Below, one piece after another: positions 1-45,965 of a stretch of DNA of 45,965 nucleotides (positions are counted from its first letter, which is position 1; every line of letters begins with the position of its first letter). Made by a program: the position numbers and the translations under genes. Below the pieces are notes generated by a model that saw nothing but the letters and a program-made list of their open reading frames with translations, was not told the DNA's origin and searched no databases. The stretch comes from Reyranella sp. (GTDB lineage: Bacteria; Pseudomonadota; Alphaproteobacteria; Reyranellales; Reyranellaceae). The DNA lies in the NCBI GenBank assembly GCA_019745575.1, contig JAIETA010000141.1, positions 1-45,965 on the forward strand. Reading direction: 5' to 3'.

Positions 1-137
1 CGACGGACCTTCACGAAGTCCTCGCGATCGTGCTCCCGGCCGCACTTGGGGCATTTGATCGGGCTCTTGTTCAGATCGTAGAAGCGCGCCGCACAGCTCT
101 GGCAGGTGCGCTTGGTGCCCCAGGTCGCCTTGACCAC
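1..137 (-). CDS. TIGR02300 family (FYDLN) zinc-ribbon protein, 3' truncated by window edge
   Basis: The reverse strand from a GTG at 137 encodes about 45 residues beginning [15 protein letters not shown] and containing [17 protein letters not shown]. The two CxxC pairs form a short zinc ribbon, and the FYDLN stretch is the hallmark of the alphaproteobacterial TIGR02300 family, whose function is unknown. A GGGAG element lies about 8 nt upstream of the GTG. The rest of the protein, typically an acidic tail, lies outside the window. It is divergent from aroA, a common arrangement in this class. Confidence 0.85.
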
Positions 138-233
138 GCTGAATCTCCCGGAATTCCGCTGAATTCGACCGAATCGGCCGCGAGGGAGCGCGTATGTCAT
201 GCGTCTTTCACCCTGTCAAAACCAAATTCCGGC

Positions 234-1634
234 ATGCTAGGAGGGCGCCGCGCCGCTTTGGCGCAATGCTTCTTGGAGGCCGCCCTGTCCGCCAGAGCCA
301 CAACGGCCAAGCTGATCGCCCGTCCGGCCGCCCGGCTGGAAGGCCGAGTCCGCGCCCCTGGCGACAAGTCGGTATCGCATCGCGCCCTGATGTTCGGCGC
401 CCTGGCGCTGGGCGAGACAACGGTGTCAGGCCTTCTGGAAGGCGAGGATGTGCTCAGCACCGCGGCGGCACTAAGGGCCCTCGGCGCGGACATCGTGTTC
501 GAGCGCGATGGCGACCGCCTGTGGCGCATCCGCGGCTTCGGCGTGGGCGGTGGCCGCGAACCCGGCGACGTGCTCGATCTGGGAAATTCGGGCACATCGG
601 CGCGCCTTCTGTCGGGTATCCTGGCCAGCCATCCCTTCACAAGTTTCATGACCGGCGACGCCTCGCTGCGCGGCCGGCCGATGCAGCGGGTCATCGAACC
701 GCTGTCGCGCATGGGCGCCCGCTTCGTCGCCCGCGAGGGCGGACGCATGCCGCTTGCCGTCATCGGTACCGATGAGATGGTGCCGATCGAGTACCGCCTG
801 CCGGTGGCCTCCGCACAGGTGAAGAGCGCCATCCTGCTGGCCGGCCTCAACACGGCCGGCGAGACGACGGTGATCGAGCCCGAGGCAACGCGCGATCACA
901 CCGAGCGCATGCTGCGCCACTTCGGGGCCGATGTCCGGGTAACCCGTGCCGCGGACGGGGCGACGCGGATCACGGTTGTGGGCTGGCCCGAGCTCAAGGG
1001 CCGCGACGTCGCCGTGCCGGGCGATCCGTCGTCGGCCGCCTTCGCCGTCGTCGCCGCGGCGATCCGTCCGGGCAGCGACGTCACGGTCGAGAATGTCGGT
1101 GTAAATCCACTGCGCGCCGGACTCTATGAGACGCTGCGCGAGATGGGCGCCGACATCGCCTTCGAGAATGCCCGCGAGGTCGGCGGCGAGCCGGTAGCCG
1201 ATCTCCATGTCAGGGGCGGTGGCTTGAAAGGCGTCGAGGTGCCGGCCCATCGCGCGCCCTCGATGATCGACGAATATCCCATCCTGGCCGTGGCAGCGGC
1301 GTGCGCCGAAGGCACGACCCGCATGTCGGGATTGGCCGAGCTCCGTGCCAAGGAAAGCGATCGCTTGGCCAGCGTCGCGGCGGGCCTCGCGGCCAACGGC
1401 GTGCGCCACGAGATGGGCGCCGACACTCTCGTTGTCCACGGCACCGGCGCCGCGCCGGCCGGCGGCGGTCTCGTCAAGACACACCTCGATCACCGTATTG
1501 CCATGTCGTTCCTGGTGCTGGGGCTTGCCGCCAGGGAACCGGTGGCGGTCGACGACGGCTCGCCGATCGACACCAGCTTTCCCGGCTTCGCAGCCCTCCT
1601 GAACGGACTCGGCGCGAAGATCGGGCCGGCGTGA
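234..1634 (+). CDS. aroA: 3-phosphoshikimate 1-carboxyvinyltransferase (EPSP synthase), class II-like
   Basis: Joins shikimate-3-phosphate and PEP to give EPSP, step six of the cytosolic shikimate pathway. The family is clear from [75 protein letters not shown] and [15 protein letters not shown]. These are the class II (Agrobacterium CP4-like) motifs. Where CP4 has Ala, this protein reads GNSGTSAR with Gly (residue 120 from the chosen start). The start is uncertain. ATG 234 is the first methionine near the homology but has no good Shine-Dalgarno. An AGGAGG follows it at 239-244, and a GGAGG at 275-279 precedes CTG 285, which would give an N-terminus of normal length ([10 protein letters not shown]). 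It ends 10 nt before cmk, so the two are probably cotranscribed. Confidence 0.96.
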
Positions 1635-1644
1635 GCGGCGTCGC

Positions 1645-2277
1645 GTGAACAGGCCGCTGGTCATCGCCATCGACGGGCCTTCGGCGGCCGGCAAGGGGAC
1701 GCTGGCCCGCCGCCTCGCCGCCCATTTCCGACTGCCTCATCTCGATACCGGGCTGCTCTATCGCGCCGTCGGCCTGCGGGCCGAGGAAAGCGGCCGTCCG
1801 GCCAGCGAGGTCGCCGCCGGGCTGCTGCCGTCGGATCTGGCCGATCCCGCTCTGCGGACCGATCTTGCCGGGCAGGCTGGATCGAAGGTCGCCGCGCTTC
1901 CGGAAGTCCGGTCCAACCTATTGTATTTCCAGAAGAAATTCGCCTCTCAGGCATCCGGTGCCGTGCTCGACGGGCGGGACATCGGCACCGTTATCTGCCC
2001 CGAGGCGCCGGTAAAGCTGTTCGTGACGGCCAGCCTCGACGCCCGTGCCGAGCGCCGGTTCCGGGAGTTGCGCGAGCGGGGGGTCGACACTATAAAACCG
2101 CGCGTTCTTGCCGAGATGGCAGAGCGGGACCGTCGCGACAGCGAACGGGCGGCTGCACCTCTCAGAGCCGCGCCCGATGCCTTGCATCTCGATACCAGCG
2201 ACATGGATGCCGATGCGGCGTTTGCCGCGGCCCTGGCATTCATCGCGCGCAAGGGCTTTCGATCCGCCGGGCCGTAA
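1645..2277 (+). CDS. cmk: (d)CMP kinase
   Basis: Phosphorylates CMP and dCMP with ATP in the cytosol. The 210-residue protein starts at GTG 1645 ([19 protein letters not shown]). It has the P-loop GPSAAGKGT at residues 10-18, the substrate-binding [12 protein letters not shown] segment at about 32-43, and [22 protein letters not shown], typical of bacterial Cmk. Length is slightly below the usual 220-230. It lies 10 nt after aroA and 150 bp before rpsA, the standard proteobacterial order. Confidence 0.97.
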
Positions 2278-2427
2278 GTCGCCGCCGGTGTACCGAAGAC
2301 AGCAAGCGGCGATTGCGAACGGGCGTGTCGTCCGGGCGTCGGTGTTTCAAAGGCAGTGGATCCGCCGGACTTAACCGGTTGGCCGACGGGCGCCGTGCCG
2401 CCCGGGATCGATGAAGGAGAGTGGTAC
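2278..2427 (+). other. 150-bp leader between cmk and rpsA
   Basis: No ORF with a credible start lies here. The gap is long compared with the 10-nt spacing upstream. It ends in a strong ribosome-binding site, GAAGGAGA at 2413-2420, seven nt before the rpsA ATG. In enterobacteria the rpsA leader mediates autoregulation by S1. Whether that holds here is inference; no specific conserved fold could be verified by eye. Confidence 0.4.
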
Positions 2428-4161
2428 ATGGCCAAGGGCAGCGCCCTGCGTAAGCCTGCGAACGATACTTCGAGTTCGGAGTTCGCAGCACTTCTCGACG
2501 AATCGCTGGGCGGTTCGACGAGCTTCGAAGGATCGGTCGTCAAGGGCCGGGTCATTCGCATCGCCAACGATTTCGTCACCATCGACGTCGGCCTCAAGTC
2601 AGAGGGCCGCGTTGCTCTGCGCGAGTTCGCCAACGGGACGGGCGCGCCGGAGATCAAGGAAGGCGACCTGATCGACATCTTCGTCGATCGCATGGAAAAC
2701 AAGGAAGGCGAGGCCGTCCTGTCGCGCGACAAGGCGCGTCGTGAGGAAGCCTGGACCGTCCTCGAGAAGGCTTTCACCGACCAGGAACGTGTCATGGGCA
2801 CGATCTTCGGCCGCGTGAAGGGCGGCTTCACCGTCGACCTCAGCGGCGCCGTGGCGTTCCTGCCGGGCAGCCAGGTCGATGTCCGCCCGGTGCGCGATGT
2901 CGGTCCGCTGATGGGCCAGGCCCAGCAGTTCCAGATCCTCAAGATGGATCGCCGCCGCGGCAACATCGTGGTGTCGCGCCGCGCCGTCATGGAAGAGACC
3001 CGCGCCGAGGATCGCACGCGCCTGATGGGCGCCCTGTCGGAAGGCCAGGTGCTCGACGGTGTCGTCAAGAACATCACCGACTACGGTGCGTTCGTGGATC
3101 TCGGCGGCGTCGACGGCCTCCTGCATGTCACCGACATCGCGTGGAAGCGCATCAACCATCCGTCCGAGGCGCTGACCATCGGCCAGCAGGTCAAGGTACA
3201 GGTCATCCGCTTCAACGCCGAGACGCAGCGCATCTCGCTCGGCATGAAGCAGCTGATGAGCGATCCGTGGGATGGCGCCGGCGCCAAGTACCCGGTCGGC
3301 TTCAAGCTCAAGGGCCGCGTCACCAACATCACCGACTACGGCGCCTTCGTCGAGCTGGAAGCCGGTGTCGAGGGTCTGGTCCATGTCAGCGAAATGAGCT
3401 GGACCAAGAAGAACGTGCATCCGGGCAAGATCGTTTCGACCTCGCAGGAAGTCGAAGTGATGGTCCTGGATGTCGACATGTCCAAGCGCCGCATCTCGCT
3501 TGGCCTGAAGCAGTGCATGGCCAACCCGTGGGAGAGCTTCGCCGAGAAGTATCCGGCCGGCACCGAGCTCGAGGGCGAGGTCCGCAACATCACCGAGTTC
3601 GGCCTGTTCGTCGGCCTGCCCGGCGACATCGACGGCATGGTCCATCTCAGCGACCTGTCGTGGGACAAGGCCGGCGACGAGGCGATCCGCGACTTCAAGA
3701 AGGGCGACCAGGCCAAGGTCAAGGTTCTCGACGTCGACATCGACAAGGAGCGCATCTCGCTCGGCATCAAGCAGCTCGCCAACGATCCGTTCGAGAAGGT
3801 CGGCGCGGTCGCCAAGAAGGGCGACGTCGTCACCGTCATCGTGGCCGGCATCCAGGACAACGGCATCGAAGTCACGGTGCAGGACGGCATCCCGGGCTTC
3901 ATCCGCAAGTCCGAGCTCAGCCGCGACCGCTCCGAACAGCGTCCCGATCGCTACGCCATCGGCGACAAGCTCGACGCCAAGATCACCAACATCGACAAGG
4001 CCTCGCGCCGGGTCGTGCTGTCGGTCAAGGCGCGCGAACTCGACGAGGAGAAAAAGGCGATGGCCGACTTCGGCTCGTCCGATTCGGGCGCCAGCCTGGG
4101 CGATATCCTGGGGGCGGCGCTCAACCGGGCCCAGAAGAAGGGCGAGGACGACGAGAAATAG
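2428..4161 (+). CDS. rpsA: 30S ribosomal protein S1
   Basis: Binds mRNA on the small ribosomal subunit and helps initiation. The 577-residue protein has six OB-fold S1 repeats starting near residues 35, 121, 208, 290, 378 and 464. The characteristic phrases NITDYGAFVDL, NITDYGAFVEL and NITEFGLFVGL and recurring RISLG repeat ends are visible. An N-terminal segment (FAALLDESL) resembles the region that anchors S1 to the ribosome. ATG 2428 was chosen because GAAGGAGA sits 7 nt upstream and MAKGSALRK begins just before the homologous region. A strong terminator follows. Confidence 0.98.
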   Translation: MAKGSALRKPANDTSSSEFAALLDESLGGSTSFEGSVVKGRVIRIANDFVTIDVGLKSEGRVALREFANGTGAPEIKEGDLIDIFVDRMENKEGEAVLSRDKARREEAWTVLEKAFTDQERVMGTIFGRVKGGFTVDLSGAVAFLPGSQVDVRPVRDVGPLMGQAQQFQILKMDRRRGNIVVSRRAVMEETRAEDRTRLMGALSEGQVLDGVVKNITDYGAFVDLGGVDGLLHVTDIAWKRINHPSEALTIGQQVKVQVIRFNAETQRISLGMKQLMSDPWDGAGAKYPVGFKLKGRVTNITDYGAFVELEAGVEGLVHVSEMSWTKKNVHPGKIVSTSQEVEVMVLDVDMSKRRISLGLKQCMANPWESFAEKYPAGTELEGEVRNITEFGLFVGLPGDIDGMVHLSDLSWDKAGDEAIRDFKKGDQAKVKVLDVDIDKERISLGIKQLANDPFEKVGAVAKKGDVVTVIVAGIQDNGIEVTVQDGIPGFIRKSELSRDRSEQRPDRYAIGDKLDAKITNIDKASRRVVLSVKARELDEEKKAMADFGSSDSGASLGDILGAALNRAQKKGEDDEK

Positions 4162-4183
4162 GTCTTTTGCGACATTCGGAAGG

Positions 4184-4216
4184 AAGGCCGGCCCGCAAGG
4201 GCCGGCCTTTTCTTTT
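4184..4216 (+). terminator. Rho-independent terminator after rpsA
   Basis: An 11-bp perfect stem, AAGGCCGGCCC (4184-4194) pairing with GGGCCGGCCTT (4199-4209), is closed by a GCAA tetraloop and followed by TTTTCTTTT. It starts 22 nt after the rpsA stop and separates the aroA-cmk-rpsA unit from ihfB. Confidence 0.93.
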
Positions 4217-4234
4217 GCTTTCAAGGGCTTAGGC

Positions 4235-4262
4235 TTGACGATGCTGTTATTTAGTTTAATAT
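4235..4262 (+). promoter_or_regulatory. Candidate sigma-70 promoter of ihfB
   Basis: TTGACG (4235-4240) and TAATAT (4257-4262) are separated by 16 bp in an AT-rich island between the rpsA terminator and ihfB. It is the best promoter match seen in the window and leaves a leader of about 45 nt. A four-codon ATG mini-ORF at 4305 (MEPR) ends by overlapping the ihfB ATG. Confidence 0.7.
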
Positions 4263-4315
4263 CAAAGACTTAAATCCTTGACCTCGGGGTCCGCCGGCCC
4301 CGCCATGGAACCGCG

Positions 4316-4648
4316 ATGACCAAATCCGAGCTGATTGCCCGCCTGGCGGCCCGGAATCCGCATCTCTACCAAAGGGATGTCGAGCGGATCGTCGCGACGG
4401 TCTTCGACGAAATCTCAAAAGCCCTGGCGTCCGGCCACCGCGTCGAACTGCGCGGGTTCGGCGCCTTCTCGGTGAAGAAGCGCGAGCCGCGCACCGGGCG
4501 CAACCCGCGGACCGGCGAGCAGGTGGCCGTGGCCTCCAAGCGCGTGCCTTATTTCAAGACCGGCAAGGATTTGCGCGACCGGCTGAACAAGGAAGCGGCG
4601 CGCGCGGCGGGTCTGCTGCCCCCGGAGACGGCGGGCGACAAGAAGTAG
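4316..4648 (+). CDS. ihfB: Integration host factor subunit beta
   Basis: Small DNA-bending nucleoid protein acting as a heterodimer with IhfA in recombination, replication and transcription. The 110-residue sequence starts [23 protein letters not shown] and carries the DNA-binding arm [26 protein letters not shown], with the intercalating Pro of the NPRTG motif. Its position after rpsA and the 'TKSELI' start favour IhfB over HU. It has its own promoter upstream. The C-terminal tail is a few residues longer than in E. coli. Confidence 0.95.
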
Positions 4649-4694
4649 CGCCGGCTCGCCTCCGCCCTCGGCGATGTGCCATGCTGCCCATCGC

Positions 4695-5099
4695 ATGAAG
4701 ATCCTGTCCCGCGCCCTGTTCCTGCTCTTCGTCCTGTTCGGCGTGCTGATGGCCGTCAGCAATTCGCAGACGGTTCAGCTTGCCCTGTGGCCGCTGCCGC
4801 ACATCATCGTGATGCCGGTCTACCTGCTGGTCGTCGGTCTCCTGCTGCTCGGTGTCCTGGCGGGGCTGGGCCTCGGCTGGTGGGCCGCTCGGCATCATCG
4901 TCGGCGGGCCCGCGAGGCAGGCAGCGAGGCTGCCCGGCTGGAGCGTGAAGTGGCCCGCCTGCACGGCAGTCTCGCCGCACAGCAGCCCGCCGGCGCTGCC
5001 GTCGCAGCGACGTCGCCCGGCCAGAGGGCGATCGAGCGGCAGCGCGCGCTGGTCGCGCCGGATCTCGCCGCACCCGCGAAGCGTGGCCCGTTTTCGTGA
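4695..5099 (+). CDS. LapA (DUF1049) family inner-membrane protein
   Basis: 134 residues. An N-terminal hydrophobic segment (LSRALFLLFVLFGVLMAV) is followed by SNSQTVQLALWPLPH, a second transmembrane segment (VYLLVVGLLLLGVLAGLGLGWWAA), a basic stretch (RHHRRRAREA) and a cytosolic helical tail. This two-helix plan and position after ihfB match the DUF1049/LapA family, linked in enterobacteria to lipopolysaccharide assembly factor A. The C-terminal part here is longer and Ala-rich. ATG 4695 gives the membrane segment at the very start; a more upstream ATG (4674) would add seven residues. Confidence 0.82.
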   Translation: MKILSRALFLLFVLFGVLMAVSNSQTVQLALWPLPHIIVMPVYLLVVGLLLLGVLAGLGLGWWAARHHRRRAREAGSEAARLEREVARLHGSLAAQQPAGAAVAATSPGQRAIERQRALVAPDLAAPAKRGPFS

Positions 5100-6079
5100 G
5101 GATCCTGTCGGCCGCCGAGGTCGATGCCGCTCTCGACGATCTCGTGCTGATCGACCGGCTGGAGGCGCTGTTTCGGACCGGCTGCGAAATGCCGCCGCGG
5201 CATCATCATCCGATCAGGGCGCCGCTCGGCGCCGGGTCGGCCGATGCCATGCTTCTGCTGATGCCTGCCTGGGCGATCGCATCAGGCGGCGAAACCGGAA
5301 GGATCGGGGTGAAGATCGTCACCGTGTTCCCCGATAACGGCAAACGCGCCCTGCCGTCGATCTACGGCCAGTACCTCCTGCTCGACGGCACGACGGGGCA
5401 GTCGCTGGCGCTGCTTGACGGCACGATGCTCACCAAGCGGCGCACGGCCTGTGCGTCTGGCCTGGCGTCGCGCTACCTCTCGCGGCCTGACTCCTCGACG
5501 TTGCTGATGATCGGCACCGGTGCGCTGGCGCCCGAACTCGTCCGGGTCCATGCCAAGGTGAGGCCGATCCGCGATGTGGCGGTCTGGGGCCGCACGCCGG
5601 CGCAAGCCGAGCGGTTGGCGATGGAGCTTGCTGCGACCTTGCCGAAGGCAATCGGCCGGCCGGTGGCGGTGCGTGCCGTGGCCGACCGCAAAGCGGCCGT
5701 CGCCGGGGCCGACATCGTGTCATGCGCGACTCTGTCCAGGGCGCCGTTGGTCGAGGGCGCTTGGTTGCGCGAGGGCCAGCATCTCGATCTGGTCGGCGCC
5801 TACACTCCGGACATGCGCGAGAGCGATGACACTGCGGCCCGCCGTGCACGGGTCTACGTCGACACGCGGGCGGGCGCACTCAAGGAGGCGGGCGATATCG
5901 TCCAGCCCCTGGCCAGCGGTGCCATCGGCGAGGGCGACATCGCAGCCGATCTGTTCGACCTGGCGCGCGGTGAGCGGGCGGGCCGGCTGTCGGGCGATAC
6001 GGCGACCATCACGCTCTTCAAGTCGGTGGGCGCGGCACTCGAGGATCTTGCCGCAGCGGAGCTTGCCGTCGGCCCCTGA
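5096..6079 (+). CDS. Ornithine cyclodeaminase / mu-crystallin family NAD(P)-dependent enzyme
   Basis: 327 residues from a GTG overlapping the lapA stop by 4 nt. Family landmarks include GVKIVTVFPDNGKRALPSIYGQYLLLDGTTGQSLALLDGTMLTKRRTA, the Rossmann motif MIGTGALAPELVRVHAKV, and GADIVSCATLSRAPLVEG followed by GQHLDLVGAY. Members include ornithine cyclodeaminase, ketimine (pyrroline-2-carboxylate) reductase and alanine dehydrogenase-like enzymes, which sequence alone does not separate. Conservation of GxGxxA suggests a functional dehydrogenase fold. It converges with the CoA-transferase gene with only 3 bp between stops. Confidence 0.88.
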   Translation: MRILSAAEVDAALDDLVLIDRLEALFRTGCEMPPRHHHPIRAPLGAGSADAMLLLMPAWAIASGGETGRIGVKIVTVFPDNGKRALPSIYGQYLLLDGTTGQSLALLDGTMLTKRRTACASGLASRYLSRPDSSTLLMIGTGALAPELVRVHAKVRPIRDVAVWGRTPAQAERLAMELAATLPKAIGRPVAVRAVADRKAAVAGADIVSCATLSRAPLVEGAWLREGQHLDLVGAYTPDMRESDDTAARRARVYVDTRAGALKEAGDIVQPLASGAIGEGDIAADLFDLARGERAGRLSGDTATITLFKSVGAALEDLAAAELAVGP

Positions 6080-6082
6080 CGT

Positions 6083-7285
6083 TCAGTCGGGCTCGATCAG
6101 GGCTCCCGATGCCTTCAGCGCGTCGATAGCCGCCGCGTCGACCCCGGCCTCGGCCAGGATAGCTCGCGAATCGGCGCCCTGTAGCGGCGCCATGGTCCGG
6201 ATGGCGGGCGGGGTACGGCTCATGCGCATCGGCGGCTCGACCATCATGATCTCGCCTTCGCTGGGATGTGGGTACTTCTGGAAGAGTTTCCGCCAGATCA
6301 GGTGCGGATCCTCGAACAGGTCGCCAGGGCGCGACACTGGCGCATTGGGGATCTGGCCCCTGTCGAGCAGGGCCACCCATTCGGCCGTGGTACGGGTGGG
6401 CGCGAGCGCCTCGACCATGGCGTACATGTCGGAGATATGCAGGGACCGGGCATTGAGGGTCGAATAGCGTGGATCCTTGAGGACTTCGGGCCGGCCGACG
6501 ATCTCGAAGAAGTTTCGCCAGTGCTTGTCGTTGTAGGGCAAAATCGCCATCCAGCCGTCCAGGGTCCGGTAGGGCTTGCGGCTGCGCGACAGCAGGCGGC
6601 TGTAGCCGACCTCACCGTCGTCGCTGAAGGTGCGCTCCCACAGATGCTCGACCATCAGCCAGGCGGCCATGGTCTCGAACATGGGCACCTCGACGAACTG
6701 GCCCTCGCCGGTCCGTTGCCGGTGCATGAGCGCCGACAGGGTCGAGAAGGCGAAGGTGAGTCCGACGGTCTTGTCGGCCAGGATGGTCGGCGGATAGCGC
6801 GGCACGTCGTCGCCGGCGGCGCGGCCCATGAGATCGGCGATGCCGAAGCGGGCCTGAATGGCATCGTCGTAGGCCGGCAGTTTTCCGTAAGGACCGTCGG
6901 CGGAGTAGCCGTAGGCGCCGACATAGACGATGTCCGGCTTCACCCTGCGGATGTCCTCGTAGGCCAGACCGAGCCCCTCGATCGCCTGGGGCCTGAGCGC
7001 ATGGACGAAGGCGTCGGCAGTCGCCACCACTTTGAGCAGGGCAGCCCGTGCCGCCTTGTCCTTGAGATTGAGACAGAGCGAGCGCTTGTTGCGGTTCACA
7101 TAGAGATAGGTTGGACCCATCCCCGGGCTCTTGCCGGGCTTGCCGATGTGGCGCACCGCGTCGCCTTCGGGCGCCTCGACCTTGATGACATCGGCGCCCT
7201 GGTCGGCCAACAGCATCGTGCCGTAGGGCCCGAGGATGATGTTGGTCAGGTCGACGATCCTGATGCCTTCGAGCGCGCCGGGCAT
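6083..7285 (-). CDS. CaiB/BaiF family CoA-transferase (class III)
   Basis: 400 residues from ATG 7285: MPGALEGIRIVDLTNIILGPYGTMLLADQGADVIKVEAPEGDAVR. The VDLTxxxxGP start, the VNRNKRSLCLNLKD motif and the ADAFVHALRPQAIEGLGL stretch are typical of class III CoA-transferases. The catalytic Asp of the family should fall in the TVGLTFAFSTLSALMHRQRTGEGQFVEVPMFET region or nearby and was not assigned. It would move CoA between carboxylic acids. It is divergent from an acyl-CoA ligase, which suggests shared control and a role in degrading an organic acid. Confidence 0.93.
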   Translation of the reverse strand: MPGALEGIRIVDLTNIILGPYGTMLLADQGADVIKVEAPEGDAVRHIGKPGKSPGMGPTYLYVNRNKRSLCLNLKDKAARAALLKVVATADAFVHALRPQAIEGLGLAYEDIRRVKPDIVYVGAYGYSADGPYGKLPAYDDAIQARFGIADLMGRAAGDDVPRYPPTILADKTVGLTFAFSTLSALMHRQRTGEGQFVEVPMFETMAAWLMVEHLWERTFSDDGEVGYSRLLSRSRKPYRTLDGWMAILPYNDKHWRNFFEIVGRPEVLKDPRYSTLNARSLHISDMYAMVEALAPTRTTAEWVALLDRGQIPNAPVSRPGDLFEDPHLIWRKLFQKYPHPSEGEIMMVEPPMRMSRTPPAIRTMAPLQGADSRAILAEAGVDAAAIDALKASGALIEPD

Positions 7286-7331
7286 TGAGCTGTCCTGTGG
7301 TGCAAGGGAGGCCGCGAGACTGCCACCGCCT

Positions 7332-7344
7332 TGACGCCGCGTCA
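7332..7344. promoter_or_regulatory. Palindrome in the divergent CoA-transferase/ligase gap
   Basis: TGACGC-C-GCGTCA is a perfect 13-bp palindrome in the 99-bp region between two divergent genes. The position suits an operator or a sigma-70 -35 overlap (TTGACG at 7331-7336), but no good -10 is seen at the right distance. It is a candidate site only. Confidence 0.3.
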
Positions 7345-7384
7345 CCGGCTCTGGCACTGCGACGCAGAACGAGGGAGGAAATCG

Positions 7385-8926
7385 ATGGATGTGCGGACCC
7401 AGATGCGCAGCGCCGCGGGCTACAACGCCCGACGCGAAGCGATCGTCGCCGGCGACCGGCGGCTGAGCTTCGCGGAGGCCTGGGATCGCGGCGTCCGCAT
7501 GGCCAACGGCCTGCTGTCGCTGGGGCTGAAGCCGCAGGACCGCGTCGGCGTGCTCGAGGACAATACCCTGGAATCCTCCGACTTTTTCCTCGGGGCCGCC
7601 ATCGCCAATTTGGTCCGGGTGCCGCTCTATCCCCGCAATGCGCGCGACAGCCACCTGCATATGCTGGGTCATACCGGCTGCCGGGCCGTCGTCGTGTCAG
7701 AGAGATACGCCCCCGAAATCGAAGCCTTGCGAGGCGACCTTCCCGACCTTGCACATGTCCTGGTACGCGACTCGGAATATGAAGATTGGCTGGCCAGGCA
7801 GTCGGCCGTCGATCCCGATCCCGCGATCGACGCGCAGGACTATTTCATCATCCGGCATACTGGTGGCACGACCGGCAAGTCGAAGGGCGTGGCCTACACG
7901 CACCACACCTGGCTCGCCGCCGGCCGCGACTGGTTCTATCTCTATCCGCCGGTCGAACCGGGCGACTCCTGTCTTCATCTCGCGCCGATCAGTCATGGCT
8001 CCGGCTATCTGTTCACGCCGATCTGGCTGGGTGGCGGCCGCAACGTGATGGCCGAGAAGTTCGATCCGGCGGGCCTGCTCGATCTCATGGAGCAGGAACG
8101 CACGGCATACATGTTCATGGTGCCGACGATCCTGAACGCCATTAGCCGGATCCCGGGCATCGAGAAGCGCCGATTTCCCCACCTCAAGTGCATGCTGGTG
8201 TCGGCGGCACCGATCTCCGACGAGACGGCCCTGAAGGCCCACGAGATCTTCGGGAACGCCATGTATCAGGGCTATGGGCAGACCGAGGTACTACCCGTTG
8301 CGATGATGGGACCGCGGCAATGGTTCGCTCGGGACGTGCCAGGGTCGACGCCGCTGCGCGCCTGCGGCATGCCGCTTCCCTTTGCCCAGCTGCAGATCTG
8401 GGACGAAAACAACAAGCCGGTCCCGTCGGGCGAGGTGGGCGAGATCGTCGCCAAGGCCGAGGGCCAGATGCTGGGCTTCTGGAACGATCCCAAGGCCACC
8501 GCCGAACGCATCGTCGACGGCTGGGTGAAGACGGGCGATGTCGGTCGCCTGGATGCCAACGGTTACCTCTACATGCTCGACCGCGCGGACGACATGGTGA
8601 TCTCCGGCGGCTTCAACATCTATCCCGCGGAACTGGAGAACGTGCTGGCCGCCCATCCGGCCGTGCTCGAGGTCGCCGTGTTCGGCATTCCCGATCCGCG
8701 CTGGGGCGAAACCCCGTGTGCCGTCGTATGCGTCAAGCCGGACGCCGTCGTGACCGCGGCCGAGCTGATTGACCTGTGCACGACCAGGCTCGGCAGCTAC
8801 AAGCGGCCGGGCAAGGTGGTGCTGCGGCAGGAGCCCTTGCCCAAGACTCCCGTCGGCAAGATCAAGCGCAAGGAGCTGCGCGAGCCGTTCTGGGTCGGTC
8901 ACGATAGACGGGTTGCAGGCAACTGA
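7385..8926 (+). CDS. AMP-dependent acyl-CoA synthetase/ligase
   Basis: 513 residues. ATG 7385 is preceded by GGGAGGAA. The adenylate-forming motifs are in order: the phosphate-binding loop HTGGTTGKSKGV (about residues 162-173), GYGQTEVLPVAMM (A5-like), WVKTGDVGRLDANGYLYMLDRADDMVISGGFNIYPAELE (the TGD aspartate and hinge), and PKTPVGKIKRKELRE near the end with the catalytic Lys of the C-terminal subdomain. It activates a carboxylic acid to its acyl-CoA via an acyl-AMP; the substrate (fatty or aromatic acid) cannot be read. It pairs divergently with the CoA-transferase. Confidence 0.94.
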   Translation: MDVRTQMRSAAGYNARREAIVAGDRRLSFAEAWDRGVRMANGLLSLGLKPQDRVGVLEDNTLESSDFFLGAAIANLVRVPLYPRNARDSHLHMLGHTGCRAVVVSERYAPEIEALRGDLPDLAHVLVRDSEYEDWLARQSAVDPDPAIDAQDYFIIRHTGGTTGKSKGVAYTHHTWLAAGRDWFYLYPPVEPGDSCLHLAPISHGSGYLFTPIWLGGGRNVMAEKFDPAGLLDLMEQERTAYMFMVPTILNAISRIPGIEKRRFPHLKCMLVSAAPISDETALKAHEIFGNAMYQGYGQTEVLPVAMMGPRQWFARDVPGSTPLRACGMPLPFAQLQIWDENNKPVPSGEVGEIVAKAEGQMLGFWNDPKATAERIVDGWVKTGDVGRLDANGYLYMLDRADDMVISGGFNIYPAELENVLAAHPAVLEVAVFGIPDPRWGETPCAVVCVKPDAVVTAAELIDLCTTRLGSYKRPGKVVLRQEPLPKTPVGKIKRKELREPFWVGHDRRVAGN

Positions 8927-9057
8927 TGGCCTCGCGCTGCCGCGCCGTCGACGATGAGTCAAGAGGGCGCGCTCATTCACCGCCGCAGGCGAGTGTTATG
9001 TGACCGTTGTGCGACGCGCGCGGCCGGTGTAGCCAAGGATCAACAGGGGCGGGGGCG

Positions 9058-9531
9058 ATGCGGGGCAACGTCGCAAAAAAACAGCAAGAGCCGAAGTCGG
9101 CAACAAGTTCGGCATCGAGGCCGTACCGCATAGAAGAGCAAGTGGGCTATCTCCTGCGTCGCGCACATCAGCGCGCCAGCGCCATCTTCCAGGTCAGCAT
9201 CGGCGATCCCAACATCACGCCGACGCAGTATTCCAGCATGGTCAAGCTGAACGAGTACAACGAGCTGTCGCAAAATCTGCTCGGACGTCTCGTCGGCATG
9301 GACAAGGCCACCATGCAGGGCGTGGTGCGGCGGTTGAAGGAGCGCGGTCTTGTCGATTCGCGCCCCGATCCCGGTGACGCGCGGCGTACCTTGCTCAGCC
9401 TCACCACCGAGGGGCAGCGACTGGTGAACAAGCTTCTGATCAACGGGCCGGCCGTTTCGCGCGAGACCCTGAAGCCGCTGACTGCCCAGGAGCAGCGCCA
9501 GCTTCTCGACCTGCTGTCCAAGATCATCTGA
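9058..9531 (+). CDS. MarR family transcriptional regulator
   Basis: 157 residues. A basic N-terminus is followed by helices and a winged-helix region: ITPTQYSSMVKLNEYNELSQNLLGRLVGMDKATMQGVVRRLKERGLVDSRPDPGDARRTLLSLTTEGQRLV. The DPxDxRxxxLxLTxxG wing is diagnostic of MarR. ATG 9058 was chosen; the ORF is open upstream to 9007. It sits directly before, and on the same strand as, the molybdenum hydroxylase cluster, so it is the likely ligand-responsive repressor of that cluster (inference). Confidence 0.9.
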   Translation: MRGNVAKKQQEPKSATSSASRPYRIEEQVGYLLRRAHQRASAIFQVSIGDPNITPTQYSSMVKLNEYNELSQNLLGRLVGMDKATMQGVVRRLKERGLVDSRPDPGDARRTLLSLTTEGQRLVNKLLINGPAVSRETLKPLTAQEQRQLLDLLSKII

Positions 9532-9559
9532 AACCCCGTCGTCGTTTCGCCCGCCCTCA

Positions 9560-9597
9560 TTGACTCGGAGAGGGTCTGTGGCATCGTGCGTACACGA
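9560..9597 (+). promoter_or_regulatory. Candidate promoter and operator before the hydroxylase cluster
   Basis: TTGACT at 9560-9565 resembles a -35 box. At the expected -10 position lies an inverted repeat, TCGTG-CGTA-CACGA (9584-9597). MarR proteins commonly bind short palindromes overlapping promoters, and this one lies between the marR gene and the first catabolic gene. The -10 match itself is poor. Confidence 0.35.
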
Positions 9598-9602
9598 ACG
9601 AA

Positions 9603-10433
9603 ATGGGTGCCTACCTTCGTCCTCGACGCCTTGAAGAGGCGCTTCTCGCCCTCGACCGGCCGCATGTGGTGCTGGCCGGTGGAACCGACTTCTATCCGGC
9701 GCGGGTCGGTCGGGCGATCGAGGAGGACGTGCTCGACATCGGCGCCCTTGCCGCGCTGCGCGGCATCTCGGCCGTGGCTGGGGGCTGGCGTCTGGGTGCG
9801 ACCACGACCTGGAGCGAATTGGTCGAGGCCGATCTGCCGCCGCTGTTCGACGGGCTGAAGCAGGCGGCCCGCGAAGTCGGCGGTCGCCAGATTCAGAACG
9901 TCGGCACCTTGGCTGGCAACCTCTGCAACGCCTCGCCGGCTGCCGACGGCGTACCCTGCCTGCTGGCGCTCGATGCCGAGGTCGAGGTCGCAAGCCGCAC
10001 CGGAGCGCGCCGCCTGGCCCTCGGACAATTCATCACCGGGCCACGTCGCACGGCTCTGAAACCGGGCGAACTCGTGGTGGCGCTGCACGTTCCCAGGCCG
10101 GCTCATCCGACGCGGAGCGCCTTTCTCAAGCTCGGCGCCCGGCGCTATCTGGTGATCTCGATCGCCATGGCAGCAGCGACGGTGGAGATCGCCGATGACC
10201 GAATCGCCGCGGCCCGCGTGGCCGTGGGCGCCTGCTCGGCCGTGGCGCAGCGCCTGCCCGCGCTTGAAGCGGCGCTTGCCGGCGCACGCGTCGATCGGTC
10301 GCTGGCCGATCGCGTCGATCCAGCCCACTTCACGCCGCTCGCACCGATCGACGACGTGCGCGGCAGCGCCAGCTATCGGAGCGACGCGGTTCTCGTCCTG
10401 CTGCGCCGCCTGCTGACGTCGATCGCATCATGA
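9603..10433 (+). CDS. Molybdenum hydroxylase FAD-binding subunit (CoxM/XdhB-type)
   Basis: 276 residues. It has the FAD-binding VLAGGTDFYP loop (residues about 22-31) and the second FAD motif GGRQIQNVGTLAGNLCNASPAADGVPCLLALDAEV, followed by the CO-dehydrogenase flavoprotein C-terminal domain (SAFLKLGARRYLVISIAMAAATVEI). It passes electrons from the 2Fe-2S clusters to the final acceptor. Its stop overlaps the start of the 2Fe-2S/Mo subunit by 4 nt (ATGA), showing translational coupling. Electron acceptor and substrate are unknown. Confidence 0.93.
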   Translation: MGAYLRPRRLEEALLALDRPHVVLAGGTDFYPARVGRAIEEDVLDIGALAALRGISAVAGGWRLGATTTWSELVEADLPPLFDGLKQAAREVGGRQIQNVGTLAGNLCNASPAADGVPCLLALDAEVEVASRTGARRLALGQFITGPRRTALKPGELVVALHVPRPAHPTRSAFLKLGARRYLVISIAMAAATVEIADDRIAAARVAVGACSAVAQRLPALEAALAGARVDRSLADRVDPAHFTPLAPIDDVRGSASYRSDAVLVLLRRLLTSIAS

Positions 10434-13141
10434 AGGTGGCGTTCACCCTGAACGGTACGGCGACGGTCTGGCGCGGCCTGCCGGTGACGCGGCTCGCCGC
10501 GGCGCTGCGCGACGACCTCGGTCTCACCGGCACCAAGGTCGGGTGCGACGCCGGCGACTGCGGCGCCTGCACCGTGTTGCTCGACGACCGTCAGGTCTGT
10601 GCGTGTCTCGTGGCGATGGGCCAGGTCGAAGGCCGTACGGTCGAGACAGTCGAGAACCTCGAAAGGAGTGACGGCGGGCTGGCTCGTCTGCAGGAGGCAT
10701 TTCTGGCCCATGGCGCGGCCCAGTGCGGCATTTGTACGCCGGGCATGCTCATGGCCGCCGAGGACCTGCTGCGACGGACACGCCAGCCCGGTCGGGCCGA
10801 GATCGAGGAAGCACTGGGCGGCGTTCTTTGCCGATGCACCGGCTACGGCAAGATCATCGAGGCCGTTCTGGCAGCATCGCAGCAGCCGATGGTTCGCCTA
10901 TCACCGCCCGCCGGTGCGGCGGTCGGCGCCCGCATGGTGCGCGTCGATGGTCACGCCAAGGTCACCGGCCGTGACCTCTTCGGCGCCGATGCCGTTCCGG
11001 ACGATGCGCTCTGGATCAGGGTGGTACGCTCGCCGCACGCGCGGGCCCGTTTCGAATTGGGCGACCTTGGCGCGCTGCGGCACCGGCTGGCCGCGGTCTT
11101 GACGGCGGCGGACGTGCCGTTCAACGGCTTCGGCATCTATCCCGACATCAAGGACCAGCCGGTGCTGGCGGCCGGCATCGTACGCTATCGCGGCGAAGCG
11201 GTTCTGGCCCTGGTCGGCGATCGCGCGACTGTGCTCTCCATCGGCGACGACGAAGTGCCGATCCGGTGGACGCCCGAGGCGCCGGTGATGGGTATCGACG
11301 CCGCCACGGCGGCCGGCGCGTCGCTGGTCCAGGCAGACAAGCCTAGGAATCTGCTGCTGGACGGCGGCGTGCGGCGTGGCGACGTTGCCACCGCGTTCGC
11401 GGGCTGCGCGGCCATTGTCGAGGGGCTGTTCGAGACGGCCTTCGTCGAACACGCCTACATCGAGCCGGAGGCCGGCTGGGCGCGGCGTGTCGGCGATCGA
11501 ATCGAGATCCACGTCACGACCCAGACGCCCTACATGGATCGCGACGAAATCGCCAACGTGATGCGGCTGTCCCCAGACAGCGTGCGCATCGTGCCGACCG
11601 CCTGCGGCGGCGGCTTCGGCGGCAAGCTCGACCTTTCGGTCCAGCCGCTGGTGGCGCTGGCAGCGTGGCGTCTGAAGCGACCGGTGGCCTGCGTCTACAC
11701 GCGACCCGAAAGCATGGCGGCGACCACCAAGCGCCATCCGGCACGGATCGCCGCGAAATTCGGCTGCGATGCCGCCGGCAAGCTCGTGGCGTGCGACGTG
11801 CGGGCCACTTTCGATACCGGTGCCTATGCTTCCTGGGGCCCAACCGTGGCCAATCGGGTGCCGGTACATGCCATGGGTCCCTATGCCGTGCCCCACGTGC
11901 GGACCTGGGGCGAGGCCTTTTTCACCAACGGTCCACCGGCCGGCGCCTTCCGCGGCTTCGGCGTGCCGCAGGCGGCCATCGCCCACGAGGCGATGATGGA
12001 TGCGCTCGCCGATCGGCTGGACATCGACCGGCTGGAGTTTCGCCACCGCAACGCCCTCAGGGCCGGCGACACGACCGCGACGGGGCAGGTGCTGGCCCAT
12101 TCCGCCGGTCTTGCGCAGTGTCTCGACGCGTTGCGGCCGCACTGGCGCCGCGCCCATGACGAGGTCGCGGCGTTCAACGCGGCGTCTGGCGCGAGACGGC
12201 GCGGCGTCGGCATCGGCTGCATGTGGTACGGCATCGGCAACACGTCGATGTCCAATCCGTCGCGCATCCGGATCGGCCTGTCGCCGTCCGGCGAGCTTAC
12301 GCTTTACAACGGCGCCGTCGACATCGGGCAGGGCAGCAACACCATTCTGACCCAAATCGCGGCCGATGCATTGGGATTGCCGGCCGGGCAGTTCGTCCTC
12401 GTTGCCGGCGACACCGACCGCACCGCCGATGCCGGCAAGACGTCGGCCTCGCGCCAGACCTTCGTGTCGGGCAAGGCGGCCGAGCGGGCAGGGCACGACC
12501 TGCGGCGACAGATCCTGCGCCTGGCCAATGCCGGTTCCGACGCCACGCTGTCGCTGGAGGGCACCCGGATCACCGTGCGCGATGGTGCCGAGGTTCGCAC
12601 GATCGATCTCGCGGCGACCGGCCCGTTGACGGCGGAGGGTACTTTCGACCCACCGACCACAGCGCTCGACGCGGACGGCCAGGGTGTGCCCTACGCCACC
12701 TATGCGTTCGCAGCCCAGATCGCCACCGTCGAGGTCGACCTCGAGTTGGGTACCGTCAAGGTGTTGCGGATCGTCGCCGCCCACGATGTCGGCAGGGCCA
12801 TCAACCCGACGCTGGTCGAAGGCCAGATCGAGGGCGGCATCGCCCAGGGCTTGGGCCTCGCCCTGATGGAAGAGTTCCTGCCCGAACGCACCGAGAACCT
12901 GCACGACTACCTGATTCCGACCGTCGGCGACGTGCCCGAGATCGACTGCATCCTGATCGAGGACGCCGAGCCGTTGGGCCCCTCGGGCGCCAAGGGCGTT
13001 GGCGAGCCGGGGCTGGTTCCGACCGCGCCCGCCATCCTTGGCGCCGTTCACCACGCGACCGGCGTGCGCGCCATGCGGGTTCCGCTGTTGCCGCATCGCC
13101 TCCACGAGGCCATCGTTGCGGCAAAGGGGAAAAGGGCATGA
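10430..13141 (+). CDS. Molybdenum hydroxylase, fused 2Fe-2S and molybdopterin-binding subunits
   Basis: 903 residues. Residues 1-155 form the small subunit: a plant-type 2Fe-2S domain with C39, C44, C47 and C59, then the second cluster domain with CGIC (C99, C102) and CRC (C134, C136). From about 165 on it is a xanthine-dehydrogenase/aldehyde-oxidase large subunit: GHAKVTG, TACGGGFGGKLD, GAFRGFGVPQAAIAHE, DIGQGSNTILTQIAADALG, AGKTSASRQTFVSGKA and near the end KGVGEPGL with the presumed catalytic Glu. The family inserts water-derived oxygen into a C-H next to a ring nitrogen or into an aldehyde. Normally these are two polypeptides; here both are on one chain with the FAD subunit separate. No XdhC-type maturation gene is seen in the window. 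Confidence 0.93.
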   Translation: MKVAFTLNGTATVWRGLPVTRLAAALRDDLGLTGTKVGCDAGDCGACTVLLDDRQVCACLVAMGQVEGRTVETVENLERSDGGLARLQEAFLAHGAAQCGICTPGMLMAAEDLLRRTRQPGRAEIEEALGGVLCRCTGYGKIIEAVLAASQQPMVRLSPPAGAAVGARMVRVDGHAKVTGRDLFGADAVPDDALWIRVVRSPHARARFELGDLGALRHRLAAVLTAADVPFNGFGIYPDIKDQPVLAAGIVRYRGEAVLALVGDRATVLSIGDDEVPIRWTPEAPVMGIDAATAAGASLVQADKPRNLLLDGGVRRGDVATAFAGCAAIVEGLFETAFVEHAYIEPEAGWARRVGDRIEIHVTTQTPYMDRDEIANVMRLSPDSVRIVPTACGGGFGGKLDLSVQPLVALAAWRLKRPVACVYTRPESMAATTKRHPARIAAKFGCDAAGKLVACDVRATFDTGAYASWGPTVANRVPVHAMGPYAVPHVRTWGEAFFTNGPPAGAFRGFGVPQAAIAHEAMMDALADRLDIDRLEFRHRNALRAGDTTATGQVLAHSAGLAQCLDALRPHWRRAHDEVAAFNAASGARRRGVGIGCMWYGIGNTSMSNPSRIRIGLSPSGELTLYNGAVDIGQGSNTILTQIAADALGLPAGQFVLVAGDTDRTADAGKTSASRQTFVSGKAAERAGHDLRRQILRLANAGSDATLSLEGTRITVRDGAEVRTIDLAATGPLTAEGTFDPPTTALDADGQGVPYATYAFAAQIATVEVDLELGTVKVLRIVAAHDVGRAINPTLVEGQIEGGIAQGLGLALMEEFLPERTENLHDYLIPTVGDVPEIDCILIEDAEPLGPSGAKGVGEPGLVPTAPAILGAVHHATGVRAMRVPLLPHRLHEAIVAAKGKRA

Positions 13142-14583
13142 GCGACGACATCTCGCTCACTGAAGCCGAACGCACCGCAGGCATCGTGCGCTGCGACGCT
13201 TGTCCCGTGCTGTGCCGCATTCGCCCCGGTCGCGCCGGCGCCTGCGACCGCTACGCCAACGAAGACGGACGACTTGTGAGGGTCGATCCGCTGGTCTTGC
13301 TGGCCAAGCCCGACATCGCGCGCGTTGCCTTCGTCGAGGGTAGTGACGCCTGGCGCGGCGAGCTGGGCAAAGGAGATGGCGCCTTCGTCACCGGCATCGG
13401 CGCCACCACGACCTACCCCGACTACAAGCCGGCGCCCTTCATCGTTTCTTCCAGACACGACGGCGTCGACATGGTCACCGTCGTGACCGAAGGCATTTTC
13501 AGTTACTGCGGCGCAAAAGTGAAGATCGACACCGATCGCTACCTCGGCCCGGAACAGGCGGCGGTGCGGGTGAAGGGCGAGGCGGTGGGACACGTCACCA
13601 CGGCTGAGTACGGCTCGCAGATGCTGTCGCTGGGCGGCGTGCACCACCTGACCGGCGGCAGCAAGAAGGAGGGCGTCGTCACGTGCGAGACCCTGCTGGC
13701 GCTGTGCAACCGCGAGGCGGTTGAGCTTGCCATCGATGGCGGCTCGACGGTCGTGGTCCAGGCCGACCGGCCGCCGATCGTGAACGGCACGGCCGAGGAC
13801 CGCATGCGTGTCGGCTGCGGGTCGGCCGCGATCGGCATGTTTGCGCCGCAATGGCACGGCCATGTCGACGAGGTGATCGTGGTCGACGACCACATCACCG
13901 GCGTGCTGAGCGAACATCAGGGCGGCGCCTTTCTCGACATGAAGCCGGCCGGCATCCGTGTCCGCGGCCGCCGTTCTACGCCAGGGCGCTACTTCCAGGT
14001 GGCCGAGCCCGGCCTGGGCTGGGGCGGCACCAACATCGACGACCCGCTGGAGATCATCGACCGCATCGATCCCAAGCAGGCCTGGCCCGGCCTGCGCCTC
14101 TTGATGGTGTCGACGACGGGCGAGCATTCGGCCTGGTTCGAGCTAGACGCTGCTCTCAAGCCGCGGCCCGCCGCGATGCCGAAACCGGTTCGCCACGTGG
14201 TCGAGCGCATCGCGGAGAATTGCGAGCCGGCCCTCTGTACCGTGCTGTTCATGGCCGGTGCCGGTGGCTCGCTCCGCGCCGGCGTCACGGAAAACCCCGT
14301 GCGACTGACGCGCTCGGTGCGCGACGCGCTCACCAAGGTGACGCTGGGCGGCGTACCGGCCTATGTCTGGCCGGGCGGTGGCATCACCCTGATGGTCGAT
14401 GTGGCACGCATGCCGGAGAAGTCCTTCGGTTACGTCCCGACGCCGGCGCTGGTGGCGCCGATCGAATTCACCCTGCGCGCCGACGACTACGCCGCGCTCG
14501 GCGGCTACGCCTCACGCGCCGTCACTCTCGAAGAGGCCATTGCGCGCGCAGGCCACGTGCGCCTGGACAGGGACGAACGATGA
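13138..14583 (+). CDS. 6-hydroxynicotinate reductase-like iron-sulfur protein
   Basis: 481 residues, recognised as the family annotated as 6-hydroxynicotinate reductase after the Eubacterium barkeri nicotinate-fermentation enzyme. Near the N-terminus C19, C22, C26 and C36 form a Cx2Cx3Cx9C cluster-binding pattern (RCDACPVLCRIRPGRAGAC). More Cys follow in IFSYCGAKVKID and VTCETLLALC. The large Gly-rich core contains GIGATTTYPDYKPAPFIVSS and GVHHLTGGSKKEG. In the reference pathway the enzyme reduces 6-hydroxynicotinate to a 1,4,5,6-tetrahydro-6-oxo product. ATG overlaps the preceding stop by 4 nt, and its own stop overlaps the next start, so it is made together with the hydroxylase. The actual substrate is not known. 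Confidence 0.85.
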   Translation: MSDDISLTEAERTAGIVRCDACPVLCRIRPGRAGACDRYANEDGRLVRVDPLVLLAKPDIARVAFVEGSDAWRGELGKGDGAFVTGIGATTTYPDYKPAPFIVSSRHDGVDMVTVVTEGIFSYCGAKVKIDTDRYLGPEQAAVRVKGEAVGHVTTAEYGSQMLSLGGVHHLTGGSKKEGVVTCETLLALCNREAVELAIDGGSTVVVQADRPPIVNGTAEDRMRVGCGSAAIGMFAPQWHGHVDEVIVVDDHITGVLSEHQGGAFLDMKPAGIRVRGRRSTPGRYFQVAEPGLGWGGTNIDDPLEIIDRIDPKQAWPGLRLLMVSTTGEHSAWFELDAALKPRPAAMPKPVRHVVERIAENCEPALCTVLFMAGAGGSLRAGVTENPVRLTRSVRDALTKVTLGGVPAYVWPGGGITLMVDVARMPEKSFGYVPTPALVAPIEFTLRADDYAALGGYASRAVTLEEAIARAGHVRLDRDER

Positions 14584-15440
14584 GCGGCGCGGTCATGGCG
14601 CGCCTCCCCGATGGCCGGCTGCATCTGCAGCAGGGTCCAATCGACCTTGTCATCGAGGCCTTTGGCGAGGCCGGTGAAGTGGCACGCGCCTACGCCCAGG
14701 CCGCCGACCGGTTTGGCGACATCTTGCCGACGCTCGTGCGCGAACTCGCCGTGTTGCGCCGGCCGGTGGGTGAAGGACCGCCCTGCGTCCGGGGACCGGT
14801 GGCGCGCCGCATGGCCGATGCCGTGTGGCCGCATCGAGGGGTCTACATCACCCCGATGGCGGCGGTAGCGGGCGCCGTCGCCGACGAGGTGCTGGCGGCC
14901 ATGGTTCGCGACTGCACACTCGACAAGGCCTATGTCAACGACGGCGGCGACATTGCGGTCCATCTGGCGCCAGGTCACCAGCTGCGCGCCGGCATCGTCG
15001 CCAACCTCGAGGCGCCGCAGCTTTCCGGGTTTGCGACGCTGCATCACGACCGGCCGGTGCGCGGCATCGCCACGTCGGGCCGTGGCGGGCGGTCGTTTTC
15101 GCTCGGCATTGCCGATTCCGCCACGGTGCTGGCCGCGACAGCGGCGGCGGCCGATGCCGCAGCGACCTTGATCGCCAATGCCGTCAATGTCGAGACGCCG
15201 GCCGTGCGCCGCCAGCCGGCATGCGAGCTCGACCCCGACAGCGACCTCGGCGAACTTCCGGTAACCGTCGCGGTTGGCGACCTGCCACAGGCCCTGGTCA
15301 GCGAGGCGCTGGACCGCGGCATGCGGGAAGCACGCCGGCTAAGGCTCTGCGGCCTGATCGACAGCGCCGCCCTGTCGCTGCAGGGGCAGTGGCGTATCGA
15401 GGCCGGGGATGCGGCGCTGTCCGGGGTTGCGGCGAGATGA
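14580..15440 (+). CDS. UPF0280 family protein (ApbE superfamily)
   Basis: 286 residues matching UPF0280/COG2122, grouped with the ApbE flavin-transferase superfamily. Visible features are GVYITPMAAVAGAVADEVLAAM, AYVNDGGDIAVHLAPG (resembling the NxGGD motif of ApbE) and GIATSGRGGRSFSLGIADSATVLA near 160-180. No experimentally proven role is known to me. Coupling by 4-nt overlaps to the hydroxynicotinate-reductase-like gene and to the DUF1185 gene suggests it modifies, or supplies flavin to, one of the cluster enzymes (inference). Confidence 0.85.
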   Translation: MSGAVMARLPDGRLHLQQGPIDLVIEAFGEAGEVARAYAQAADRFGDILPTLVRELAVLRRPVGEGPPCVRGPVARRMADAVWPHRGVYITPMAAVAGAVADEVLAAMVRDCTLDKAYVNDGGDIAVHLAPGHQLRAGIVANLEAPQLSGFATLHHDRPVRGIATSGRGGRSFSLGIADSATVLAATAAAADAAATLIANAVNVETPAVRRQPACELDPDSDLGELPVTVAVGDLPQALVSEALDRGMREARRLRLCGLIDSAALSLQGQWRIEAGDAALSGVAAR

Positions 15441-16039
15441 GCGGCTTGGTGAGGCTCCGGAAGTACGTCTCGGCGGTCGAGGAGACGCTTCACGACGGCG
15501 GTGCGGTGCTGGTGCGCCCGGTCATGAAGGCCGCGGTCGGTGGCGTGATCGCCAATCCCTACGCCGGCCGGCATGTCGAGGACATTCAGCCGATGATGAA
15601 GGTGCTGGAGCCGCTGGCTATCGACCTCACGGAGCGGGTGATGAAGATCCTGGACGCCAGGGGCGCCGAACTCGAGGCCTACGGCAAGGGCGCGATCGTC
15701 GGCCTGGCGGGCGAGCTGGAACATGCCGCCCTCTGGCACCAGCCTTCGGGTTTCGGCATCCGCCACGCCATTCATCAATCCAAAGGTGGCAGCGCCAAGT
15801 CGATCGTGCCCTCGACCGTGAAAGTGGCGGCGGCAGGCGCTCGTATCGATATTCCCCTTCACCACGTGACGGCCGCCTATGTGCGCTCCCACTTCGACGC
15901 CATAGAGTTCTGCGTGCCCGATGGTCCCAAGCCGGACGAAATCGTGTTCATCGTCGCGGCCTCGATCGGCGGGCGGCCGCACGCGCGTGTCGGCGGGCTC
16001 GCGCCGGCGGATATCAAGGCGGGAGACGGACAACGATGA
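15437..16039 (+). CDS. Amino acid synthesis family protein (DUF1185)
   Basis: 200 residues, matching the 'amino acid synthesis' family (DUF1185): VRKYVS-like start, GAVLVRPVMKAAVGGVIANPYAGRHVEDIQPMM, GKGAIVGLAGELEHAALWHQPSGFGIRHAIHQSKGGSAKSIVPSTVKV, and FCVPDGPKPDEIVFIVAASIGGRPHARVGGL. The biochemical function is unknown despite the name. Conserved Glu/His/Lys in the central motif could be catalytic. Starts and ends with ATGA overlaps, so it is part of the same translationally coupled unit as the reductase-like gene. Confidence 0.87.
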   Translation: MSGLVRLRKYVSAVEETLHDGGAVLVRPVMKAAVGGVIANPYAGRHVEDIQPMMKVLEPLAIDLTERVMKILDARGAELEAYGKGAIVGLAGELEHAALWHQPSGFGIRHAIHQSKGGSAKSIVPSTVKVAAAGARIDIPLHHVTAAYVRSHFDAIEFCVPDGPKPDEIVFIVAASIGGRPHARVGGLAPADIKAGDGQR

Positions 16040-16413
16040 GCGATCCCCTGGCGGCGGCGCTGAAGACGCTGGACGACTATCTCGCGGCGCTCAATCGCGG
16101 CGACGAACCCGGGCTCAATGCGGCCTGCAACTTTCCGCATGTACGGCTGGCCGGCGGCAAGGTCGCCGTCTGGCCGAATCACGGTGACTACAAGCTCGGC
16201 GATTTCATCGCCCGAGCCGGCGACGGCTGGCACCACAGCACATGGGACGAGCGTACGGCGATCCATGTCGGCGACAACAAGGTGCACCTCAAGGTGAAGT
16301 TCAGCCGCTGGCGCAAGGACGGATCGCTGATCGCCCGCTTCGAGACGATCTACATCGTAACGCGCCAGGACGGCCGTTGGGGCATACAAGCGCGGTCGAG
16401 TTTCGCCGACTGA
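16036..16413 (+). CDS. SnoaL/NTF2-like small protein
   Basis: 125 residues with an NTF2-like fold pattern: N-terminal helices (LAAALKTLDDYLAALNRGDEPGLNAACNFPHVRLAGGKVAVW), then strands ending in SLIARFETIYIVTRQDGRWGIQARSSF. Proteins like this act as small isomerases, cyclases or hydrolases, or as ligand-binding domains; nothing here fixes the activity. Starts 4 nt inside the DUF1185 gene and is the last gene before the ABC importer. Confidence 0.75.
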   Translation: MSDPLAAALKTLDDYLAALNRGDEPGLNAACNFPHVRLAGGKVAVWPNHGDYKLGDFIARAGDGWHHSTWDERTAIHVGDNKVHLKVKFSRWRKDGSLIARFETIYIVTRQDGRWGIQARSSFAD

Positions 16414-16512
16414 GCGTTTCGGTACCGTCATCGGCTCTTGTGGGGTATGGGCCGGGCTCTGTACGCTCGGGTCCGGGAGAGTGCGTTTCGTTATTCCACG
16501 AAGGGGAACATC

Positions 16513-17718
16513 ATGCTGACCCGCAATCGTTTTCTCGCCGGGACCGCCGCGCTTGTCGCGCTGTCGATGATCGGCCCGGCCGGGGCCCAGGCGCCGATCA
16601 AGATCGGCGAACTCAACAGCTACAAGGTGTTCCCGGCTTTCCTCGAGCCCTACAAGAAGGGCTGGGAGCTCGCCGTCGAGGAAGTGAACGCGGCCGGCGG
16701 CGTGCTCGGCCGCAAGATCGAGATCGTGAGCCGCGACGACAACGGCAATCCGGGCGATGCGGTGCGCGTCGCCGAGGAGCTGCTGAGCCGCGAAGGCGTG
16801 GCCTTCCTGATCGGCACCTTCCCCTCCAATGTCGGCCTGGCGGTTGCCGACTTCGCCAAGCAGCGCAAGGTGCTGTTCATCGCCGCCGAGCCGCTCAGCG
16901 ACAAGATCGTCTGGGACTCGGGCAACGCCTATACGTTCCGCCTGCGCACCTCGACCTACATGCAGACGGCCATGCTCATTTCCGACGCCGCCAAGCTCAA
17001 CAAGAAGCGCTGGGCGATCGTCTATCCCAACTACGAGTACGGCCAGTCGGCGACGGCGGCGTTCAAGAAGCTGCTGAGTGCCCGCCAGCCGGGTGTCGAG
17101 TTCGTCACCGAGCAGGCCACGCCGCTCGGCAAGATCGACGCCGGCGCTGTGGCGCAGGCGCTGGCCGACGCCAAACCCGACGCGATCTTCTCCTCGCTGT
17201 TCGGCGCCGACCTCGCCAAGTTCGTGCGCGAGGGCCAGCAGCGCGGCCTGTTCAAGGGCGTCGAGGTGTTCAATCTTCTGGCCGGCGAGCCCGAGTATCT
17301 CGACCCGCTGAAGGAGGAGGCGCCCGAAGGCTGGTACGTGACGGGCTACCCCTGGAGCGAGATCAAGACACCCGAGCACACCAAGTTCCTGAATGCCTAC
17401 CAGGCCAAGTACAAGGACTACCCGCGGCTCGGCTCGGTGGTCGGCTACGCGACAATCATGTCGGCCGTCGAGGCGATCCGGAAGGCGGGTTCGCTCGACC
17501 AGGACAAACTGATTGCCGCCATGCGCGGGCTCACGCACATGACACCGTTCGGCATGATCGAATATCGTGCGATCGACCATCAGTCGACGATGGGCGCCTA
17601 TGTCGGTCGCATCGGCGTCAAGGACGGCAAGGGGTATATGAAGGACTGGCGCTTCGTCGACGGCAAGGACGCGCTGCCGAGCGACGCCGAGGTCCTGAAG
17701 ATGAGGCCGAAGAATTGA
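16513..17718 (+). CDS. Branched-chain-type ABC transporter substrate-binding protein
   Basis: 401 residues from ATG 16513, preceded by AAGGGGAA. The Sec signal peptide is MLTRNRFLAGTAALVALSMIGPAGAQA, with likely cleavage after GAQA. The mature part is a type I periplasmic binding protein (Peripla_BP_6/LivK-like): IKIGELNSYKVFPAFLEPYKKGWELAVEEVNAAGGVLGRKIEIVSRDDNGNPGDAVRVAEEL. Such proteins bind amino acids, amides, urea or aromatic acids. Its place after the hydroxylase genes suggests it delivers their substrate (inference). Confidence 0.93.
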   Translation: MLTRNRFLAGTAALVALSMIGPAGAQAPIKIGELNSYKVFPAFLEPYKKGWELAVEEVNAAGGVLGRKIEIVSRDDNGNPGDAVRVAEELLSREGVAFLIGTFPSNVGLAVADFAKQRKVLFIAAEPLSDKIVWDSGNAYTFRLRTSTYMQTAMLISDAAKLNKKRWAIVYPNYEYGQSATAAFKKLLSARQPGVEFVTEQATPLGKIDAGAVAQALADAKPDAIFSSLFGADLAKFVREGQQRGLFKGVEVFNLLAGEPEYLDPLKEEAPEGWYVTGYPWSEIKTPEHTKFLNAYQAKYKDYPRLGSVVGYATIMSAVEAIRKAGSLDQDKLIAAMRGLTHMTPFGMIEYRAIDHQSTMGAYVGRIGVKDGKGYMKDWRFVDGKDALPSDAEVLKMRPKN

Positions 17719-17724
17719 GTCACG

Positions 17725-17757
17725 GCGGACCGCGCATCCCGTGGATTCGCGGTCCGC
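17725..17757 (+). other. Intercistronic stem-loop between binding protein and permease genes
   Basis: GCGGACCGCG (17725-17734) and CGCGGTCCGC (17748-17757) form a perfect 10-bp stem with a 13-nt loop, starting 7 nt after the binding-protein stop and ending 10 nt before the permease start. There is no U-tract. It could stabilise the upstream mRNA or partly attenuate transcription, both known ways to make more binding protein than permease. Confidence 0.65.
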
Positions 17758-17767
17758 TTGATCTGAC

Positions 17768-19645
17768 GTGACCTTCGCCTCCATCCTCATCCAGCTTCTG
17801 AACGGGCTGGCGGCCGCGGCATCGCTGTTTCTGGTGTCGGCCGGCCTGTCGCTGATTTTCGGCGTCACGCGGATCGTGAACTTCGCCCACGGCTCGCTCT
17901 ACATGCTGGGGCTGTACGGCGCCTACACGTTGATCCAGGCGCTCGGCCGCACGCCGCTCGGCTTCTGGAGCGCCGTCCTTCTGGCGGCGCTGCTGGTCGG
18001 GCTGGCGGGCGTGCTGATCGAAGTGCTGATCCTGCGCCGCATCTACCGCGCCCCCGAGCTGTTCCAGCTGCTTGCCACTTTCGCCGTCGTGCTGGTGATC
18101 AAGGACATCGCTCTGTTCGTCTGGGGTGCCGAGGATCTGGTCGGCCCGCGCGCGCCGGGCCTCGGCATGGCCGTCGAGATCCTGGGCAAGCGCATCCCGG
18201 CCTACGATCTGCTGCTGATCGCCATCGGTCCGGTCGTGCTGGCGGCGCTCTGGCTGCTGCTGACGCGTACCCGCTGGGGGGCGCTGGTGCGGGCCGCCAC
18301 TCAGGACCGCGAGATGGTGGGGGCGCTCGGAGTCGACCAGGCCAAGCTCTTCACGTCGGTGTTCTTCGTGGGCTCCGTCCTGGCCGGGCTGGGCGGCGCG
18401 CTGCAGATCCCGCGCGAACCGGCCAATCTCGAACTCGACCTGTCGGTGATCGCCGACGCCTTCGTCGTCACCGTCGTGGGCGGGCTCGGCAGCATCGGCG
18501 GCGCTTTCCTCGCTGCCATCATCATCGGCGTCGCCAAGGCCTTCTGCATCGGCATCGGCACCGTGACTTGGTTCGGCACCGAGATCGTCTTCTCCAAGCT
18601 GACCCTGGTCGTGGAATTCCTGATCATGGCGCTGGTCCTCGTGGTGCGGCCCTATGGCCTGCTCGGCCGGCCGCAGGCGGCGCAGCGCATCGCCACCGAT
18701 CCGGCGCCGCCGCTCACGGCGCCGTCGTGGAAGATCGCCGCGATCTGGCTGGTGCTGCTGGTCGCCGTGCCGCTGGCGGCCGACCGTTACGTCACCATCC
18801 TGCTGACCGACATCTTCTGCTTCGCCCTGTTTGCCGTCAGCCTTCATTTCATCATGGGACCGGCCGGCATGGTGTCGTTCGGCCACGCCGCCTACTTCGG
18901 CCTCGGCGCCTATGCCGCCGGCCTCCTGTTCAAGCGCGCCGGCCTGCCGATGGAAGCGGCACTCGTGCTGGCGCCGCTCTGTGCCGGCGCGTTCGCGGTC
19001 GTCTATGGCTGGTTCTGCGTCCGCCTCAGCGGCGTCTATCTCGCCATGCTGACGCTGGCCTTCGCCCAGATCAGCTGGTCGATCGTCTTCCAGTGGGACT
19101 CATTCACCGGCGGCAGCAACGGCGTGTTCGGCGTCTGGCCATCGGCCTGGCTCGCCGACAAGACGACCTACTACTACCTGGCCTTGGCCTGCTGCGGCGC
19201 CGGCATCGCGCTCTTGTGGCGGGTGCTGTTCTCGCCCTTCGGGTTCGTGCTGCGCGCCGGCCGCGATTCGCCGCTGCGCGCCGAGGCGATCGGCATCGAC
19301 CTGCGCGGCTTCCAGTGGGCAGCCTTCGTGCTCGTCGGCGCCCTGGCCGGCCTCGCCGGTGCGGTCTACGCCTTCTCCAAGGGCAGCATCTCGCCCTCGG
19401 CGATCTCGATCGCCCAGTCGACCGACGGGCTGATCATGGTGCTGCTGGGCGGCGTCGAAACGCTGACCGGTCCGATCGCCGGCGCCGCGATCTTCACCTG
19501 GCTGCGCGACGAGGTCGCCCGCCGCACCGAGTTCTGGCGGGCCGTCATGGGATTGGTGATCCTGGCCATCGTCCTGCTGTTCCCGCAGGGCCTGGTCGGC
19601 GGCCTGAAGGCCCTGGCCGCCCGCTGGCGGGAGCGGCCGGCATGA
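17768..19645 (+). CDS. ABC transporter permease, LivH-LivM fusion
   Basis: 625 residues from GTG 17768. Residues 1 to about 298 are LivH-like (LNGLAAAASLFLVSAGLSLIFGVTRIVNFAHGSLYMLG; VVGGLGSIGGAFLAAIIIGVAKAF). A short hydrophilic linker (about 299-322) leads to a LivM-like half (FALFAVSLHFIMGPAGMVSFGHAAYFGLGAYAAGLLFKRAG; GLIMVLLGGVETLTGPIAGAAIF). Each half carries the EAA-like loop typical of this importer class. LivH and LivM are usually separate, so one chain here supplies the whole membrane channel. No clear Shine-Dalgarno precedes the GTG; the hairpin just upstream may affect initiation. Confidence 0.92.
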   Translation: MTFASILIQLLNGLAAAASLFLVSAGLSLIFGVTRIVNFAHGSLYMLGLYGAYTLIQALGRTPLGFWSAVLLAALLVGLAGVLIEVLILRRIYRAPELFQLLATFAVVLVIKDIALFVWGAEDLVGPRAPGLGMAVEILGKRIPAYDLLLIAIGPVVLAALWLLLTRTRWGALVRAATQDREMVGALGVDQAKLFTSVFFVGSVLAGLGGALQIPREPANLELDLSVIADAFVVTVVGGLGSIGGAFLAAIIIGVAKAFCIGIGTVTWFGTEIVFSKLTLVVEFLIMALVLVVRPYGLLGRPQAAQRIATDPAPPLTAPSWKIAAIWLVLLVAVPLAADRYVTILLTDIFCFALFAVSLHFIMGPAGMVSFGHAAYFGLGAYAAGLLFKRAGLPMEAALVLAPLCAGAFAVVYGWFCVRLSGVYLAMLTLAFAQISWSIVFQWDSFTGGSNGVFGVWPSAWLADKTTYYYLALACCGAGIALLWRVLFSPFGFVLRAGRDSPLRAEAIGIDLRGFQWAAFVLVGALAGLAGAVYAFSKGSISPSAISIAQSTDGLIMVLLGGVETLTGPIAGAAIFTWLRDEVARRTEFWRAVMGLVILAIVLLFPQGLVGGLKALAARWRERPA

Positions 19646-20391
19646 GCGGCGCCGTCCTCCAGGTCGAGGGCCTGCACAAGGCGTTCGGCGGCGTTCAGGC
19701 AGTGGCCGACGTCTCCTTCGCCGTCTCGGCGGGCGAGATGCTGGCCCTGGTCGGCCCCAACGGCGCCGGCAAGAGCACCTGCTTCAACATGCTGAACGGC
19801 CAGCTCGCGCCGGACCACGGCATCGTGCGGCTCGACGGCCGCGACATCGTGGGCCTGCGCCCCAGCGCCATCTGGCGGCTGGGCGTCGGCCGTACCTTCC
19901 AGATCACCGCCACCTTCGCCTCGCTCAGCGTGCGCGAGAACGTGCAGATGGCGCTCTACTCCCACGCCGGCCGGCTGCGCTCGCTGTTGAGTCGCTTCGG
20001 CACCGCCTATCGTGCCGAGGCCGACGGGCTGCTGCAGCAGGTCGGCATGCTCGACCAGGCCGACCGCACCTGCGGCGTGCTGGCCTACGGCGACCTCAAG
20101 CGAGTCGAGCTCGCCATGGCGCTGGCCAACCAGCCGCGGCTGCTGCTGATGGATGAGCCGACCGCCGGCATGGCGCCGCGCGAGCGCGTGGCGCTGATGG
20201 AGCTCGCCGCCGGGCTGGCGCGCAAGCGCGCCATCGCCGTGCTGTTCACCGAACACGACATGGATGTCGTGTTCAGCCAGGCCGACCGCATCATCGTGCT
20301 CGACCGCGGTCAGCTCATCGCCGGCGGCACGCCCGAGGAAGTGCGCGCCAACCCCGCCGTCCGCGCCGTCTATCTCGGCGGCACGCACTGA
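19642..20391 (+). CDS. ABC transporter ATP-binding protein, LivG-like
   Basis: 249 residues. Walker A is LVGPNGAGKST, the Q-loop region FQITATFASLSVRENV, the signature VLAYGDLKRVELAMAL (the LivG variant of LSGGQ), Walker B LLLMDEPTAGM, and switch His in VLFTEHDMDVVF. ATG overlaps the permease stop by 4 nt. Energises import with the LivF-like partner that follows. Confidence 0.95.
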   Translation: MSGAVLQVEGLHKAFGGVQAVADVSFAVSAGEMLALVGPNGAGKSTCFNMLNGQLAPDHGIVRLDGRDIVGLRPSAIWRLGVGRTFQITATFASLSVRENVQMALYSHAGRLRSLLSRFGTAYRAEADGLLQQVGMLDQADRTCGVLAYGDLKRVELAMALANQPRLLLMDEPTAGMAPRERVALMELAAGLARKRAIAVLFTEHDMDVVFSQADRIIVLDRGQLIAGGTPEEVRANPAVRAVYLGGTH

Positions 20392-21092
20392 TGCTTCAGG
20401 TCAGGAACCTGCACGCCTTCTACGGCCGCGCCCATATCCTGCACGGCGTGTCGCTGGACGCCGGCGCGGGCGAGGTCGTGGCGCTGCTCGGCCGCAACGG
20501 CGCCGGCAAGTCGACCGTGCTCAAGGCGATCATGGGGCTGTTGCCGCCGGCCGAGGGCGAAGTTGCCTTCGATGGTCGCCGCGTCGAGAGGCTGCCGCCC
20601 TACCGCATCGCCCGGCTGGGTCTGGGCTATGTGCCCGAGGAGCGGCGCATCTTCACCGATCTCACGGTGAGCGAAAACCTCGAAGTCGGCCGCCAGGCCG
20701 CGCGCGCCGGCCTGCCGCCGTGGACCGAGGACAAGCTGTTCGCGCTGTTTCCCAATCTCGCGGCGATGCGCGAACGGCCGGGCGGACGCATGTCGGGCGG
20801 CGAGCAGCAGATGCTCACCATCGCCCGCACCCTGATGGGCAATCCGCGCTGCGTGCTGCTCGACGAGCCGTCCGAGGGCCTGGCCCCGATCATCGTCGAG
20901 CAGATGGCGCGCTCGATCCGGGCGCTCAAGGGCGAGGGGCTGACCGTGCTGCTGTCGGAGCAGAACCTGCATTTCTCGCAGGCCGTCGCCGATCGCGCCT
21001 ACATCATCGAAAAGGGCCAGATCCGCTTCGGCGGCTCGATGGCCGAACTCGCCGCCGATCCCTCCCTCCGCGAACAGTACCTGTCGGTTTGA
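20391..21092 (+). CDS. ABC transporter ATP-binding protein, LivF-like
   Basis: 233 residues. Walker A LLGRNGAGKST, GYVPEERRIFTDLTVSENL, signature RMSGGEQQMLTIARTL, Walker B VLLDEPSEGLAP and VLLSEQNLHFSQ identify LivF. Its ATG shares one base with the preceding TGA (TGATG), so expression is coupled to LivG. Confidence 0.95.
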   Translation: MLQVRNLHAFYGRAHILHGVSLDAGAGEVVALLGRNGAGKSTVLKAIMGLLPPAEGEVAFDGRRVERLPPYRIARLGLGYVPEERRIFTDLTVSENLEVGRQAARAGLPPWTEDKLFALFPNLAAMRERPGGRMSGGEQQMLTIARTLMGNPRCVLLDEPSEGLAPIIVEQMARSIRALKGEGLTVLLSEQNLHFSQAVADRAYIIEKGQIRFGGSMAELAADPSLREQYLSV

Positions 21093-21094
21093 TC

Positions 21095-23155
21095 ATGGCT
21101 TCCCCCAAGGCCCCCGGGCGTTCCCTCACGGTCGGCATCGACGTCGGCGGCACTTTTACCGATCTGCTGGCGATCGACTCCGCCTCGGGAGCGGTCAAGC
21201 TGGCCAAGGTGCCGACCACGGTCGACAACCAGGCCATCGGCTTCATGGCCGCCCTGGCCGACGCCGGCGCCGACCCGGCGAGGCTTCAGGCCGTGGTGCA
21301 CGGCACCACCACCACGACCAACGCGCTCCTCGAACGCAAGATCGCCCGGGTTGGCCTCATCACCACCCGGGGCTTCCGCGACGTGCTGGAACTCGGCCGT
21401 CGCACCCGGCCGCAGCCCTATGGCCTGCGCGGCACCTTTAGGCCGCTGATCGAGCGCGAGCTCAGGCTCGAAGTGCCGGAGCGCATGGACGCCGACGGCA
21501 AGGTGCTGATCCCGCTCGACGAGGCGGCCGTCGGTGAGGCGACGAAAAAGCTGCTGGCGCTGGGCTGCGAGGCCGTCGTCATCCATTTCCTGCACAGCTA
21601 CATCAACCCGGCGCACGAACGCCGGGCGGCCGAGATCGTGCGCGGCCTGTGGCCCAATCCCTATGTCACGGCGGGCCACGCCATCCTCTCGGAATATCGC
21701 GAGTACGAGCGCGGCGTGACGGCGGCGGTCAACGCCTCGGTCCAGCCGGTGCTCGACCGCTACCTGACGCGGCTGCGCACCGAACTCTCGGCCAAGGGCT
21801 TTGATCGTGATCTGCTGGTCATGCAGGGCAACGGCGGCACCGTCTCCTCGGCCCTCATCGCCCATGCCGCGGTCAACACCGTGATGTCGGGCCCGGCCTC
21901 GGGCGTGATGGCGGCGGCCTACACCGGCCGCGCCTCGGGCCATCCCCATCTCATCACCTACGACATGGGCGGCACATCGACCGACGTCGGTCTGATCGAG
22001 AATGCCGTGCCGCAGGTTTCGGGCGAGCTTGAACTCGAATATGCCATGCCGATCCACGTGCCCATGGTCGACGTCCATACGATCGGCGCCGGCGGCGGCT
22101 CCATCGCCTCGGTCGACTCGGCCGGCATGCTGCGCGTCGGTCCGGAAAGCGCCGGCGCCCGGCCGGGTCCGATCTGCTACGGCCGCGGCGGGACGGAGCC
22201 CACCATCACCGACGCCAACCTGGTGCTGGGCCGGCTCAATCCCGATCGGCTGCTGGGCGTCGACCATCCCGTCACGCTCGACCATGTGCGCGCCATCGTT
22301 CTGGACAAGGTCGGCCAGCGGCTCGGCCTCGATGCCGAGGCGGCCTCGGGCGCCATCTTGCGCATCGCCAACGACCGCATGGCGGGCGCCATCCGCCTGG
22401 TCTCGCTGTCGCGCGGCCACGACCCGCGCGACTTCGCGCTGTTTGCCTTCGGCGGCGCGGGCCCGCTGCATGCGACGGCGCTCGCCCGCGAGCTTGCGAT
22501 CCCGACCGTGCTGGTGCCGGCGCGGCCCGGCATCACCAACGCCCTGGGCTGCGTCGTGGCCGACCTGCGCCACGACTATGTGCGCACCGTCAACAAGCCG
22601 CTGTCGGCGCTCGACGACGCCACGGTGGCGCGCATCTATGCCGAGCAGTCGGCCGAGGGCGAGGCCACCATCGGCCGCGAGGGCGTGCCGGTGCGCGAGC
22701 TGCGCCGCGTCCACACCGCCGATATGCAGTTCCAGGGCCAGAGCCACATCCTCTCGGTCGGTGTCGACCGGCCCGACATCGGCGTGGCAGGGCTGCACAA
22801 GGCCTTCGCGACGGCTTACTTTCGGCGCTTCGGCATCGAACTGGCGGAGATCCCGCCGGTCCTCGTCAATCTCCACACCGCGGTGATCGGCGTGCGCCCC
22901 GAGATTTCTCTCGCCGCTCTTGCCGCCACCGCGCGCGCGCCGACGCTCAAGGCCGCGCAGGTGGGCGAGCGCCGCGTCTGGTTCGCGGACGGCTGGCGCC
23001 AGACCCCGGTCTATGCCCGCGAAAAGCTGCCGCTCGATGCCGCCTTCGAGGGGCCGGCCATTCTCGAACAGCTCGATTGCACGACCGTGGTCGAGCCGGG
23101 CGACAGGGTCGTGCAGGACATGCTTGGCAACCTGCTGATCAGCGTCAAAGCCTAG
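21095..23155 (+). CDS. Hydantoinase A / 5-oxoprolinase family subunit (HyuA-like)
   Basis: 686 residues, full length for HyuA. The ATPase-fold phosphate loop is SLTVGIDVGGTFTDLLAID at residues 10-28. Next come VVHGTTTTTNALLERK, GFRDVLELGRRTRPQPYGL, LSEYREYERGVTAAVNASVQP, VMSGPASGVMAAAYTG, LITYDMGGTSTDVGLIE, HTIGAGGGSIASVD and FAFGGAGPLHA. The family hydrolyses cyclic amides (hydantoins, oxoproline) with ATP, or carboxylates ketones, normally with a HyuB partner. No HyuB gene follows. ATG 21095 is 2 nt past the LivF stop, placing it in the same transcription unit as the importer. Confidence 0.93.
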   Translation: MASPKAPGRSLTVGIDVGGTFTDLLAIDSASGAVKLAKVPTTVDNQAIGFMAALADAGADPARLQAVVHGTTTTTNALLERKIARVGLITTRGFRDVLELGRRTRPQPYGLRGTFRPLIERELRLEVPERMDADGKVLIPLDEAAVGEATKKLLALGCEAVVIHFLHSYINPAHERRAAEIVRGLWPNPYVTAGHAILSEYREYERGVTAAVNASVQPVLDRYLTRLRTELSAKGFDRDLLVMQGNGGTVSSALIAHAAVNTVMSGPASGVMAAAYTGRASGHPHLITYDMGGTSTDVGLIENAVPQVSGELELEYAMPIHVPMVDVHTIGAGGGSIASVDSAGMLRVGPESAGARPGPICYGRGGTEPTITDANLVLGRLNPDRLLGVDHPVTLDHVRAIVLDKVGQRLGLDAEAASGAILRIANDRMAGAIRLVSLSRGHDPRDFALFAFGGAGPLHATALARELAIPTVLVPARPGITNALGCVVADLRHDYVRTVNKPLSALDDATVARIYAEQSAEGEATIGREGVPVRELRRVHTADMQFQGQSHILSVGVDRPDIGVAGLHKAFATAYFRRFGIELAEIPPVLVNLHTAVIGVRPEISLAALAATARAPTLKAAQVGERRVWFADGWRQTPVYAREKLPLDAAFEGPAILEQLDCTTVVEPGDRVVQDMLGNLLISVKA

Positions 23156-23175
23156 CCGCGAGATCGGAGCGAAGC

Positions 23176-23529
23176 ATGCCGATATATCCGGGGAGCGCCC
23201 TGTCGACCGTCAGCCCGTACGGCACCTCGAAGTGCCGGCCGGTCCGTATCAGGGCGAGCGGGGTGGCGACGGCGTACGCGGCGACCGGGCCGGCCGCGAT
23301 TCGCGAGGCGCGTACCGAAGCCCGTCGCCTGCGCGATCAGGCGGTGCAGCGCGTCCGCACCATCCGCTGTCCGAAGAACGGTGGCTGCGCCGCGGGATGC
23401 CAGCAGGGCCGCACCCTGCGGATTGCCTGGGGCACGCGATTGACGCCGGCCCGGCCGCGCGTTGGCATGTGGTACGCCTCGGTCTACGAGTACCACGTCT
23501 ACCTCATGATCTGCCGTTGCCCAAAATAG
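23176..23529 (+). CDS. Hypothetical Cys-containing small protein
   Basis: 117 residues from ATG 23176, 20 nt after the HyuA-like stop. A weak GGAGCGAA lies upstream. The N-terminal half is Ala/Arg-rich and polar. The C-terminal half has RTIRCPKNGGCAAGC and ends in YLMICRCPK, so five Cys lie in Cx5Cx3C and CxC arrangements that could bind a metal or form disulfides. I do not recognise the family. Its 3' end overlaps the presumed start of the nucleotidyltransferase gene. Confidence 0.5.
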   Translation: MPIYPGSALSTVSPYGTSKCRPVRIRASGVATAYAATGPAAIREARTEARRLRDQAVQRVRTIRCPKNGGCAAGCQQGRTLRIAWGTRLTPARPRVGMWYASVYEYHVYLMICRCPK

Positions 23530-24140
23530 CGGGCATTGCCGGAGATCAGGCAGCCGAGCTGCGGGCTCTGCTGTCGCGGAGCCCGATCGTCTCGGCGGTC
23601 ATCGACAGGTGGTCCGATCTCCGCCTGCCGGATTGCTGGCTGGCCGCTGGCTGTCTAGCGCAGACTGTTTGGAACGAGGCGTTCGGGCTTCCGGCTAGGC
23701 ACGGCATCTCCGACATTGATCTCGTCTATTTTGATGGCGACGACCTTTCGCAAGAGACGGAGGCCACGCACGCAGCGCGGATTCGCACACAATTTGCCGA
23801 TCTAGGCCTGTGGGTCGACGTCAAGAACGAGGCGCGAGTGCACCTCTGGTACGCCGAAAAGTTCGGGAGCGCGCAGGTACCTTATGTGTCGACCGAGGAC
23901 GCCATAACGACGTTTCCGACAACGGCCACTGCCATCGGCGTGCAGCCAAGACACGGTTCGCTTCATGTGTTTTCGCCCTATGGTCTGTCGGACCTGCTCG
24001 GCTTGACCGTGCGACCCAACAAGAAGCAGATCACCCGATCGATCTACGATGCCAAAGTAAAGAACTGGCTGGCGTTGTGGCCCGGGCTTCGCGTAGTGCC
24101 ATGGGATGCCGAGTCTGCAGGAGGAGAGAGCGTTCAATGA
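23517..24140 (+). CDS. Nucleotidyltransferase family protein (DUF925-type)
   Basis: 207 residues from a proposed TTG at 23517 (MPKIAGIAGDQAAELRALL). The motifs LPDCWLAAGCLAQTVWNEAFGLPARHGISDIDLVYFDGDDLSQETEATHAARI place it in the DUF925 nucleotidyltransferase-like family, with the DIDLVYFD acidic motif probably binding metal. VDVKNEARVHLWY and SPYGLSDLLGLTVRPNKK follow. Biological role is unknown. Start choice is uncertain: no ATG or GTG lies between 23517 and the conserved region, a GTG exists at 23469, and no clear Shine-Dalgarno is visible. Base composition is lower in GC than in its neighbours. Confidence 0.78.
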   Translation: MPKIAGIAGDQAAELRALLSRSPIVSAVIDRWSDLRLPDCWLAAGCLAQTVWNEAFGLPARHGISDIDLVYFDGDDLSQETEATHAARIRTQFADLGLWVDVKNEARVHLWYAEKFGSAQVPYVSTEDAITTFPTTATAIGVQPRHGSLHVFSPYGLSDLLGLTVRPNKKQITRSIYDAKVKNWLALWPGLRVVPWDAESAGGESVQ

Positions 24141-25276
24141 AGATCACAGACATCGTCTGCCACATCCTCCAATGCAAAGTCGACAAGCCGTTCGTGTCGG
24201 CGCGCGGCTGGGTCTACGGTACGCGCTCGACCTGCCTGGTCGAGATTTCCACGGACGAAGGCATCACCGGCTGGGGCGAGTGCTACGGCCCCGCCGCGGT
24301 CGCAAAAACCTTCGTCGAGACGCAGTTCAAGGCGCGCGTGATCGGCCGCGATCCCTTCGACGTCGAGGCGATCTGGGGGGACCTCTACAACAGGATCAAG
24401 GACTACGGCACGACCGGCATGGCGATCTCGGCCATCTCCGGCATCGACATCGCGCTGTGGGACATCATGGGCCGCGCCGTCGACAAGCCGGTGCACAAGC
24501 TGATCGGCGGCGCCTATCGCAGCGAGGTGATCCCTTACGCCACCGGCCTCTATTTCATCGACATGAACCGGCTGGTCGAGGAGGCGGTGGAAGAGGCACT
24601 GGAATTCAAGAGCGACGGTTTCCAGGCCATAAAAATGAAGATCGGTCTGGGCGATCTCAAGCTCGACGCCAAGAGGGTCGCCGCGGTGCGCAAGGCGATC
24701 GGCCCCGATGTGAAACTCGCGGTCGACGCCAATCACTGCTTCTCGGTGCCCAATGCCATAAGACTCGGCCGCATGCTGGAGGAGCACGACATCCTGTGGT
24801 TCGAGGAGCCGATCAGCCCCGAGGACCACGACGGCTATATCGAGGTGACGCGCGCCCTCGACATGGCGGTGGCCGGCGGCGAGAACGACTTTACCCGTTG
24901 GGGTTTTCGCGACGTGATCGCCAGGAAGGCCATGGACATCGTGCAGCCCGATCTCTGCGCCGCCGGCGGCTTTTCCGAATGCCGCAAGATCGCGACTTTG
25001 GCCTCGGCCTTCGGCGTTGAATGCGTGCCGCACGCCTGGGGCTCGGTCATCGGCCTCGCCGCCACCGTGCAGTTCCTGGCGGCCCTTCCCGATCAGCCGC
25101 CCGCGTTCCGGCCGATGCCACCGATGCTGGAATTCGAGCAGACGCCCAATCCGCTCCGCGACACGCTGGCGAAAGAACCGATTGAGCAGAAGAAGGGCAT
25201 CGTGAAGGTCCCGACCGGCGCCGGCCTCGGCATCGAAATCGATCGCGAGATTTTGAAGAAGTACAAAGTGGCTTAG
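24137..25276 (+). CDS. Enolase-superfamily enzyme, mandelate racemase/muconate lactonizing type (copy 1)
   Basis: 379 residues starting at ATG 24137 after GGAGGAGAGAG, overlapping the preceding stop by 4 nt. The capping domain (ITDIVCHILQC...TDEGITGWGE) is followed by the barrel with KMK (K166, K168), metal ligands D197 (VDANH), E223 (FEEPI) and E249 (GGEND), and H299 (VPHAWGS). These support abstraction of the alpha-proton of a carboxylate (dehydratase, racemase or cycloisomerase). Substrate, possibly an acid sugar, cannot be assigned from motifs. Confidence 0.93.
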   Translation: MKITDIVCHILQCKVDKPFVSARGWVYGTRSTCLVEISTDEGITGWGECYGPAAVAKTFVETQFKARVIGRDPFDVEAIWGDLYNRIKDYGTTGMAISAISGIDIALWDIMGRAVDKPVHKLIGGAYRSEVIPYATGLYFIDMNRLVEEAVEEALEFKSDGFQAIKMKIGLGDLKLDAKRVAAVRKAIGPDVKLAVDANHCFSVPNAIRLGRMLEEHDILWFEEPISPEDHDGYIEVTRALDMAVAGGENDFTRWGFRDVIARKAMDIVQPDLCAAGGFSECRKIATLASAFGVECVPHAWGSVIGLAATVQFLAALPDQPPAFRPMPPMLEFEQTPNPLRDTLAKEPIEQKKGIVKVPTGAGLGIEIDREILKKYKVA

Positions 25277-25282
25277 GCATCA

Positions 25283-25385
25283 CGTCGTCCCGACCAAGGC
25301 CCGAAGGGCCGCGTGGAGGGACCTTCTCTCCACGATAAGCTGCCAATCGTAGAGAGAAGGTGCCTCGGCTACGCTCGGGACGACG
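25283..25385. repeat. Palindromic intergenic element between two enolase-superfamily genes
   Basis: CGTCGTCCCGA (25283-25293) and TCGGGACGACG (25375-25385) are 11-bp perfect inverted arms. Inside are ACCTTCTCTC (25321-25330) with GAGAGAAGGT (25352-25361), and ACGAT (25332-25336) with ATCGT (25346-25350). This nested structure is typical of dispersed REP/REPIN-like elements. It fills almost all of the 121-bp gap. Confidence 0.75.
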
Positions 25386-25397
25386 GGGGAGAACAAA

Positions 25398-26537
25398 ATG
25401 AAAATCGTCGACGTAAAGGCCTATCCGACCAGCTACCGCGTCCCGAAGGAGCTGCAAGTCTCGCTCGGCATCGGCACCATGACCAAGCGCGACTGCGTCA
25501 TGGTCAAGGTGACGACCGAAGACGGCATCGTGGGCTGGGGCGAGAGCCACCACGCGCGCTCGCCCGGCAGCATCGGCCATCTGATCAACACGACGTTGAA
25601 AGGCTTCGTCGTGGGCATGGATGCCACCGATACGGTCGGCATCTGGGCCAAGATCTACAAGTTCCAGCTCGGCTCGCATGGCATGGGCGCGGCCACCTCG
25701 ATGGCGATGAGCGGGCTCGATCAGGCGCTGTGGGACATAAAAGGCAAGGCCGTGGGCTGGCCGCTCTACAAGCTTTTAGGCGGCTCGAACAAGCCGGTGC
25801 CGGCCTATGCCGGCGGCATTTCGCTGGGCTACCAGGCGCCTGACTCGCTGGCGGCCGAGGCCGTGCCCATGGTCGAAGCCGGCTACAAGGCGCTGAAACT
25901 GCGCGTCGGCGACAACGTAAAGGCCGACATCGCGCGCATGACCGCCGTGCGCCGCCGCTTCGGCGACGAGATCGTGCTGCTGACCGACGCCAACACTGGC
26001 TACACGGTCGAGGACGTGCGCCGCGTGATGCCGGCCATGGACGAGCTCGGCATCGCCTGGCTGGAGGAGCCGTTCCCCGCGCACGACCATCGCTCCTATG
26101 CCATGGCCAAGGGTTTTGGCCGCACGCCGCTGGCGGCCGGCGAGAACCACTATACGCGCTTCGAGTTCCACCGGCTGATCGAGGATGGCAATATCATCAT
26201 CCTGCAGCCCGACCTTTCCAAGAGCGGCGGCGTCACCGAGGTGCAGAGGATCGCGGCGGCGGCCTCGATGTGGAAGCTGCCGATCCATCCGCACAGTTCG
26301 ATGACCGGCTTGAACCACGCCGTCTCGATCCATTTCCTGGCCTCGATCGACAATGGCGGCTACTTCGAGGCCGACTTGTCCGTGGCCAACAAGTTCCGCG
26401 ACGAACTGGGCAGCGCGCCCTGGCAGATCGGCAAGGACGGCTGCGTCCGGCCGCTCGACAAGCCCGGTATCGGTGTCGAGATCGACGAGAAGTTTCTCGC
26501 CGCCCACCCGGTGATCGAAGGGCCGGGGTACGTCTGA
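25398..26537 (+). CDS. Enolase-superfamily enzyme, mandelate racemase/muconate lactonizing type (copy 2)
   Basis: 379 residues, same length as copy 1 but clearly diverged. ATG follows GGGGGAGAACAAA. The barrel has KLR (K167, R169), D197 (TDANTGY), E223 (LEEPF), E249 (GENHY) and PIHPHSSMTG with H297 and H299. The KxR variant of the KxK motif, unlike copy 1, suggests a different reaction face or substrate. It shows identical architecture (WGE, LWDIKGK, PDLSKSGG) to family members. Substrate unknown. Confidence 0.93.
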   Translation: MKIVDVKAYPTSYRVPKELQVSLGIGTMTKRDCVMVKVTTEDGIVGWGESHHARSPGSIGHLINTTLKGFVVGMDATDTVGIWAKIYKFQLGSHGMGAATSMAMSGLDQALWDIKGKAVGWPLYKLLGGSNKPVPAYAGGISLGYQAPDSLAAEAVPMVEAGYKALKLRVGDNVKADIARMTAVRRRFGDEIVLLTDANTGYTVEDVRRVMPAMDELGIAWLEEPFPAHDHRSYAMAKGFGRTPLAAGENHYTRFEFHRLIEDGNIIILQPDLSKSGGVTEVQRIAAAASMWKLPIHPHSSMTGLNHAVSIHFLASIDNGGYFEADLSVANKFRDELGSAPWQIGKDGCVRPLDKPGIGVEIDEKFLAAHPVIEGPGYV

Positions 26538-26639
26538 CCCCTCCCGGCGCTACGCGCCACCTTCCCCCGCAAACGGGGGAAGGAAGGTTCTTCTCTTCCC
26601 CTGTCTTCAGGGGAGGTGCCCCGTAGGGGCGGAGGGGTC
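26536..26639. repeat. Compound palindromic element downstream of enolase-family copy 2
   Basis: The outer arms GACCCCTCC (26536-26544) and GGAGGGGTC (26631-26639) enclose smaller hairpins: CCTTCCCCCG with CGGGGGAAGG (26560-26583), CCCCTG with CAGGGG (26598-26613), and GCCCC with GGGGC (26618-26630). The outer arms match the elements at 36494-36631 and 41053-41179. It lies between the converging enolase-family and aspartate dehydrogenase-like genes, starting within the enolase stop codon. Confidence 0.7.
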
Positions 26640-26659
26640 ATGAGCCTCATGACCTGCGC

Positions 26660-27430
26660 TCACGCGGCGACCACTAGCGTCGACGCCAACTGCCGCACCG
26701 ACTTCACCATGGCCATGGCGACCAGCTTGCCGGTCTTGCGGTTCTCCTCGCTCACGGCCACGTCCTCCCTGAAGGTGAAGCGGCCGAAGGCACCCGCAGC
26801 TTCCAGTTCAACGATGTGGGTCGTGATGGTGGGGTCGGCCACGATCACCACGCGCGTGCGGTCGAGGCCAATGCCGGCCAGGGCGGCGGCGGCGGAGATG
26901 TTGACGTTCTGCGGATAGAGTCTTGCGCCTTCGCGGACCGGGCCGTCGAACACGGTGTGGGGCTCCGTCAATTTGTCGAGATCGACCAGCGTCTCGGCCA
27001 CCGTGCCCTTCCAGGCCGACGGATCCTTGCGCACGGTGACGGTAACGCTCTCCAGTCCGCCGACGGCGGCGCTGCTCAATATGTCGAGGGCGCCGATGCC
27101 GGCCGAGGGCAGGATCAGGCGCTTGCCGCTGGCCCTGGCCGCGGCCAGCAGACGCTCGAACAGGGCGGTGTCGGTGAAGGCGCCGACCGAGGTCACGAGA
27201 AAATCCGCGCCGCCTTCCAGCACGCGCAGGCCGTGCGCGCGCACGGCGTCGTGGCCCGCACACTCCGCGACCGCGTCGAACTTATAGGCAAAGAATCGGT
27301 CCGGCTCGTGCGTCAGCAGGCCTTCAGTGCGAGGCCGCTTCACGAGCACGGACACCAGGTCGATGTTCTCTAGCCGTGCCGCTTCGACATGCTTGCCGAT
27401 GGCGCCGTAGCCGATCAGACCGAGCTTCAC
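26660..27430 (-). CDS. L-aspartate dehydrogenase-like protein
   Basis: 256 residues from GTG 27430, starting MKLGLIGYGAIGKHVEAA (Rossmann GxGxxG). It contains DAVAECAGHDAVRAHGLRVLEGGADFLVTSVGAF, LPSAGIGALDILSSA and the conserved end PQNVNISAAAALAGIGLDRTRVVIVADPTITTHIVELEAAGAFG. This pattern is that of aspartate dehydrogenase (NadX-like), oxidising Asp to iminoaspartate with NAD(P), though other amino acids are possible. Its start overlaps the upstream amidase stop by 4 nt. The amidase could release an amino acid or amide product that this enzyme handles (inference). Confidence 0.85.
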   Translation of the reverse strand: MKLGLIGYGAIGKHVEAARLENIDLVSVLVKRPRTEGLLTHEPDRFFAYKFDAVAECAGHDAVRAHGLRVLEGGADFLVTSVGAFTDTALFERLLAAARASGKRLILPSAGIGALDILSSAAVGGLESVTVTVRKDPSAWKGTVAETLVDLDKLTEPHTVFDGPVREGARLYPQNVNISAAAALAGIGLDRTRVVIVADPTITTHIVELEAAGAFGRFTFREDVAVSEENRKTGKLVAMAMVKSVRQLASTLVVAA

Positions 27431-28701
27431 GACAGTCTCTGCTCCACCCAGCGCGCCCAGGCGATCAGATCGTCGTCGCGGCCGCGCGGTCCCACGAGTT
27501 GCACTGAAAGCGGCAGGCCGAACGGGCCCGTGTTGAACGGCAGGGCGATGCAGGGCGTGCCCAGCAGCGTCCAGAAGCGGTTGAAGATCGGGTCGCCGGT
27601 GCTGCCCAAACCCGACGGCGCCTCGCCCTTGGCCGACGGCGCCAGCAGGAGGTCGAACTTCTCCCAGGCCTCGTCGAGCTGGCCCAACGCCAGGCGCTTG
27701 CGCTTCCGGGCGTCGGCGTACTGCTTGCGACTCACCGCGTCGCCTTCGGCCATGACGATGTTCATGACCGGCGAGAAGAGATGTGGGAAGCGGGCGCGCT
27801 CCTTTGCATAGGACTGCGTGGCCTCCCTGGTCATGATGCGGTGTTGCGCCGGCACGAGACCGGTCCAGCCATCGGGCGCCTGCCACTCCCGCACCCGGGC
27901 GCCGGCGGCCCGCAATGTGCGCACGGCCTCGAGCATGTTCTTCTGGTTATACGGCTCGGACATGTCCCACCACGGCGTGCGGCAGAAGCCGATGCGCGGC
28001 GGCCGTCTTGCGGGATCGGCAGGCGCGTGCCCGTAGGCCGCCCGGATGAGCGCCAGGTCGTTGGCTTCGCGGGCGAAGAAGCCCAGCGTATCGAGGCTGG
28101 GCGCATAGGGCTTTATGCCCGTCATGTCGGCCCAGCCGTAGGTGCCCTTGTAGGCCACGACGCCGTTGAAGGCGCCGGGCCGGATCACCGAGCCCGCGGT
28201 CTGCGTGCCGTAGCCCACCGGGACCATGAAGTCGGCAACGGCCGCGGCCGAGCCCGACGAAGAGCCGGCCGGCGTATGGCGAAGGTTGTGCGGGTTGTGC
28301 GTCTTGCCGGCATGGGCGCCGGCGAATTCCGTCGTCACCGCCTTGCCCAGCACGATGGCGCCGGCCTTCACGAGTTGCGTCACGCAGGCGGCGTCGCGGC
28401 CCACGACGTGGTCGCGGTAGATCGGCGAGCCGCAGGTCGTGGGCATGGTCTTGGTCGAGATGATGTCCTTTACGGCAAGTGGAATGCCGTGCAGCGGCCC
28501 GACCGGCCTGGCGCGCTTGTCGAGCAGGTCGGCGCGCCTGAGCGCGCCCTCGGGATCGAGTGCCTCCCAGGCATGGACCTGGCCTTCGCGCAGATCTATG
28601 CGGGCGAGGCAGGCTTCGACGAGATCGCGGGCCTTGAGTCGCTTCTGGGCCATGCGCAGGACGGCCTCGCCGGCCGACAGTTTGTTGGGCGATTTCGCCA
28701 T
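27427..28701 (-). CDS. Amidase signature family hydrolase
   Basis: 424 residues from ATG 28701, preceded on its strand by GGAAGGA. The Ser-cisSer-Lys triad of the family is visible: Lys in GIPLAVKDII, the Gly/Ser-rich loop TPAGSSSGSAAAVADFMVPVGYGTQTAGSVIRPG holding both serines, and GVVAYKGTYG. It would hydrolyse a carboxamide or related C-N bond in the cytosol; no signal peptide is seen. It is the first gene of a minus-strand pair with the aspartate dehydrogenase-like gene and is divergent from the RraA-like gene (78-bp gap). Confidence 0.93.
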   Translation of the reverse strand: MAKSPNKLSAGEAVLRMAQKRLKARDLVEACLARIDLREGQVHAWEALDPEGALRRADLLDKRARPVGPLHGIPLAVKDIISTKTMPTTCGSPIYRDHVVGRDAACVTQLVKAGAIVLGKAVTTEFAGAHAGKTHNPHNLRHTPAGSSSGSAAAVADFMVPVGYGTQTAGSVIRPGAFNGVVAYKGTYGWADMTGIKPYAPSLDTLGFFAREANDLALIRAAYGHAPADPARRPPRIGFCRTPWWDMSEPYNQKNMLEAVRTLRAAGARVREWQAPDGWTGLVPAQHRIMTREATQSYAKERARFPHLFSPVMNIVMAEGDAVSRKQYADARKRKRLALGQLDEAWEKFDLLLAPSAKGEAPSGLGSTGDPIFNRFWTLLGTPCIALPFNTGPFGLPLSVQLVGPRGRDDDLIAWARWVEQRLS

Positions 28702-28779
28702 GCGTCCTTCCCCCTCGCGGCTGCTTGGGGCCATGATGGCCGAGCGTCCATCGAAAGCCCAGCGCCGGAAGGGGAACCC

Positions 28780-29466
28780 ATGCTCGACGATCCGCCTCTG
28801 CTTACCATCAAAGCCGACTTCCCGCGGCCCGATCCGGCCAAGGTGGCGGCGCTCCGGGGCGCGCAGACGTCGCATCTGGTCGATGCCATGGACGGTCGCG
28901 GCGCGCTCGACTGGACGATAAAGCCCTGCGATCCGGCAAATTCGTCGTTCGTCGGCGTGGCCGTCACCTGCCACGCCTTCCCGGCCGACAATCTCGCGCT
29001 GTTCGGCGCCATGGAGGTCGCCCGGCCGGGCGACGTCATCATGTGTGCCAACGATTCCTATCGCCTGACCGCGCTGGTCGGCGACCTGGTGGCCGGCATG
29101 ATGAAGAACGCCGGTCTCGGCGCCCTGGTGACCGATGGCCTCGCCCGCGACCGCGCCGGCATCGTGGCCGCCGGCCTGCCGCTGTTCTGCGCCGGCATCG
29201 TGCCCAACTCGCCGGCCAAGAACGGACCGGGCAGCGTCGGCCTGCCGGTCACGGTGGGCGGCGTGCCGGTGAGTCCGGGAGACGTTGTCGTGGGCGATGC
29301 CGACGGCGTCGTGGTGGTGCCGCAGGCGATCCTGGACGCCACCATCCGGCGGTTGAAGGAAGTCCAGGCGGCTGAAACCAAAGCAGAGGCCGCGGTCAAG
29401 GCGGGCGCCACCATGACGGCGGGCGCAGCCGCCCTGCTGAAGTCGCCGCGTGTCGTGAGGCTGTAG
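28780..29466 (+). CDS. RraA / HMG-CHA aldolase family protein
   Basis: 228 residues from ATG 28780, preceded by GGAAGGGGAA. The fold is recognised from TSHLVDAMDGRG, GDVIMCANDSYRLTALVGDLVAGMMKNAGLGALVTDGLARDRAGI and GLPVTVGGVPVSPGDVVVGDADGVVVVP. The GDL and TDGxxRD motifs match the RraA-like group that includes RNase E inhibitors and 4-hydroxy-4-methyl-2-oxoglutarate or 4-carboxy-4-hydroxy-2-oxoadipate aldolases. The Arg-Asp pair in TDGLARD favours an aldolase/decarboxylase role over RNase inhibition, but this is not proven. Forms a plus-strand run with the VOC and PNPOx genes. Confidence 0.9.
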   Translation: MLDDPPLLTIKADFPRPDPAKVAALRGAQTSHLVDAMDGRGALDWTIKPCDPANSSFVGVAVTCHAFPADNLALFGAMEVARPGDVIMCANDSYRLTALVGDLVAGMMKNAGLGALVTDGLARDRAGIVAAGLPLFCAGIVPNSPAKNGPGSVGLPVTVGGVPVSPGDVVVGDADGVVVVPQAILDATIRRLKEVQAAETKAEAAVKAGATMTAGAAALLKSPRVVRL

Positions 29467-29475
29467 GAGACGATC

Positions 29476-30024
29476 ATGCCCCAAGGTCAGCCGTTCAAGG
29501 TCCAGAAGCTCGGTCACGCCGTCGTCAATGTCGGCGATCTCGAGCGCTCGAAGCGCTTCTACACCGAGGTGCTGGGCTTCAAGGTGTCCGACGTCTATCC
29601 CGGCACCATGATGCCGGGCGGGATGGTGTTCCTGCGCTGCAATGGCGATCACCATTGCCTGGCGCTGGTGGGCGGCGCGCCGCCGGCAGGGGGCGCCGCC
29701 CGGACCCTGCATCACCTGGCCTTCGAACTGGCGACGCTCGAAGAGGTTTTCCGTGCGCGCGACCATCTGAAGCTGCATGGCGTGGAGATCGTCTACGAAG
29801 GTCGCCGCCGTGCGGGCTGCCAGGTCTCGGTCGAATTCCTCGATCCCGACGGCCATCACCTCGAACTCTACTGGGGCGTCGACCAGATCGGCTCCGACGA
29901 TCGTCCGCGTCCCCCGGAAGAATGGCGCCAGACCATGACGCTGGAAGACGCAGTGCGCATCGCGCCGGCCGGCCAGGACACCACGATTCACGATCCGACG
30001 TTGAAGGCGCGCATCGATGGCTGA
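29476..30024 (+). CDS. VOC family (glyoxalase/extradiol dioxygenase-like) protein
   Basis: 182 residues from ATG 29476 after TAGGAGACGATC. It has two vicinal-oxygen-chelate repeats: LGHAVVNVGDLERSKRFYTEVLGF with metal His14, then TLHHLAFEL with a second His and LDPDGHHLELYWG with the terminal Glu. These could coordinate Fe or another divalent metal. Extradiol dioxygenases and glyoxalases share this layout; the exact reaction is not recoverable. The C-terminal 50 residues extend past the typical domain. Confidence 0.9.
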   Translation: MPQGQPFKVQKLGHAVVNVGDLERSKRFYTEVLGFKVSDVYPGTMMPGGMVFLRCNGDHHCLALVGGAPPAGGAARTLHHLAFELATLEEVFRARDHLKLHGVEIVYEGRRRAGCQVSVEFLDPDGHHLELYWGVDQIGSDDRPRPPEEWRQTMTLEDAVRIAPAGQDTTIHDPTLKARIDG

Positions 30025-30625
30025 GAGCACCATGTTTCATGACGGCAACCGTCGCCTGCAAGATCAGTTCGACAGCCGCCGCATCGCCGACCGCCTGGTC
30101 GAGAAGCTGACCCATGTCGAGTTCTCCGACGGCGACCGCGCCTTCATCGAGGGCGCGATGTTCTTCTTCCTGGCGACCGCCGATGATCGCGGCCGGCCCG
30201 ACTGCTCCTTCAAGGGCGGCACGCCGGGCTTCGTGCGGATCATCGGCCCCGGCGAGCTCGCCTTCCCGGACTACGACGGCAACGGCATGTTCAAGAGCCT
30301 GGGCAACATCCTGGCGAACCCGTCGGTCGGGATGCTGTTCATCGACATGGGCGAGAAGCCGCGCCGCGTGCGCGTGAACGGCGCAGCAAGCGTGAGCCGC
30401 GACGATCCCCTGATGAGGACGTTCCCCGGCGCCCAGCTCCTGGTGCGGGTCAAGGCCCGCGCGATCTTTCCCAACTGTCCGCGCTACATCGTGACGCCGG
30501 GCACGAGCGAGCCCTCGAAGTACGCGCCGCGACCGGACTACGCGCCGCCGGAGCCGGCATGGAAGGGTTTTGACGATTTTAGGGACTACATCCATCCCCG
30601 GCAGAAGACGCCCGACGGGGCGTGA
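30017..30625 (+). CDS. Pyridoxamine 5'-phosphate oxidase family (FMN-binding split barrel) protein
   Basis: 202 residues. The FMN-binding split-barrel pattern is visible: FIEGAMFFFLATADDRGRPDCSFKGGTPGFVRIIGPGELAFPDYDGNGMFKSLGNILANPSVGMLFIDMGEKPRRVRVNGAASV, with a likely FMN-binding region in the first strands. These proteins act on flavin or F420 or reduce small molecules. Starts at ATG 30017, overlapping the VOC stop by 8 nt (another ATG at 30032). Its converging neighbour is the RND pump, with a 21-bp gap. Confidence 0.85.
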   Translation: MAESTMFHDGNRRLQDQFDSRRIADRLVEKLTHVEFSDGDRAFIEGAMFFFLATADDRGRPDCSFKGGTPGFVRIIGPGELAFPDYDGNGMFKSLGNILANPSVGMLFIDMGEKPRRVRVNGAASVSRDDPLMRTFPGAQLLVRVKARAIFPNCPRYIVTPGTSEPSKYAPRPDYAPPEPAWKGFDDFRDYIHPRQKTPDGA

Positions 30626-30646
30626 GGCAGCCGCTCCGCCGGAAAC

Positions 30647-33600
30647 TCAGGGCGCAGGTTCTGCGGGTTTGACCGTGGGGGCCGGCGCCTGGCCCAGCAT
30701 GCCCTTGATGCGCTCGCGGCCGGTCTGGAAGGCGACGTAGAGGCCGGGGATGACGAAGATGCCCAGGAAGGAGGCGGCGATCATGCCGCCGAACACCGCC
30801 GTGCCGACCGCGCGCTGGGTGGCCGCACCCGCGCCCGAGGCGATCACCAGCGGCACCAGGCCCAGGATGAAGGCGAACGACGTCATCATGACGGCGCGGA
30901 AGCGCAGCGCCGCGGCGGTCGTCGCGGCGGTGACGACATCCTTGCCCTTGGCGCGTTCCTCCATGGCGAACTCGATGATCAGGATGGCGTTCTTGGCGGC
31001 CAGCGCAATCAGCACCACGATGCCGATCTGGGCGTAGATGTTGTTGTCGAGGCCGCTCAGGAACAGCGCCGCCATGGCGCCGAACAGGCCCACCGTCACG
31101 GACAGCAGCGCCGCGACCGGGATGGCGGTGCTCTCGTAGAGGCCGACCAGGAAGAGATAGGCGAACACCACCGCGAGCCCCAGGATGAAGCCGGTCTGGC
31201 CCGCCGCCGCCTTCTCCTGCAAAGCCGTGCCGGTCCACTCGTAGGCGTAGCCGGCGGGCAGCGTTTCCTTGGCCAGCTTCTCCATCGCCGCCAGCGCCTC
31301 GCCCGAGGAATAGCCCGGGGCGGGCGCGCCGTTGATGGTGACCGAGCGCAGGTTGTTGTAGCGGATGATCGAGGAGGGTGCGGTGACCAGTTCGACGTCG
31401 GCCACCGCCTGCAACGGCACCAGCTCGCCGCTGGCCGAGCGCACGCGGACGCGGAACACGTCGTTCACGGTCTTGCGGTCGGCCGCCTCGGCCTGGACTT
31501 TTACCTGCCAGGTGCGGCCGAACAGGTTGAAGTCGTTGGTGTAGCTGCCGCCCATGGACGTCTGCAGGGCGGAGAAGATGTCGGCGATGTTGACGCCCAG
31601 CGCCTGGGCGCGCTCGCGGTCGAGCTTGAGATTTATCTGTGGCGTGGCAGCACCATAGGTCGTGAACACGCCGGCAAGCTGCGGCACGCCCTGGGCCGCC
31701 ACCATCAGGCCGCGCGCCACCGCCGCCAGGTCGGCCGGCGGGGCGCCGGTGAGGCTTTCGAGCTGGAACTCGAAGCCCGCCGAATTGCCGAGCCCCATGA
31801 TGGGCGGCAGGTTGAAGGCGAAGACGTTGGCCACCGCGACCTGGCTGAACGCGGCGTTGAGCTCCTCGAGGGCGCGGAAGACCGACAGTTTGGGGTCCTT
31901 GCGCTCGCCGAACGGTTTTAGGGCGACGATGACCAGTGCGCGGTTGGGCAAAGCGAGGCCGTCGAGCAGGCTATAGCCGCTCACCGAGAAGATGTTCTGC
32001 AGCCACGGCCGGCCGGCCACGATGCCCTCGACCTGCTCGACCGCGGCCAGCGTGCGGTTGGTCGAGGAGGCGTCCGGCAGCTGCAGCTCGGCCATGAAGG
32101 CGCCCTGGTCCTCGTCGGGCAGGAAGCCCGAGGGCACCAGGCTGCCGAGGCCGCCGGTGGCGGCGACGAAGCCCGCGACCAGCAGCAGGGAGACGACGCC
32201 GCGCCGCGCCAGCGGCGTGACGAGCCGGACATAACCGTCGCGCGTGCGGTCGATGCCGTTCTGCAGCCAGGCAGCGATGCCGGTCGGCTTCTTGCGGTGG
32301 CGCAGGATCAGCGAGCACAGCGCCGGCGACAGCGACAGCGCGTTGATCGCCGAGATCACCATCGACACCGAGACGGCCACGGCGAACTGCGAGTAGAGCT
32401 GGCCGGTGATGCCCGGGATGAAGGCGGTCGGAATGAACACCGACAGCAGCACCAGGGTGATGGCGATGATCGGCCCGGTGACCTGCTGCATCGCCTTCTC
32501 GGTCGCCTCGGCCGGGGTGAGGTGCGGCTCGTGCTCGAGGATGTGCTCGACCGCCTCGACCACGACGATGGCGTCGTCGACCACGATGCCGATCGCCAGC
32601 ACCAGTGCCAGCAGCGAGATGGTGTTGGCCGAGAAGCCCAGCGCCAGCATGACGGCGAAGGTGCCGACCAGCGCCACCGGAACGGCGACGATGGGAATGA
32701 TCGTGGCGCGCAGGTTGCCGAGGAAGATGAAGACGACCAGGGCGACCAGCACGAAGGCCTCGATCAGCGTGTGGATCACGCTCTCGATCGTGGCTTCGAC
32801 GAACACCGTGGTGTCGTACATGATCTCGAAGGCGACGTCGTCGGGCGCCCGCGTTTCGAGTTCCTTCAGCGCCTTGCGCACGCCGCCCGCCGTGGCGAGC
32901 GCATTGGCGCCGGGCAGCTGGGCGATCTGGATGCCCGAGGCCGGCTTGCCGTTGTAGCGCGCGGCCGAGTCGCTGTTCTTGGCGCCCAGTTCGACGCGGG
33001 CGATGTCCTTTACGCGCACCAGCGCGCCGTCGGACGTGGCGCGCACGACGATGTTCTCGAATTCGTCGACCGTCGTCAGCCGGCCCTGCGTCGTGATGTT
33101 GAGCTGGAAGTCGACGTCGCCCATCAGCGGCGCGGCGCCGACCAGGCCGACCGCGGCCTGGACGTTCTGTGCCTGCACCGCCTTGACCACGTCGTTGGGC
33201 GTGATGTCGAGGCTCGACATGCGGTCGAGGTTGAGCCAGACGCGCATCGAGTAGTCGAGCGCGCCGAACAGCGAGGCATCGCCCACCCCCGGCACGCGGC
33301 GCAGCGTGTCGAGCATGCTGATGGTGGCGAAATTCGACAGAAACAGCGCGTCGCGCGTGCCCTTCGGCGAATAGATCGCGACCACCTGCAGGAGCGCCGA
33401 GGACTGCTTCTTGGTGGTGACGCCGTTGCGCTGCACCTCCGGCGGCAGCAGGGCCAGCGCCTGGTTGACGCGGTTGGTCACGTTCACGGTGTTGAGGTCG
33501 GGGTTGGAGCCGACCTCGAAGCTGACGTTGAGCTGGTAGCTGCCGTCGCCGCCCGAGGTCGACTTCATGTAGATCATGCGCTCGACGCCGTTGACCTGGG

Positions 33601-33805
33601 CCTCGATGACCTGGGCCACGCTTTCCTCGACCGCCTGGGCCGAGGCGCCGGGATAGACGGCCGAGACCCGGACCTGCGGCGGCACGATGTCGGGGAACTG
33701 CGCCACCGGCATCGCCGTCATGGCGATCACGCCGGCAATCGAGATGACCGCGGAGATGACGAAAGCCAGCCGCGGCCGGCGGATGAACAACGACGAGATC
33801 GTCAT
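30647..33805 (-). CDS. RND multidrug efflux transporter, HAE1 family inner-membrane pump
   Basis: 1052 residues, the usual length of an AcrB/MexB-type pump, with twelve predicted transmembrane helices in two repeats. The start MTISSLFIRRPRLAFVISAVISIAGVIA is the first helix, and VRVSAVYPGASAQAVEESVAQVIE follows. TM4 carries LALVLAIGIVVDDAIVVVEAVEHI with the two Asp needed for proton relay. The second half has LPAGYAYEWTGTALQEKAA and VVFAYLFLVGLYES. It exports drugs or other compounds with an adaptor and an outer-membrane channel. Stop is 21 bp from the PNPOx gene; it starts 3 nt after the adaptor stop. Confidence 0.96.
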   Translation of the reverse strand: MTISSLFIRRPRLAFVISAVISIAGVIAMTAMPVAQFPDIVPPQVRVSAVYPGASAQAVEESVAQVIEAQVNGVERMIYMKSTSGGDGSYQLNVSFEVGSNPDLNTVNVTNRVNQALALLPPEVQRNGVTTKKQSSALLQVVAIYSPKGTRDALFLSNFATISMLDTLRRVPGVGDASLFGALDYSMRVWLNLDRMSSLDITPNDVVKAVQAQNVQAAVGLVGAAPLMGDVDFQLNITTQGRLTTVDEFENIVVRATSDGALVRVKDIARVELGAKNSDSAARYNGKPASGIQIAQLPGANALATAGGVRKALKELETRAPDDVAFEIMYDTTVFVEATIESVIHTLIEAFVLVALVVFIFLGNLRATIIPIVAVPVALVGTFAVMLALGFSANTISLLALVLAIGIVVDDAIVVVEAVEHILEHEPHLTPAEATEKAMQQVTGPIIAITLVLLSVFIPTAFIPGITGQLYSQFAVAVSVSMVISAINALSLSPALCSLILRHRKKPTGIAAWLQNGIDRTRDGYVRLVTPLARRGVVSLLLVAGFVAATGGLGSLVPSGFLPDEDQGAFMAELQLPDASSTNRTLAAVEQVEGIVAGRPWLQNIFSVSGYSLLDGLALPNRALVIVALKPFGERKDPKLSVFRALEELNAAFSQVAVANVFAFNLPPIMGLGNSAGFEFQLESLTGAPPADLAAVARGLMVAAQGVPQLAGVFTTYGAATPQINLKLDRERAQALGVNIADIFSALQTSMGGSYTNDFNLFGRTWQVKVQAEAADRKTVNDVFRVRVRSASGELVPLQAVADVELVTAPSSIIRYNNLRSVTINGAPAPGYSSGEALAAMEKLAKETLPAGYAYEWTGTALQEKAAAGQTGFILGLAVVFAYLFLVGLYESTAIPVAALLSVTVGLFGAMAALFLSGLDNNIYAQIGIVVLIALAAKNAILIIEFAMEERAKGKDVVTAATTAAALRFRAVMMTSFAFILGLVPLVIASGAGAATQRAVGTAVFGGMIAASFLGIFVIPGLYVAFQTGRERIKGMLGQAPAPTVKPAEPAP

Positions 33806-33808
33806 GGT

Positions 33809-34942
33809 CTACTGCTTCTGCGTCGAAGCTTGCGGCGGCGCGATCGTGGGATTGACGGTCATGCCCGGCCGCACCCGCTGCTGGCCCTGGATGATGATCT
33901 TCTCGCCCGCCTTCAGGCCCTCGGCGATGGCGATCTGCCCGTCGCGCGAAACGCCGGTCTTGACCCGGCGCTGCTCGGCCACGTTCTTGTCGTTCACCAC
34001 GAAGAGATAGGAGCCGGTCTGGTCGAGGGCGACGGCGGCCTGCGGCACCGCCACGACCGTCGGGGCTTTCTCGCCTTCGACGATCACGCGCACCGTCTGG
34101 CCGTCGGTCAGCAGGCCCTCCTTGTTGTCGAACACCGCCCGCACCATCTGGCCGTCGGTCTTGGCGTCGGCGGTGACGTCGATGAAGTCGAGCTTGCCCT
34201 TCGCCTTGTAGAGGTTGCCGTCGGCCAGCCGCAGGCGCACGACGAGCGCGTCGCCCGACGTCGTGTCGCGCCGCGCGTCGAGCAGTTCGCGTTGCGTGAT
34301 GGAAAACAGCACCCGGATGGGGTTCTCGCTGACCACCGTGGCCAGCACGCCCGAGTCGGGGCCGACGATGTTGCCGGGCGAGACCGCGGCGCGGCCGATG
34401 CGGCCGGCGATCGGCGACTTGATCTGGGTGTAGGAGAGCTGGATCTCGGCGTCGCGCAGCTGGGCCGCGGCGTCCTCGAGCTGCGCCTTGGCCTGCAGCT
34501 GTTCCGACAGGCGCTGGTCGTAGGTCGCCTGGGTGCCCGTCTTGCTCCGCAGCAGCTCCTCCGCGCGCGTGAGCTGCAGCTGGGCGTTGGTCAGCGCGGC
34601 CTTGGCGGCATCGCGCTGGGCGACCTTCTGGTCGACCGCGGCCTGATAGGGCTCGGGTTCGATGGTGAACAGCAGCTGGCCTTCCTTGACCTCGTCGCCG
34701 TCGTTGAACTTGCGCGGACCGAGAAAGCCTTTGACGCGAGCCCGCAGCTCGACCTTGTCGACCGCGGCGGCGCGGCCGATGAACTCGGCCTGGTCGGCGA
34801 TCGGCTTCAGCTCGGCCGGCTGGACGAGGACGGCGGGCGGCGGGGCGCCCTGCTGCGCCTCGGCCGAGACGCCGAAAAGCGCCGCCGCCAGACCGGCCCC
34901 GAGAAGCGCCAACATGCCCAAATGCCGCTCTTGCATTGTCAT
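33809..34942 (-). CDS. RND efflux periplasmic adaptor (membrane fusion protein)
   Basis: 377 residues. Signal peptide MTMQERHLGMLALLGAGLAAALFGVSAEAQ. The lipoyl/barrel-sandwich halves are FIGRAAAVDKVELRARVKGFLGPRKFNDGDEVKEGQLLFTIEP and IKSPIAGRIGRAAVSPGNIVG, flanking an alpha-hairpin of about 100 residues (KVAQRDAAKAALTNAQLQLTRAEELL...). It links the inner-membrane pump to an outer-membrane channel that is not encoded here. Starts at ATG 34942 (ATG 34936 is possible) after GAGCAGGAACA. Transcribed divergently from the Kazal-domain gene. Confidence 0.94.
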   Translation of the reverse strand: MTMQERHLGMLALLGAGLAAALFGVSAEAQQGAPPPAVLVQPAELKPIADQAEFIGRAAAVDKVELRARVKGFLGPRKFNDGDEVKEGQLLFTIEPEPYQAAVDQKVAQRDAAKAALTNAQLQLTRAEELLRSKTGTQATYDQRLSEQLQAKAQLEDAAAQLRDAEIQLSYTQIKSPIAGRIGRAAVSPGNIVGPDSGVLATVVSENPIRVLFSITQRELLDARRDTTSGDALVVRLRLADGNLYKAKGKLDFIDVTADAKTDGQMVRAVFDNKEGLLTDGQTVRVIVEGEKAPTVVAVPQAAVALDQTGSYLFVVNDKNVAEQRRVKTGVSRDGQIAIAEGLKAGEKIIIQGQQRVRPGMTVNPTIAPPQASTQKQ

Positions 34943-35026
34943 TGTTCCTGCTCGTCCCTAACGTTCGGACACTGCCTTAATTCGACAAAACGGTCACTGT
35001 ATTTTCGGCTGGGAAAGGAGGGTGTG

Positions 35027-36442
35027 ATGGCGGCGATGCGTTGGCTCGGTCTCGTTCTGTCGCTGGCGCTTGCTTTCGCAGCCCCCGACATTTCCGCCCA
35101 GACGCGCAACAGTTTCGCCAATCCCGCCGAGTACGACTCCTACATGGCGGCCCTCAACACGCGCGACGCCGCCAAGCGCGCGACGGCGATGGAAGTCTTC
35201 ATCGCGTGGTATCCCGGCAGCACGCTCAGGATCGAGGCCTTCGAGCAGGCGATCGCCGCCTGGCATGCCGCCAGCCAGCCGGCCAAGGCCGACGTCATGG
35301 CGGTCCGCCTGCTGCAGCTCGATCCCGACAACGTGCGCGCGCTCGCCAACCGTGCCTATGCCGGACGCACGCGTGCGGCGGCGGGCGAGGCGGCAGCCCT
35401 GCCGCCGGCGGTCGCGGCGGCGGAACGCGGGCTCGCCGTGCTGCCCAAATGGCAGAAGCCGCTGTCGCTCACCGACGCCGCCTTTGCGCGCGTCAAGGAA
35501 CAGATGGCGGGAGTCTTCCATGGCACCCTGGGGTTCGCGGCCCTGCAGGCCAAGGACTATGCCAAGGCGCGGCGGCACTACCGCCAGTCGGTGTTGGCCG
35601 AGCCCGACAATCTCCAGGACGTCTACCAGTTCGCGGTCGTGCAGCTCGAAGGCACGCCGCTCGATGCGCTGGGCTTCTGGTACGGCGCGCGCGCGATCGT
35701 CATCGCGCGGGCGGCCCGCAACGAGGCGGCGACCGACATCGACCGCTACGTCCGTGCACGCTACCGGCTCTACCGCGGCAGCGAGGAGGGCTGGGACGCG
35801 CTGCTCGCCCGGATCGCGGCCGGCGAGCGCGCGCCGCCGGCCAACTTCGCCAAGTCGATCCCGCGGGCGCTGACGCCGCCGGAGCGGGCGCAGCAGCTCG
35901 CCGAGGAGAACGATCCGGCCACCCTGTCCTTCGCCGAATGGGCGCTGGTGCTGCGCCATCGCGACGCGACGCCGGCCAACAAGGCGGCGGCCGAGAAGGT
36001 GTGGCAGGCGATCGTCGAGAGGCAGCGCGGCGGCGGCACGCGGCTCAAGATCCCGGTCAAGGTGATCGCGGCCACGCCCGACCGCATCGATGCGGCGATC
36101 ACCGACGAGGCGCAGGCCGCCAACACGGTCGATCTCGTGGTGATGATGGCCCGTCCGCTCGGTCCGCTGCCGGCGGTCGGCGCCAAGATCGCCGTCGTCG
36201 GCACGCTGAGCGACTACCGCGCCCAGCCTTTTGCGTTCCTGATGACGCGCGGCGAACTCGCGCCGGAGTCGCTGCCCGTGGCCGGCGGGCGCTGCGCCGA
36301 CCCGCGGCCCCAGATGTGCAGCCGCGACTATCGGCCGGCCTGCGGGCTGCGCCGCGACGGCAGCCGCAAGACCTATGGCAATGCCTGCAGCGCCTGCGCC
36401 GATCCCGACGTCGTCACCCAGGACGCCGGCGCCTGTCCTTGA
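35027..36442 (+). CDS. Secreted helical-repeat protein with C-terminal Kazal-type domain
   Basis: 471 residues from ATG 35027 (AGGAGGG 5 nt upstream). The signal peptide is MAAMRWLGLVLSLALAFAAPDISAQ. Residues about 50-330 are Ala-rich helical repeats, TPR-like in parts: ADVMAVRLLQLDPDNVRALANRAYAGRT and GFAALQAKDYAKARRHYRQSVLAEPDNLQDVYQFAVVQLE. A beta-rich segment near 345-420 (KIPVKVIAATPDRIDAAI) follows. The last 50 residues (CADPRPQMCSRDYRPACGLRRDGSRKTYGNACSACADPDVVTQDAGAC) fit the Kazal protease-inhibitor layout with seven Cys. Function is not known; protein-protein binding in the periplasm is likely. Confidence 0.8.
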   Translation: MAAMRWLGLVLSLALAFAAPDISAQTRNSFANPAEYDSYMAALNTRDAAKRATAMEVFIAWYPGSTLRIEAFEQAIAAWHAASQPAKADVMAVRLLQLDPDNVRALANRAYAGRTRAAAGEAAALPPAVAAAERGLAVLPKWQKPLSLTDAAFARVKEQMAGVFHGTLGFAALQAKDYAKARRHYRQSVLAEPDNLQDVYQFAVVQLEGTPLDALGFWYGARAIVIARAARNEAATDIDRYVRARYRLYRGSEEGWDALLARIAAGERAPPANFAKSIPRALTPPERAQQLAEENDPATLSFAEWALVLRHRDATPANKAAAEKVWQAIVERQRGGGTRLKIPVKVIAATPDRIDAAITDEAQAANTVDLVVMMARPLGPLPAVGAKIAVVGTLSDYRAQPFAFLMTRGELAPESLPVAGGRCADPRPQMCSRDYRPACGLRRDGSRKTYGNACSACADPDVVTQDAGACP

Positions 36443-36657
36443 GGGCTTGGGGTCATCGCGCCGTCGTTTGGGCCGTCATGGTCTGCACCCTCTCTTCCCC
36501 TTCGTGGAGTCCACGAAGGGGAAGTGCCCTCGCCTTGCGAGGGCGATGGGGTCATGAGTCTCGACGGAGGCTTTCGACCCCTCCGTCGGCGGAAGACGCC
36601 GACACCTCCCCTCGATGACGAGGGGAGGAGAGCGATTGCGATACTGCCGGAACGACT
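36443..36657. other. 215-bp intergenic stretch with no gene
   Basis: No ORF with a credible start is seen. Most of it is the palindromic element at 36494-36631; the flanks are GC-rich and unremarkable. Both neighbours end here (converging genes). Confidence 0.6.
36494..36631. repeat. Compound palindromic (REPIN-like) element
   Basis: A 31-bp palindrome (36494-36524) has 15-nt arms, CTTCCCCTTCGTGGA and its complement, around one central base. CCCTCGC with GCGAGGG (36528-36544) follows. Then GACCCCTCC (36576-36584), GTCGGCG with CGCCGAC (36585-36603) and CCTCCCCTCG with CGAGGGGAGG (36605-36628). The segment at 36578-36611 is almost identical to 41129-41163. Confidence 0.82.
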
Positions 36658-37488
36658 CTAATGCGCCATCAGCAGCGGCACGCGGCAGGACGAGATCACC
36701 TTGCCGGTGGCGCCGCCCAGGCCGAGGAAGCTCAAGACCTGGCCGCGGCCATAGGCGCCCATGACCAGAAGGTCGCAGCCCTTGCCGTGGGTGTAGTCGA
36801 GCAGGGCGCGGCCGCGGGCGCGGCCCGAGACGATACCGGGGTCGATGGCGTCGACGGTGGTGGCGATGCCGTGGCGGCTGAGGTTGCGCGCCAGGTACGA
36901 CGCGCCGACATCGTCGGGCTTGCTGCCGGCCACCAGGATGGTGATCCGGCTTGCCGTCTTCAGGAACGGCAGGGCGTACTCGACGGCGCGCGCCGCCTGG
37001 AAGCTGCCGTTCCACGCCACGACTGCCGAGGCGAACGCACCCGTTCCCGGATTGGGCGGGGCGATCATGACGGCGCGGGCGCATTCGTAGATCGCCGCCT
37101 CGACCGTGGCCGGCGCCACGTTCTCGGGGTCACCGCCGGGACGGCCGAGCACCAGGATGTCGGAGCAGCGGCCCATCGCCACCAGCGTGTCGAGGGTCGC
37201 GGTCTTGGCCGCCGTATAGGTGGCGCCCTTGATCGGCGCCACGATCTGCTTGTAGGCGCGCTCCGACTCCTTGGCGCGCGCCGCCAGCCGATCGTCGTCG
37301 ACGTCGATCAGGAGCGGCATCGCTTCGCCGCTCATGGCGAGGCCGCCGACCATGCCGCCGGCCGGCCCGACCGGCAGATGAAGCGCGTCCACGGTGCCGT
37401 CGAAGACGGTGGCCACCCGGGCGGCCAGGCGGAACGACATCGCGGCATCGGGCCCGCCCTCGGACACCGCCAGAATGGACTTTATCAT
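36658..37488 (-). CDS. Universal stress protein, tandem UspA domains
   Basis: 276 residues from ATG 37488 (GGAGAAG upstream). The first half starts MIKSILAVSEGGPDAAMSFRLAARVATVF and ends DTLVAMGRCSDILVLGRPGG. The second half has ASAVVAWNGSFQAARAVEYALPFLK and LLVMGAYGRGQVLSFLGLGGATGKVISSCRVPLLM, the ATP-binding GxxGx9G-like motif of UspA. Two fused Usp domains are common in alphaproteobacteria. Likely a cytosolic nucleotide-binding stress protein; targets unknown. Confidence 0.88.
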   Translation of the reverse strand: MIKSILAVSEGGPDAAMSFRLAARVATVFDGTVDALHLPVGPAGGMVGGLAMSGEAMPLLIDVDDDRLAARAKESERAYKQIVAPIKGATYTAAKTATLDTLVAMGRCSDILVLGRPGGDPENVAPATVEAAIYECARAVMIAPPNPGTGAFASAVVAWNGSFQAARAVEYALPFLKTASRITILVAGSKPDDVGASYLARNLSRHGIATTVDAIDPGIVSGRARGRALLDYTHGKGCDLLVMGAYGRGQVLSFLGLGGATGKVISSCRVPLLMAH

Positions 37489-37595
37489 CGCGCACTTCTC
37501 CTCGGGGCAACTCGATGGGGGGCAATTCGACGGGCGATTAAGAAGCGACGTCGGGTAAGGCGCAAGCCGAGACTTTCGTCAGATGCCTGACCCGA

Positions 37596-38174
37596 TCACT
37601 CCACCACCGTCCGGTGGGCGATTTCGCGCTTGCGGATCCAGTACACGACCGGTAGCGCCAGCAGCACCATCCAGAGCTTGCCCAGGATCTGGCCGGCGAG
37701 ATAGTCGAGGTTGCCGAAGGCCAGCCACAGGAACAGCACGCTGTCGACGACCAGGCCCACGACGCCGCTGGCGAAAACCGCCAGCACCAGGCCGCGCGAC
37801 TGCAGCGGCGTGTAGACGGCGAAGTCGGCCAGCTCGGAGAGCAGGAAGGCAGTGGCCGAGGCCACGATCAGCGCCGGCGGCGCGACGGCGCCCGACAGCG
37901 CCGCGCCGGCCACGATGGCGGTGATCGCCACGAAGCGGCCGAGCCGCCGCTGCACGAGGTCGCGCAGCACCAGGGCGAGGCCGATCATCAGCACGCCCGA
38001 CGGCGCCATCAGCGGCATGCCGCCCGGCCCCCACGGCGCCACCGGCACCAGGCAGGGGCCCTGCGGCACGCAGACCGTGCCGACATGGCCGATCATCCAG
38101 TTGGCCATGGGAATGCAGGCGATGAAGCCCAGGAAATAGCCCAGGGCTTCGGCCTTCCGTTTGAGTGTCATCAT
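37596..38174 (-). CDS. VUT/YhhQ family protein, putative queuosine precursor transporter
   Basis: 192 residues with about six hydrophobic segments: ALGYFLGFIACIPMANWMIGHVG, MAPSGVLMIGLALVLRDLVQRRLGRFVAITAIVAG, PALIVASATAFLLSELADFAVYTPLQSRGLVLAVFASGVVGLVVDSVLFLWLAFGNLDYLAGQILGK. The APSGVLxIGLALVLRDLVQ motif and SELADFAVYTPL are hallmarks of the VUT family. YhhQ imports preQ0/preQ1. The nearby queC gene, on the same strand, supports that. Start at ATG 38174 or 38171; AGGAG lies about 8 nt upstream. Confidence 0.86.
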   Translation of the reverse strand: MMTLKRKAEALGYFLGFIACIPMANWMIGHVGTVCVPQGPCLVPVAPWGPGGMPLMAPSGVLMIGLALVLRDLVQRRLGRFVAITAIVAGAALSGAVAPPALIVASATAFLLSELADFAVYTPLQSRGLVLAVFASGVVGLVVDSVLFLWLAFGNLDYLAGQILGKLWMVLLALPVVYWIRKREIAHRTVVE

Positions 38175-38262
38175 GGGCGGCGCTCCTAGCAGGTCTTTTG
38201 CGGATCGGGAACCCGGCATCGGCGCAGGCGTTATAGGGACACACTCATTCAGGAGATTCCCC

Positions 38263-38796
38263 ATGCTCGTTGCCCGTCGCACTGCCCTGAGACTCGCCCT
38301 GGCCGCCATCCCGGCCGCCTTTGTCTCGACCCTCTTTGTCCCGGCGGCCCACGCCGTCGAAGCCCTGCCCGACGCTCGATTCGTCGGATGGGCCGAGGCC
38401 GTCAACGAATTCCAGATCGCCTCGGGCAAACTCGCCCTGTCCAAGTCGGGCAACGAGATCGTGCGCGGCTATGCCACCCGCATGATCGCCGAACACACCG
38501 AAGCGGCGTCGTTCCTGGTGAAGTCGCGGTCCGAGGCCGGGGTCTCCTACGCGCCCGACCCGGCGGCCCCGCCGAACACCGCCGCCATCCTGCAGCGGCT
38601 CAGCGGGCTGCAGGGGCCCGAGTTCGACACGTCCTACGCCAACGCCCAGCTCGGCATCCAGACCGACGCCGAGGCGCAGTACGGTGCCTATTCGCAGAAC
38701 GGCAAGAGCGGTCCGCTGCGCAGGTACGCCCAGATGATGCTGCCGAAGTCGCAGGAGCAGCTCGAATACGCCAAGCGCCTGGTCGGCGGCCGCTAG
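38263..38796 (+). CDS. DUF4142 family exported protein
   Basis: 177 residues from ATG 38263 after AGGAGATTCC. Signal peptide [27 protein letters not shown]. The mature domain is an all-alpha ferritin-like bundle of the DUF4142 family: [48 protein letters not shown] and [42 protein letters not shown]. Function unknown. Its TAG stop overlaps the queC stop (CTAG, 38793-38796). Confidence 0.85.
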
Positions 38797-39506
38797 GCGA
38801 CTTTCCGGCCTTCGCGCCACGCGAGATAGCCCCGCTTGCGCAGGACGCAGGCGGGGCATTCGCCGCAGCCGTGGCCCCACGCCTCGCGCGGGCCGCGCTC
38901 GCTTTGGTAGCAGGTGTGGGTGTGACTTAGAACGATCTCGACCAGCGGGTCGCCGCCCAGCTCGCGGGCGAGTGCCCAGGTCTCGGACTTGTCCAGCCAC
39001 ATCAGCGGCGTGTGCAGCACGAAGCTCCTGTCCATGCCGAGGTTGAGCGCCACCTGCAGCGCCTTGATGGTGTTGTCGCGGCAGTCGGGATAGCCGGAGA
39101 AATCCGTCTCGCACATGCCGCCCACCAGGTTGCGGATGCCGCGCCGCCACGCCACGGCCGCGGCGAAGGTGAAGAACAGGATGTTGCGTCCCGGCACGAA
39201 GGTGTTGGGCAGGCCGCCCTGCTCCATCTCGAAGGCGACATTGCGCGTGAGCGAGGTCTCGCTGATCTGGCCCAGCACGCCCATGTCGATGAAATGGTCC
39301 GGCCCCAGCCTGCCTGCCCACTGCGGAAAGCCGCGCCGGATCTCGTCCAGCACCACAAGCCGTTGATCCAGTTCGATTCTGTGCCGCTGGCGGTAGTCGA
39401 AAGCGACAGTCTCGACATGCGCAAATCGTTCTAGCGCCCAGGCCAGACACGTGGTGGAATCCTGGCCGCCGGAGAACAGGACGAGGGCTGATCGAGCGCC
39501 GTTCAT
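38793..39506 (-). CDS. queC: 7-cyano-7-deazaguanine synthase
   Basis: 237 residues from ATG 39506. QueC makes preQ0 from 7-carboxy-7-deazaguanine and ammonia with ATP, in queuosine synthesis. The N-terminal [20 protein letters not shown] is the PP-loop. [53 protein letters not shown] and the zinc-binding C-terminal HTCYQ...[17 protein letters not shown] (four Cys) complete the family pattern. The VUT-type precursor transporter lies close by on the same strand, beyond an oppositely oriented gene. Neither is coupled to QueD, QueE or QueF in this window. Confidence 0.95.
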
Positions 39507-39545
39507 GAGGGCTTTATCGCCCGCCTCCCATCTCCGCGCCACTGC

Positions 39546-39584
39546 GTTGCTGCCCCGTATTGCTGCTCCGTGTTGCTGCTCATG
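39546..39584. repeat. Triple 13-bp tandem repeat upstream of the CBS gene
   Basis: GTTGCTGCCCCGT, ATTGCTGCTCCGT and GTTGCTGCTCATG are three successive 13-bp units (39546-39584) in the divergent gap between queC and the CBS-domain gene. The core TTGCTGC is identical in all three. A protein-binding direct repeat is possible but unproven. Confidence 0.6.
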
Positions 39585-39628
39585 CAGTCGATCATCGACC
39601 AGACCAATCGTCAGAAGGAGGAGGAACC

Positions 39629-40060
39629 ATGTTCGTCTCCGACATTCTCTCCCAGAAGGGCGGAACCGTGTTCACGGTCAGCCCCGGCACGTCGGTCGCC
39701 CAGGTGGCGCAGCAGCTGAGCGTGCGGCGCATCGGCTCGGTGCTGGTGCTGGACGCCGACGGGTCGGTGGCCGGCATCGTGTCGGAACGCGATCTCGTGC
39801 GCGCGCTGGCGAGCCACGGCGCGGCGGCCCTCGAACTCGAGGCGAAGCATGTCATGACCCGCGACGTCGTGACCTGCGATCCCGACGATTCGATCGATCA
39901 GGTCATGGAGGTCATGACCCGCGGCCGCTTCCGCCACCTGCCGGTGGTCCGGCGCGGCGAACTGCTGGGCCTGGTGTCGATCGGCGATATCGTGAAGACG
40001 CGCCTTGAGGAGACCCGGCATGAGACCGAGGCGCTAAAGGCCTACATCGTCGCAGGCTGA
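39629..40060 (+). CDS. CBS-pair domain protein
   Basis: 143 residues from ATG 39629 after GGAGGAGGAA. Two CBS motifs: [58 protein letters not shown] and [55 protein letters not shown]. Together they form a Bateman module, probably binding an adenine nucleotide, with no attached enzyme. The partner is unknown. Confidence 0.92.
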
Positions 40061-40080
40061 CCCGGACCGGGCGCCCGGAC

Positions 40081-40109
40081 TTAAGTTTCCCCGCGATCTC
40101 CGCTAGGGT
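40081..40109 (+). promoter_or_regulatory. Candidate promoter with a 15-bp motif shared with 41008-41022
   Basis: GATCTCCGCTAGGGT (40095-40109) recurs exactly at 41008-41022 near the start of the following transcription unit. TTAAGT (40081-40086) and TAGGGT (40104-40109) have a 17-bp spacing and could be -35 and -10 elements. Match to consensus is weak; the case rests on the duplication. Confidence 0.3.
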
Positions 40110-40133
40110 TTGTAGCCCTGGTCCGGAGAAGTC

Positions 40134-41009
40134 ATGTCGCGCCTGCCGTTCGCCAAAGCCCTGTTCGCCGTTTCGATCTTCCTTTTTCCCGTGGTGGCGG
40201 CGGCGCAGACCGCCGACACCGTCAAGGTGGGCCAGTTCACCAAGAGAACGGGCGGCACCGTGACGGCGGTCACCAACGGCGACGTCGCCTGCTATCTCAC
40301 GCTCAAGGACGACCGCGGCGCGGTCTTCGAGGAGATGGCGAAGTTCGAGATCTGCGAGCAGAAGCCGCCGCTGAAAGGCAAGCGGGTGGCGCTCAGCTAT
40401 GAACTCGGGCGCGTGATGTCCGACGAATGCCAGGGCGATCCCGACTGCAAGAAGACCCGCACCGTCGCCCTGGTCAGCGCCGCACGCATCGTCGACACCA
40501 AGCCGACAGCGCCGGCCGCGCCGGCCACGGCGGCGGCGCCCCGGCCGACGTCATTCTGCACACCCGCGGAGACGATCGTGTTCGCCTGCCGCACCGGCGC
40601 CAAGATGGCCTCGGTCTGCGCGTCGAAGGACGCCGGCCCGACCAGGGGCTACCTGCAATACCGCTTCGGCAAGCTCGACGGCAGCGAGCCGCTCGAACAG
40701 ATCCTGCCCGAGGGGCAGGTGCCGCCGGCCAAGGCGGCGACCGGTCAGAACGTGCCGTTCGCGGGCGGCGGCGGCAGCTGGCTGCGCTTCCGCAAGGGCC
40801 AGTTCAGCTACACGGTCTACACCGGCATCGGAAACTGGGGGCCGAAGGGGGAGAAGCGCACCAAGGCGGGGCTGCACATCGAACACGCCGGCAAGGCCTT
40901 GGCGACGCTGAAATGCCAGGAGCCGCCGATCAGCCTGCTCGGGCCGGACTGGTTCGAAAAGGTCGGCATCGCGACCCGCCCGGACGAAGACTTCGACTTT
41001 CCCGACTGA
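40134..41009 (+). CDS. Exported Cys-containing protein of unknown function
   Basis: 291 residues from ATG 40134 after GGAGAAG. Signal peptide LPFAKALFAVSIFLFPVVAAAQ, with cleavage after AAAQ or AA. The N-terminal domain (about 30-125) has a small OB-like beta pattern with several Cys (VACYLTLKDDRG, EICEQKPPLKGKRVALSY, ECQGDPDCKKTRTVALV). A Pro/Ala-rich linker (TKPTAPAAPATAAAPRPT) leads to a second domain: FCTPAETIVFACRTGAKMASVCASKDAGPTRGYLQYRFGK. That second part resembles a recurrent periplasmic domain of unknown role. No family name can be assigned. Confidence 0.7.
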   Translation: MSRLPFAKALFAVSIFLFPVVAAAQTADTVKVGQFTKRTGGTVTAVTNGDVACYLTLKDDRGAVFEEMAKFEICEQKPPLKGKRVALSYELGRVMSDECQGDPDCKKTRTVALVSAARIVDTKPTAPAAPATAAAPRPTSFCTPAETIVFACRTGAKMASVCASKDAGPTRGYLQYRFGKLDGSEPLEQILPEGQVPPAKAATGQNVPFAGGGGSWLRFRKGQFSYTVYTGIGNWGPKGEKRTKAGLHIEHAGKALATLKCQEPPISLLGPDWFEKVGIATRPDEDFDFPD

Positions 41010-41052
41010 TCTCCGCTAGGGTCTTTCCGACGAGAGTCGGATGGGCTCTTCT

Positions 41053-41179
41053 CCTCCCCAGCGAAGCTGGGGAGGTGTCGGCCTTGCAGTCCGACGGAGG
41101 GGTCCGAAGCCTCAGTCGCGGCTCATGACCCCTCCGTCGGCGTAAGACGCCGACACCTCCCCTTGCAAGCAAGGGGAGG
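41053..41179. repeat. Head-to-head pair of palindromic (REPIN-like) elements
   Basis: Two inverted copies: CCTCCCCAGC with GCTGGGGAGG (41053-41075) running to GGAGGGGTC (41096-41104), and GACCCCTCC (41127-41135) followed by GTCGGCG with CGCCGAC and CCTCCCCTTGC with GCAAGGGGAGG, ending at 41179. The second copy matches 36576-36628 at all but a few positions. The centre between copies is only about 22 bp. It fills the gap before the SDR gene. Confidence 0.85.
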
Positions 41180-41243
41180 ACAGACTTGATTCAATCGGCG
41201 TCGGAAAGACTCCAGGGTCGCCGGCGTCCCGTCTGGAGATCGC

Positions 41244-41996
41244 ATGTCACTTCCCCTGCAAGGCAAGGTCGCGCTCGTGAGCGGCGCCGGCAAGAACATC
41301 GGCCGCGGCATCGCCCTCACGCTCGCCCGCGACGGGGCGGCGATCGTTGTCAACGGCCGGGCCGACCGGACGGCGGTCGAGCAGGTGGTGCGCGAGATCG
41401 AAGCCGCGGGCGGCCGGGCCCTGGCCGCGATGGGCGACGTCGCCGATCCCGCGGTGGCGCCGCGGCTGGCGGACGAGGCGGCGCAGGCATTCGGCGGCAT
41501 CGACATCCTGGTCAGCAACGCCGGCCTCCGGCGGCAGACGTCGTTTCTGGAAATGTCTTTTGCCGAGTGGCGCGAGATCATGTCGGTGGCGCTCGATGGC
41601 GCGTTCCTGCTGGCCAAGGCGGTGGTGCCGCAGATGGTGGCGCGCGGTGGCGGCGCCGTCGTGGCCCTGTCCGGCATCTCCACCCATGTCGGCACGCCCA
41701 ACCGCTGCCACGTCTCGGCCTCCAAGTCGGGCCTCGAAGGCCTGATGCGGGCGCTCGCCGTCGAACTGGCGCCACACAAGATCACCTGCAACGCGCTGGC
41801 GCCCGGCGCCATCGACACGACGCGCGGCGCCTCGGCGGGGCCGGCGCCGGCCAACCGGGTCAACCGCCCGATCCCGCTAAAACGCTTCGGCACGGTCGAG
41901 GAGATCGCCGCCATGGTCCGCCTGCTGGTCGGACCGGAGGGCGCCTTCATCACCGGCCAGACCATCCATGTGAACGGCGGCGAGTTTCTGACGTGA
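41244..41996 (+). CDS. SDR-family protein lacking the usual catalytic Tyr
   Basis: 250 residues. The Rossmann start is KVALVSGAGKNIGRGIA (residues 8-24), typical of SDRs, with DILVSNAGLR (NNAG variant) and catalytic-type Ser143 in VALSGIS. The Tyr-x3-Lys motif reads HVSASK: Lys161 is present, but the Tyr position is Val157, next to His156. APGAIDT and GQTIHVNGGEF are standard. Cofactor binding appears intact; either His156 replaces Tyr or activity differs. ATG 41244, downstream of a palindromic pair. The stop is 11 nt before the cytochrome-like gene. Confidence 0.9.
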   Translation: MSLPLQGKVALVSGAGKNIGRGIALTLARDGAAIVVNGRADRTAVEQVVREIEAAGGRALAAMGDVADPAVAPRLADEAAQAFGGIDILVSNAGLRRQTSFLEMSFAEWREIMSVALDGAFLLAKAVVPQMVARGGGAVVALSGISTHVGTPNRCHVSASKSGLEGLMRALAVELAPHKITCNALAPGAIDTTRGASAGPAPANRVNRPIPLKRFGTVEEIAAMVRLLVGPEGAFITGQTIHVNGGEFLT

Positions 41997-42007
41997 GGGA
42001 GACGACC

Positions 42008-42475
42008 ATGGGCACTCTGCGGACGATGGCGATGGTCCTGGTAGCGGCGCTGCCGCTTGGCGCGGCAGCCCAGACGCCGCCGCCGTACCAGCCCGGCATG
42101 GGCGACCTCATGGTCATGACGGTGCAGCCGCGTCACCTCAAACTCGGCCTGGCCGGTCAGGCGCGCAACTGGGACTACGCCGACTTCGCCCATCATGAAC
42201 TGGAGGAGTCGCTCGAGAACGTCGAGAAGCACATTCCGAAGTGGCGCGATCTCGATATCGTCCAGCTCATGGCGGCGACGACGAAGCAGCCGCTCGAGGC
42301 GGTCGAGAAGGCGGTGAAGGCCAGGAACGCCGCCGCTTTCGACGCGGCCTTCAAACAGCTCACCGACTCCTGCAACGCCTGCCATCGCAGCTCCAACCTG
42401 CCGGCCATCGTCATAAAAGTTCCCGATGGGTCCTCGGCGTTCCCCAACCAGGAGTTCCGTCCGGCCCGGCCTTAA
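42008..42475 (+). CDS. Exported monoheme cytochrome c-like protein
   Basis: 155 residues from ATG 42008 after GAGGGAGACGACC. Signal peptide MGTLRTMAMVLVAALPLGAAAQ. The single heme-binding motif CNACH lies near the C-terminus (DSCNACHRSSNLPAIVI) after a mostly helical region, which is the arrangement seen in cytochrome c'. A role in periplasmic electron transfer or gas binding is inferred only; the axial ligand cannot be assigned. Confidence 0.82.
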   Translation: MGTLRTMAMVLVAALPLGAAAQTPPPYQPGMGDLMVMTVQPRHLKLGLAGQARNWDYADFAHHELEESLENVEKHIPKWRDLDIVQLMAATTKQPLEAVEKAVKARNAAAFDAAFKQLTDSCNACHRSSNLPAIVIKVPDGSSAFPNQEFRPARP

Positions 42476-42514
42476 AGACCAGTCGGAAATGAAATGAGTC
42501 GATTCGATCACTTA

Positions 42515-42626
42515 CCTCATCCTGAGGAGCGCCGCGAAGCGGCGCGTCTCGAAGGATGGGCAACAGACGCGGTGCGCGGTCCCACCCTTCGAGACGCGGT
42601 CCTGCGGACCGCTCCTCAGGGTGAGG
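42515..42626. repeat. Palindromic REP-like element between cytochrome-like and crcB genes
   Basis: CCTCATCCTGAGGAGC (42515-42530) is mirrored by GCTCCTCAGGGTGAGG (42611-42626), and GCGTCTCGAAGGATGGG (42544-42560) by CCCACCCTTCGAGACGC (42581-42597). This two-arm, 112-bp design is recognisable from many Rhizobiales and Rhodospirillales genomes. A different sequence family from the 36494 and 41053 elements. Confidence 0.85.
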
Positions 42627-42702
42627 GCTATCGCCGACCAACCGTAACCGTATTCGTTTTGAATCGGACTCTGAGGACAGCGGCGGCGAGAGGCATTTAG
42701 GC

Positions 42703-43083
42703 ATGTTGGGATACGCGATCGTCTTCCTCGGCGCCGGCATCGGCGGCGCCATGCGGCACGGCATGAACATCTGGGTCGCGCGCCTCATGGGCACGCACTT
42801 CCCCTGGCACACGCTCGCGATCAACATTCTGGGCTCGATCCTGATGGGCGCGATCATCGGCTGGTTCGCCGAGAGGCTGGGGGCCGCCGGCCATCTGCGC
42901 CTGTTCCTCGCCACCGGCATCATGGGCGGCTTCACCACCTTCTCGGCTTTTTCGCTCGATGCGGTGCTCCTGTGGGAGCGGCACGAGTATCTGATGGCGG
43001 CGCTCTATGTCGGCGGCTCGGTGGTGGGCGCGATCGCGGGCCTCGCGGTGGCGCTCTGGATCATGGGCAAGGCACTGGCGTGA
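42703..43083 (+). CDS. crcB: Fluoride ion channel
   Basis: 126 residues with four hydrophobic segments. It exports fluoride as a dual-topology dimer. Family motifs are GAGIGGAMRHGMN near the start, LAINILGSILMGAIIG with the pore-lining Asn, and MGGFTTFSAFSLDAVLLWERHEYLMAALYVGGSVVGAIAGLAVAL with the FTTFS fluoride-track motif. The R-Y of the usual 'GxxxRY' is R-H here. No fluoride riboswitch was visible upstream. The start at ATG 42703 gives the normal length. Confidence 0.93.
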   Translation: MLGYAIVFLGAGIGGAMRHGMNIWVARLMGTHFPWHTLAINILGSILMGAIIGWFAERLGAAGHLRLFLATGIMGGFTTFSAFSLDAVLLWERHEYLMAALYVGGSVVGAIAGLAVALWIMGKALA

Positions 43084-43094
43084 GCCGGAGCCCC

Positions 43095-44210
43095 ATGACG
43101 TCGAAGGCGTTCGATGTCGTCGTTCTGGGTGCCGGCGCCGCCGGCCTGATGTGCGCGATCCGCGCCGGCCAGCGGGGGCGGCGCGTGCTGCTGCTGGAGC
43201 ATGCCGAGAAGGTCGGCAAGAAGATCCTGATCTCGGGCGGCGGGCGCTGCAATTTCACCAATCTCGGCGCGCGGCCCGAGGCGTTCCTGTCGGACAACCC
43301 GCATTTCGCCAAGTCGGCGCTGGCCCGCTTCACGCAGCACGACTTCATCGCCCTGGTCGAGAAGCACGGCATCGCCTGGCACGAGAAGACGCTGGGCCAG
43401 CTCTTCTGCGACGGCTCGGCGCGCCAGATCGTGGCCATGCTGCTGGCCGAGTGCGCGGCCGCGAGCGTCGATGTGCGCGTGGCGCACCGGATCGCCGGCA
43501 TCGAGAAGCCCGACCGCTTCACGGTGCATACCGATCAGGGCGACTTCGACGCCGCCGCCGTCGTGCTGGCGACCGGCGGGCTTTCCATTCCCAAGATGGG
43601 CGCCACCGGCTTCGCGCACGACATGGCGCGCCGCTTCGGCCTCGGGATCGTCGGGACGCGGCCGGGCCTCGTGCCCTTCACCGCGCATGTGCCGGACATC
43701 GCCGGCGTGTCGCTCGAGGTCGAGGCGAGCGTGGGCCGCACGCGCTTTCGCGAGGCGATGCTGTTCACCCATCGCGGCCTCTCGGGGCCGGCGATCCTGC
43801 AGATCTCGTCCTACTGGCACCCCGGCCAGGAGATCGCGATCGACCTGCTGCCCGATATTGCGGACGCCGTAAAATTCCTGAAGCGGCGCCGGCATGCGCG
43901 GCCCAAGGCGGAGCCGCGCACCCTCCTGGCCGAACTGCTGCCGCAGCGGCTGGCGGAGGTGTTGGCCTCGACCGAGCCCGCGACGCTCAAGGACTGGCGG
44001 GTGCGGCCGACCGGCACCGAAGGTTACGCCAAGGCCGAGGTCACCGTGGGCGGCATCGACACCGCCGAACTTTCCTCGAAGACGATGGAGGCCAGGAAGG
44101 TACCCGGCCTCTACGCCATCGGCGAGGCGGTCGACGTCACCGGCTGGCTGGGCGGCTACAATTTCCAGTGGGCGTGGTCGAGCGGCTGGGTGGCGGGGGA
44201 GGCGGTTTAG
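43095..44210 (+). CDS. YhiN/HI0933-type FAD-dependent oxidoreductase
   Basis: 371 residues from ATG 43095 (GGAG upstream). The FAD-binding VVVLGAGAAGLMCAIRAGQRGRRVLLLEHAEKVGKKILISGGGRCNFTN (GxGxxG plus GGGRCNFTN) is the signature of the HI0933/YhiN group. GIDTAELSSKTMEARKVPGLYAIGEAVDVTGWLGGYNFQWAWSSGWVAG at the end closes the family. The enzyme's substrate is unknown. Starts 11 nt after the crcB stop. Confidence 0.93.
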   Translation: MTSKAFDVVVLGAGAAGLMCAIRAGQRGRRVLLLEHAEKVGKKILISGGGRCNFTNLGARPEAFLSDNPHFAKSALARFTQHDFIALVEKHGIAWHEKTLGQLFCDGSARQIVAMLLAECAAASVDVRVAHRIAGIEKPDRFTVHTDQGDFDAAAVVLATGGLSIPKMGATGFAHDMARRFGLGIVGTRPGLVPFTAHVPDIAGVSLEVEASVGRTRFREAMLFTHRGLSGPAILQISSYWHPGQEIAIDLLPDIADAVKFLKRRRHARPKAEPRTLLAELLPQRLAEVLASTEPATLKDWRVRPTGTEGYAKAEVTVGGIDTAELSSKTMEARKVPGLYAIGEAVDVTGWLGGYNFQWAWSSGWVAGEAV

Positions 44211-44749
44211 GCTGCTTCGCCAACGCGTGGCGTCGTGCCGGCAGCCCTGATCGTCCGCGTTCACGCGATTGTGATGAGCAGATTCAGCAGGGTATGCTAT
44301 GATTTTTCTATAAGTTGAGGTGTGGACCGCCTCGGCCTTTTTCCTTTCCGGCACGACCGCCCGCGGCACGCCCGCGGGTCCGGCCTTGAGCCTTGGTGCA
44401 GCCGCCGCGGGTCCTGACCCGTGGTTTATCCTGAGGCCGAAGGCCGAAGGAACAGTCCCAAAAACAACCCCGTCTCAACCGTGCGCCGAATAACGACGCC
44501 GGAACAGACACTTAACGACGCCCTGGGCACAGGGCGCGAAGGGGCCCGTACGACCGAAGAACAAGCGAGATGCGTAAAAGCCCGTCAAACAAGGCTTATC
44601 CCGAAGCGGGGCACAACCCGGGGCCCAACACTCCCACGTTTCAGGTGGGCCCGGGGAGCGGGCGAAAAGCCTGTCGTTATTGGCTTTCTGGCGTGCGGAG
44701 AGCTGACATTCGGCCTGTGGATTTGTGCCCCTGTGGCACGGCGATCCGC
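44211..44749. other. About 540 bp without a convincing gene
   Basis: Between the converging YhiN-type and LivF genes. It contains the AT-rich stretch GGTATGCTATGATTTTTCT near 44291, a hairpin GAGGTG/CGCCTC (44317-44333) followed by GGCCTTTTT that could terminate the upstream gene, and a purine- and A-rich region from about 44440 to 44600, unlike coding neighbours. Both strands have open frames, but none has a start context, codon usage or similarity I recognise. An unidentified RNA gene or decayed sequence is possible. Confidence 0.5.
44317..44344 (+). terminator. Weak candidate terminator after YhiN-type gene
   Basis: GAGGTG (44317-44322) can pair with CGCCTC (44328-44333, one G-U pair), 5-nt loop, then GGCCTTTTTCC. 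The stem is short and the hairpin begins more than 100 nt past the stop, so this call is weak. Confidence 0.3.
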
Positions 44750-45459
<710 letters not shown>

Positions 45460-45463
<4 letters not shown>

Positions 45464-45965
45464 GCCCGCAGGACCTTGGCCGCGCCGTGGCCGAGATAGG
45501 CTTCGACGACGGCGGGGTCGGACGCGATCTCGGCCGGCGTGCCCTCGGCGATCATGCGGCCCTGGTTGATCACGTAGACCCGCTCGGCGAGCGAGGTGAC
45601 GGCCTGCATGACGTGCTCGATCAGCAGGATGGTGACGCCGGCGCTCTGGATATGGCGGATGACGCCCACGATCTCGACGATCTCGGTCGGGTTGAGGCCG
45701 GCCATGACCTCGTCGAGCAGCAGCAGGCGCGGGCCGGTGGCGAGCGCGCGGGCGAGTTCCAGCCGCTTGCGGCCGGCCACGGTGAGATCGGCGCCCATCT
45801 GGTCGAGCTGGTCGGCCATGCCGACCTCGGCCGCCACCGCCTCGGCCCGGCGCTGGGCCTCGCGCCGGTCGGCGGTGCGGAAGTAGGCGCCGACCATGAT
45901 GTTCTCGCGCACGCTGATCTTGGCGAAGGGCTGGGTGATCTGGAAGGTGCGCACCATGCCGGCGG
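45460..45965 (-). CDS. ABC transporter ATP-binding protein, LivG-like, 5' truncated by window edge
   Basis: The 3' 168 codons of a LivG gene run off the window end; the visible part reads AGMVRTFQITQPFAKISVRENIMVGAYF, the signature region LTVAGRKRLELARALATG, Walker B LLLLDEVMAGLNP and ILLIEHVMQAV. Walker A lies outside. It ends by overlapping the LivF start (ATGA). Confidence 0.93.

Follow-up and report, generated by a model that had tools for sequence, protein, structure and literature searches.

A 539 bp intergenic gap in Reyranella sp. and the multicopy structured RNA family to which it probably belongs

What lies in the long gap between two protein-coding genes at positions 44211-44749 of the window, the whole stretch of 45,965 nt of Reyranella sp. 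DNA analysed here? An earlier note, made from the letters alone, had called the gap noncoding and had guessed at a structured RNA. The gap proved to be real: 539 bp separate the stop codons of the two neighbouring CDSs, namely an HI0933-like FAD flavoprotein of family TIGR00275 on the left (43095-44210, + strand; Pfam PF03486, E 1.9e-91; TIGR00275, E 1.3e-116) and a livF-like ABC transporter ATPase on the right (44750-45463, - strand), the latter convergent with the RNA described here.

Copies of the gap sequence and their distribution

When the gap was used as a blastn query on its own genome (4.9 Mb, 364 contigs, 91% complete), 37 matches were found, one of them the query itself. About 17 of the 37 were near full length, and the other members of those 17 were 72-87% identical. 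The stretches around 27 of the 37 places were taken for an alignment, which shows one layout in the copies: a start that looks like a promoter, then a 5′ module, a middle that varies and a 3′ module. Covariance models built separately for the 3′ module (R1) and the 5′ module (R2) found 32 and 36 copies, respectively, in the own genome. That the gap is one of some 32-36 copies could not be seen by a reader with the sequence alone.

R1 matched 16 of 65 Reyranella genomes, with 4-43 copies each (43 in G032), and had 0 matches in the other 49. R2 matched the same 16 carriers, again with 43 copies in G032. Most of these genomes are drafts (MAGs, where a name is given), one per species; the copy numbers are lower bounds. 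At 114 of the 125 loci with a 3′ module the 5′ module was found on the same strand, and most of the others were cut by the end of a sequence. R2 also gave a single weak match (E 8.9e-5) in G069, an otherwise RNA-free relative, which could be a remnant or chance.

Outside the genus, R2 had 0 matches in 11 other genomes of the order. R1 matched the own genome only among 289 genomes of the class, a search with strict filters and few candidates per genome that could miss weak relatives. The exact 3′-module pattern matched 75 stretches in the GTDB-220 species collection, labelled as Reyranella MAGs, alphaproteobacterial MAGs and some Rhizobium sp. Q54; none was found in viral contigs, and plasmid and phage collections (distant blastn) gave 0 matches. 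When the flavoprotein was used as query, its best-scoring relatives came nearly all from RNA carriers, as would be expected had one sub-clade acquired the RNA once; several RNA-free species have the flavoprotein gene and livF side by side with no RNA between them. No published description of the family was found in the literature searched.

Structure, strand and promoter

The earlier note had proposed a search of Rfam and a search for covariation. Neither the window nor 13 loci with copies had a match to Rfam 15 that reached the gathering score, and relaxed scans of three copies gave chance matches only (best E 1.7). The covariation search found covariation beyond that of shuffles in both modules. 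Among 94 distinct copies, the 3′-module helices H1-H3 had changes on both sides in 14 of 22 pairs, with 60 double-change cells versus 21.5 in shuffles; 88% of the cells pair, falling to 29-59% when the partners are slid. In 91 distinct copies of the 5′ module, both sides changed in 11 of 29 pairs (73 cells versus 12.8 in shuffles) and 94% of the cells were paired, a pairing that sliding of the partners destroys. These alignments and a further one hold 94, 91 and 54 of the 102 distinct copies, those dropped being near the ends of stretches, short in the core or near-identical.

Across the family helices there were 439 G.U cells versus 94 A.C cells, so the transcribed strand is the + strand. The + strand of the gap also folds better than 100 of 100 dinucleotide shuffles (z -3.31), whereas for the - strand 13 of 100 shuffles were equally good (z -1.26). 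Compensatory changes, G.U pairs and fold energy together place the RNA on the + strand. Each + frame is stopped in 90-95 of the 102 cores, and no conserved reading frame was found over them; a coding reading was therefore rejected. The guess of a structured RNA is thus supported by covariation, by strand-specific G.U pairs, by the lack of a conserved open frame and by a promoter whose position keeps step with the start of the RNA. The gap sequence is conserved, a point on which the earlier note had let its guess partly depend. With covariation beyond shuffles, a promoter of its own and no conserved frame, the family is very probably a structured noncoding RNA.

In every copy a sigma-70-like promoter stands at a constant position, and the RNA itself consists of a 5′ module (P1-P5), a middle that belongs to type A or type B, and a 3′ module with H1-H3 and a closing tail helix. 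The RNA of the window copy would run for about 430 nt, from 44312 to 44740 (+ strand, as are all parts below), its start placed by promoter and alignment and its end by the tail helix. Helix P1 (44313-44337) carries GGACCG in its loop; it has 9 pairs in the family, the outermost being an A-C mismatch in the window copy. TTTTT follows at 44338-44342, and P1 with this T run resembles an intrinsic terminator or attenuator. The next domain (44350-44403) is closed by GGC/GCC and ACC/GGT and contains hairpin P3 (44360-44366 with 44372-44378) and the small hairpin P4. In 8 of 91 copies the tip of P3 bears an additional hairpin, a change that a real helix would be expected to tolerate; its sequence, CTCTGGAGTCCGCAAGAGG, is nearly invariant in L034, L059, L076, L082, L087, L105, L113 and L126. 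Hairpin P5 (44405-44424, CCGCGGG-TCCTGA-CCCGTGG) covaries more than any other helix of the 5′ module: both sides changed in 5 of its 7 pairs, 97.2% of its cells are paired, and GC, CG, AU and UA pairs occur at single positions or across them.

A 27-nt insertion at 44425-44451, common to a few other own-genome copies in the alignment, separates P5 from the middle. By eye it resembles one arm of a dispersed palindromic repeat, a separate element with CATCCTGAGGAG...GAAGGATG and its mirror at 42515-42626, which has 50 matches in the own genome with both strands counted. The middle of the window copy (44452-44606) is of type A, with hairpins around GCCGAATAACGACG and GCCCTGGGCACAGGGCGC that were seen on other type A copies. 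The purine-rich middle of the earlier note was recovered at 44425-44600 (A+G 0.58, A 0.31). The 102 distinct copies comprise 82 of type A, 19 of type B and one odd one. Because the two types do not align, RNAalifold over all 102 cores worked poorly, but it worked per type. The type A consensus has 104 pairs, with changes on both sides in 18, and was computed from the 46 of 82 copies whose middles passed a filter for start position and length (19 of 19 for type B); the window copy is not among them, its 27-nt insertion having failed the filter.

The 3′ module is closed by a helix whose 5′ strand, GGGGCACAA (44608-44616), is complementary at 9 of 9 positions to the tail strand TTGTGCCCC (44723-44731); the 3′ end of the RNA probably lies just beyond the latter. 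Within it are helix H1 (44621-44627 with 44646-44652), with a conserved TTTCAGG inside, helix H2 (44659-44673, CGGGC-GAAAA-GCCTG) and helix H3 (44680-44706, TTGGCTTTCT-GGCGTGC-GGAGAGCTGA), with both-side changes in 6 of 10 pairs. The hairpin CCCAC-GTTTCAG-GTGGG of the earlier note is present, only at 44633-44649, two bases to the left of the 44635-44651 given there. The assignment of H1 is ambiguous, owing to two GGGCNCAAC repeats that are both complementary to GTGGGCCC and could each form it. The first repeat in the window copy, GGGGCACAA, matches the tail TTGTGCCCC exactly, so the likely pairing is of the first repeat with the tail and of the second with GTGGGCCC. Copies L015, L021, L022, L024 and L028 form a sub-lineage that is a natural double mutant of H1: GGGCCC has become GGAC-type on one side and GTGGGCCC GTGTCC-type on the other (GGAC/GTCC type).

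Two possible tertiary contacts were considered, and neither gained support. A pseudoknot of AATAACG (44489-44495) with CGTTATT (44675-44681), first hinted at by an exact 9-nt complementarity, scored 0.813 versus 0.822 in shuffled rows over the 46 type A copies. A loop-loop pair of the P5 loop UCCUGA with UUUCAGG was judged by eye alone; in several copies one partner has changed and the other has not.

The AT-rich, promoter-like part that the earlier note had pointed to lies at 44258-44309, with a GC content of 0.44 versus 0.63 for the whole gap. Its promoter character is visible only in the family alignment; a generic promoter scan had no match at its threshold. A -35/-10 hexamer score of at least 8 was reached by 53 of 91 copies versus 53 of 1820 shuffles, counts that come from homologous and hence not independent copies. 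In 44 of these 53 the -10 box stops 6 nt short of the RNA start. A promoter is thus conserved beside a structure that is also conserved, as in a gene rather than an untranscribed repeat. The window copy has a -10-like TATGAT (44298-44303) preceded by TG at 44295-44296 (extended -10), and the palindrome TTCACGCGATTGTGA upstream (44260-44274), a possible activator site, whose strict pattern is found upstream of 4 of 91 copies; it has no good -35 box. Only a few other copies have this form, so the copies differ in promoter type. Upstream palindromes are of two kinds, TTCACGCNNWTGTGA in 4 of 91 copies and a GCATGGC..ATGC-like one in 8 of 91, which suggests different regulators for different copies.

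The T run after P1 has at least 5 T in 9 bases in 82 of 90 copies, and in a terminator scan P1 with the T run was the sole terminator-like site of the region; from these two results comes the idea of an attenuator.

Genomic context and evolution of the copies

The neighbours of the RNA are ordinary metabolic and transport genes. With a crude gene caller, which made obvious shadow-frame errors in the window, the flanking genes were convergent at 50 of 86 RNA-bearing gaps, compared with 44 of 270 other pairs of adjacent genes; in 76 of the 86 the gene on the right faced the RNA.

Many sites are common to several species. With same-site assignment by blastn of the flanks, 50 cross-genome pairs matched in both flanks and 52 in one (117 copies, 12 genomes). 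Nevertheless, the nearest neighbour of 63 of the 117 copies lay within the own genome (permuted mean 16.9, maximum 33), and in only 11 of 86 copies was it the same-site relative. Only 20 of 85 copies had a same-site relative more similar than their best paralogue in the own genome, a count biased, as best-match counts are, towards the own genome, from which more copies were included; the permutation and the tree are free of that bias. On the tree, genome labels took 51 changes versus 76 when shuffled, and site labels 40 versus 45.3. Residual orthology was also seen: of 165 directed pairs, 31 had the same-site relative as the best match within its genome (9.8 expected). Mean identity of the 5′ module differed little, at 71.5 within a genome, 72.3 at the same site and 70.8 otherwise.

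Since the copies often occupy shared sites and yet resemble those of their own genome, they evolve in concert. At one site, represented by G000_L041 (type A) and G023_L188 (type B), the flanking genes match up to their stop codons and the RNAs are 49% identical. The best matches of the tail were 27 at the same site versus 38 in the own genome, whereas those of the 5′ module were 9 and 60. Some paralogues that are otherwise close have different promoters or tails. From this pattern we infer that gene conversion acts on the body of the RNA while the loci stay in place.

Comparison with known RNAs and competing explanations

The copies examined matched no Rfam 15 family, and several known RNAs were rejected individually. 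The own genome has a separate single 6S RNA gene (RF00013, at G000:C266), as have 14 of the 16 carriers in all. ARAGORN found 0 tRNA or tmRNA genes in the window. A Y RNA was rejected because 4 of 65 genomes encode the Ro60/TROVE protein and none of the 16 carriers is among them, and a group II intron or retron because RVT_1 is present in only 4 of 16 carriers, whose genomes are incomplete. The RNA could nevertheless be the guide or template of a protein system such as an omega RNA, retron, group II intron or Y RNA, with a single partner gene elsewhere. Its size, own promoter and modular build would suit this, and HEARO-type RNAs are known as stand-alone copies, in some genomes many of them. 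In PMC12286853 one HEARO RNA has a similar length, 343 nt. Against such a role stand the absent Rfam matches, the weak scans of three copies (E at least 1.7), the missing TROVE protein and the lack of linkage to RVT_1 and the Y1 transposase; among the 136 families seen in 96 neighbours, the commonest 25 include no HNH/RuvC nuclease, as would be sought for HEARO or omega RNA. We regard this role as very improbable. Equally improbable is a cis-acting terminator or insulator between convergent genes, of which the RNA would be a by-product. The frequent convergent setting, the nearness of the tail to the stop of the right-hand gene and the tail's being the part that tracks the site most all agree with it, but about 30 nt suffice for a terminator as against 430, 36 of 86 copies lie elsewhere than between convergent genes, and the promoter, the 5′ module and the covarying helices far from the tail are left unexplained.

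The main rival is a selfish dispersed repeat, that is, a non-autonomous mobile element with a promoter and a folded RNA, spread by a helper enzyme, in which the structure would serve mobility and not the host. Dozens of copies are also what is expected of such an element, and many copies per genome are taken as a sign of one in PMC11109978. Similarity by genome, the excess in convergent gaps, where insertions harm least, and the replacement of the whole unit at one site (type A in G000_L041, type B in G023_L188) point the same way. The mobile or repeat candidates of PMC11109978 are likewise structured motifs with covariation and dozens of intergenic copies; unlike them, the Reyranella RNA is multi-domain and about 430 nt long with a promoter in register, the next gene has a consistent orientation, sites are shared across species, and no linked transposase was seen. 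No mobile-element family, transposase or integrase is among the 25 commonest neighbour families. RVT_1 occurs in 4 of 16 carriers versus 17 of 49 non-carriers, and the Y1 transposase in 4 of 16 versus 29 of 49. A MITE or IS-derived repeat is not supported either, as among 110 copies neither terminal inverted repeats (matches of at least 9 nt in 8, 0.073, versus 0.052 for mispaired ends) nor target-site duplications (direct repeats of at least 8 nt in 16, 0.145, versus 0.101) were in marked excess. Present mobility of the family is therefore unsupported by the data, although its origin may have been mobile; on the whole we think a selfish repeat unlikely.

The explanation that we favour, and consider probable, is that the gap is one gene of a multicopy family of structured RNAs, each about 430 nt long and found in a single sub-clade of Reyranella, which acts in trans and whose dose is provided by homogenised copies. 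Many homogenised, promoter-bearing genes with no link to a guide protein argue for an abundant trans-acting structural RNA. The family was not catalogued before, and its host, a freshwater bacterium, probably needs large amounts of the RNA. RNA polymerase would transcribe every copy, and gene conversion between dispersed loci would keep the copies alike, as with rRNA genes. The RNA would act in trans, with gene number setting a high dose, and would scaffold or titrate an abundant partner, either a protein or the RNA's own copies, rather than regulate its neighbours; no partner gene was found in this analysis. The variable middle may tune the RNA, P1 and its T run may act as an attenuator yielding short and full transcript forms, and the tail could be a terminator shared with the convergent neighbour.

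To our knowledge, large structured bacterial RNAs beyond the core set are few, and those that are understood do unexpected things. Cuckoo RNAs of alphaproteobacteria are sibling small RNAs from paralogous genes with their own promoters; in comparison, the Reyranella RNA is much longer, has far more copies and a complex fold, and evolves in concert at shared sites. The model of concerted evolution is the rRNA operon, with dispersed RNA genes alike within a genome, whereas the closest own-genome pair of the present family is just 88.8% identical and the family occurs in one sub-clade only. It is nonetheless a bacterial case for concerted evolution of dispersed non-ribosomal genes, and up to ~43 genes per genome, often at fixed sites and with copies alike, imply that dose is under strong selection or else that a repeat has become very domesticated.

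Like OLE, ROOL and GOLLD (PMC12286853), the RNA is large and folded and has no known partner; unlike them, it has many chromosomal genes per genome and no Rfam match, and its exact pattern is absent from the viral contigs searched. In PMC12286853, GGCC-type palindromes bridge the chains of OLE, and the GGGCCC palindromic stretches of the Reyranella RNA resemble that palindrome. By this analogy, self-assembly of the RNA through its repeated self-complementary GGGCCC segments is thinkable. A bolder and distinctly doubtful proposal is that of a large structural RNA, neither translation machinery nor guide, which dozens of rRNA-like homogenised genes would produce and which would form abundant RNA-only or RNA-rich particles, driven by GGGCCC and mixing A and B subunits.

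The left neighbour offered a separate observation. Additional pieces of its 3′ end were found downstream of the full flavoprotein gene in L207 (1725-1796) and L212 (7258-7332 and 9706-9756), and at a contig end in L187 (4192-4386). Single metabolic genes lie between the fragments, of mandelate-racemase type in L207 and for a CoA-transferase and an enoyl-CoA hydratase in L212. No integrase was seen among the ORFs scanned at these sites, which resemble a hotspot where insertion leaves a second copy of the 3′ end of the gene.
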